Source: Burkholderiaceae bacterium (GTDB lineage Bacteria > Pseudomonadota > Gammaproteobacteria > Burkholderiales > Burkholderiaceae_C). Taken from it: a stretch of DNA of 39,874 nt. A program made the position numbers and the translations under genes. The notes beneath the pieces are model-generated. The model saw only the letters and a program-made list of their open reading frames with translations, searched no databases and was not told the DNA's origin. The stretch is taken from assembly GCA_030653255.1 (NCBI GenBank), contig JAURZS010000182.1, positions 1-39,874 on the forward strand. The letters run 5' to 3'. The stretch's first letter is position 1, and each line of letters opens with the position of its first letter. Of this stretch, positions 1 through 39,874 are shown one piece after another.

Positions 1-1038
1 GTTCCAGGGCGTGTCGCGCGGAATTCCGGCGGTCTCGGCATGGCGCATCAAATCGTCCTGCGCCTCCTTCCAGGCGGGTGTCTGCAGCACCTTGATCGCC
101 CCGGCGCGCAAGGTCAGGCGATCGTTCGGAATGACCAGGCCGTAGTCCACGCCGATGACGCGGCCGAAGCCGCGACAGGCTTCGCAGGCGCCATGCGCCG
201 AATTGAAGGAGAACTGCGAGGGCGTGGGCTCGGCATAACGCAGATCGCTCTCGGGGCAGTGCAGGCCGGTGGAGAACTTCCAGGTCACTGCGGCGCTGCT
301 TTCGGCCGGTGCCGCGCCGTCGGCTTCGGCCGCTGGCATGACGTACACCATCATTCGGCCGCTGCCGCGCTTGAGCGCGACTTCGATCGCCTCGATGGCG
401 CGCGCCTTGTCCGCCGTGCCGACACGAAAGCGATCCGCCACCACATCTACCACCTTGCGCGGCCCGGTTGGCGTGGCCACTTCGCGCTCGGCCTGCACGC
501 GGGTGAAGCCGCTGGCCGAAAGCCACTGAGCGATCTCCTGCGTGCTGGTGCCGGCCGGCAGTTCGACGGGAAAGGTCAGCACCAGGCGCGGGTCCTGCGC
601 GCCTGCGCGCTCCCGCATCTGGCTGTAGATGGTCTCCGGTGTGTCGTGCCGCACCGGCAATGCGGTCTCGCGGTCGAACAGCTGCGCGGCGCGGGCAAAC
701 AGCAGCTTGAGGTGGTCGTTGAGCTCCGTCATGGTGCCCACCGTGGAGCGCGAACTGCGCACCGGGTTGGTCTGGTCGATGGCGATGGCTGGCGGAACCC
801 CGTCGACACGGTCCACCGCAGGGCGGTCCATGCGGTCCAGGAACTGGCGGGCGTAGGCCGAGAAGGTCTCGACGTAGCGTCGCTGCCCCTCGGCATACAG
901 AGTGTCGAAAACCAGGCTGGACTTGCCCGACCCGCTGGGGCCGGTGACGACTGTCAGCTCGCCCGTGCGGATGTCCAGATCCAGGTTCTTGAGGTTGTGT
1001 TGGCGCGCGCCGCGGATGCGGATCAATCCCTGGGTCAT
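1..1038 (-). CDS. uvrA: UvrA-type excinuclease ABC ATPase, N-terminal 346 residues (runs off the left edge)
   Basis: UvrA proteins are DNA-binding ABC ATPases that detect damage in nucleotide excision repair. Translation from the ATG at 1036-1038 on the minus strand gives an open frame to base 1, so the gene is cut by the window edge. Visible are the N-terminal RIRGARQHNLKN strand, Walker A GPSGSGKS at residues 33-40, the YAEGQRRYVETFSAYARQFL block, and the Q-loop/UvrB-binding region starting near residue 118. In the first zinc-finger region only the second cysteine pair (C285, C288) is intact; the first pair is reduced to one cysteine (C261). The wording of the N-terminus (DQTNPVRSSRSTVGTMTELNDH in place of [22 protein letters not shown]) resembles the large secondary UvrA paralogs that I recall from Burkholderiales rather than the canonical enzyme. 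That subclass call is inference. It sits 99 bases downstream of the transporter gene on the same strand. I saw no CTGT-N8-ACAG LexA-type box in front of it. Confidence 0.9.
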   Translation of the reverse strand, partial: MTQGLIRIRGARQHNLKNLDLDIRTGELTVVTGPSGSGKSSLVFDTLYAEGQRRYVETFSAYARQFLDRMDRPAVDRVDGVPPAIAIDQTNPVRSSRSTVGTMTELNDHLKLLFARAAQLFDRETALPVRHDTPETIYSQMRERAGAQDPRLVLTFPVELPAGTSTQEIAQWLSASGFTRVQAEREVATPTGPRKVVDVVADRFRVGTADKARAIEAIEVALKRGSGRMMVYVMPAAEADGAAPAESSAAVTWKFSTGLHCPESDLRYAEPTPSQFSFNSAHGACEACRGFGRVIGVDYGLVIPNDRLTLRAGAIKVLQTPAWKEAQDDLMRHAETAGIPRDTPWN

Positions 1039-1137
1039 GAGGCCGGACTTTCGAAGCTAAGGCAGAAGATTCTAGGCACCCCGGCCAAACCGGGGTTCCC
1101 TGGGGGTATGGCGCCGGCCTGAGCCCCCCTGCATGCC

Positions 1138-2796
1138 TCAATCGTTGGCGTAGATGTCCACGTCCTTGGTTTCCTTCACGAATAGCAGGCCCACCACAAA
1201 GGTGATCGCCGCGATGATGATCGGATACCACAGCCCGTTGTACATATTGCCGGTCTGCGCCACGATGGCAAACGCCGTCGTGGGCAGCAGCCCACCGAAC
1301 CAGCCGTTGCCGATGTGGTAGGGCAGGCTCATCGAGGTGTAGCGGATGCGGGTCGGGAACATCTCGACCAGCATGGCCGCAATCGGGCCGTAAACCATGG
1401 TCACCAGTATCACGAGATAGGTCAGGATCGCGACCATCATGACCTTGTCCATCTTGGCCGGGTCTGCCTTGGCGGGATAGCCATCGGCCTTCAGCGTGTC
1501 AGCGACGGCCTTCTTGAATTCGGCGTCCTTCTTCTTCAGGTCGTCAGGCGACAGGCCCTTGGCCGAATAGCTGGGAATCGAGGTCTCGCCCACTTTGACG
1601 ACGGCCGGCGCGAGCGCCGCCCCAGCGACGTTGTCATAGCTCACCGAGGAGTTGGCCAGGACCTGTTTGGCGATGTCGCAGGAGCTGGTGAACTTTGCGG
1701 TGCCGGTCGGATTGAACTGGAACGAGCACTCGCTCGCGTCGGCAATCACCACCACCTTGTTCTTGGCTTGTGCTGCGTACAGGTCCGGGTTGGCAGCCTT
1801 GGTCAGCATGTTGAACACCGGGAAGTACGTCACCACGGCCAGCAGGCAGCCAGCCAGAATGATGGGCTTGCGGCCGATCTTGTCCGACAGGGAGCCGAAC
1901 ACGATGAAGAACGGTGTGCCGATGACCAGCGAGACCGCGATCATCAGGTTGGCGGTGACCGCATCCACCTTCAGCGCCTGGGTGAGGAAAAACAGCGCGT
2001 AGAACTGCCCGGTGTACCAGACCACGGCCTGGCCGGCGGTCAGACCGATGAGGGCCAGGATCACGATCTTCAGGTTCTTCCACTCGCCGAAGGATTCTGT
2101 CAGCGGCGACTTGGAGGTCTTGCCTTCCGACTTCATTTTCTGGAAGGCCGGCGACTCATTCAGGCTCAGGCGAATCCAGACCGACACCGCCAACAGCAGC
2201 ACCGACACCAGGAATGGGATGCGCCATCCCCAATCGCCGAATGCGGCCTCGCCCATCAGCGTGCGGGTGCCCAGAATCACGACCAGAGACAGAAACAATC
2301 CCAGGGTCGCCGTGGTCTGAATCCACGAGGTGTAGGCCCCGCGTTTGCCATGTGGCGCGTGCTCGGCCACATAGGTGGCTGCGCCCCCGTATTCGCCGCC
2401 GAGCGCCAGCCCCTGCAGCATGCGCAATGCGATCAGGATCACCGGCGCGGCCACGCCGATGGTGGCGTAGCTCGGCAGCAAGCCGACGATGAAGGTCGAC
2501 AGACCCATGATCAGGATCGTCACCAGGAAGGTGTACTTGCGGCCGATCATGTCGCCCAGCCGACCGAAGAAGATCGCACCGAAAGGCCGCACGATGAAGC
2601 CTGCCGCAAAAGCCAACAGCGCAAAAATGAAGGCCGATCCCGCGTCCAGTGCACTGAAGAATTGCTTGGCGATGATGGGCGCCAGCGAACCGTAGAGGTA
2701 GAAGTCGTACCACTCGAACACAGTGCCCAGCGAGGACGCAAAGATCACCTTGCGCTCTTCTGCCGACATGGGGCGATCCGCCGCAACAGTTGCCAT
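1138..2796 (-). CDS. MHS-family MFS transporter (metabolite:H+ symporter) with a long periplasmic insert
   Basis: This is a 552-residue major facilitator of the metabolite:H+ symporter group, an inner-membrane proton-coupled importer of organic acids or related small molecules; the substrate cannot be read from the sequence. Family marks are FEWYDFYLYG at residues 27-36, the loop 2-3 motif GRLGDMIGRK at 78-87, GGEYGGAATYVAEH at 133-146 and the loop 8-9 motif GSLSDKIGRKP at 301-311. An insert of about 118 residues (334-452) lies between predicted TM9 and TM10, which should face the periplasm. It contains two cysteines (C357, C373) and a charged lysine-rich stretch. The start chosen is the ATG at 2794-2796, which has GGAG nine bases upstream; a TTG five codons earlier gives METTIM but overlaps that ribosome binding site. 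It lies near a Bug receptor and acyl-CoA genes, so an acyl or carboxylate substrate is plausible. Confidence 0.92.
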   Translation of the reverse strand: MATVAADRPMSAEERKVIFASSLGTVFEWYDFYLYGSLAPIIAKQFFSALDAGSAFIFALLAFAAGFIVRPFGAIFFGRLGDMIGRKYTFLVTILIMGLSTFIVGLLPSYATIGVAAPVILIALRMLQGLALGGEYGGAATYVAEHAPHGKRGAYTSWIQTTATLGLFLSLVVILGTRTLMGEAAFGDWGWRIPFLVSVLLLAVSVWIRLSLNESPAFQKMKSEGKTSKSPLTESFGEWKNLKIVILALIGLTAGQAVVWYTGQFYALFFLTQALKVDAVTANLMIAVSLVIGTPFFIVFGSLSDKIGRKPIILAGCLLAVVTYFPVFNMLTKAANPDLYAAQAKNKVVVIADASECSFQFNPTGTAKFTSSCDIAKQVLANSSVSYDNVAGAALAPAVVKVGETSIPSYSAKGLSPDDLKKKDAEFKKAVADTLKADGYPAKADPAKMDKVMMVAILTYLVILVTMVYGPIAAMLVEMFPTRIRYTSMSLPYHIGNGWFGGLLPTTAFAIVAQTGNMYNGLWYPIIIAAITFVVGLLFVKETKDVDIYAND

Positions 2797-2969
2797 GATT
2801 GTTGTCTCCAAAAAGAGTTTCCGCCTTCACCATGAAAGCTGAACCGATTGTTGGAGGACGCACTGACCCTGCTCTGACGCCAAACCAACAGGGGCTTGCG
2901 CCAAACTGAACCCGCACTGACAACTTAAGGTAAAACCCGCAGGCTCCGTTCCGGAATGTGGAATTGCGC

Positions 2970-3620
2970 TCAGTCCTTGCGCCGTACGCCCACGGGCAGC
3001 GCATCCACGGCATGCCATTGCGGCCCGTCGAACCACGCGTCGCCCTGCAGGCAGGCGCGCAGCATGGGCAAGGCATCCAGCCCCCAGAACATCCGGTCCT
3101 GGGCACAGAACGCAGGCACCCCGAAAACGCCCTGCGCCAGGGCCTGCGCGCCGTTGGCCTGAAGCTGCGCCTTCACCTCCGGTCCAGCCGGGTCATGGCG
3201 TGGCTGCAGGCGCTGCGCCAGTACTTCGGTGCGGGCCGGGTCGGCCGCCTCTTCGCCGCCCTGCCAGACGTGGCGGAAGATCGTCTCGCACACCGCGCGG
3301 CTGACCTGTCCGGGCTGCTGCGGCGCAGCGCAAGCCAACGCAAGACGCAGCAGAGGCAGGGGATTGAAGGGATGACTGGCCGGCAGCTCCAGCCCGACAC
3401 CGAGTTCTTGTGCCATCCACAGAACGTGGCGATAGGTCCATGCGCGCTTGGGCGCGATTTCAGCCGGACCCAGCTGCCCGTGCGCCTTGAGCAGTCCGGC
3501 CAGCAACACAGGCCGGTAGTCCACGCTATGGCTCAACCCCTGCATGACCTGCGGCAAGCGCTGGAACGCCAGCCAGGAATAGGGTGACACGAAATCCAGA
3601 TAAAAAGTGATCTGCTTCAT
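2970..3620 (-). CDS. 2-hydroxychromene-2-carboxylate isomerase / kappa-class GST-like (DsbA fold)
   Basis: This 216-residue thioredoxin/DsbA-fold protein has the N-terminus of the HCCA isomerase and GST-kappa family: FYLDFVSPYSWLAF at residues 6-19, with Ser12 where DsbA has its CxxC. The C-terminal cis-proline segment is GVFGVPAF. Known family members are glutathione-dependent, either isomerising 2-hydroxychromene-2-carboxylate in naphthalene degradation or acting as transferases or disulfide enzymes. No other aromatic-degradation genes lie next to it, so the substrate is unknown. Its ATG overlaps the stop codon of the preceding gene by four bases (3617-3620), so it is probably translationally coupled to the YbaK-DUF1289 gene. 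The frame stays open upstream, but that reading lies inside the upstream gene. Confidence 0.88.
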   Translation of the reverse strand: MKQITFYLDFVSPYSWLAFQRLPQVMQGLSHSVDYRPVLLAGLLKAHGQLGPAEIAPKRAWTYRHVLWMAQELGVGLELPASHPFNPLPLLRLALACAAPQQPGQVSRAVCETIFRHVWQGGEEAADPARTEVLAQRLQPRHDPAGPEVKAQLQANGAQALAQGVFGVPAFCAQDRMFWGLDALPMLRACLQGDAWFDGPQWHAVDALPVGVRRKD

Positions 3621-4336
3621 GGCTTCGCCGTCACGAACTGAAAGCCCACGCGTCGCTCGATGCTGCGCCACACCTCGCGCTTGCCGGGTTCGCTCATGTC
3701 GCTCCACGCGGCAATCTCGTCGAGCGTACGGTAGCAGCCTTCGCACAGGCCGCTGGCCGGGTCCATGTGACAGACGGACACACACGGCGAGGGTTGTGCA
3801 TCTTGCGCGGCGCGCGCCTCCCGGGCGCGTGCGGCGAATATCTCCAGTGCGCGTTCGCTGCCGGGTATTCCTGGCGTCACATCGGCCCATGGAGCGCCAG
3901 TGAGCCGTTCGAGATCCTGTGGAAAAAGCCGGAACACCGCGTGCGGATGCCCCGCCGCAGCCCACACCTCATCGAAGCGCAGCAGCTCGCGGTCGATCAG
4001 GGCCACCGGCGCAGTGGCGTGCGCCAGCGGCGGCACACCACCAATGGCGAAACCGGTTCGCGCCCTCACGAAAGCGGCATCCGCCCGTCCCACCGGCCCG
4101 ACCAGCGCCGCCACCTTGCGCTCATCCACGCGCCGGTCGCCGCTGGCGATGACCAGCACGGCCGCGTCGTCCGACAGGCGTCGAAACAAGATACTCTTGG
4201 CCACCTGCCCGAGCTCGATGCCCAGCAGGTCCGCAGCCTGCTGCGCCGTGCGCGCGGCCTCGCTCAGCATGCGCGGCGCAGCTTCATAGCCCAGAGACTG
4301 CAAGGCGCAAACCACCCGCCGCACACCCTGCGGCAT
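3617..4336 (-). CDS. YbaK/EbsC aminoacyl-tRNA deacylase-like domain fused to a DUF1289 cysteine domain
   Basis: The protein has about 239 residues. The first roughly 150 resemble the YbaK/ProX family (editing deacylases that hydrolyse mischarged tRNA): AARTAQQAADLLGIELGQVAKS, a VASGDRRVDERKVA segment and the GGVPPLAH loop typical of this fold. After a short alanine/arginine-rich linker the C-terminus carries a DUF1289 domain with four cysteines in the order CVSVC...CEGC followed by YRTLDEIAAWSDM, a putative metal-binding module of unknown role. The two domains are usually separate genes. An ATG at 4334-4336 was chosen because MPQGVRRVV matches the expected family N-terminus; a GTG at 4358-4360 would add eight residues (MCGAELTP). 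Neither start has a clear ribosome binding site. It lies between HMG-CoA lyase and the isomerase-like gene with nearly no spacing, so all three are likely co-transcribed. Confidence 0.85.
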   Translation of the reverse strand: MPQGVRRVVCALQSLGYEAAPRMLSEAARTAQQAADLLGIELGQVAKSILFRRLSDDAAVLVIASGDRRVDERKVAALVGPVGRADAAFVRARTGFAIGGVPPLAHATAPVALIDRELLRFDEVWAAAGHPHAVFRLFPQDLERLTGAPWADVTPGIPGSERALEIFAARAREARAAQDAQPSPCVSVCHMDPASGLCEGCYRTLDEIAAWSDMSEPGKREVWRSIERRVGFQFVTAKP

Positions 4337-4365
4337 GGGCGTGAGTTCGGCGCCGCACACAGTGG

Positions 4366-5274
4366 TCAGCCGGCCCGCTTGTTGAGCACGGCCGTGGCTG
4401 CGCGCGAATTGGGCTTGCGCTGCAGAAAATCGCTGATGTACTTGCCGGCGTCAACGAGCTTGTCGAAATCGATGCCGGTGTCGATGTCCATGCCCCGCAG
4501 CATATAGGCCACGTCTTCGGTGGCGACATTGCCGGTCGCGCCCTTGGCATACGGACAGCCGCCTAAACCGGCGGAGGAGGTGTCGTACTGCCAGATGCCC
4601 ATCTCCAGGCAGATCAGGGTGTTGGCCGCCGCCTGTCCATAGGTGTCGTGGAAATGGCCGGAGACATCGTCGATGGCCCAGTGCTTGAGCGCAGCCTCCA
4701 TGGCACGCCGCACCTTGGTCGGCGTGCCCACGCCGATGGTGTCGGCCACACCCATGTGCTGCACGCCGATGTCCTTCATGAGCCGGGCCACGCGCTCCAC
4801 GCTGGAAGGCGGAACCTCGCCCTCATAGGGGCAACCGACCGCGCAGGAGATGGCGCCACGCACGAACACGCCCTGCGCGCGCGCCGCCTCGACCACCGGG
4901 CGAAAGCGCTCGATGCTCTCGGCGATGGAGCAATTGATGTTGCGCTGGCTGAAAGCCTCGCTGGCAGCGCCGAACACGACCACCTCATCGGGCCTGGATG
5001 CGAGCGCGGCCTCCAGCCCCTTCATGTTGGGCACCAGGACCGAATAGCGCACACCGGCTTTGCGCCGGATGCCCGCCATCACCTCGGCGGCATCTGCCAT
5101 CTGCGGCACCCATTTGGGCGACACGAAGCTGGTGACCTCGATCTCGGTGAGGCCCGCATCCTGCAGGCGATGCACCAGGCCGATCTTGATCTCGGCGGGC
5201 ACGGGTTCTTTTTCATTCTGCAGTCCGTCGCGCGGACCGACATCAACGAGTTTGACTTTGGTAGGTAGTGACAT
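4366..5274 (-). CDS. mvaB: Hydroxymethylglutaryl-CoA lyase
   Basis: HMG-CoA lyase splits (S)-3-hydroxy-3-methylglutaryl-CoA into acetoacetate and acetyl-CoA, the last step of leucine catabolism, in the cytoplasm. The 302-residue TIM barrel starts with KLVDVGPRDGLQNE; Arg15 and Asp16 match the catalytic pair of the human enzyme. The metal ligands are Asp16 and the HFHD motif (H207, H209), and the mobile loop SAGLGGCPYAKGATGN carries the catalytic Cys240. The length is usual for bacterial forms. The gene stands apart from the main liu array: a Bug receptor, a divergent CoA-transferase and ghrA lie between them. It completes the pathway encoded at 7.7-18.1 kb. The first 52 bases upstream separate it from the Bug gene, so it may be read from that promoter. 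No LiuR-like palindrome was seen directly in front of it. The symbol liuE is also used. Confidence 0.96.
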   Translation of the reverse strand: MSLPTKVKLVDVGPRDGLQNEKEPVPAEIKIGLVHRLQDAGLTEIEVTSFVSPKWVPQMADAAEVMAGIRRKAGVRYSVLVPNMKGLEAALASRPDEVVVFGAASEAFSQRNINCSIAESIERFRPVVEAARAQGVFVRGAISCAVGCPYEGEVPPSSVERVARLMKDIGVQHMGVADTIGVGTPTKVRRAMEAALKHWAIDDVSGHFHDTYGQAAANTLICLEMGIWQYDTSSAGLGGCPYAKGATGNVATEDVAYMLRGMDIDTGIDFDKLVDAGKYISDFLQRKPNSRAATAVLNKRAG

Positions 5275-5326
5275 TGAATTGAAGGCACCGCGCAGTGGGT
5301 GCGGGGCCTTGAAAAGATTATCCCTG

Positions 5327-6286
5327 CTATTGCCGTTCGATGCCTGCGGCCTTGATCACCGCCGACAGCCTTGTGAAATCACTGGCGATCTTCTCGGTAA
5401 ACTGCGCCGGCGTCGAGGCCCGCGGCTCCATGCCGATGGTCTCCAGCTGCGCGCTCACTTCGCGTACGGCCACGGCGGACCTCATCGCGGCGCTCAACTT
5501 CTCCAGAATCGCCGGCGGCGTGCCGGCCGGCGCCACCACGCCGATGAAGCCTTCGAGCTCCAGATCCTTGTAGCCGGCCTCGCGCACCGTTGGCACATTC
5601 GGCAGCACACTGGAGCGCTGCGTACCCATCACGGCCAGGGCCTTCAGAGTACCTGCGCGGATGTGCGGCATCACCGCACCGGGCGCCTCGAAGGAAATGT
5701 CGATGCGCCCGGCGAGCAAGTCCATCGCGACCTCGGCCGGACCCTTGTAGGACACATCCATGACCCGCGCGCCGGTGCTGGCCTTGAATATCTCACCCAG
5801 CAGGCGCGAGGTCTGCGAGGACACGCCATAGTTGAGCTTGCCCGGCGCGGCCTTGGCCATGCGCACCAGATCGTCGACCGTCTGCGCCGACGAGGACTTG
5901 TTCACCACCAGCATGGGCGCGATCACGCCGATGAGGGAAATCGGCGCGAAATCCTTCTCGACGTTGTAGGGCAGGTTCTTGGCGAAGGCCGCGCCCACCG
6001 TCATGGTGGCGGCACTGCCCGCCAGCAGCGTATAGCCGTCCGGCTTGCTGCGCGCGACATGGGTGTTGCCGATCTGGCCGTTGGCGCCGGGCCGGTTCTC
6101 GATGATGACCGGCTTGCCTAGTGCGTCCGCAAGCTTTTGCGACACTGCGCGCACGGCCACATCGGTGGTGGAGGCCGGAGGGAAAGGCACGACCAGCGTG
6201 ATGGGTCGGCTGGGGTAGACGTCTTGCGCGGCACAGGCGCCCGCGATTGTCAGCGCCAGGGCGCCCAAGGCAAAGTTGAATTTCAT
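5327..6286 (-). CDS. Bug-family (TctC-like) periplasmic solute-binding protein
   Basis: This 319-residue secreted protein has an N-terminal signal peptide (residues 1 to about 20, cleavage near ACAAQ) followed by YPSRPITLVVPFPP, the opening of Bug receptors of tripartite tricarboxylate transporters. Further family marks are VIIENRPGANGQIG, VARSKPDGYTLL, the ligand-contact stretch KLNYGVSSQTSRLLGE and the C-terminal PPAILEKLSAAM. Such receptors bind carboxylates in the periplasm. No TctA or TctB membrane genes occur in the window, which is usual for the many orphan Bug genes of Burkholderiales. The ATG at 6284-6286 has GGAG seven bases upstream. It diverges from a CoA-transferase and is followed on the same strand by HMG-CoA lyase, so it may bind a carboxylate that enters acyl-CoA metabolism; that is inference. 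Confidence 0.93.
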   Translation of the reverse strand: MKFNFALGALALTIAGACAAQDVYPSRPITLVVPFPPASTTDVAVRAVSQKLADALGKPVIIENRPGANGQIGNTHVARSKPDGYTLLAGSAATMTVGAAFAKNLPYNVEKDFAPISLIGVIAPMLVVNKSSSAQTVDDLVRMAKAAPGKLNYGVSSQTSRLLGEIFKASTGARVMDVSYKGPAEVAMDLLAGRIDISFEAPGAVMPHIRAGTLKALAVMGTQRSSVLPNVPTVREAGYKDLELEGFIGVVAPAGTPPAILEKLSAAMRSAVAVREVSAQLETIGMEPRASTPAQFTEKIASDFTRLSAVIKAAGIERQ

Positions 6287-6369
6287 AGTGTCTCCAGTTG
6301 ACGGGCGCGGATCATGGGTCTGCAAGGCCGGGCCGCCCCCGCAAAGCCCGTCGGGGCCAGCCCCTGTGC

Positions 6370-6429
6370 GGCCGATTGTCCTTGCTTCGCGCCTCCAGCG
6401 ACAGTCCCCTTGGGGGGGGACGATCGGCC
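6370..6429. repeat. Inverted repeat in the divergent promoter region of the Bug and CoA-transferase genes
   Basis: The arms GGCCGATTGTCC (6370-6381) and GGACGATCGGCC (6418-6429) are inverted copies that differ at one position, which could still form a G-T pair, separated by 36 bases. Inside the spacer lies a second small hairpin, GTCCCC...GGGGAC. It lies 27 bases before the CoA-transferase start and about 84 bases from the Bug start. It could be an operator pair or a structured leader; no regulator is identified. Confidence 0.4.
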
Positions 6430-6455
6430 CGTCCGCACGCGGCTATGATCCCGCC

Positions 6456-7691
6456 ATGGTTTCCCCCCTTTCCCCCTCTGGCACGGGACCGCTCAAAGGC
6501 CTCAAGGTCATTGAGATGGGCCAGCTGATTGCCGGCCCGTTCGCGGCCAAGACACTGTCCGATTTCGGCGCCGAAGTCATCAAGATCGAACCCCCGAAAA
6601 GCGGCGACCCCTTGCGCAAGTGGCGACTGCTGAAGGATGGCACCTCGGTGTGGTGGCAGGTGCAGTCGCGCAACAAGCGCTCGCTCGCCATGGATCTGCG
6701 CCAGCCCGAGGCGCGCGACATCGTGCGCGCGCTGGCCGCCGACGCCGACGTGCTGATCGAGAACTTCCGCCCTGGTGCCATGGAAGGCTGGGGCCTGGGC
6801 CCCGAAGACCTGCAGGCACGCAACCCGGGCCTGATCATGCTGCGCATCAGCGGCTACGGGCAAAGCGGCCCCTACCGCGACCGCCCCGGCTTCGGCGTGG
6901 TGGCCGAAGCCATGAGCGGCCTGCGCCACCTCACCGGCGAGCCGGGCCGCGTGCCGGTGCGCGTGGGTGTGAGCATCGGCGACACGTTGGCCTCGCTGCA
7001 CGGCGTCATCGGCATCCTGATGGCCCTGCACCATCGCCACGCCAGCGTCAGCCCCGAGGCGCCGCGCGGACGCGGGCAGGTGATCGACGTGGCCCTGTAC
7101 GAGGCCGTGTTCAACTGCATGGAGAGCCTGCTGCCCGAATACAGCGCCTTCGGCGCGGTGCGCGAGCCCGCCGGCTCCGCGCTGCCAGGCATTGCGCCGA
7201 CCAATGCCTACCGGTGCCGGGATGGCGGTTTTGCCCTGGTCGCGGGCAACGGCGACAGCATCTATCGCCGCCTCATGCAATGTATCGGGCGGCCCGACCT
7301 GGGCGAGGCGCCCGACCTGCAGGACAACGCCGGGCGCGTGGCGCGGGTGGACGAGCTGGACGCGGCCATCGGCGCCTGGACTGCGGGCCTCACGGTCGAT
7401 GAAGTTCTGGCAGCACTGGAACGCGCCGAAGTTCCCTGCGGAAAAATCTACACCGTGGCCGACATCGCCGCCGACCCCCACTACGCCGCGCGCGGCATGC
7501 TGCAGCAGATCACCATGACTGACGGCGCGCCCCTGACCGTGCCCGGCTTCGTGCCCAAGATGTCACTGACCCCCGGGGGCCACCGGCGCAATGCGCCGGG
7601 CATCGGACAGGATACCGATGCCGTGCTGCGCGAAGTGGGCCTGGACGAAGCGCAGATCAAGGTGCTGCGCGAGCGCGGCGTCGTCGCCTAG
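6456..7691 (+). CDS. CaiB/BaiF family III CoA-transferase
   Basis: Family III CoA-transferases move CoA between an acyl-CoA donor and a carboxylate through an aspartyl-CoA anhydride. This 411-residue protein has the usual opening GPLKGLKVIEMGQLIAGPFA, the GAEVIKIEPP and NKRSLAMDL blocks, ISGYGQSGPY, and Asp176 in GVSIGDTLAS at the catalytic position. Length is normal. The start is the ATG at 6456; the frame extends upstream but that part is low-complexity and unlike the family, and no strong ribosome binding site precedes the chosen ATG. It points away from the Bug receptor gene and converges on ghrA with 22 bases between the ends. Substrate unknown; the location between the HMG-CoA lyase and liu genes makes a short branched or C4-C6 acyl substrate possible, which is inference. 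Confidence 0.92.
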   Translation: MVSPLSPSGTGPLKGLKVIEMGQLIAGPFAAKTLSDFGAEVIKIEPPKSGDPLRKWRLLKDGTSVWWQVQSRNKRSLAMDLRQPEARDIVRALAADADVLIENFRPGAMEGWGLGPEDLQARNPGLIMLRISGYGQSGPYRDRPGFGVVAEAMSGLRHLTGEPGRVPVRVGVSIGDTLASLHGVIGILMALHHRHASVSPEAPRGRGQVIDVALYEAVFNCMESLLPEYSAFGAVREPAGSALPGIAPTNAYRCRDGGFALVAGNGDSIYRRLMQCIGRPDLGEAPDLQDNAGRVARVDELDAAIGAWTAGLTVDEVLAALERAEVPCGKIYTVADIAADPHYAARGMLQQITMTDGAPLTVPGFVPKMSLTPGGHRRNAPGIGQDTDAVLREVGLDEAQIKVLRERGVVA

Positions 7692-7713
7692 TCGTTCTGC
7701 GCCAGGCGTGGGC

Positions 7714-8634
7714 TCAATACCCGCGCTGAAGATCGACCTTTCCCGAGACCGCTTCACCGCGTTGCAGGGCGCGGATTTTGGCCGCGATCTGGGCCACGGT
7801 CTCATCGCGCAGCGTTCGCGCCGAACTGTGCGGCGTGACCCTGATCCGCGGATGCTGCCAGAACGGGTGCTGCGCCGGCAGCGGTTCGGTGCGAAACACG
7901 TCCAGCGCTGCGCCCTCGATCCGGCCCTCGTCGATGAGCGCCAACAAGTCTTCTTCGACCAGATGCTCACCGCGCGCCACATTGACGATGTAGCTGCCGG
8001 GCAGCAGGCGCGACAGCGTCTCGCGCCGCATGATGTCCCGGGTCTGCGGCGTCAGAGGCAGCATGCACACCAGAATGCGCGTGGCGGCCAGAAATTCGTC
8101 GAACTGCGCAGCGCCGGCATAGCACCGGAGCCCCTCCATCGATTTCGGTGTCCGGCTCCAGCCTGCCAGCGGAAAGCCGAACTGCGCCAGCGCCCGGGCC
8201 ACACTGGCGCCCAGCACGCCCAGGCCCATGATGCCGACCGGAAAGTCCGCGCGCCGCAGCGGCTTGCGCAACGCCCACTGGCCCGCGCGCTGACTCTCCT
8301 CATAGCGCTCCATCTCGCGGAAATGACGGATCACGGCGTGGCACACGTACTCGGCCATCTGCACGCCCATGCCGCCATCCTCCAGCCGCACCAGCGCGGC
8401 GCCGGGCGGCAGGCGCAAGCCGAGCAGGGCATCGACGCCGGCACCCATGTTGAAGATGCATCGAAGGCCGGGCTGCGCGTCAAAGAACTGCTGTGGCGCG
8501 CGCCACACCACGGCATACTCGGCCGGCGGCGCGCCCGGCGCCCATTCCTGCACCTGCGCATCCGGCAAGGCGTCACGCAAGCTCTGCAACCAGTCATCGG
8601 CGCGCGCATCGAGACTGCAAAAGACGATTCGCAT
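7714..8634 (-). CDS. ghrA: GhrA-type glyoxylate/hydroxypyruvate reductase (D-2-hydroxyacid dehydrogenase)
   Basis: This 306-residue cytosolic NAD(P)H-dependent reductase of 2-oxo acids has the GhrA subfamily features: short N-terminal domain, FNMGAGVDALL near residue 61, the dinucleotide motif GLGVLG at 137-142, and the catalytic triad Arg221 (NVARG), Glu250 (FRTEPLP) and His269 (TPHSSA). GhrA enzymes reduce glyoxylate to glycolate and hydroxypyruvate to glycerate. It starts 15 bases after the mccA stop on the same strand, so it looks like the last gene of the liu array. A role in disposing of glyoxylate would fit the presence of aceK upstream, but family members accept several oxo acids, so the physiological substrate is not certain. 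Confidence 0.9.
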   Translation of the reverse strand: MRIVFCSLDARADDWLQSLRDALPDAQVQEWAPGAPPAEYAVVWRAPQQFFDAQPGLRCIFNMGAGVDALLGLRLPPGAALVRLEDGGMGVQMAEYVCHAVIRHFREMERYEESQRAGQWALRKPLRRADFPVGIMGLGVLGASVARALAQFGFPLAGWSRTPKSMEGLRCYAGAAQFDEFLAATRILVCMLPLTPQTRDIMRRETLSRLLPGSYIVNVARGEHLVEEDLLALIDEGRIEGAALDVFRTEPLPAQHPFWQHPRIRVTPHSSARTLRDETVAQIAAKIRALQRGEAVSGKVDLQRGY

Positions 8635-8649
8635 GGCGTGTGCTTTCTC

Positions 8650-10641
8650 TCAATTGGACAGTCGCAGCAACTCGGCACCTTCGGCCACCTGATCGCCCGG
8701 CGCGTACAGCAGCTCCTGCACCACGCCATCGGCGGGGGCCGCAATCGTGTGTTCCATCTTCATGGCTTCCATCACCGCCAATGCCTGCCCCCGCGTCACC
8801 CGGTCTCCGGCCTTGACCGCGAACGACACCACTTTGCCCGGCATGGGCGCGCTCAAGCGGCCGCTGTCGGCATGCGCATCAAGGGCATGGGTCAACGGAT
8901 CGACCACGCGGATCTGTGTCGCGCCCTGGACCATGAACACATGCACAAATTCGCCCTGCCGATAGACGTGCGCCACACGCCGCTCATCGGCAAAGTCCAG
9001 CAGCAGCCCGCCTTCTTCCTTACGGAAACTCAAGGCGCCGGACACCCCGCCCACACTCAGGGTCAAGCCGCCTTCGTGCCGGCAGACCAGTTCTGCGCGC
9101 TGGGCCTCGCCATGGAACTCGAACCCGAAGGCGCGCACCGCCGCGCCATGGGAACGCCAGGAATCGCGCCGGCTCCAGGGATCGGCGTCTGCCAGGGCCC
9201 GCTCGTCCTGCAGGACATGGGCCACCGCCGCAGCCGCAGCCAGCGGCAGCCCGACCGCCTCCTGGCGGAACAGCCCATCGCGCTCGCGCTCTATCAGCGC
9301 AGTGTCCAGGTTCGCCTGCGCGAAAGACGGACTGCGCAGAACATGCCGCAGGAATTGCACATTGGTCGACAGGCCGACGATGTGCGTGCGGGCCAGCGCC
9401 CCGTCCAACCGGGCCAGGGCCTGCTCCCGGTTCTCGCCATGCACAATGAGCTTGGCAATCATCGAATCGTAAAACGGTGATACCGTATCGCCCTCGCGCA
9501 TGCCGTCGTCCATGCGCAGGTCCGCACGCTCGAAGCTGGCGCCCTGCGGCTTTCGGTACACACGCAGAGTGCCTGTGGCCGGCAGGAAATCATTGTCCGG
9601 ATTCTCGGCGCAGATGCGCGCCTCGATCGCATGGCCCTGGATGCGCAGCGCCGACTGCGGCAGTGGCAGGGCTTCCCCGCGGGCCACACGCAGCTGCCAC
9701 TCGACCAGATCCAGGCCGGTGATCGCCTCGGTCACAGGATGCTCCACCTGCAGCCGGGTGTTCATCTCCATGAAAAAGAAATCCATGCGGCCATCGTCCC
9801 CTTGCTCGACGATGAACTCCACCGTGCCTGCACCCACATAGCTCACCGCGCGCGCCGCGGCCACGGCGGCCTGCCCCATCTTCTCGCGCAGCGCGGGCGT
9901 CATGCCAGGAGCTGGCGCTTCCTCCAGCACCTTCTGATGGCGCCGCTGCACGGAGCAGTCGCGCTCGAACAGATGCACGTAGTTCCCCTGTGTGTCGCCG
10001 AACACCTGAATCTCGATATGCCGGGGGCGCTGCACATACTTCTCGATCAGCACCGCCTGATCGCCAAAACTGCCGGCCGCCTCACGCTGGCAAGACAGCA
10101 GCGCTGCTTCGAAATCCTGCGTCCGCGCGACCACGCGCATGCCCTTGCCGCCACCGCCCGCGCTGGCCTTGATCAGCACCGGATAGCCGATGCGGTCTGC
10201 CTCGCGCTGCAGCAGCGCTGCGTCCTGGTCGGCGCCGTGGTAGCCGGGCACCAGCGGCACGCCGGCCTTCTCCATGAGTCGCTTGGACTGCGCCTTCAGG
10301 CCCATGGCCCGGATCGCCGACGGCGGTGGTCCTATGAACACCAGGCCCGCGTCGGCGCAGGCCTGCGCGAAGTCCTCGTTCTCGCTGAGGAAGCCGTAGC
10401 CCGGATGAATGGCCTGGGCCCCGGTGGCGCGAGCGGCGGCAATGATCTTGTCCCCGCACAGATAGCTGTCACGCGGCGCGCTGCCGCCCAGGTGCACGGC
10501 TTCGTCGCACACGCTGACATGCTTGGCCTGCGCATCGGCGTCCGAATACACGGCCACGGTGCGCACGGCCATGCGCCTGGCCGTGGCCGCAACGCGGCAG
10601 GCGATTTCGCCGCGGTTGGCGATAAGAATCTTGTCGAACAT
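8650..10641 (-). CDS. mccA: Methylcrotonyl-CoA carboxylase, biotin-containing alpha subunit
   Basis: This 663-residue subunit carries out ATP- and bicarbonate-dependent carboxylation of biotin, which then carboxylates 3-methylcrotonyl-CoA in leucine breakdown. Domains in order are biotin carboxylase N-terminal (DKILIANRGEIACRV), ATP-grasp (SAGGGGKGMRVV, FFMEMNTRLQVEHPVTE), biotin carboxylase C-terminal (PFYDSMIAKLIVHG), and a C-terminal biotinyl domain with EAMKMEH, where Lys628 is the biotinylated residue. Assignment to methylcrotonyl-CoA rather than propionyl- or acetyl-CoA rests on the neighbours: a carboxyltransferase, isovaleryl-CoA dehydrogenase and methylglutaconyl-CoA hydratase. The start is the ATG at 10639-10641, where MFDKILIANRG begins; only 13 bases separate it from the liuC stop. 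The frame continues 34 codons upstream, into the end of liuC, and is not family-like there. The symbol liuD is also used. Confidence 0.95.
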   Translation of the reverse strand: MFDKILIANRGEIACRVAATARRMAVRTVAVYSDADAQAKHVSVCDEAVHLGGSAPRDSYLCGDKIIAAARATGAQAIHPGYGFLSENEDFAQACADAGLVFIGPPPSAIRAMGLKAQSKRLMEKAGVPLVPGYHGADQDAALLQREADRIGYPVLIKASAGGGGKGMRVVARTQDFEAALLSCQREAAGSFGDQAVLIEKYVQRPRHIEIQVFGDTQGNYVHLFERDCSVQRRHQKVLEEAPAPGMTPALREKMGQAAVAAARAVSYVGAGTVEFIVEQGDDGRMDFFFMEMNTRLQVEHPVTEAITGLDLVEWQLRVARGEALPLPQSALRIQGHAIEARICAENPDNDFLPATGTLRVYRKPQGASFERADLRMDDGMREGDTVSPFYDSMIAKLIVHGENREQALARLDGALARTHIVGLSTNVQFLRHVLRSPSFAQANLDTALIERERDGLFRQEAVGLPLAAAAAVAHVLQDERALADADPWSRRDSWRSHGAAVRAFGFEFHGEAQRAELVCRHEGGLTLSVGGVSGALSFRKEEGGLLLDFADERRVAHVYRQGEFVHVFMVQGATQIRVVDPLTHALDAHADSGRLSAPMPGKVVSFAVKAGDRVTRGQALAVMEAMKMEHTIAAPADGVVQELLYAPGDQVAEGAELLRLSN

Positions 10642-10654
10642 CGCGGCGCCGGCC

Positions 10655-11440
10655 TCAGACCTTGGGCAGCCAGGCCGGCTGGCGCTTCTGCAGGAAAGAC
10701 TGAACGCCCTCGCGACCTTCTTCGCTTGCGCGTATGTCGGCAATCAAATTCACCGTCATTCCGATCAGCTCGGAACTGAGCGGCTGTCCCGCCACATCGT
10801 GCACCAGCTTCTTGCACACCCGCACCGCATGCGGCCCGGCATTGACCAGGGCCTTGGTCAGGGCCGCGACGCTGGCGTCGAGCCGATCCGCAGGCACCAC
10901 CTCATGCACGAATCCGATACGCAGCGCCTCTTGCGCATCGAAGCGCTCCGCGGTCAGAAAGTACCGGTGCGCGGCCCGCTCGCCCATGGCACGGATCACA
11001 TAGGGGCTGATGGTCGCGGGCACCAGGCCCAGACGCACCTCGCTCAGGCAGTAATGCGCCGTATCGACGGAGACGGCGATGTCGCATGCCGCCACGAGCC
11101 CGGTGCCGCCTGCGTAGACATCGCCCTGCACCTTGGCGATCGTCGGCTTCGGGCATTCATGGATGGCAAACAGCATGGCCCCAAGCTGCCCTCCATCCGC
11201 GAGGTTTTCCGCGTGGCTGTAATCGGCCATCCGCCGCATCCAGTTCAGATCTGCTCCGGCGCAGTAGGCTGCGCCCCTGGCTGCCAGAACAATGCAGCGC
11301 ACATCCTCGCGCGAACCCAGCTCGGTAAATGCCTGGCTGAGTTCCGCGATGACCTCTTCGTTGAAGGCATTGCGCATGTCGGGTCGGTTCAGGGTGAGCG
11401 TGGCCACATAGGCGGACACTTCGAGTTCAAGGTGCTTCAT
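10655..11440 (-). CDS. liuC: Methylglutaconyl-CoA hydratase-like enoyl-CoA hydratase
   Basis: A crotonase-fold protein of 261 residues. In this operon it should hydrate 3-methylglutaconyl-CoA to HMG-CoA. Visible marks are LTLNRPDMRNAFNEE, the oxyanion-hole segment YCAGADLNWM at 59-68, and VQGDVYAGGTGLVAACDIAV at 104-123. Of the two glutamates used by classical enoyl-CoA hydratases, the second is present (Glu134 in SEVRLGLVPA), while the position of the first is Gly114. I recall the same substitution in LiuC-type enzymes, so this does not by itself suggest loss of activity. The ATG at 11438-11440 has GGAG nine bases upstream. It lies between mccB and mccA, an order typical for liu operons. Confidence 0.92.
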   Translation of the reverse strand: MKHLELEVSAYVATLTLNRPDMRNAFNEEVIAELSQAFTELGSREDVRCIVLAARGAAYCAGADLNWMRRMADYSHAENLADGGQLGAMLFAIHECPKPTIAKVQGDVYAGGTGLVAACDIAVSVDTAHYCLSEVRLGLVPATISPYVIRAMGERAAHRYFLTAERFDAQEALRIGFVHEVVPADRLDASVAALTKALVNAGPHAVRVCKKLVHDVAGQPLSSELIGMTVNLIADIRASEEGREGVQSFLQKRQPAWLPKV

Positions 11441-11545
11441 TGTTGAGGTCTCCAGATAACTTGGGAATCGACGGCATACAGACTGCAGCCGCCATGGGTA
11501 TTGCATCGCTCCAACGTGCGGCGCAAGGGATCGTCGCCATCGGGC

Positions 11546-13159
11546 TCACATCCGGAACACGCCGAAGCGCGGCTCGGGGATGGGCGCATTCAGACTGGCC
11601 GACAAGCCCAGCGCCAGCACCCGGCGCGTGTCGGCAGGGTCGATCACGCCGTCATCCCACAAACGGGCGCTCGAATAATAGGGGTGGGCCTGCCGCTCGA
11701 ACTGGTCGAGCACGGGTTGCTTGAAGGCCCGCTCCTCCTGCTCGCTCCAGCTACCGCCGCGGCCTTCGATGCCCGCGCGTCGCACGGTAGCCAGCACTGA
11801 CGCCGCCTGCTCGCCGCCCATCACGCCAATGCGCGCGTTGGGCCACATCCACAGGAACCGGGGGCTGAAGGCGCGGCCGCACATGCCATAGTTGCCGGCG
11901 CCGAAACTGCCGCCAATGACCACCGTGAACTTGGGCACCTGTGCCGTCGCCACCGCCGTGACCAGCTTGGCGCCATGGCGCGCAATGCCTTCGTTCTCGT
12001 ACTTGCGCCCAACCATGAAACCGGTGATGTTCTGCAGAAAAACCAGGGGGATCTTGCGTTGACAGCACAGCTCGATGAAATGCGCGCCTTTTTGCGCCGA
12101 CTCGCCGAACAGGATTCCGTTATTGGCAATGATGCCCACCGGCATGCCCTCGATGCGGGCAAAGCCGGTGACCAGCGTGGTGCCGAAGCGGGCCTTGAAC
12201 TCGTCGAAATCGCTGTCGTCGACGATGCGCGCGATGATCTCGCGCACGTCAAAGGGCTTGCGCGTGTCCGTCGGAATCACGCCGTACAACTCGCTACCCG
12301 GGTGCCGTGGCGCAAGGATAGGCTGCGCCGGCTGGGGCTTGGCCCGCTGCGTGCGCAGATTGAGATTCGCCACCGCCGCGCGCGCCAGCGCCAATGCATG
12401 CGCGTCGTTCTGCGCCAGATGATCGGCCACGCCCGACAGCCGCGTGTGCACATCACCGCCGCCCAGCTCCTCTGCACTCACAATCTCGCCCGTGGCCGCC
12501 TTCACCAGCGGCGGACCACCCAGAAAAATTGTGCCCTGGTTCTTGACGATGATGGTCTCGTCACTCATGGCCGGCACATAGGCGCCGCCTGCCGTACAAC
12601 TGCCCATGACCACGGCAATCTGGCCGATGCCCAATGCGCTCATATTGGCCTGATTGAAGAAAATGCGCCCGAAATGCTCGCGGTCCGGAAAGACCTCGTC
12701 CTGCTGCGGCAGGTTGGCGCCGCCCGAATCGACCAGGTAGATGCAGGGCAAGCGGTTCTGCTGGGCAACTTCCTGCGCACGCAGATGCTTCTTGACCGTC
12801 AGCGGGTAATACGTGCCGCCCTTGACCGTCGCATCGTTGCACACGATCACGCACTCCACGCCGCTCACACGGCCGATGCCGGTAATGAGCCCCGCACCCG
12901 GCGCATCGCCGTCGTACATGCCGTGCGCCGCCAGGGGAGCAATCTCGAGAAACGGCGTGCCGGGGTCCAGCAGCATCTGCACCCGCTCGCGCGGTGGCAG
13001 CTTTCCCCGGGCCACATGCTTGGCCAATGCAGCCTCGCCGCCGCCGGCGGCGGCCCTGGCGACCTGGGCCTGCAGGTCGAGCGTCAGTTCGCGCATCGCG
13101 GCCGCGTTGGCCAGGAACTCGGTTGAGCGCGGATTGAGTTGAGTCTCCAGAGCAGGCAT
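11546..13159 (-). CDS. mccB: Methylcrotonyl-CoA carboxylase, carboxyltransferase beta subunit
   Basis: This 537-residue carboxyltransferase moves CO2 from carboxybiotin on MccA to 3-methylcrotonyl-CoA. The N-terminal half contains [34 protein letters not shown] and the oxyanion segment [15 protein letters not shown]; the C-terminal half has [33 protein letters not shown] and [16 protein letters not shown], the last being characteristic of MCC beta subunits. The start is the ATG at 13157-13159 ([10 protein letters not shown]) with a GGAAAG upstream. It lies 58 bases after the thiolase stop and 105 bases before liuC, the widest internal gap of this part of the array; no promoter or terminator could be recognised in that gap. 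The symbol liuB is also used. Confidence 0.96.
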
Positions 13160-13217
13160 GGAAAGCTTTCCGTTGAAGGGGGCTGAGGTACAGCCTTGAA
13201 AAATGTGCGCCGTGTGG

Positions 13218-14399
13218 TCAAAGCATCTCGAGCGCCACTGCTGTGCCTTCGCCGCCACCGATGCACAAGGTGGCTACGCCGCGCTTGAGCCCGCGCGCCT
13301 TCAGGGCATGCATCAGCGTGACCATGATGCGCGCGCCGCTGGCGCCGATCGGGTGCCCCAGCGCGCAGGCGCCGCCATTCACATTGAGAATCTCGTGCGC
13401 CACCTTGAACTCGGCCATGAAGGCCATGGGCACGACGGCAAACGCCTCATTGACCTCCCACAGGTCCACATCCTTGACCGCCCAGCCCGTCTTGGCAAAC
13501 AGCTTTTGCACCGCGCCCACCGGCGCCGTGGTGAACCAGTCCGGCTCCTGCGCGTGCGTGGCATGGCCCACCAGGCGCGCCAGGGGCTTGGCGCCCAGGC
13601 GCGCCGCGGTGGACTCACGCATCATGACCAGCGCCGCAGCGCCGTCGTTGATCGACGAGCTCGACGCCGCGGTGATGGTGCCGTCCTTCTTGAAGGCGGG
13701 CTTGAGCGTCGGGATCTTGTCCAGCTTGACCTTGCCTGGGCCTTCGTCGATCGAGATCACGGTGTCGCCGGAACGTCCCTTGACCGTGACCGGCGTGATC
13801 TCAACGGAAAAGGCGCCGGACTCGGTGGCCGCCTTGGCGCGGTTGACGCTGGCCACGGCAAACGCATCCTGCGCTTCGCGACTGAACTTGTACTTGGCGG
13901 CACATTCCTCGCCGAAAGTGCCCATGGCGCGGCCCGGCTCGTAGGCGTCTTCCAGTCCGTCGAGCATCATGTGGTCATAGATGCGGTCGTGGCCAATGCG
14001 GATGCCACTGCGGCCTTTGAGCAGCAGATGCGGCGCGTTGGTCATGCTCTCCATGCCGCCGGCCACCATCACATCGTGCGTGCCTACCAGCAGCATGTCG
14101 TGCGCGAACATCGCGGCCTTCATCCCCGAGCCACACATCTTGGACAGCGTCACCGCGCCAGCGCCCTTGGGCAGGCCGCCCTTGAAGGCCGCCTGGCGCG
14201 CGGGCGCCTGCCCCTGTCCCGCCATCAGGCAGTTGCCGAACAGCACCTCTCCCACGACGTCCACAGAAACGCCCGAGCGCTCCATGGCAGCGCGGATGGC
14301 CGCGCCGCCGAGGTCATGCGCCGACAGGATTGAAAAATCGCCCTGGAAGCCGCCCATGGGGGTGCGCGCAGCGCCGACGATGACAATGGATTCAGACAT
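13218..14399 (-). CDS. Acetyl-CoA C-acetyltransferase (thiolase)
   Basis: A biosynthetic/degradative thiolase of 393 residues with the full catalytic set: nucleophile Cys89 in [11 protein letters not shown], His349 in [12 protein letters not shown] and Cys379 in TLCIGGGEG, matching the positions of the Zoogloea enzyme. It interconverts acetoacetyl-CoA plus CoA with two acetyl-CoA, so it can finish leucine catabolism once acetoacetate is activated; no acetoacetate CoA-transferase of the AtoDA type or acetoacetyl-CoA synthetase is visible in the window. The ATG at 14397-14399 ([17 protein letters not shown]) has AGGAGA a few bases upstream, better than the upstream in-frame start that gives MFHKENL. 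It follows aceK by 54 bases. Confidence 0.95.
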
Positions 14400-14453
14400 G
14401 AGGTTCTCCTTGTGAAACAAAAAATTGATAAGTCACGCGCAAGGCCCGCAGCC

Positions 14454-16268
14454 TCAGCTCGTTCCCGCCCGCGGCGGATTGACTGCAAAGCGCCTCTCGC
14501 GCTCATAGGGAAACACATCGTGCACATGCCCGGCCCGGATACGCTCCTGGTGCGCCTGCCAGAAACCGGGGTCCAGCAAATCGGCATGGTGCCGCATGAA
14601 AAACTCGCGCACCGCAGGATTGCCGAGCAGAAAAGGCTCGAAAGTCTCTGGAAATACATCCTTGGGGCCTACCGAATACCAGGTTTCGCCACTCATTTCG
14701 TCTTCCGGCGTGCGCGGCAGGGGCACCTTGCGGAAATTGCAGTCCGTGATGTATTCAATCTCGTCGTAGTCATAAAACACCACCTTGCCTTGGCGCGTGA
14801 TGCCGAAATTCTTCCACAGCATGTCCCCCGGAAAGATATTGGCAGCCACCAGGTCCTTGATCGCGTTGCCGTACTCTACGACCGCGCTCTCTATCTGCCG
14901 GCGCGCCGCAGCATCCGCGGGCCCCGCGTCGAAAGCTTCCTGCAGATAGATGTTCAGGGGAATCATCCGCCGCTCGATATACAGGTGCTTGATGACGACC
15001 TCGCCAGCACCGCGCGCCGCGTCCGCAGCCAACTCCAGCTGACTGGGCGCGAACTTCTGGATTTCGGCCAGCAACTCATCGTCGAAGCGTTCACGCGGAA
15101 ACGCCACCTGACTGTACTCCAGCGTGTCGGCCATGCGACCCACGCGATCATGCTGCTTGACCAGAAGGTACTTGCCCATGATCTGCTCGCGTGTCGTGTC
15201 CTTCTGCGGCGGATAAAAATCCTTGATGAGCTTGAACACATAGGGAAACGAGGGCAGATCGAACACCAGCATCACCATCCCCTTGATGCCCGGGGCGATT
15301 CTGAACTTGTCGCTCGAATGGCGCAGGTGGTAGAGAAAGTCGCGATAAAACAGCGTCTTGCCCTGCTTGGCCAGTCCCAGCGCGTTATAGATTTCGGCGC
15401 GCGGCTTGCGCGGCATCATGCTGCGCAGGAACTGCACATAGGCCGATGGAATCTCCATCTCGACCATGAAGTAGGCCCGTGCGAAGCTGAACAGCGCCAG
15501 TAGGTCCTCCTCGCCGAAAAGCGCCGCATCCACCGCCAGCAGCCCACTGTCGGCATGCAGAATGGGCAGCGCAAACGGCTGCTCGGCAAAGCCGTTGATG
15601 ATCTTGCCCACCAGGTAGGCGCCCTTGTTCCGGTAGAACAGGCTGGATAAAACCTGAATCTGAAAGTTGGCGCGCAACTTGACCAGCTTCATGCGCCCAC
15701 GCACCGCCTCGGCGACATAGCCTGCATCGCGACCCATGTTCTCGAACTCGCGCCGCAGACCGAAGCTGGCCAATATGCTCAGGAAGGTCGCCTCCAGCCC
15801 ACCCTCTCCCGGGTAATACGCGACATAGGTGGGCCGGGCCGTCGGCTCCTCATTTTCGATGTACTCCGTGCTGACTGCCGGCCGCACGAAGATGAAATCA
15901 TTATTGAAGTGCGTGCGGTGCAGAATCTTGGTCGTGACGGAATTGAAGAAAGTCTCCGCCAGCTCCGGCTGGTAATGATTGACCAGCAGGCCGATGTAGT
16001 GCAACTTGACCTGCTGCCAGATGTTCATGCTCTGTTCTCCCGCGCGGAACTCGCGTTCCAGGCGCGTCGAGCATTCGCGCACACGCAGATCATAGAACTC
16101 GATGCGCTCGCGCTGGGCGCGCTGCTGCCCATGCCAGTCGGCCGTCTCGAAGCGGTGCTTGGCGCGCGCGGATTCTGTGCGGAACAACCGGTAGTGCCGG
16201 TTGAAACCATCCATCATCGCCTTCGCAATATCGTAGGCAATGGTCGAATCCAGGCGCTGGGGAAACAC
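14454..16268 (-). CDS. aceK: Isocitrate dehydrogenase kinase/phosphatase
   Basis: AceK phosphorylates and dephosphorylates isocitrate dehydrogenase, sending isocitrate into the glyoxylate shunt during growth on acetate or acetyl-CoA yielding substrates. The 604-residue protein has the AceK regulatory domain ([22 protein letters not shown]) and the kinase domain with the ATP-binding [10 protein letters not shown] at 327-336, Lys346, [21 protein letters not shown], and the catalytic stretch [13 protein letters not shown] followed by [18 protein letters not shown]. The start is the GTG at 16266-16268 ([15 protein letters not shown]), three bases after the can stop codon, so translational coupling to can is likely. 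It lies inside the liu array, away from any aceA, aceB or icd gene in this window. Confidence 0.96.
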
Positions 16269-16271
16269 GGT

Positions 16272-16928
16272 CTACCGCCTGCGCTGCGCCACGTTCTGGA
16301 TCGCGGCCTGGTACAGAGGCTCCAGCACCGCAGGCCCTGTCACAGAGACGTGCAGGTCTTGCAGCAGTCCGTCGTGCACGCCGTAAGTCCAGCCATGGAC
16401 GCTGACCTTCTGCCCGCGCGCCCAGGCGTCGAGCATGACGGTGCTGACGCAGACATTGACCACCTGCTCGATCACGTTGATCTCGCAAAGCGCATCGGCC
16501 CGGCCGTTCTCGTCCAGCGCGTCAAGCAGCGTGCGGTGCCGGTCGCGCACATCCTGGATATGGCGGATCCAGTTGTCGGCCAGCCCGATGCGCGCGCCCT
16601 CCAGGGCCGCCTGCACGCCCGAGCAGCCATAGTGGCCCACCACCATCACGTGCTCAACCTTGAGCCGCTCGACAGCAAACTGGATGGCCGACAAGGCGTT
16701 GAGGTCCGAATGGACAACGATGTTCGCCACATTGCGGTGCACGAACACCTCGCCTGGCTCCAGGCCGGTGATCTGGTTGGCCGGCACGCGGCTGTCGGAA
16801 CAGCCGATCCACATGTACCGTGGCGTCTGCTGCTTGACCAGTCCGGTGAAAAATCCCGGACGGTCGCGCTCCATCTGGGCGGCCCATTGCCGGTTATGGG
16901 TAAAAAGTTCTTTGAGCGTGGTTGGCAT
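16272..16928 (-). CDS. can: Beta-class carbonic anhydrase
   Basis: This 218-residue protein interconverts CO2 and bicarbonate. The zinc ligands are Cys43 and Asp45 (IGCSDSRVPA, with the Asp-Arg dyad D45/R47), His99 and Cys102 (VVGHYGCSGV), positions almost identical to Escherichia coli Can. HRNVANIV and the C-terminal SVHGWTYGVHDGLL also match the family. A good ribosome binding site (AGGAAG) precedes the ATG at 16926-16928. It is placed between isovaleryl-CoA dehydrogenase (24 bases upstream) and aceK (three bases downstream). The position next to a bicarbonate-consuming carboxylase pathway suggests it feeds MccAB; that functional link is inference. Confidence 0.96.
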   Translation of the reverse strand: MPTTLKELFTHNRQWAAQMERDRPGFFTGLVKQQTPRYMWIGCSDSRVPANQITGLEPGEVFVHRNVANIVVHSDLNALSAIQFAVERLKVEHVMVVGHYGCSGVQAALEGARIGLADNWIRHIQDVRDRHRTLLDALDENGRADALCEINVIEQVVNVCVSTVMLDAWARGQKVSVHGWTYGVHDGLLQDLHVSVTGPAVLEPLYQAAIQNVAQRRR

Positions 16929-16952
16929 TTGCTTGCTTCCTGTGGAAATTTT

Positions 16953-18131
16953 CTACAAGGTTTCGGAGAACAATTCACGGCCGATCAACATCCGCCGGAT
17001 TTCGCTGGTTCCCGCCCCGATCTCATAGAGCTTGGCGTCGCGCCATAGGCGGCCCAGCGGGTAGTCGTTGATATAGCCGTTGCCGCCAAATATCTGGATG
17101 CCCTCGCCCGCCATCCATGTCGCCTTCTCGGCGCACCACAGAATGACCGAGGCGCAATCCTTTCGCACCCGGCGCACATGCTCGCTGCCCAGCGCATCCA
17201 GATTCTTGCCCACCGTATAGCAATAGGCACGGCCGGCTTGCAAGGTCGTGTACATGTCGGCGACCTTGCCCTGGATCAGCTGGAACTCCCCGATGCTCTG
17301 GCCGAACTGCCGCCGCTCGTGGATATAGGGCACAACCTGGTCCATCACCGCCTGCATGATGCCGATCGGACCGGCCGACAGCACGGCGCGCTCGTAATCA
17401 AGCCCGCTCATCAGCACACGGGCGCCGCCATTGAGGCCGCCCAGGATGTTGTCGGCACTCACCTCGACATCGCGGAACACCAGTTCTCCGGTGTGACTGC
17501 CGCGCATGCCCAGCTTGTTCAGCTTCTGCGCCACGGAAAAACCCTTCATCCCTTTTTCAATCAGAAAGGCGGTGACCCCGCGCGCGCCGAGCTCGGGTTC
17601 GGTCTTCGCGTAAACCACCAGCGTATCTGCATCCGGACCGTTGGTAATCCACATCTTGCTGCCGTTGAGCAGGTAATACCCGCCTTTGTCCTCGGCCCTG
17701 AGCTTCATGGAAAGTACGTCACTGCCGGCGCCGGACTCGCTCATCGCCAGCGCGCCGACATGTTCGCCGCTGATCAGCCCTGGCAAGTACTTGCGCCGCT
17801 GGGCCTCGCTGCCATTGCGCCGGATCTGGTTCACACACAGATTGCTGTGCGCCCCGTAGCTCAGGCCCACGGAGGCGGATGCGCGGCTGATCTCCTCCAT
17901 GGCAATCATGTGGGCCAGGTAGCCCATGCCCGCGCCGCCGTAGGCTTCGGGCACCGTGATGCCCAGTACGCCGAGTTCGCCCATCTTGCGCCAAAGCTGC
18001 ATGGGAAACTGGTCGCTGGCGTCGATCGACGCGGCCAGCGGCGCGATCTCGGCCTGCGCGAAATCGCGCACCGCGTCGCGCAGCGCATCGATGTCCTCGC
18101 CAAGTTGAAAGTCAAGTCCGGGCAGATTCAT
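16953..18131 (-). CDS. ivd: Isovaleryl-CoA dehydrogenase
   Basis: This acyl-CoA dehydrogenase of 392 residues oxidises isovaleryl-CoA to 3-methylcrotonyl-CoA with FAD, passing electrons to electron transfer flavoprotein. Marks are [32 protein letters not shown] (FAD and substrate contacts), [18 protein letters not shown], and the catalytic base Glu247 in [13 protein letters not shown], the position that distinguishes isovaleryl-CoA dehydrogenases from most acyl-CoA dehydrogenases. The C-terminus [20 protein letters not shown] is also typical. The ATG at 18129-18131 has GGAG upstream. It starts 39 bases after liuR ends and heads the enzyme genes of the array. The symbol liuA is also used. Confidence 0.97.
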
Positions 18132-18170
18132 GCGCTTACTCCAGCTTCGGTTTCCTTGGGTGTCCGGCCC

Positions 18171-18572
18171 TCATTTGACGGCCTTTTTCTCATGGCGGGC
18201 CAGCAGAGTGCGTGCTTCGCGCTCATGCTTTCGAATCTCGGCCAGGTTAGCCTGCAGGTCTGCCAGCTGCGCTTCGAGGCGGCCCCTGTGCTCGGCCAGA
18301 ACCTCCAGGAACTTCCGCAACTGCGGCACGGTGTCGCGCGGGGTGTCGTAGACATCGATAACCGCCTTGGCCTCGGTCAGACTCAATCCCAGACGCTTGG
18401 CGCGCAAAGTCAGTTTCAGGCGCGCGCGGTCGCCGCTGGAATACACCCGGTTGCGACCACCCGGCCCCGAACGCTGGGGTCGCAGCAGGCCCAGGTCCTC
18501 GTAAAAGCGCATCGCCCGGGTCGTCAGCTCGAACTCCCGGGCCAGATCGCCGATGGTGTAGGTGGTAGCCAT
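18171..18572 (-). CDS. liuR: MerR-family transcriptional regulator of leucine/isovalerate catabolism
   Basis: A 133-residue MerR-type regulator. The N-terminal winged helix starts with YTIGDLAREFELTTRAMRFYEDLGLL, followed by RNRVYSSGDRARLKLTLRAKRLGLSL and a coiled-coil dimerisation helix rich in leucine, arginine and glutamate. It lacks the cysteines of metal-sensing MerR proteins, as expected for the LiuR group, which is known in Proteobacteria to control branched-chain acyl-CoA genes. The gene is first in the liu array and faces the hydrolase gene across a short intergenic region that carries a perfect palindrome of LiuR type, so autoregulation and control of both directions are likely. Confidence 0.92.
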   Translation of the reverse strand: MATTYTIGDLAREFELTTRAMRFYEDLGLLRPQRSGPGGRNRVYSSGDRARLKLTLRAKRLGLSLTEAKAVIDVYDTPRDTVPQLRKFLEVLAEHRGRLEAQLADLQANLAEIRKHEREARTLLARHEKKAVK

Positions 18573-18637
18573 AAAGTTCCGATTCGGCCGGCTTGCAGCG
18601 CTGCAGCGCGCCGGCGCCTACAATGGATACTCCAACG

Positions 18638-18659
18638 TTGACGTTTACGTAAACGTCAA
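18638..18659. promoter_or_regulatory. Perfect 22-bp palindrome, probable LiuR operator
   Basis: The half-site TTGACGTTTAC (18638-18648) is followed without gap by its exact reverse complement (18649-18659). The core has the ACGT-rich look known for LiuR sites. It lies between divergent liuR and the hydrolase gene. In the plus direction TTGACG can also serve as a -35 element with TATGAA at 18661-18666 as a -10 element, 17 bases apart; a second possible -10, TACAAT, is at 18619-18624. I saw no second copy of the palindrome elsewhere in the window. Confidence 0.85.
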
Positions 18660-18679
18660 TTATGAACCAGTTTTCTCTC

Positions 18680-19777
18680 ATGAATGCACTCGAACGGCAG
18701 CTCCACTACCCACTGGGCGACACCCTGCCCGCACATGGCGGCGCATTGCAGATCGCCCCGGGCGTCAAATGGATACGGATGGTGCTGCCTTTTGCCCTGA
18801 ACCACATCAACCTGTGGTTGCTTGAAGACCAGATGGACGGCCCCGACGGCCCGGTCAAGGGTTGGGCCGTGGTCGACTGCTGCATCGCGCGCGACGAATC
18901 CCGGGCCCAGTGGGAACAGGTGTTCTCCAATGAGCTCGACGGCTGCCCCATCCTGCGCGTCATCGTGACCCACATGCACCCCGACCACATCGGTCTGGCG
19001 CAATGGCTGTGCGAGCGCTGGAACGTGTTGCTGTGGGCCAGCGCGACCGACTACTTCATGGCGCGCCTGGTCAGCGTGCGAGGCGCCATCGAGGGTGCGG
19101 ACGCCGGCGATTTCCAGGCCTCGCACGGACTGAGCGACCCGCAGGCCCTCAGCATCATGCGCGGGCGCGTCGAATATTTCACCAACATGGTGGCGGGCCT
19201 GCCACGGCGCTTCCACCGCATGCGCGACGGCGACCGTCTGCGCATCGGCGCCAACGAATGGACCTGCATCTCCGGCCATGGCCACTCGCCCGAGCACATC
19301 GCGCTGCATTGCGAGAGCCTCGGCGTGCTGATCAGCGGCGACATGGTCCTGCCACGCATTTCCACCAATGTCAGCGTGTTCGACATCGAGCCCGAAGCCA
19401 ATCCACTGGCCCTGTTTCTCGATTCCATCGAAAAATTCCGTGCGCTGCCCGCCGACACCCTGACGCTGCCTGCCCATGGCAAACCTTTCAAGGGCTTGCA
19501 CACCCGCATCGACCAGCTGAGCGACCACCACCGCGACCGTCTGGCCGAAGTGATGCAGGCCTGCGAGTCCGGTCCGCAGCATGCCGCGGACATATTGCCT
19601 GTCATGTTCCATCGCGAGCTGGACGCCCACCAGACCACCTTCGCCATGGGCGAGGCCATCGCCCACCTGCACTACCTCTGGCATGCCGGGCAGCTGCAAA
19701 GGCAGCGCGGCAGCGACGGCGTCTACCGCTTCGGCCTGGCTGACGTGCCTACCAACGCGGCAGCAACTCGTCCTTGA
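18680..19777 (+). CDS. Metallo-beta-lactamase-fold hydrolase of the liu regulon
   Basis: This 365-residue protein has the binuclear zinc motif THMHPDHIG (H98, H100, D102, H103), then SGHGHSPEHIALH, SGDMVLPRIS and LPAHGKPF, the usual order of MBL-fold hydrolases of the glyoxalase II type. A longer C-terminal helical part follows. The substrate is unknown; because the gene diverges from liuR over the operator, a thioesterase role on an acyl-CoA of the pathway is possible. The start is uncertain: an ATG at 18662 adds MNQFSL but would begin two bases after the operator palindrome. The ATG at 18680 is preferred because the family-like sequence starts there. Neither has a Shine-Dalgarno sequence. 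The 3' end overlaps the convergent metalloprotease gene by 29 bases. Confidence 0.9.
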   Translation: MNALERQLHYPLGDTLPAHGGALQIAPGVKWIRMVLPFALNHINLWLLEDQMDGPDGPVKGWAVVDCCIARDESRAQWEQVFSNELDGCPILRVIVTHMHPDHIGLAQWLCERWNVLLWASATDYFMARLVSVRGAIEGADAGDFQASHGLSDPQALSIMRGRVEYFTNMVAGLPRRFHRMRDGDRLRIGANEWTCISGHGHSPEHIALHCESLGVLISGDMVLPRISTNVSVFDIEPEANPLALFLDSIEKFRALPADTLTLPAHGKPFKGLHTRIDQLSDHHRDRLAEVMQACESGPQHAADILPVMFHRELDAHQTTFAMGEAIAHLHYLWHAGQLQRQRGSDGVYRFGLADVPTNAAATRP

Positions 19778-20606
19778 GCTGGTCGCGCAACTCGGCGTAG
19801 TCAGGCACCACGGTGCGCACTGTGTCCCAGAAACGCGGACTATGGTCCATCACCCTCAGGTGGCTCAGCTCATGGGCGACCACATAGTCGATGACCGACT
19901 GGCGGAAATGAATCAGCCGCCAGTTGAGCCTGATAGAGCCGTCCGCCTTGGCCGTGCCCCAACGGGTGCCCGCGTTGGACAGACTGAGCTTGTGCCACTG
20001 CACATCCAGCCGCTGGGCAAAATGATCGAGCCGCTCGGTGAACACCCGCTTGGCCTGACGCATCAGCCATGCCTGCACTGCGTCGCGGATCTGCTCGGGC
20101 GCGGCATTGTGCGCCAACCCGATGTGCAGCGCGTGCCGGGGCACGCCCGGAAGCGAAGGCCCGTCGCTGTGCAGCACGGCGCCCACCCCCTCGAACGCAT
20201 GCCGCGGATCCAGTACCAGAATCACCGTCTCACCGAGGAAAGGCAGCGTCGCGCCTTCCTTCCATTCGATGCGGGCCGAGGCCATGCGCTCGCCCCGCTG
20301 GCGCGCCTCGTCAAGCTTGCTCAGGATCCAGGCGGATTTCTCGCGCAAGGCGGCCTCCACCTCGTACAGTGGCACCCAGCGCGGCGCGCTCACAACCAGG
20401 CCGTCGGGGCCAACGACAAAACCAATGGTGCGGCGCTTGCCGCGCTTGAATTCATAGCCCACCACTGAATTTCCCAGCGATGCCTGGCGATTGGCCCGCG
20501 GATGCGAGAACGCGGCGGGCACCATCACCCGATCAAGCGGCTCTGCCGGCGCGGCGACAGGCGGGCGATCGAACAAATCGAGCGTGAGCTGAATCAGGCG
20601 GTGCAT
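19749..20606 (-). CDS. YgjP-like M48/DUF45 zinc metallopeptidase
   Basis: A protein of about 285 residues with the YgjP (DUF45) arrangement: KRRTIGFVVGPDGLVVSAP near the N-terminus, WGTAKADGSIRLNWRL, and the zinc site HELSHLRVMDHSPRFW (two histidines of HExxH and a third nine residues later) near the C-terminus. Family members are probable cytosolic metalloproteases with poorly known substrates. The ATG at 20604-20606 (MHRLIQLTLDLF) was chosen over a TTG one codon earlier. It lies 12 bases after plsC and converges on the MBL-fold gene, the two stop codons lying inside each other's genes. Confidence 0.9.
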   Translation of the reverse strand: MHRLIQLTLDLFDRPPVAAPAEPLDRVMVPAAFSHPRANRQASLGNSVVGYEFKRGKRRTIGFVVGPDGLVVSAPRWVPLYEVEAALREKSAWILSKLDEARQRGERMASARIEWKEGATLPFLGETVILVLDPRHAFEGVGAVLHSDGPSLPGVPRHALHIGLAHNAAPEQIRDAVQAWLMRQAKRVFTERLDHFAQRLDVQWHKLSLSNAGTRWGTAKADGSIRLNWRLIHFRQSVIDYVVAHELSHLRVMDHSPRFWDTVRTVVPDYAELRDQLKDELLPRW

Positions 20607-20618
20607 CAAGACCGGAGT

Positions 20619-21353
20619 TTAGCGGTAGGCCTCGGGGTCCAGGCGCCGCATTTCTGCCTCGATCCAGTCCTCGACCTCCCGCATCAACTCGTCCGGGCTT
20701 CGGCCCTGGCTCGGGATCGGCTTTCCGATCGAGACATCGACCACCCCCGCACGCTTGATGAAGGCCTTGCGCGGCCAGCACTTGGCCGAGGTCACCGCAA
20801 TCGGGATGACCGGTGCGCCGGTCTCGATCGCCAGGCGTGTGCCGCCCGATTTATAGACCCCCTTGCGTCCCCGCGCAATGCGCGTCCCCTCAGGGAACAT
20901 GATGATCCAGATGCCCTGCGCCAGCAGGTTTCGCCCCTGAATCACCACCTTGTTGAACGCCTGCGCACGCTGGCTGCGATCAATGTGGATCATGTCGAGC
21001 CGCCCCATGGCCCAGCCAAAGAAAGGCACGTACAGCAGCTCCTTCTTGAACACGAAAGCCAGCGGATGCGGCATCAGCGTGGGCAGCAGGAAAGTCTCGT
21101 AGGTGGACTGGTGCTTCACCAGCAGGATCGCAGGACTCGTCTCGCCCTGCGGCAGGTTCTCCATGCCACTCACCCGGGCCTCGATGCCCGTGATCAGCCG
21201 GGCGCCCCCGATGGCCCAGCCCAGCCAGCGCACGGCCATCCAGTACATGGGCACACCACGCCGCCACAAGGACGCCGTCAGCATCACGAGTGCCCAGGGA
21301 ATCACCGTAACCAGCATCCACAGCGCGTGCAACAACGATCGAATGAAAGGCAT
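20619..21353 (-). CDS. plsC: 1-acyl-sn-glycerol-3-phosphate acyltransferase
   Basis: This 244-residue membrane-associated enzyme acylates lysophosphatidic acid to phosphatidic acid. N-terminal hydrophobic segments (residues 5-30 and about 38-55) anchor it. Motif I is KHQSTYETF, a HX4E form of the usual HX4D that I recall from betaproteobacterial PlsC; motif III is FPEGTR, followed by the GAPVIPIAV motif. The ATG at 21351-21353 has no clear ribosome binding site; it lies 23 bases after the gmhB stop, so it may depend on upstream translation. The arrangement glyS-gmhB-plsC-ygjP is a common betaproteobacterial order. Confidence 0.93.
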   Translation of the reverse strand: MPFIRSLLHALWMLVTVIPWALVMLTASLWRRGVPMYWMAVRWLGWAIGGARLITGIEARVSGMENLPQGETSPAILLVKHQSTYETFLLPTLMPHPLAFVFKKELLYVPFFGWAMGRLDMIHIDRSQRAQAFNKVVIQGRNLLAQGIWIIMFPEGTRIARGRKGVYKSGGTRLAIETGAPVIPIAVTSAKCWPRKAFIKRAGVVDVSIGKPIPSQGRSPDELMREVEDWIEAEMRRLDPEAYR

Positions 21354-21376
21354 GAGAGAGGCCGTAAGAGGGATAT

Positions 21377-21961
21377 TCAGTTCGGGCGGGCCGACTTCGT
21401 CCGCGCCTCCCGGGCAATCAGAAAACTCGCGAAGCTCGCCAGGTCCTCGTGCACCGTGGTGCCCGCAGGAAACGCGGCGGGCAGGGGTCCATCGCGCAGC
21501 GCCGCCCCCTTGCCCGTCAGCACCAGATGCGGCTCGCAACCCGCTGCCACGCCGGCCTGCAGATCGCGCAGGCTGTCGCCCACCGCAGGCACGCCGGCCA
21601 GCTCGACGCCATAGCGCTCTCCGATCTGCTCGAACAGACCGGGCTTGGGCTTGCGGCAGGCGCAGTCATCCTCTGACTTGTGTGGGCAGAAGAAAACCGC
21701 CTCGATGCGCCCACCAGCGGCGGCCAGCAGCTTGTGCATCTTGACGTGCATCGCATTGAGAGTGCCCACATCGAACAAGCCGCGGCCCAACCCCGATTGA
21801 TTCGACGCCACGACCACATGCCAGCCCGCATGATTGAGCCGGGCGACGGCATCGAGCGCCCCTGGCAGCGGAACCCACTCATCCACTGTCTTGACGAAAT
21901 CATGCCGATCGGCATTGATAGTGCCGTCGCGATCGATGATGACCAGCTTCATGGTCTGCAT
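21377..21961 (-). CDS. gmhB: D-glycero-beta-D-manno-heptose-1,7-bisphosphate 7-phosphatase
   Basis: GmhB removes the C7 phosphate of heptose bisphosphate in the synthesis of ADP-heptose for the lipopolysaccharide inner core. This HAD-type phosphatase of 195 residues has the nucleophile motif IDRDGTIN at 9-16, VVVASNQSGLGRGLF, a zinc-binding loop CPHKSEDDCACRKPKPGL with three cysteines and a histidine, and VGDSLRDLQAG. A start at 21961 (MQTMKL) is preferred since GAG lies five bases before it; the ATG at 21952 (MKLVIIDRDG) is the alternative. It begins one base after the glyS stop codon, so co-translation with glyS is likely. Confidence 0.94.
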   Translation of the reverse strand: MQTMKLVIIDRDGTINADRHDFVKTVDEWVPLPGALDAVARLNHAGWHVVVASNQSGLGRGLFDVGTLNAMHVKMHKLLAAAGGRIEAVFFCPHKSEDDCACRKPKPGLFEQIGERYGVELAGVPAVGDSLRDLQAGVAAGCEPHLVLTGKGAALRDGPLPAAFPAGTTVHEDLASFASFLIAREARTKSARPN

Positions 21962-21962
21962 G

Positions 21963-24137
21963 TCAGCTCGCGAGCTTTGACAGATCGGCCACGCGGTTCA
22001 TCGCTGCGTGCAAAGTGGCCAGCAGACCCAACCGGTTCAGCCGCAGGTCCATTTCTTCCGCATTGACCATTACGCCGTCGAAGAAATCGTCAACTGGCCC
22101 GCGCAATGCGGCCAGCGTCTGCAAGGACGCCGCGTAGTCGCCTGCATCGAACTGCGCACCGGCCCGCGCCGCGATCGGGCCGGTAGCCGCGTGCAGGGCG
22201 CGCTCGGCCGGTTCGCGCAGCAGCAGCTCGCTGACATGCGCATCGACATCGAGCGCCTTCTTCAGGATATTGGAAATACGCTTGTTGGCCGCCGCCAGCG
22301 CGGGCGCCTCGGGCAGCAGCGCGAACTCGCGCACAGCCGCAAGGCGCTGCGGCACTTCGCCCAGGCGCTGCGGCCGCAGCGAGACCACGGCATCGACTTC
22401 CTTGCTGCTGAAGCCCTGCTCGCGCAGCAGGCCCGCCAGTCGGTCGTAGATGAAATCGCTCAGTGCCTCGGCGACCTTGCTCGGCTCCAGCGCCTTCAAG
22501 GACTCTCCGGCCTGCGAAGCAGCCGCATCGCCACCCTTGGCCTGTGCCGCCAGATCTTCGCGCAATACGGCCAAAGCCAGATCCAGCAAGTCCGCCAGCC
22601 GCAGCGGAAGATCCTTTTCCACCAGCATGCGAATCACGCCCAGCGCATGGCGGCGCAAGGCAAAAGGATCCTTGTCGCCGGTGGGCAGATTGCCGATGCC
22701 GAACAGACCGGTCAACGTCTCCAGCTTGTCGGCCAGCGCGACCACCACGCCGACCTCATTGCGCGGCAGCTCGTCGCCGGCAAAGCGCGGACGGTAGTGA
22801 TCCTCAATGGCGTCGGCCACCTCCGCGCCCAGGCCATCGTTGAGCGCGTAGTAGCGCCCCATCGTTCCCTGCAGCTCGGGAAACTCGCCCACCATGTCCG
22901 TCAGCAGGTCCGCCTTGGCCAGCGTCGCCGCCTGCTCTGCCTTGTTCGCAAGAATGTCGCCACCCCACTGGCGCCCGATGCCCGCAGCAATGGCGCGCAC
23001 ACGCTGCGTGCGCCTACCCTGCGAGCCCAGCTTGTTGTGATAGACCACTCTGGCCAGCCCCGGCACCCGGGCACTCAGCGACCGCCGCCGGTCCTGATCG
23101 AAAAAGAACTTCGCATCGGCCAGGCGCGGCCGCACCACGCGCTCATTGCCGCCGATCACAGCACTGGCATCGACCGGACTGATGTTGCTGACCACGAGAA
23201 AACAATCCGTCAGCTTGCCTGCGGCATCCAGCAGAGGGAAATATTTCTGGTTCGCCTTCATGGTCAGGATCAGGCATTCCTGCGGCACTTCCAGAAACTC
23301 GGTATCGAACCGGCAGATCAGCACATTGGGCCGCTCCACCAGCGCCGTCACCTCATCGAGCAAGGCATCGTCCTCGATCGCCCGCGCGCCGCCGCCCACG
23401 CGCGCCGCGGCGGCGGCCAGCAGGCGCACGATCTCGGCGCGGCGCGCCTCGAAACTGGCAATCACGGCGCCGTCCTGCGCGAGTCGCTGGGCATATTCAT
23501 CGGCGTGGCGCAAGACCACCGGATCCACGGCAGCCTCGAAACGGTGACCATGCGTCGTATTGCCTGCGCTCAGTCCGAGCGCCTGCACCGGCACGATGCG
23601 CTCGCCGTGCAGCGCCACCAGGCCATGCGCGGGGCGCACGAACTTCACATCACTCCAGCCATCGGCCAATTGATAGGTCATGACCTTGGGAATGGGCAGC
23701 TTCACAATCGCCTCGGTCAAGGCCTTCTGCAGCCCTTGCACCAGCGTCACGCCGCTGGCCGCGGCATCGAGAAACAGGGCCTCGGCCTTGCCATCCATTG
23801 CGCGCCGCAGGCGCGGCACGGCGGCCGCGTCGGCTCCCAGCGCCTGCAGCTTCTTGAGCAGCGCAGGCGTGGCCCGGCCCTCGGCATCCAGACCGACGCC
23901 CACCGGCATGAGCTTGTGCGACACAGCCTTGTCTTCGGCGCGCTCGCGCACCTCGGTCACGTGGGCGGCCAAGCGGCGCGGCGAAGCGAAAGACATCAGC
24001 TTCGAGCCAGCCTGCGTCAGCCCCTGAGCCTGCAGTTGCTCAAACAGCACGGTGGCAAAGGCATCGCCCAGCTTCCTGAGCGCCTTGGGCGGCAGCTCTT
24101 CGACAAACAGTTCGACGAGGAGGTTGGCGGTAGTCAT
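21963..24137 (-). CDS. glyS: Glycyl-tRNA synthetase beta subunit
   Basis: This subunit of the bacterial alpha2-beta2 glycyl-tRNA synthetase carries tRNA recognition and C-terminal anticodon-binding parts. The 724-residue protein opens with LLVELFVEELPPKAL and contains FASPRRLAAHV, MTYQLADG, ECLILTMKANQKYFPL, LGSQGRRTQRV and RRHALGVIRMLVEKDL, all typical of GlyS; the C-terminal DALR-like helices end with ASLQTLAALRGPVDDFFDGVMV. The start is one of two adjacent ATG codons at the end of glyQ (24138-24140 and 24135-24137); the second is favoured by spacing from AAGAAGG. It is translationally coupled to glyQ. Confidence 0.96.
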   Translation of the reverse strand: MTTANLLVELFVEELPPKALRKLGDAFATVLFEQLQAQGLTQAGSKLMSFASPRRLAAHVTEVRERAEDKAVSHKLMPVGVGLDAEGRATPALLKKLQALGADAAAVPRLRRAMDGKAEALFLDAAASGVTLVQGLQKALTEAIVKLPIPKVMTYQLADGWSDVKFVRPAHGLVALHGERIVPVQALGLSAGNTTHGHRFEAAVDPVVLRHADEYAQRLAQDGAVIASFEARRAEIVRLLAAAAARVGGGARAIEDDALLDEVTALVERPNVLICRFDTEFLEVPQECLILTMKANQKYFPLLDAAGKLTDCFLVVSNISPVDASAVIGGNERVVRPRLADAKFFFDQDRRRSLSARVPGLARVVYHNKLGSQGRRTQRVRAIAAGIGRQWGGDILANKAEQAATLAKADLLTDMVGEFPELQGTMGRYYALNDGLGAEVADAIEDHYRPRFAGDELPRNEVGVVVALADKLETLTGLFGIGNLPTGDKDPFALRRHALGVIRMLVEKDLPLRLADLLDLALAVLREDLAAQAKGGDAAASQAGESLKALEPSKVAEALSDFIYDRLAGLLREQGFSSKEVDAVVSLRPQRLGEVPQRLAAVREFALLPEAPALAAANKRISNILKKALDVDAHVSELLLREPAERALHAATGPIAARAGAQFDAGDYAASLQTLAALRGPVDDFFDGVMVNAEEMDLRLNRLGLLATLHAAMNRVADLSKLAS

Positions 24138-25042
24138 CATGCGGCCTTCTTCGTCATCTGTTGCACCCATTCGCGCGGCGCCATGGGGAAACCCAGCCGC
24201 TCGCGGCTCTCGTAGTAACTCTGGGCCACGGAGCGCGCCAGATTGCGGATGCGCCCGATATAGGCTGCGCGTTCGGTCACACTGATCGCGCCGCGCGCAT
24301 CCAGCAGATTGAAACTGTGCGCCGCCTTGAGCACCTGCTCGTAGGCCGGCAAGGCCAGCAACTGTTCAATGAGATGCCGGGCCTGCTTCTCGTGCGCACT
24401 GAATGCCGTGAAAAGAAACTCCACATCGCTATGCTCGAAGTTGTACGCTGACTGCTCCTTCTCGTTCTGGAGATAGACATCACCGTAGCTCATGCTGTCG
24501 GTCCACTTCAGGTTGTAGACGTTGTCCACGCCCTGCAGGTACATGGCCAGGCGCTCCAGCCCATACGTGATCTCCCCCGTGATCGGCTTGCAGTCAATAC
24601 CCCCGACCTGCTGAAAATAGGTGAACTGGGTCACCTCCATGCCATTGAGCCAGACCTCCCAGCCCAGCCCCCAGGCGCCCAGCGTGGGGTTTTCCCAATC
24701 GTCCTCGACAAAGCGGATGTCGTTGACGCGTAAATCGAAGCCCAGCGCCTCCAGACTACCCAGATACAACTCCAGGATGTTGGCCGGTGCGGGCTTGAGC
24801 ACCACCTGATACTGGTAGTAATGCTGCAGGCGGTTCGGGTTTTCGCCATACCGGCCGTCTTTGGGGCGCCGGCTCGGCTGCACATAGGCTGCCTTCCAGG
24901 GCTCCGGCCCCAGAGCGCGCAGGAAAGTCGCTGTGTGCGACGTCCCCGCCCCGACCTCCATGTCATAAGGTTGCAACAGGGCGCAGCCCTGGGCATCCCA
25001 GTAAGACTGCAATTTCAGGATGATTTGCTGGAAGGTCAACAT
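24137..25042 (-). CDS. glyQ: Glycyl-tRNA synthetase alpha subunit
   Basis: The catalytic subunit of glycyl-tRNA synthetase, 301 residues, normal length. It starts with [33 protein letters not shown] and contains [45 protein letters not shown] and [17 protein letters not shown], the class II active-site blocks of GlyQ. Its stop codon overlaps the glyS start. Upstream, TAAAAT on the minus strand (complement of 25115-25120) is a possible -10 element, but no convincing -35 could be fixed. The 123 bases before it hold no recognisable T-box, as expected outside Firmicutes. Confidence 0.97.
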
Positions 25043-25165
25043 GTGCTGGAGGGCATTGGCAAAGCGAGGCGCCCTGCGTTAGGTGAAACGCGGAACCGCT
25101 CGCGTAAACCCTGGATTTTACGGGCGCGCCGACGGTGGCACCCAAAGTTCCCGGGAGACCAGAAA

Positions 25166-26770
25166 TCAGTGGGTCCGGCCGGACCATGAACCTGTCGCCC
25201 GCGGCCGCCGCCAGACCGCCAATGCCACCAGCGCCAAGGCCAGGCCCCACAGCGGCTTCAGCCCCCAGCGCGCGGCCCACCACGCAAATGGCGTCTCGCC
25301 CGTGCGTCCCTGGAACTCGCCGCGCAGCACGCCGCGCGTATGCCGCTGCAGCCCGTGCGTGACGCGCCCCTCATGGTCAATGATCACGGTCGCACCCGTG
25401 TTCGTCGCCCGGATCATCGCCCGCTCGAACTCCAGCGCACGCAGCCTGGAGATGTTCAGATGCTGGTCGATCGCAATCGTGTTGCCAAACCAGGCGATAT
25501 TGCTGACATTGACAAAGGCAGTGGGCGCGGTCAGCGGATCGATGAAGCGCGCCGCCAGTTCCTCGCCAAACAAATCCTCATAGCAGATATTGGGCGCCAG
25601 CCGCTGGCCCCCCAGTTCGAAAGAAGCCTGCCCGACGCTGCCCCTGCGAAAGTCGCCCAGGGGAATGTTCATCAGGTCGGTGAACCAGCGGAAAAACGGC
25701 GGAATGAATTCACCAAAAGGAACAAGATGGTGCTTGTCGTATGTGTATGCCGAAGCGGCTCCGGGCTTGAGTCCCAGCACTGAATTGGTGTAACCCAGCG
25801 CCATGCTGCCCAGGGGAACGCCGATCAGTACGGCTTGCGCGCCGCGGGCAAAACGCGCGCGCAGCGCCTCCCCATAGCCCGCCGGCAATTGTTGCGGCAG
25901 CATCGGCAGCGCCGTCTCGGGTGCCACCACCAACTGCGTGCCGGCGTCCCGCAGCTGCTCGCCATACCAGCGCAGCGCGTCGGCCACACCCGTGCCAGGC
26001 TGAAACTTTTCATCCTGCGCGATATTGCCCTGCAACAGCGTGACGCTCAGCTTGCCTGCATCGCGGCTAAAGACGTGGTGCCCGCCAAAGGTCAGCAAGG
26101 CCACCGGTGCCAGCATCCACAAAGCGTGTCGGCTCGCTCTCGACCACGGCCGGCACAGCAGGTTCATGAGGACGAAAGACACCATCGCAGCGGCCGCCCC
26201 CAGACCGTAGACCCCAACGAGCTTGACCATGGGCGCCATGGGCCCTGCGCCCTGACCGTAGCCGACGGCCCCCCAGGGAAAGCCCGTGAACCACTCAGCG
26301 CGCATCAATTCGGCCAACGTCCACAGGGCGGCAAACACCAGCGCGCGCCACGCCGGATGCCCGGCACCACCACGCCCGAACACGGCCACGTAGATCGCCC
26401 CGGCCAGTGCGTAATAAAGCGCCAGCAAAGCCGCCAGTGCGCCGACCGATGCCACTGCCAGCAAGGCCGGCAGCCCCCCATAAACATGCAGCGATATGAA
26501 CAGCCACCAGAATGTGCCGCACAGCCAGGCAAGCGCGAACACCCACACCAGGAATGCGCCCTCACGCCACGAAGCGCCCTGACGCGCGCGCGCATCAAGC
26601 CGCCATGCCAGCACCGCCATGGCGCCTGCTTGCAGCCACCACGAAGGCTCACCGCTCCAGGGCAAGGCCAGCGACAAGGCCTGCGCCAGGCCGGCGGCCA
26701 CCAGCGCCAGCGCCCCGAGCGGACCGCTGCGTTCGCGCACGGGCCGCCAGGAGCGCGCGGCCGCTTCCAT
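25166..26770 (-). CDS. lnt: Apolipoprotein N-acyltransferase
   Basis: Lnt adds the third acyl chain to the N-terminal cysteine of lipoproteins at the inner membrane. The 534-residue protein has about seven hydrophobic segments between residues 15 and 230, then a periplasmic nitrilase-like domain with catalytic Glu285 (APETALPML), Lys346 (YDKHHLVPFGE) and Cys396 (NICYEDLFGE), and a final TM helix near the C-terminus. All three catalytic residues are present. The ATG at 26768-26770 shares its last base with the corC stop codon (TGATG), so the two genes are translationally coupled, the usual corC-lnt arrangement. Confidence 0.96.
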   Translation of the reverse strand: MEAAARSWRPVRERSGPLGALALVAAGLAQALSLALPWSGEPSWWLQAGAMAVLAWRLDARARQGASWREGAFLVWVFALAWLCGTFWWLFISLHVYGGLPALLAVASVGALAALLALYYALAGAIYVAVFGRGGAGHPAWRALVFAALWTLAELMRAEWFTGFPWGAVGYGQGAGPMAPMVKLVGVYGLGAAAAMVSFVLMNLLCRPWSRASRHALWMLAPVALLTFGGHHVFSRDAGKLSVTLLQGNIAQDEKFQPGTGVADALRWYGEQLRDAGTQLVVAPETALPMLPQQLPAGYGEALRARFARGAQAVLIGVPLGSMALGYTNSVLGLKPGAASAYTYDKHHLVPFGEFIPPFFRWFTDLMNIPLGDFRRGSVGQASFELGGQRLAPNICYEDLFGEELAARFIDPLTAPTAFVNVSNIAWFGNTIAIDQHLNISRLRALEFERAMIRATNTGATVIIDHEGRVTHGLQRHTRGVLRGEFQGRTGETPFAWWAARWGLKPLWGLALALVALAVWRRPRATGSWSGRTH

Positions 26771-27645
26771 CAGGCGGTCGGACGGGCGCGGTCTGCAGGC
26801 GAGACCTTGAACCAGCGCACCGCGCCACCCTTGGTGTGCAGGACGACAAAGCGCAGTCCGGCCAGCTCATGCAGTTCTCCGCGCTTGGGCACATGCCCCA
26901 TTTCGTGGGCAATCAGGCCGCCGATGGTGTCGAACTGATTCTCGGCGTCACTGCGCGACAGAGTCACGCCAAAGGCCTCGTTGACCCGCTCGATCGATGT
27001 GTCGCCGCTGACGCGGTAAGTATGGTCGGCCAAACCGAAGATATCGCCCTCATCGGCCTCGATGTCGAACTCATCCTCAATCTCGCCGACGATCTGCTCC
27101 AGCACATCCTCGATCGTGATCAGGCCGGCCACACGGCCAAACTCGTCGATCACAATGGCCAGGTGATTGCGGTTTCCCCGGAACTCGCGCAGCAGATCGT
27201 TCAGACCCTTGGTCTCGGGCACGAACACGGCGGGGCGCAGCAAGGCGCGGATATTCAGCTCCGGTGCGCGCTGGAGCTTCAGCAAATCCTTGGCCAGCAA
27301 AATACCGATGATGTTCTCGCGCTCGTTCTCGTAAACCGGAAAACGCGAGTGGGCCGTATCAATCACCAGATGCAGTAACTCGTCGAAGGGCGCCGCAATG
27401 TTGATCATGTCCATGCGCGGCGCGGCCACCATCACATCACCGGCGGTCATGTCGGCCATGCGGATCACGCCTTCGAGCATGACCCGCGATTCGGTCCCGA
27501 TGACTTCGTTGTCTTCGGCATCGACCAGGGTTTCGATCAACTCGGCCTTGGAATCCGGACCGGGATGAATGAACTCGGCGATCTTCTGCAGAAAAGTGCG
27601 CTTGTCCTCCTTTTCGGAGGCTCGCGCGGGGTGCGGGTCTGACAC
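26770..27645 (-). CDS. corC: CorC/HlyC-family CBS-domain protein
   Basis: A cytosolic protein of about 291 residues made of two CBS domains (about 70-195) and a C-terminal CorC_HlyC transporter-associated domain (about 205-285). Marks are VMVAAPRMDMINI, SRFPVYENERENIIGILLAKDLL, NHLAIVIDEFGRVAGLITIEDVLEQIVGEIEDEFD and the C-terminal TIGGLIAHEMGHVP. It was long linked to magnesium/cobalt efflux; the YbeX homologue is also connected to ribosome metabolism. The start is the GTG at 27643-27645 because no in-frame ATG precedes the conserved part. The 84 bases before it show no clear promoter. Confidence 0.93.
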   Translation of the reverse strand: MSDPHPARASEKEDKRTFLQKIAEFIHPGPDSKAELIETLVDAEDNEVIGTESRVMLEGVIRMADMTAGDVMVAAPRMDMINIAAPFDELLHLVIDTAHSRFPVYENERENIIGILLAKDLLKLQRAPELNIRALLRPAVFVPETKGLNDLLREFRGNRNHLAIVIDEFGRVAGLITIEDVLEQIVGEIEDEFDIEADEGDIFGLADHTYRVSGDTSIERVNEAFGVTLSRSDAENQFDTIGGLIAHEMGHVPKRGELHELAGLRFVVLHTKGGAVRWFKVSPADRARPTA

Positions 27646-27729
27646 AGACTGGCTTGCAGGACTTGCGGTAGTTGACAGGGCTCTAGGATAGCGGATTGCG
27701 ACGCTGCCCGGTTCGGGGTCCCGCGGCGG

Positions 27730-28377
27730 TCAGGCGGCGGACTTCCCACGGGCGTCGCGCACGCCCTGACGGACTTCCTGCAACTGCCCCAGGATGTCGC
27801 GGAACTGCTTGGCCTGCACCTTCAGGCGGTAGTCGGTCTGCGCATACTGCTCCTCGACCATCTCGCTCATCCGAGTGTCCAGCGTAGCCGCAGGCAGGTA
27901 CAGCAGAGCTTCACTCTCCGGCCCCTCCCGCTGGACCTCGGCGCCGGCCTTGCGCGCAATCTTGAGCATTACGGTGTTCTCGCTGAGCGCATGGATCAGC
28001 ATCTTGTCCACGCCGCCATTGCGCGCATGCATGACGGCGCGCTCGAACAGCCGCGCGCCATAACCACGGCCGCGTGCAGCGCTGGCCACCGACACGCCAA
28101 ATTCAGCACAGTTGGCGCTGCTGGCGTCGGCATGCAACGCCAGATGCGCCATGGCAATCAGCTGGATCTTGCGGCTGTAGATGCCGAAGATCTCATCCCG
28201 CTCGAAATCCAGACCGTCCACATACCGGTCGATCTGCGCGTCCCCCGCCGCATAGCCGAAGCGCAGATAACGGTCGCGCTCGTCCAGCGCCAGCAAATGC
28301 TGACGGATACGCTCCCGATGGGAGGGCCCCATCGAGCGAATCGGTACGGACAGAAAGTGCGACTTGTCTTGGTTCAC
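27730..28377 (-). CDS. GNAT-family N-acetyltransferase
   Basis: A 215-residue protein with one GNAT domain: acetyl-CoA binding motif A is SAARGRGYGARLFERAVMHA, preceded by the strand EFGVSV and followed by NTVMLKIARKAGAEV. The N-terminal part includes LALDERDRYLRFGYAAGDAQIDRYV, seen in a group of uncharacterised betaproteobacterial GNAT proteins. After residue 165 there is an extra helical C-terminal tail rich in glutamine and arginine. Substrate unknown. The GTG at 28375-28377 is used as start (MNQDKSHFLSVPIRS); GGGGGA lies close before it. It lies upstream of corC on the same strand, 84 bases apart. Confidence 0.85.
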   Translation of the reverse strand: MNQDKSHFLSVPIRSMGPSHRERIRQHLLALDERDRYLRFGYAAGDAQIDRYVDGLDFERDEIFGIYSRKIQLIAMAHLALHADASSANCAEFGVSVASAARGRGYGARLFERAVMHARNGGVDKMLIHALSENTVMLKIARKAGAEVQREGPESEALLYLPAATLDTRMSEMVEEQYAQTDYRLKVQAKQFRDILGQLQEVRQGVRDARGKSAA

Positions 28378-28390
28378 TCCCCCACTGTAA

Positions 28391-28427
28391 GGGTTAACCC
28401 CTATATTTTCAGAATGGGCAAAAACAA
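28391..28427 (-). promoter_or_regulatory. Candidate promoter with a GGGTTAACCC palindrome before the GNAT gene
   Basis: On the minus strand TTGTTT (28422-28427) and TATAGG (28400-28405) are 16 bases apart and could be -35 and -10 elements. Next to the -10 lies the perfect 10-bp palindrome GGGTTAACCC (28391-28400), where an operator would block initiation. The start codon follows after 13 more bases. The match to the consensus is moderate only. Confidence 0.4.
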
Positions 28428-28501
28428 CCCTTCACCCGAAATGGTGCGCCGCAACATTCCAGGCCGAGCCTGTCCGCGGGAAAAGTGCGGAACTACAGAA
28501 A

Positions 28502-31500
28502 TCAGGTCCAGTCGTCCAATGCTTCACGGGTACGCGTCAGCAGCTCACGCAAGCGATCCAGGCGCGCCTGCGCATCCGGCGGCACACCGTGCTGCGCATC
28601 GGCCTCCAGCGCCGTGGCCAGAGCCTGGACCGCTGCGGCACCAATATTGCCCGCCGCCCCCTTGAGCGCATGGGCGGCACGCGACAGCGCCAGCGCATCG
28701 CCCGCAACCACGGCTTCCTCGACCGCCTGAAGCCGGTGCGGCGCGTCCTCGATGAACAATGCCACCACTTCGCGCGTCATGGTCAGCGCCTCGTCGTCAA
28801 ATTCCTTGAACTCATTGAGCCGGCTCATGTCGATGAGAAGCGCCTCCTCGTTGCCTGCCGGGACCGCGGCACCCACGGCAAGGGCGGGCACCTCCGGCAG
28901 CGCCTGGCCGGTTGGCAGCCATTTCTCGAGTGTCACCGCCAAGGCCGCCACATGCAGCGGCTTCGTCAGGTAGTCGTTCATGCCGGCCGCTTCGCAACGC
29001 ACACGATCCTCTGATGAAGCCGCCGCGGTCAGCGCGATGATGGGCGGCGCAGCGCTGCCCCATTCAGCCTGAATCTCGCGCGTGGCCTCCAATCCGTCCA
29101 GGCCCGGCATATTGACGTCCATCAGGATGGCGCCGAAGCGTCGCCCCTGCGCCATCGCCTGCGCCACGGCATCGACGGCCCCGCGTCCGTCGATCGCAGT
29201 TTGAATGTCATAGCCCAACTTGAGCAGCATGGCGCAGGCCACCTTCAGATTGACTGCATTGTCGTCGGCCACCAGAACCGTGATGTGCTTCTTGGCATCG
29301 GTGATCGTGGGCGCCGGCTCGCGCAGCCTGTACTCCGAAGAAATGCAATGCGCGATCGTGTCGAACAGATGGGTCTGGCGCGCCGGCTTGAGGAGACGGG
29401 CGTCGAACAGCTGACCACTGTCGTTGCTGGCGGGCATGAAGCCCGAACTCAGCAACACCAGCGGAATATCGCGCCACCGGGCCTGCGCCTTGATCATGCG
29501 CGCCAGGGTCACGCCGTCCATCTCCGGCATGTGCATGTCGGTGATGATCACATCCGGCATCCAGGCGTCGCCCTTGGGGCCGATTTCCCGCGAGGCCTGC
29601 TCCAGCCAGCGCAACGCCTGTGCACCCGACTCGGCACTGGCCACTTCCATGCCCCAGAGCTGCAGTTGGCGCATGAGAATGCGCACATTGGTTGCATGGT
29701 CGTCCACGATCAGCACGCGATTGCCCTTGAGCACACCCACTTCGGCATGACTGAATGTCGGCGCCATCTCGGTCTCAGGCGCGGCCACTGTGAACCAGAA
29801 TGAAGACCCCTTGCCCAGCTCGCTCTCGACACCGATGTGCCCGCCCATCAGTTCGACCAGCCGTTTGCAGATGGCAAGACCCAAGCCCGTGCCACCGTAC
29901 TTGCGCGTGGTCGAAGCGTCGACCTGGGTAAACGCCTGGAACAGCGAACCGACCCGCTCCGGCGGAATTCCGATTCCGGTGTCTGTCACCCTGAACTCAA
30001 TGACCGCGAGTCCCTGCGCATCGGCCTGGGGCAATCGCCGCGCATGAATCGAGACCTCCCCCTTCTCGGTGAACTTCACTGCGTTATTGATCAGATTGAT
30101 CAACACCTGCTTGAGCCGCGTGGCGTCGCTCCGGACTGCCCCCGGCACGCCGCTGATCCTGGGCTCGGGAATGTCGATGATCAACTCCAGGCCCTTTTCG
30201 CGTGCACGCGGTGCCGCTATATCGCAGGCCTCCTCCACCATGCCCCGTACACTCAGCGGCTCGGCCTCCAGCTCCAGCTTGCCGGACTCGATCTTGGAAA
30301 AATCCAGAATGTCGCTGATGACAGCAAGCAACTGATCGCTGGACAGTCGGATGGTCTGCAGATAATCCCTCTGCTCTGCATCCAGCCGGGTTTCGGCCAG
30401 CAAGGTGCTCATGCCCACCACACCGTTGAGCGGCGTTCGAATCTCGTGGCTCATAGTGGCAAGAAAAGCCGCCTTCGCTCTGACTGCAGCCAGCGCCTCC
30501 TCGCGGGAGGCCTCCAGCTCCGCTGTTCGCAATGCAACACGGGTCTCCAGCGTTTCATTAGCCTGCCGCAGTGCCTGTGCATCAGCGGCCACTTGTTCGC
30601 GATAACCCTTCAATTGTCCGGCGCTGTCGTGCAACACTTGCGACAACTGCCGTACCTCCAACACCCGCGTCGTCTTGTCTATCTCCGGCACCTCGCCGCT
30701 CCCCAGACTCTGTGCCGCCTTGCTCAGTGTCTGTAGACGCCGCCCGAGGGAGCGTGCAATCAGCGTGGCAGTCAATGCAGCCAGCAAGACAAGTGCGGCA
30801 ATCACCCCCAGTGAAACGCGCCAGGCGTTGTTGATCTCACCGGTGAAATCGCTCTCTGGGGCAGCAACGACCAGCGTCCAGCGCAGGCCGAGCGCCTGAC
30901 CGAAAGGACGCTGAACCATCATCAGCGTATCGTTCCCCATTGGCAGGCGTTGCAAGGCGGAACTGACGGCCACGGAATCATCCCTCTTGCGGGCCCGCTC
31001 CGCCTGCAAGGCAACATAACTCTGACGTATCGCTGGATTGGCGCTGTCCTGCGGCCCGCGGCGCTGGACACGATCAGCGACGGCATCCAGAAACAGCGGG
31101 TCACCGGCAGAACTCGCCACGAGCTTGCCAGCTTCGTCCACAATGAAAGCTGCACCGCGCGCGCTGATGCTCTGGGTCCGCAACAGATCGGCCAATTGCT
31201 GCAAATAGATGTCCACGCCGAACACCCCGGCCGCGCCGCCATCGCTCTCATAGACCGGCTGCGACAACGACATGTACAGCTGCGACTTACCAGGGACCTG
31301 CAGAATCGGTGAAAAGCCACGACCCTTGGCCATCATCGCACCCTGGTACCAACTGCGAGTGCGAGGCTCGAAGTTGACAGCCTCCATCGGCAGGGACTGA
31401 CTGCGGTCGCCAGGGCGCTTCGCCAGATAGCTGCGCCGCCCCGCATCGCCCGCGCTGCGCTGACGCACCAGGACCCCGTCTGGCGCCGTCTCCACCGAGA

Positions 31501-31858
31501 AATATTCGCCCCTGCGATTGCCCCAGTAAAGACTGGGTACACCGCTCGACTGTCGCGTGAGCGCAAAGGCCATGGGCTCGAATGCTGCGGAGCCACGCAA
31601 CCAATCCCTCGCCTGATCCTGTTGAGCCGCCGACATGTTCTCAGGGAACAGGGCATTGAGTACGTTCTGCGCCTGCGCCAGATGCGCCTCGGTGCCCGAT
31701 TGCACGCGCGCGGCCACATGGAACAGGATTCCGCCGGCGAGTTCCTGCGCCGCACGGTCGCTGGCGCGGGCCAGTAGCCAGGTGGCCAGCAGAGCGGGTA
31801 CGAGAGCCAACAGCAGCATGCTGACCCCCAGAAGACGACGCAGTGAGAACAGTCGCAT
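28502..31858 (-). CDS. Hybrid sensor histidine kinase with two receiver domains and an HPt domain
   Basis: A 1118-residue inner-membrane sensor kinase. In order: TM1 (about 11-30), a large periplasmic sensor of dCACHE type (about 31-345, with [40 protein letters not shown]), TM2 (about 347-368), HAMP and coiled coil (369-460), HisKA with [10 protein letters not shown] (His471), HATPase_c with N-box and DTGIGIPP plus GGTGLGLAI, a first receiver with Asp774 ([12 protein letters not shown]), a second receiver with Asp914 ([11 protein letters not shown]) and Lys966, and an HPt domain with His1063 ([11 protein letters not shown]). All phospho-acceptor residues are intact. GGAG precedes the ATG, and only 16 bases separate it from the upstream receiver-cyclase gene, its probable partner. 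The ligand is unknown; dCACHE domains often bind amino or organic acids. Confidence 0.95.
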
Positions 31859-31874
31859 GCCCGGCTCCGGCGGC

Positions 31875-32993
31875 CTACAAGGCCAGACTTAACACTTCGG
31901 CCGCATCCATCGGCGCAGAGCGCCCCGGTAGTTCGATCAGGGCCCGCGCGCCCATCTTCACGGCGCCGGTGATCCCACGCAAGGTCGTCACGCTGGCCGT
32001 GATGGCCCAGCCCTGGGAGCGCGCGTGCTTCTGGAGCAGCATGGTCGCACTCACCGCATCGCCCACGGGCAGGGTCTGCACACCAGTCCCGTGCAGGGGA
32101 TCATGCAGTCGGGCCAACGTCACCGGCCCATCGTGCAGAGTCACTGCCACCTCAAAGCGCGGCAGATCGCGGTCGCCGAACTGGACATGCTGATACTGCC
32201 GCATGCGCTGGGCCGAATCGACCAGACCCAGAGCCGCCCGCACAGCACGCAGGCCATGGTTCACCGAGCGGGTGTCGGAGCTGTCCACGAACACCGCCAA
32301 CAGACCCTCGCCAATGAACTGCATATGGCGTGCCCCGAACAAATGCACCGTGTCACCAGCGCTGCCATAAAACTTTTTCACCAGTTCGCCGACCTCGTCG
32401 CTGCTGAGGCGCTCTGCCATCGTCGCGTAATTCAGGATATCGACAAACAGAACGGTCGCATTGACGAACTTCTCATCGTCTGCGCTGTCATCCCCGCTCG
32501 GCCAGCGGTCGCTCAATTCCTTGGCCAGGCGATGCTCATACAGCTTGGCAAGATTGTGTTTCTGCTCCTCCAGCGCCGTCTGCACCGCGGCGTCCACCGC
32601 CATGTTCTGCAAGGCAGCCTGCATCACCCGCTTGTTGAGTTGGGCCGCAGCGGCCTCACGCAACTCTCCTGGACGAAAGGGTTTTGTGATGTAGTCATCC
32701 GCGCCCGTGGTCATGCCGATGCGCATGTGCGCGCGCTCCTGCAGTGATGTCAGCAGAATCACCGGCGTGGCCGCCGTCGCCGGATTCTGTCGCACGGCAG
32801 TCAGCATCTGAAAGCCATTCATTTCGGGCATCTGCACATCGCTGATGATCAGGTCGGGCCTGTGCTTCTCTACCAGCCGCAGTCCCTGCGCGCCGTTGTC
32901 AGCCATCAGGACATCGTACCCATCCTTCTTCAGCACCGACGCAACCAGCATCCGGGTGCCAGCGTCGTCTTCCATCACGACGATCAAGGGCAT
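31875..32993 (-). CDS. Response regulator with a degenerate class III cyclase domain
   Basis: A 372-residue protein: receiver domain (1-120) with acidic D9/D10, phospho-acceptor Asp52 (SDVQMPEMNG), Thr82 and Lys104 (ITKPF), a helical linker (120-165), and a nucleotide-cyclase homology domain (about 175-350). In the cyclase part the first metal-binding aspartate is present (Asp185 in LFVDILNYA), the second is Glu229 (FIGEGLLAVF instead of GDG), and the transition-state segment reads VGDAVSATMLL (312 onward) where active enzymes have VNxAARL, so the catalytic asparagine is Ser315 and the arginine is Leu319. It may bind nucleotide without cyclising it, or act through protein contacts. It overlaps the lipase gene by 10 bases and precedes the hybrid kinase by 16. 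Confidence 0.88.
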   Translation of the reverse strand: MPLIVVMEDDAGTRMLVASVLKKDGYDVLMADNGAQGLRLVEKHRPDLIISDVQMPEMNGFQMLTAVRQNPATAATPVILLTSLQERAHMRIGMTTGADDYITKPFRPGELREAAAAQLNKRVMQAALQNMAVDAAVQTALEEQKHNLAKLYEHRLAKELSDRWPSGDDSADDEKFVNATVLFVDILNYATMAERLSSDEVGELVKKFYGSAGDTVHLFGARHMQFIGEGLLAVFVDSSDTRSVNHGLRAVRAALGLVDSAQRMRQYQHVQFGDRDLPRFEVAVTLHDGPVTLARLHDPLHGTGVQTLPVGDAVSATMLLQKHARSQGWAITASVTTLRGITGAVKMGARALIELPGRSAPMDAAEVLSLAL

Positions 32994-33913
32994 TGTGAGC
33001 TTTCTTTCCTGTCTTGTTGCCCGATTCTAGCCAGACAGTCCCGAACCACCCCCTCGTCGAACGCCATTTGCACATGGGCAAGGCCCGACACCAGGCGATT
33101 CTGCGCCCCCTCGAGCCTGGCATTGGCGGCCGGAAACACAATGTTGTCAAAGTCGGAATACCAGCAACTGAACAACGCCCTGCGGGCCGGAGACTCGGCC
33201 CGCTCCAACAACTGCAGCCACCCGGAATCCGGACGCATCTGCCGAGCGCTTGTCGACTGCCCTAAATGCGCCAGCCAGGTGCCGCGGTGTGGAGTGCCCA
33301 GCGTGAGCACATGATGCACGCGGCTGTCGGCATCGCATGCGCGCAGCCAGGCGCGCGCCACCAGTCCGCCCATGCTATGGCACACCAGCACAGGTGCCAT
33401 CCCGGTACTTTGAGCGAGTCGCCGCACAGCGGCATCAATCTGGGGCGCGTAGCCATCGATCGAGCCAAAAACCGGCTCCAGGGAAACGGCAACGAAGGGG
33501 CGTCCCTGCTCGCGCAGCCGCAGCAGCCAAGGCGTCCAGAAGCCGCGATTGCAGACGATCCCATGAATGAAGACCACTCCGCGAAGACCTTTCACCGCCG
33601 CATTGTCCGGAACGAAGTCAGGAGCCGCGTCCGAAAAAAAAGGCTGCCGCCAAAAAAATACGCGGGGCGCGGCCAAGACTTCGCCCAACCAGGCGCGCGA
33701 CAGGGAACGCCACCCCGCAGCCCCGGCCCCCGCCTGGCGAGAGCCCACGCGCATCAACACAAACTCCATGGCCAGAACCATCGCATAGGAAAAGGCGATT
33801 GCCAGTGCGCCAGCCATCGCCATCGCAGGCGACACCCGCCACCAAGCCCAGGCCCACACGATGGCCCCAAGGCAGAGAAAGGCTATAAGCGCTTGTTGAA
33901 TCCGGGCCAGCAT
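32984..33913 (-). CDS. Membrane-anchored alpha/beta hydrolase (lipase/esterase-like)
   Basis: A protein of about 309 residues. Two hydrophobic segments near the N-terminus (about 8-25 and 30-53) anchor it, followed by an alpha/beta hydrolase domain: VVFIHGIVCNRGFW with the oxyanion HG, nucleophile serine in VLVCHSMGGLVARAWL (a C-H-S-M-G variant of GxSxG), LGTPHRGTW, and a late histidine in SGLAHVQM. An aspartate in WYSDFDNIVFP could complete the triad. This pattern is that of triacylglycerol lipases and PGAP1-like hydrolases; substrate unknown. The ATG at 33911-33913 was taken; a TTG two codons earlier gives MTMLARI. Its end overlaps the response-regulator gene, so the lipase is the first gene of the three-gene signalling unit. 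Confidence 0.88.
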   Translation of the reverse strand: MLARIQQALIAFLCLGAIVWAWAWWRVSPAMAMAGALAIAFSYAMVLAMEFVLMRVGSRQAGAGAAGWRSLSRAWLGEVLAAPRVFFWRQPFFSDAAPDFVPDNAAVKGLRGVVFIHGIVCNRGFWTPWLLRLREQGRPFVAVSLEPVFGSIDGYAPQIDAAVRRLAQSTGMAPVLVCHSMGGLVARAWLRACDADSRVHHVLTLGTPHRGTWLAHLGQSTSARQMRPDSGWLQLLERAESPARRALFSCWYSDFDNIVFPAANARLEGAQNRLVSGLAHVQMAFDEGVVRDCLARIGQQDRKESSQCP

Positions 33914-34065
33914 CGTCAAAAGCAGGAAAAAGGATAAGTACTTGCCGCAGGTATGCGGCCAGCGAAGACATTGTCGCCGGCGAGGCCTGGCCGCCCCACC
34001 CTAGGGCAAGCCCGATAACGCCTTGCCGACACAGCTTCCACAATCGCATCCAGCAAGGAGCATCA

Positions 34066-35751
34066 ATGGAAAAATTCTGGTTGAACAGTTATCCCCCGGG
34101 CGTGCCTCACGATGTCGACCCCGAGCAATACCACTCGCTCACCCAGTTGCTGGAAGAATCCTTCAAGAAAAATGCGCAGCGTCCTTTTTCCGTCTGCATG
34201 GATCGCTGGATGTCTTACCACGAACTCGACGATGCATCCGCTGCCTTGGGCGCCTGGCTTCAGGGACTCGGGCTTGCCCCTGGCGAGCGTATCGGGATCA
34301 TGCTGCCCAACGTCCCCCAGTTCGCTGTGACCATGGCCGCCGTCCTGCGCGCTGGCTATACCTGTGTCAACGTCAATCCCCTTTACACGGCACGCGAACT
34401 GGAACATCAGTTGCGCGACTCTGGTGCCACGGTCATCGTCATCCTCGAAAACTTCGCTCACACGCTCGAAGAGGTGATCGAAAAAACGCCCGTCAAGCAC
34501 GTGGTCATCGCCTCGATGGGAGACATGCTCGGCTTTTGGTTCGGCGCCTGGATCACTTTCGCGGTCCGCCATCTGGCCAAGATGGTTCCGGCCTACAAGC
34601 TCCCTCTGGCTGGCGGACGTACAGTGACGTCCTTCAAGCGTGCCCTGGCCAAGGGGGCGTCAAGCTCGCTCAAGTCCAGCCCTCAGTCCCTGGACTCCAT
34701 CGCCTTCCTGCAATACACAGGTGGCACAACGGGTCTGTCCAAGGGCGCCGTGCTGACCCACCGGAACATCGTTGCTGCCATCCTGCAGGCCGAGGCCTGG
34801 TTTACACCGGCACTTTCCCGGGTCGGTGAAGTCCACCGGATCAACAGCATTGCCGCATTGCCGCTGTACCACATCTTTGCGCTGACCCTGTGTCTTCTGG
34901 CGATACGCTGGGGCTCCCACATGACCCTGATACCCAATCCTCGGGACTTCGGGAAATTCATAGAAGTCCTGAAAAAGAGGCCGTTTCACATGCTGCCTGC
35001 GGTGAACACCCTGTTCAATGCGCTGCTGCAGCACCCCCAGTTCCAGAGCGTCGATTTTTCCGCTCTGTGCATTTCCCAGGCTGGTGGCATGGCCGCGTCT
35101 GCCGGTACCGCCAAGCATTGGCTAGAGGTGACAAAAAGCCCCATGATTGAAGGTTGGGGCATGAGCGAAACCTGCGCCATCGGCACCAACAACCCCGTCA
35201 GCAATACCGAGTTCACCGGCACCATCGGTCTGCCCTTGCCCGGAATCTCGATTGCCATCAAGGACGACGACGGCAAGACATTGGCTGTGGGCCAGTCCGG
35301 CGAAATCTGCATCAAGGGCCCCAACGTCATGACCGGTTACTATCAGCAGCCCGAAGAAAACGCCCGGGCCTTCACAAGCGATGGCTATCTGCGTACCGGC
35401 GACATCGGCATCATGGACGAACGCGGATACACACGCATCGTCGACCGCAAAAAGGACATGATTCTGGTCAGCGGCTTCAACGTCTTCCCCAACGAGCTCG
35501 AAAACGTGATCTCCCTGTGCCCTGGCGTTGTCGAATGCGCCGCCATCGGAGTGCCAGACGACAAGCAAGGCGAAGCCATCAAGATATTCATCGTCAAGAA
35601 TGACCCCACACTCAGCGAAGACGATGTGGCGCGTTACTGCCGCGAAAATCTGACAGGCTACAAACACCCCAAATACATTGAATTTCGCGACGAGTTGCCG
35701 AAGACCAATGTCGGAAAGATCCTCCGCAGAGAGCTTCGAACAGGCAAATAG
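34066..35751 (+). CDS. fadD: Long-chain fatty-acid--CoA ligase
   Basis: An AMP-forming acyl-CoA synthetase of 561 residues, normal length. It activates fatty acids with ATP and CoA, at or near the inner membrane. Seen are the P-loop-like A3 motif YTGGTTGLSKGAVLTHRN, the ALPLYHIFALT stretch, GWGMSETCAI (A5), the A7-A8 region LRTGDIGIMDERGYTRIVDRKKDMI followed by SGFNVFPNELE, and the C-terminal lysine in PKTNVGKILRRELR (A10). The ATG at 34066 has AGGAG seven bases upstream. It diverges from the lipase gene across about 150 bases with no recognised regulator site. The substrate chain length is inferred from overall similarity to FadD. Confidence 0.94.
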   Translation: MEKFWLNSYPPGVPHDVDPEQYHSLTQLLEESFKKNAQRPFSVCMDRWMSYHELDDASAALGAWLQGLGLAPGERIGIMLPNVPQFAVTMAAVLRAGYTCVNVNPLYTARELEHQLRDSGATVIVILENFAHTLEEVIEKTPVKHVVIASMGDMLGFWFGAWITFAVRHLAKMVPAYKLPLAGGRTVTSFKRALAKGASSSLKSSPQSLDSIAFLQYTGGTTGLSKGAVLTHRNIVAAILQAEAWFTPALSRVGEVHRINSIAALPLYHIFALTLCLLAIRWGSHMTLIPNPRDFGKFIEVLKKRPFHMLPAVNTLFNALLQHPQFQSVDFSALCISQAGGMAASAGTAKHWLEVTKSPMIEGWGMSETCAIGTNNPVSNTEFTGTIGLPLPGISIAIKDDDGKTLAVGQSGEICIKGPNVMTGYYQQPEENARAFTSDGYLRTGDIGIMDERGYTRIVDRKKDMILVSGFNVFPNELENVISLCPGVVECAAIGVPDDKQGEAIKIFIVKNDPTLSEDDVARYCRENLTGYKHPKYIEFRDELPKTNVGKILRRELRTGK

Positions 35752-35756
35752 AAGTC

Positions 35757-35787
35757 GCCCGGGAGCCCGCGTCTTTCAGCACCGGGC
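35757..35787 (+). terminator. Possible weak terminator after fadD
   Basis: GCCCGG (35757-35762) and CCGGGC (35782-35787) can pair across 19 bases six bases after the fadD stop, followed by CCTTTCCTAT. The T-run is poor, so this is a weak candidate. Confidence 0.3.
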
Positions 35788-35889
35788 CCTTTCCTATATG
35801 TGGCAGCCCTGATGGCTATAACCTGCACTCATGCAATTTCGTTTGCTGTTTCAGCGCTTCCCGGTTTATCTTGGCAGTTGGAGGCTGAC

Positions 35890-36021
35890 ATGACAAACCG
35901 ATTTGACAGAAGGCGGCTGCTGACGACCATGCGCGCAGGCAATGCGGCCGCATTGCCTGTCCATGTCTTCGCACAATCTGGCGGAGATCGAGGCTACGGA
36001 TCAATGGATGGAATGATCTGA
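35890..36021 (+). CDS. 43-residue mini-ORF, Bug-like signal peptide remnant coupled to the CoA-transferase
   Basis: A short open frame with a strong ribosome binding site (GGAGG five bases before the ATG) encodes an arginine-rich N-region (FDRRRLLTTM, resembling a twin-arginine leader), a short alanine-rich core and an FAQSGG stretch that resembles the cleavage region of Bug receptors. The last residues, GYGSMDGMI, resemble the usual Bug C-terminus (YGxxIKxAGI). This suggests the head and tail of a Bug protein joined by an in-frame loss of about 280-300 residues. The stop codon overlaps the CoA-transferase ATG (TGATG), so its translation could still drive that of the next gene. It may equally be an unrelated leader peptide; function is unlikely to be solute binding. 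Confidence 0.5.
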   Translation: MTNRFDRRRLLTTMRAGNAAALPVHVFAQSGGDRGYGSMDGMI

Positions 36022-37262
36022 TGTCCCTGAATCCATCTGAGACTGCCCCGCTTGCAGGACTTCGCGTCATTGAAGTTGCGAGCTATATCGCAGCGCCGGT
36101 CGCGTCGACCTTGTTGGGCGATTTGGGCGCTGAGATCGTCAAAGTGGAAGCGCCAGGTTCTGGTGATGCATGGCGTCATGCCTTTCGTCGCCCAGGCCTT
36201 CCCGAATGCGAGAGCAACTATCTCTGGCAACTCGCGGCGCGCAACAAGCAAAGCATTGCCCTTGATCTGAAGCAGCTACAAGGGCAGAAGGTACTTCACC
36301 GCCTGGTGGAGACTGCCGACGTTTTCATCACGAATTTACCCTTGCATGCCAGAGCCAAACTAGGTTTGGCCTATGAGACGCTCGTCCAGCCGAATTCACG
36401 CCTTATCTATGCCTCCCTGACAGGCTATGGCGAGGTGGGACCGGAAATTCACCAAAAGTCATACGACCATACGGCGTGGTGGGGGCGCTCCGGACTGATG
36501 GAGCAGCTGCGTTCCGAGCCGGATTCCGACCCCGTCCGCCCACCGGTCGCCATGGGGGATCACACGACAGCGTTGGCTCTCTACGGCACGATTCTGAGCG
36601 CGCTGTTCCGGCGTGAGCGAACCGGCAAAGGTGCGTATGTCGGGACTTCCCTTCTCTCTACGGGTGCCTGGATCAACAGCTGTGCCATTCAGGCTGCACT
36701 GGGAGGGGCCACATTTCCCCCGCCAACACCCCGGACCGAGACCCACAATGCCATGCAGTGTTATTACCTTTGCGCCGATGACCGTTGGATCATCCTCTAC
36801 GTGCCCTTCGGCGAAGGCGACAGGGGATTTTCCGAGCTCATGCAGGCGTTGGACATGCCTCAACTCGCGAGTGACCCCAAGTTCAATACCTTCTCCAGCC
36901 GCAAGGAAAACCGGAAAACACTGATCTCCGCATTCGATGCGAAATTCAGAGAGAAGGGCTCGCATGACTGGGTCCAGCAACTCCGTCATCTCGGATTCAC
37001 CATCGAGGTGATGAACCGTTCGCAAGACGCCTCCACCGACTCTCAGATGCTGGCAGCTTCGGTCATAGCACCGATCTTCGATGCACCGGGGTTTGACCAA
37101 ACCGTGAGCAGTCCGATGTGGTTTCGGGATGTGCCGGCCAGGGCGGCAAGGGGCGCTCCAGAGTTGGGAGGAGACACGACCCGGATCCTCGCGCAGAACG
37201 GCCTCTCGGCCGATGAGATCGCTGCGCTGAAGCGCGAAGGTGTCGTTTTTCAAGCCCCTTGA
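36021..37262 (+). CDS. CaiB/BaiF family III CoA-transferase (second copy)
   Basis: This 413-residue CoA-transferase has PLAGLRVIEVASYIAAPVAS, DLGAEIVKVEAP, NKQSIALDLK, SLTGYGEVGP and Asp180 in VAMGDHTTALAL at the catalytic position. It is only distantly like the other CoA-transferase at 6456. The C-terminal domain (WIILYVPFGEGDRGFSELMQ) is complete and length is normal. It is translationally coupled to the mini-ORF and followed after 39 bases by an amidohydrolase gene, so the two enzymes probably act on the same compound: activation of a carboxylate as a CoA ester and a hydrolytic or decarboxylating step. Substrate unknown. GC looks lower and codon choice less biased than in the core genes to the left, which suggests later acquisition. 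Confidence 0.92.
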   Translation: MSLNPSETAPLAGLRVIEVASYIAAPVASTLLGDLGAEIVKVEAPGSGDAWRHAFRRPGLPECESNYLWQLAARNKQSIALDLKQLQGQKVLHRLVETADVFITNLPLHARAKLGLAYETLVQPNSRLIYASLTGYGEVGPEIHQKSYDHTAWWGRSGLMEQLRSEPDSDPVRPPVAMGDHTTALALYGTILSALFRRERTGKGAYVGTSLLSTGAWINSCAIQAALGGATFPPPTPRTETHNAMQCYYLCADDRWIILYVPFGEGDRGFSELMQALDMPQLASDPKFNTFSSRKENRKTLISAFDAKFREKGSHDWVQQLRHLGFTIEVMNRSQDASTDSQMLAASVIAPIFDAPGFDQTVSSPMWFRDVPARAARGAPELGGDTTRILAQNGLSADEIAALKREGVVFQAP

Positions 37263-37301
37263 TCCATATGCAGCTCCGCTATAACCAAAGGAAATTTCTA
37301 C

Positions 37302-38519
37302 ATGAAAGTTGAAGAGCAAATTTCTGAAGAGCCCAATCCTGAAAACCTCTGGCGCCTTGAGACTCCAGGCCATGCCGGCTGGAAACGCACAGCGCGTGCT
37401 GGCGATCCGAACAAGTATTTCATCCTCTCTGCGGACTGCCATGCCAATGAACCTTTCGACCTATGGGAGAAGCGCATTGACGCCAAGTACCGCGATCGTC
37501 TTCCGCGCGTGGTCGTTGACGAGGCGGGTCAGCAATGGCGCAAGGTCGAAGGCTACCGCCCCGATAAGTTAAGAGTCACCACATTCACCGGGGAGGACAA
37601 GTTACGTTCCAAGGCTGGGGCAGACCCGGAGCAGCGCCTGCGCGATCACCAGCGCGACGGCATCGACGTCGAGCTTATCTTCCCAAACAAGGGGCTGGCC
37701 ATGTGGGCAACTCCCGACCCTGTGTTTTCCAACGCTATGTGCCGCATCTGGAATGACTGGGCCTGGGAAACTTTCGCGCCATACAAGGACACGATGATCA
37801 CAGTCGCATCCTTGGCGCCCGGTGATCTCGAAGGGACCTTGGCGGAAGTCCGGCGAGTGGCCAAGATGGGATTCAAGGCGCTGACACTCCCGACCAAGCC
37901 GATTTGGGGCCCTGCGAACATTGACGAACTGAACTACAACCTGCCGGAATTCGATCCCCTTTGGGCCGAAATCCAGGAAGCCGGCCTGCCGATCACCTTT
38001 CATATTGGCACTGGTCGGGATCCCCGCTCGGCACGTGGCCACGGTGGCGCCGTAATCAACATGACGGCGCACACGCTCGTTCAATGTCTCGAGCCGGTAT
38101 CCACATTGTGCAGTTCCGGCGTGCTTGAGCGTTTTCCAGGATTGAAGTTCGCGACTGTCGAGGCCGGGATTGGCTGGATACCGTGGATGATCGAGGCCAT
38201 GGACGAGGCCTATTTGAAGCACCACATGTGGACCCGCCCCAAGTTGAAGAACTTGCCAAGTGAGTTGTTCCGGCGGCAGGGCTTTGCGACCTTTCAGGAA
38301 GACAGCTCTGGACTCGACCTGGCGGAGTCCCACAATCTCGTCGATAACTTCATGTGGGCCAACGACTATCCCCATCACGAGGGAACTTGGCCTCACTCGG
38401 CGCAAGCCATCGAGCGAACAATGGGTGGATTGAAAGAGGAATCGAGAGCAAAGATTCTTGGCTTGAATGCAGCCCGTTTTCTGAACATCGACGTGCCAAG
38501 CCTGCAAACGGTGTACTGA
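37302..38519 (+). CDS. Amidohydrolase-superfamily protein (amidohydro-rel type)
   Basis: A 405-residue TIM-barrel protein. The first metal motif reads SADCHANEP (Asp45, His47, Glu50), then HIGTGRD with His234, a conserved His near position 248 in ARGHGGAVINM, and the final aspartate in FMWANDYPHHEGTWP (Asp355). This set is that of the ACMSD/gamma-resorcylate decarboxylase branch, whose members are metal-dependent decarboxylases or hydrolases; which reaction applies cannot be read here. GGAAA precedes the ATG at 37302 by about nine bases. It is the second enzyme of the CoA-transferase operon, and the LysR gene converges on it with 44 bases between the stops. Confidence 0.9.
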   Translation: MKVEEQISEEPNPENLWRLETPGHAGWKRTARAGDPNKYFILSADCHANEPFDLWEKRIDAKYRDRLPRVVVDEAGQQWRKVEGYRPDKLRVTTFTGEDKLRSKAGADPEQRLRDHQRDGIDVELIFPNKGLAMWATPDPVFSNAMCRIWNDWAWETFAPYKDTMITVASLAPGDLEGTLAEVRRVAKMGFKALTLPTKPIWGPANIDELNYNLPEFDPLWAEIQEAGLPITFHIGTGRDPRSARGHGGAVINMTAHTLVQCLEPVSTLCSSGVLERFPGLKFATVEAGIGWIPWMIEAMDEAYLKHHMWTRPKLKNLPSELFRRQGFATFQEDSSGLDLAESHNLVDNFMWANDYPHHEGTWPHSAQAIERTMGGLKEESRAKILGLNAARFLNIDVPSLQTVY

Positions 38520-38563
38520 ACCCAGTTCCGCCAGCGGTTTGTGCGGAATTTCCTGAGCAGGCC

Positions 38564-39499
38564 TCACTCGCTCTGGAGCGCAGCGCCCACCTGAAGAAGG
38601 CATTTCAGGAAGTATTGCGCCTGCTCGGTCAAAGGAGAGGCCGAAAGATGGTATGCAGCGGTCTTGATATTGATGCGCGGTGAAAATGGGCGCACTCTGA
38701 TGTCGGTAAACGTGCCCGCTGCGAGCTGCATCGGATTCAGCAGTCCCACGCCCAGCCCAGCCCGCACCATGTTCGCGACTGCGAATGAGCTGCCCACCTC
38801 GGCTACGAGCATCAAGGAAGCCTTCGCCCGTCGAAATGCTGCATCGACAAAGCTCTGGGTACTAAGTTCGGACCGAATTCTGATGATCGGAATGTCGCGC
38901 AAGTCCGCTGGCCGAATCACCTTGGATCGCTCCAGCGAGTGTCCTGCCGGAAATGCTACGGCCATGGCGTGACTGCAGAGCTCAGTGCATTCACACAAGT
39001 GGACACTCTGGGGATCAACCTCTTTGGAGGTGCGGTGACAGATGCCAATATCAACTCTTCGGCTGACAACCTGCTCAAGCACATCGTGCATGATCAGTTC
39101 CGGAACGATATCGAAAGTGGTCTGAGGCCATTTTTCCCTGACAAGACGAGCAGCATCCGGAACGAGGGTGGCGAGCGATGTGCTGGTCGTTGCAATTGTG
39201 ATGTGCCCGGACATTCGATCGGCGATATTGCGAAACATCCGCTGGGCTGTTCGAAGCTGATCGACTGCAGCTTGCGCATGTGGCAACAGCCGCATGGCAA
39301 AAGGCGTCGGGACGAGGCGCCCATGAATCCGCTCAAAAAGAGGAAGGGCGATCTCGTTCTCCATCTGGCGGATTGCTTTCGATACCGCTGGCTGGGAAAT
39401 CATGAGTTTTTCGGCTGTCTCGACCAGGGTGCTACTGGTCATGACTGTCATGAAAATTTCAAGATGCCGCCCACTGATTCGGCTTGTATCCATTTTCAT
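38564..39499 (-). CDS. LysR-family transcriptional regulator
   Basis: A 311-residue LysR protein with an N-terminal winged helix (ISGRHLEIFMTVMTSSTLVETAEKL, then SQPAVSKAIRQMENEIALPLFER) and a periplasmic-binding-protein-like effector domain with HITIATTSTSLATLVPDAARL, GICHRTSKE and GLGVGLLNP. It is oriented toward the amidohydrolase gene, not divergent from the operon, so its target promoter is more likely the one before the mini-ORF around 35850-35885 than an adjacent one; that is inference. The start at 39499 (MKMDTSR) or 39493 (MDTSR) is open. Composition is close to the CoA-transferase and amidohydrolase genes and unlike the core genes. Confidence 0.92.
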   Translation of the reverse strand: MKMDTSRISGRHLEIFMTVMTSSTLVETAEKLMISQPAVSKAIRQMENEIALPLFERIHGRLVPTPFAMRLLPHAQAAVDQLRTAQRMFRNIADRMSGHITIATTSTSLATLVPDAARLVREKWPQTTFDIVPELIMHDVLEQVVSRRVDIGICHRTSKEVDPQSVHLCECTELCSHAMAVAFPAGHSLERSKVIRPADLRDIPIIRIRSELSTQSFVDAAFRRAKASLMLVAEVGSSFAVANMVRAGLGVGLLNPMQLAAGTFTDIRVRPFSPRINIKTAAYHLSASPLTEQAQYFLKCLLQVGAALQSE

Positions 39500-39544
39500 G
39501 AGACTCTACTCGAATCGGTCTCTGCGCGCGCATGTCAGATGCAC

Positions 39545-39577
39545 AAAAAAAAGCCCAGCGTTTCCGCTGGGCTTTTT
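39545..39577 (-). terminator. Rho-independent terminator of the rRNA operon, possibly bidirectional
   Basis: Arms AAGCCCAGCG (39551-39560) and CGCTGGGCTT (39565-39574) pair perfectly over 10 bases around a TTTC loop. On the minus strand the hairpin is followed by a run of eight T residues (complement of 39545-39552), the form expected just after 5S rRNA. On the plus strand it is followed by TTTTT, so it could stop transcription from either side. Confidence 0.9.
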
Positions 39578-39589
39578 CTGGCTGTAAGA

Positions 39590-39703
39590 GCCTGACGATG
39601 TCCTACTTTCACACGGGAACCCGCACTATCATCGGCGCTGAAGCGTTTCACTGTCCTGTTCGGGATGGGAAGGAGTGGTACCACCTCGCTATGGTCATCA
39701 GGC
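39590..39703 (-). rRNA. rrf: 5S ribosomal RNA
   Basis: The minus strand reads GCCTGATGACCATAGCGAGG at the 5' end, then the conserved CCACTCCTTCCCATCCCGAA loop region, and ends with the complementary GTAGGACATCGTCAGGC. The 5' and 3' ends pair as the 5S helix I, giving about 114 nucleotides. It lies downstream of 23S rRNA in the usual bacterial order and directly before the terminator. No genuine protein gene is present here. Confidence 0.96.
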
Positions 39704-39795
39704 ATAACTTGTTGCTTCCTTGACAAGGTCAAGGCAGCGAATTCATAGAGTGCAAATTAGCTTCGGTATTTTGAATGCGTCAACTTGGCATAACA

Positions 39796-39819
39796 ACCTT
39801 GATCGGCTGATCAAAGTTA
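39796..39819 (-). other. Hairpin in the 23S-5S spacer
   Basis: The minus strand carries AACTTTGATC, a four-base loop and GATCAAGGTT, which pair with one G-T wobble. It directly follows the 3' end of the mature 23S sequence and is a likely processing structure of the precursor rRNA. The remaining spacer (about 39704-39795) shows no tRNA. Confidence 0.5.
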
Positions 39820-39821
39820 TA

Positions 39822-39874
39822 GGGTCAAGCCGCACGAGCAATTAGTATCAGTTAGCTTAACGCATTACTGCGCT
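39822..39874 (-). rRNA. rrl: 23S ribosomal RNA, 3' end (runs off the right edge)
   Basis: The minus strand reads AATGCGTTAAGCTAACTGAT followed by ACTAATTGCTCGTGCGGCTT and GACCC, the conserved 3' terminal part of bacterial 23S rRNA. Only about 53 bases lie in the window. The exact mature end is judged by resemblance to other betaproteobacterial rRNA operons and may be off by a few bases. Confidence 0.93.

Follow-up and report, generated by a model that had tools for sequence, protein, structure and literature searches.

What does a response regulator do when its output half resembles a class III nucleotidyl cyclase, but the residues of catalysis have been replaced? The question is raised by three tandem genes, all on the minus strand, in the 39,874-nucleotide stretch of Burkholderiaceae DNA analysed here (the window). 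They encode a predicted alpha/beta-hydrolase of the lipase/esterase type (32984..33913, from open reading frame and Pfam, with its ATG at 33913), a response regulator composed of a receiver, a long helix and a degenerate class III cyclase domain (RR; 31875..32993), and a hybrid kinase with a dCache sensor (HHK; 28502..31858). The lipase and RR genes overlap by 10 bases and HHK follows RR after 16, and a gene for a FadD-type long-chain acyl-CoA ligase (34066..35751, plus strand) diverges from the lipase. These coordinates agree with an initial annotation, which took the three genes for one unit, RR for the probable end point of a phosphorelay from HHK, and the lipase for a hint at the signal. 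At a rough probability of 0.55, we read the locus as a phosphorelay of four steps whose effector is non-catalytic and RssB-like, with RR and HHK as its two-gene core. The reading draws on computed gene order, domains, residue loss, predicted fold, phylogeny and selection, from which we infer phosphotransfer, dimerisation and a non-catalytic output.

The stable unit is the RR-HHK pair. We found 36 RR loci in the family (a count that includes the split locus L165 and a second RR copy, L217, in genome G230), and 29 of them have a related hybrid kinase directly 3' of RR and on its strand. The remaining seven lack a co-oriented kinase gene immediately downstream; L217 has neither kinase nor lipase within the 9 kb examined. 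Among the 16 lipase-linked relatives, we measured the distance between RR and kinase in 14: it is -136 to +48 bases, and -4 to +21 in 11 of these; the value of -136 comes from a first-start open reading frame and is probably overstated. The observation is not a matter of chance, since RR and HHK lie side by side in many genera and RR is under purifying selection in the seven pairs compared.

The position of the lipase is different. It lies directly upstream of RR in 17 of the 36 RR loci, and since these loci, which keep the three genes together, span both large subclades of the tree, the arrangement is old. To this extent the genes are kept together in other genomes, as the initial annotation would have it, but the RR-HHK pair is the commoner arrangement, and the claim of one functional unit is not supported. 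The lipase is found in at least 271 of 399 family genomes and RR in about 30 (the searches scored 5-7 candidates per genome, which makes absences upper bounds), so the lipase mostly occurs without RR. Conversely, the pair persists in most places away from the lipase, for example in G008, G025, G175, G416, G221, G303 and G364. In 20 fetched lipase loci that have no adjoining pair, FadD is the divergent neighbour in 15; the next gene along encodes a PAS-LuxR, CRP or GNAT protein in eight and varied products in the others. We regard the lipase and FadD, which stay together with or without RR-HHK, as the more ancient neighbourhood, next to which some members of the family carry the pair; the lipase is a long-standing neighbour and not a fixed component of the system, and probably stands outside the relay.

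These distributions bear directly on the possibility that the trio is a lipid-response unit, in which a product or substrate of the lipase would be the ligand and the relay would control lipid use. The 17 lipase-linked loci in both subclades speak for it, as do the neighbours seen in relatives, where FadD, a GMC oxidoreductase, a Tat-signal-like protein and an FFLEELY protein adjoin the locus. Against it stand the wide occurrence of the lipase without RR and the survival of the pair elsewhere, grounds on which we also rejected the lipase as an indicator of the ligand and gave up the idea that it hints at the signal. Moreover, the 10-base overlap is peculiar to the window, with lipase-RR gaps of +2 to +328 bases in 14 relatives, and the lipase-linked kinase of G035 has another sensor domain. 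We consider a lipid-response unit unlikely. A promoter and terminator scan found no promoter-like site at the locus and two terminator-like sites, fewer than in shuffled sequence. Among PLSDB plasmid records, five match RR at E <= 1e-20, none over 80% of its length, and none match the lipase.

The RR receiver (residues 1-122; 32628..32993) and cyclase-like domain (residues 172-372; 31878..32480), both on the minus strand, are matched by Pfam Response_reg and, weakly, by Guanylate_cyc (25.0 bits, cut-off 21.9); the latter is detected at E <= 0.01 in 21 of 25 RR. In a table of 34 RR rows, compiled without L165 and L217, D9, D52, T82 and K104 occur in every row and D10 in 32 (Glu in two), the set expected of a response-regulator receiver. 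Row S_G221 was left out of the residue comparison. Both the phospho-acceptor Asp52 (codon 32838-32840) and the HPt residue His1063 of HHK had been numbered correctly.

Structure prediction gives the C-terminal half a class III cyclase fold, the RR model aligning with CyaB (3r5g) at Z 23.7 over 190 residues and 1.9 A. The full catalytic set of Lys, Asn and Arg is lost. In the window, Gln225 replaces the substrate Lys, Glu229 the second metal Asp, Ser315 the transition-state Asn and Leu319 the Arg; the first metal Asp185 is retained. Across the 34 rows, the substrate Lys is never found, Asn occurs in two and Arg in three, the two together in none, and both are missing in 29. Asp is present at the first metal position in 30, and the second is acidic in 30 (Asp in 11; Glu, as in the window, in 19). 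L217, inspected by eye, also lacks Lys and Asn. The description of RR as a pseudo-cyclase is borne out by the missing Lys and by the absence of any row with both Asn and Arg, and the output is inferred from these residues to be catalytically dead. Yet the cyclase-like half has dN/dS values of 0.05-0.21 in seven RR pairs, simple counts from pairs that have diverged strongly at synonymous sites (pS up to 0.68) and, for G303/G364, with domain ranges shifted by N-terminal extensions. Because these values are low, the domain has been maintained, and because the residues for cyclic nucleotide synthesis are lost, its output is probably exerted by binding and not by catalysis.

HHK has the order TM, dCache, TM, HAMP-like, HisKA (His471), HATPase, receiver 1 (Asp774), receiver 2 (Asp914) and HPt (His1063). 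Its minus-strand features include the dCache_1 sensor (residues 101-309; 30932..31558), placed by Pfam (48.2 bits, cut-off 45) and alignment, and the HPt domain (residues 1030-1112; 28523..28771; His1063 codon 28670-28672). Pfam also detects HisKA, HATPase_c, two Response_reg stretches and Hpt, and the HAMP match (19 bits) falls below the cut-off of 25. HisKA, HATPase_c, Response_reg and Hpt are matched in all 26 neighbouring kinases scanned. We aligned 26 of 30 neighbouring kinases, leaving out G074 (truncated), G146 (cut by a contig end), G364 and G154. H471 and H1063 are invariant in the alignment; the phospho-Asp of receiver 2 is present in 26 of 26 rows, and receiver 1 is missing in four. 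With the His of HisKA, a HATPase, a receiver Asp and the His of HPt, HHK has the make-up of a tripartite hybrid kinase.

In the relay that we favour, the periplasmic dCache domain would sense a ligand, and phosphate would move from His471 to one of the kinase's receiver Asp residues, then to His1063 of the HPt domain and on to Asp52 of the separate RR. The conserved adjacency of the genes, together with the invariance of Asp52 (34 of 34) and of the HPt His (26 of 26), makes Asp52 a probable end point, in support of the initial annotation. RR would form a dimer, as its long helix suggests, and phosphorylation would alter the binding of its dead cyclase-fold half to a partner, either a protein or a nucleotide, in a manner comparable to the pseudo-phosphatase of RssB. 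It tells against this reading that the first metal Asp and an acidic second position are so often retained, which seems more than a purely structural role needs. The relay is also weakened by the seven RR loci that have no downstream kinase and by the other sensor parts of the partner kinases of G006 and G154 (2 of 29).

To our knowledge, few response regulators have an output with an enzyme fold that is catalytically dead, and RssB is the best known. In the available text of PMC7226468, RssB of E. coli and P. aeruginosa has a PP2C-fold effector that lacks active-site residues and binds proteins. By its residues and predicted fold only, RR is comparable to RssB, as a receiver joined to a C-terminal enzyme-fold effector that lacks catalytic residues, but its effector has the class III cyclase fold and a hybrid kinase is encoded next door. 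The predicted fold resembles CyaC, CyaB and Cya2 (Z 22-24 over ~190 residues), from which RR differs in the loss of substrate and transition-state residues. The receiver-helix-cyclase layout recalls PleD/WspR-type receiver-GGDEF regulators, and 3bre and PleD are among the fold matches; RR, however, is class III cyclase-like and not GGDEF. The tripartite kinases BarA/GacS, TorS and ArcB have the order HisKA-HATPase-receiver-HPt, similar to that of HHK. TorS and BarA are its best NCBIfam matches, but at scores far below the cut-offs (463 versus 676 bits and 461 versus 890 bits, respectively), and HHK is set apart by its dCache sensor, two receivers and adjoining pseudo-cyclase regulator. We recognised no description of such a receiver and pseudo-cyclase regulator in the titles and abstract openings listed, a body of literature that omits most subscription journals. 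RR would add a conserved clade of dead-output regulators of the class III cyclase fold, whose probable kinase partner is encoded in the same operon.

Where did RR come from? RR proteins form one clade (100/100), which groups with three receiver-cyclase-Ser/Thr-kinase (STK) proteins of the family (96/84) in a tree that left out the long-branch rows G302b, G087b and G120 and retains a long-branch warning for G106. On this tree the RR clade is derived from such proteins. Same-order STK proteins (e.g. G035, L039 8003-10078) are 27-38% identical to RR over nearly its whole length, most of them 34-38%; many keep the full cyclase catalytic set, and all eight scanned have a C-terminal Pkinase domain, which RR lacks. 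An order-wide search (399 genomes, E <= 1e-25) returned no stand-alone regulator outside the family among the ~25 matches listed, the open reading frames being 617-985 aa, and of the eight outside-family loci in the tree, the four scanned all have a protein kinase domain. RR probably arose within the family by loss of both the kinase domain and the catalytic residues, an apparent path that makes the loss of catalysis with retention of signalling directly testable.

The same paralogues raise the possibility that RR is one half of a heterodimeric cyclase. RR would be the C1-like half that gives the metal ligands, the STK paralogue would give Lys, Asn and Arg, and RR phosphorylation would gate cAMP synthesis. 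Compared with the mammalian C1/C2 cyclase scheme, the pattern of loss in RR is indeed C1-like. RR is also present in 15 of the 16 family genomes with an STK paralogue versus 30 of 399 overall, and the paralogue of G122 and G418 has Lys, the second Asp and Arg but neither the first metal Asp nor Asn, while RR in these genomes keeps both metal Asp residues. CRP and zinc-ribbon cyclase genes adjoin the locus in G187, G071, G155 and G223. However, 15 of the 30 RR genomes have no STK paralogue at E <= 1e-70, among them the window's own (90.55% complete); Glu is the more frequent residue at metal position 2; and Asn is absent from both partners in G122 and G418. RR and STK proteins are sisters on the tree, so that shared descent confounds their co-occurrence, and other families have STK proteins with no stand-alone RR among the matches listed. 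Overall, gating of a shared active site by RR is doubtful, and a two-gene cyclase in which RR brings the phosphorelay input as well as the metal ligands, and the paralogue the substrate and transition-state residues, is more doubtful still. If true, a split active site like that of mammalian C1/C2 adenylyl cyclases would let the hybrid kinase gate both a Ser/Thr kinase and the synthesis of cAMP.

The preferred relay to RR must also be weighed against the kinase's own receivers, which could be the true end points, RR then being a phosphate sink or negative regulator of HHK. Response_reg matches and the receiver 2 phospho-Asp in all 26 kinases are consistent with this, as is an output domain that lacks the full catalytic set, but a bare sink has no need of a cyclase-like half under selection, and we think this reading quite improbable. 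Least probable of all is that RR is an active enzyme with a non-canonical catalytic set, which would retain some nucleotidyl cyclase activity or carry out a different nucleotide reaction: unusual residues are tolerated by some class III cyclases, and the intact predicted fold, first metal Asp and purifying selection would fit, but the substrate Lys is missing throughout and Asn and Arg are jointly missing in most RR.

The predicted lipase itself has the hallmarks of an alpha/beta-hydrolase lipase, with an intact Ser180-Asp256-His280 triad whose residues are invariant in 15 of 15 aligned sequences. Pfam Abhydrolase_6 is matched in all 15 (E <= 0.001), and the nearest solved sequences are lipases, e.g. 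B. subtilis lipase A. Two N-terminal hydrophobic segments are predicted. The window protein is ~9 residues longer than most aligned relatives, that of G223 being almost as long, and a TTG start 6 bases 5' of the ATG is possible. As for the kinase sensor, the residues of the dCache_1AA amino-acid motif are Y121, R126, Y129 and D173 of PctA in the available text of PMC10104139. Compared by eye in the kinase alignment, the WY pair and final Asp of this motif are mostly kept, and the aromatic and Arg positions differ from row to row.

The response regulator (RR; minus strand, 32993-31875) and the hybrid histidine kinase that follows it (HHK; minus strand, 31858-28502) are separated by 16 bases, and the alpha/beta hydrolase gene upstream, referred to here as the lipase (minus strand, 33913-32984), overlaps the RR gene by 10 bases. 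This overlap arises because the window lipase extends ~9 residues beyond most relatives (32984-33013); the G223 lipase is almost as long. The fadD gene (plus strand, 34066-35751) diverges from the three. The domains assigned to the three proteins in the initial annotation were borne out by a domain scan of the window. The key residues are His471, receiver Asp774 and Asp914, and HPt His1063 in the HHK, phospho-acceptor Asp52 in the RR, and the Ser180/Asp256/His280 triad in the lipase. Judged by hydropathy, two hydrophobic segments lie near the N-terminus of the lipase, and two such segments bracket the HHK dCache domain.

We class RR-HHK as a two-gene, four-step phosphorelay to a regulator with a non-catalytic output. 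Phosphate would pass along a His-Asp-His-Asp route ending at the RR, which would probably dimerise. A precedent for a dead enzyme fold as effector is RssB, a regulator that acts by protein binding (PMC7226468). We found no description of a regulator of the RR kind in listings of the open-licence PMC literature.

The RR family was inventoried by searching 399 same-family genomes, an even sample of a larger group, with a profile (A2) built on the cyclase-like half. Matches at E ≤ 1e-3 occur in 238 of these genomes and are mostly weak and in longer ORFs; stand-alone RRs (~370 aa) stand out at 33 loci at E ≤ 1e-44. Three weaker stand-alone loci (second copies in G230 and G302, and G120) bring the total to 36 loci in 31 genomes, the window counted. 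At 29 of the 36, a related hybrid kinase lies directly downstream on the same strand; at the first G086 copy it adjoins but is divergent. No kinase was seen at six loci: the second copies of G223, G087, G230 and G302, together with G120 and G106, the kinase-less G106 and G302 loci lying on short contigs. These second copies lie at L162 9063-10277, L177 8643-9761, L179 2167-3267 and L217 4755-5942. The 29 downstream kinases include one truncated (G074), one cut by a contig end (G146) and two of GAF/PAS type (G006, and G154 as judged by its start). HisKA, HATPase_c, Response_reg and Hpt matches were found in all 26 kinases aligned and scanned, from the 30 available (29 same-strand, one divergent); dCache_1 was matched in 24, and receiver 1 is absent from four. 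RR-HHK spacing is -136 to +48 bases in 14 relatives, and lipase-RR spacing is +2 to +328 bases in 14 relatives and -10 in the window, which agrees with a tighter bond between RR and HHK than between lipase and RR. Broken copies also occur: the G302 RR is split over two ORFs (L165 8540-9732) and the G074 kinase is reduced to its receiver-HPt end (L156 5731-6564). Either could be an assembly error.

In an AlphaFold2 model of the RR (25-row alignment; mean pLDDT 83.7), residues 1-122 form a receiver, 108-162 a long helix and 172-372 a cyclase-like domain, with uncertain relative placement of the domains (pTM 0.54). Re-alignment of Foldseek matches placed the cyclase-like domain close to CyaB, Cya2 and CyaC (Z 22-24 over ~190 residues). 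Catalytic columns were scored over 34 RRs against the CyaC alignment, with roles for the metal Asp, Lys, Asn and Arg that we take from the class III literature. The first metal Asp is kept in 30 of 34, and metal position 2 is Glu in 19 and Asp in 11. The substrate Lys is present in none (Gln in 26), and of the transition-state residues Asn occurs in two and Arg in three, never both, with neither in 29. Receiver Asp52 and Lys104 are present in all 34. In seven close RR pairs, dN/dS is 0.05-0.21 for the cyclase-like half and 0.03-0.14 for the receiver (six computable pairs), low values which indicate that both halves are maintained.

The nearest RR relatives are receiver-cyclase-Ser/Thr kinase (STK) proteins. 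All eight scanned have protein kinase and receiver domains, and seven have a cyclase match. These fusions (L039 8003-10078 in G035, L202-L214, L218-L224) are ~690-750 aa in the family, and other families of the order have them too. In a tree of 31 RRs, 12 STK-type proteins from the family and eight from other families, the RRs form one clade (100/100) that groups with three family STK proteins (96/84); the other-family proteins fall outside this group. No stand-alone RR from outside the family was among the matches listed for 399 order-wide genomes. An STK-length match at E ≤ 1e-70 occurs in 16 family genomes, 15 of which also have an RR (30 of 399 genomes, G120 left out), a co-occurrence (Fisher 4e-18 by genome, 1.5e-9 by genus) that descent confounds. 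This co-occurrence and the C1-like pattern of residue loss in the RR would suit a split heterodimeric cyclase formed by RR and STK paralogue; however, the window genome and 14 other RR genomes show no STK paralogue at E ≤ 1e-70, and we consider such a cyclase improbable. The STK cyclase parts of G122, G418 and G223 have lost the first metal Asp and Asn and keep Lys, Asp2 and Arg.

The initial annotation had treated lipase, RR and HHK as one unit. This stands in part: the lipase is directly upstream of the RR at 17 of 36 loci (the G074 copy is broken), but it is not a constant member. The gene is widespread: at E ≤ 1e-30, 271 of 399 family genomes have a match, and almost all of these have only one. 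The lipase lies ~7 kb upstream of the RR in G122 and ~13 kb in G418, and does not adjoin it at the remaining 17. On the tree, lipase linkage requires eight changes within the RR clade; an old linkage is favoured, since each of the two large starred subclades (8 and 19 rows) contains linked members. Where adjacent, the lipase may be co-regulated with the pair.

Twenty lipase loci without an adjoining RR-HHK pair, mostly those of the best-ranked lipase matches, were also fetched. FadD lies on the divergent side in 15, and the gene downstream of the lipase is PAS-LuxR or CRP in five (G066, G416, G221, G277, G093), GNAT-CorC-Lnt in three (G002, G006, G078) and other in 12. GNAT-CorC-Lnt genes come after the HHK in the window. 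Because the lipase-FadD order and the same downstream genes occur without it, the pair resembles an insert in that gene order. In several relatives, genes for PAS-LuxR, a CRP-like regulator, an M4 metallopeptidase and a zinc-ribbon/cyclase/AAA protein lie downstream of the kinase (L151 12870-18738, L160 13398-19212); in some pair-less genomes they come directly after the lipase. Many relatives encode an FFLEELY-motif protein, a Tat-signal-like protein (~168 aa) and a GMC oxidoreductase between FadD and lipase (L151 4416-7374, L160 5483-7628); none of these lies there in the window. Beyond fadD, the window encodes a family III CoA-transferase, an amidohydrolase and a LysR regulator (36021-39499).

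By eye, the central WY pair and final Asp of the dCache domain are kept in most kinase rows, positions that a preprint (PMC10104139) gives as common to amino-acid and amine sensors, but the Arg position, also judged by eye, varies between rows. A different motif characterises purine sensors (PMC11245519). The G035 kinase (L036 4190-7543), which adjoins the same RR and the same lipase, shows a sensor swap: its N-terminal sensor is a different one, with the rest kept.
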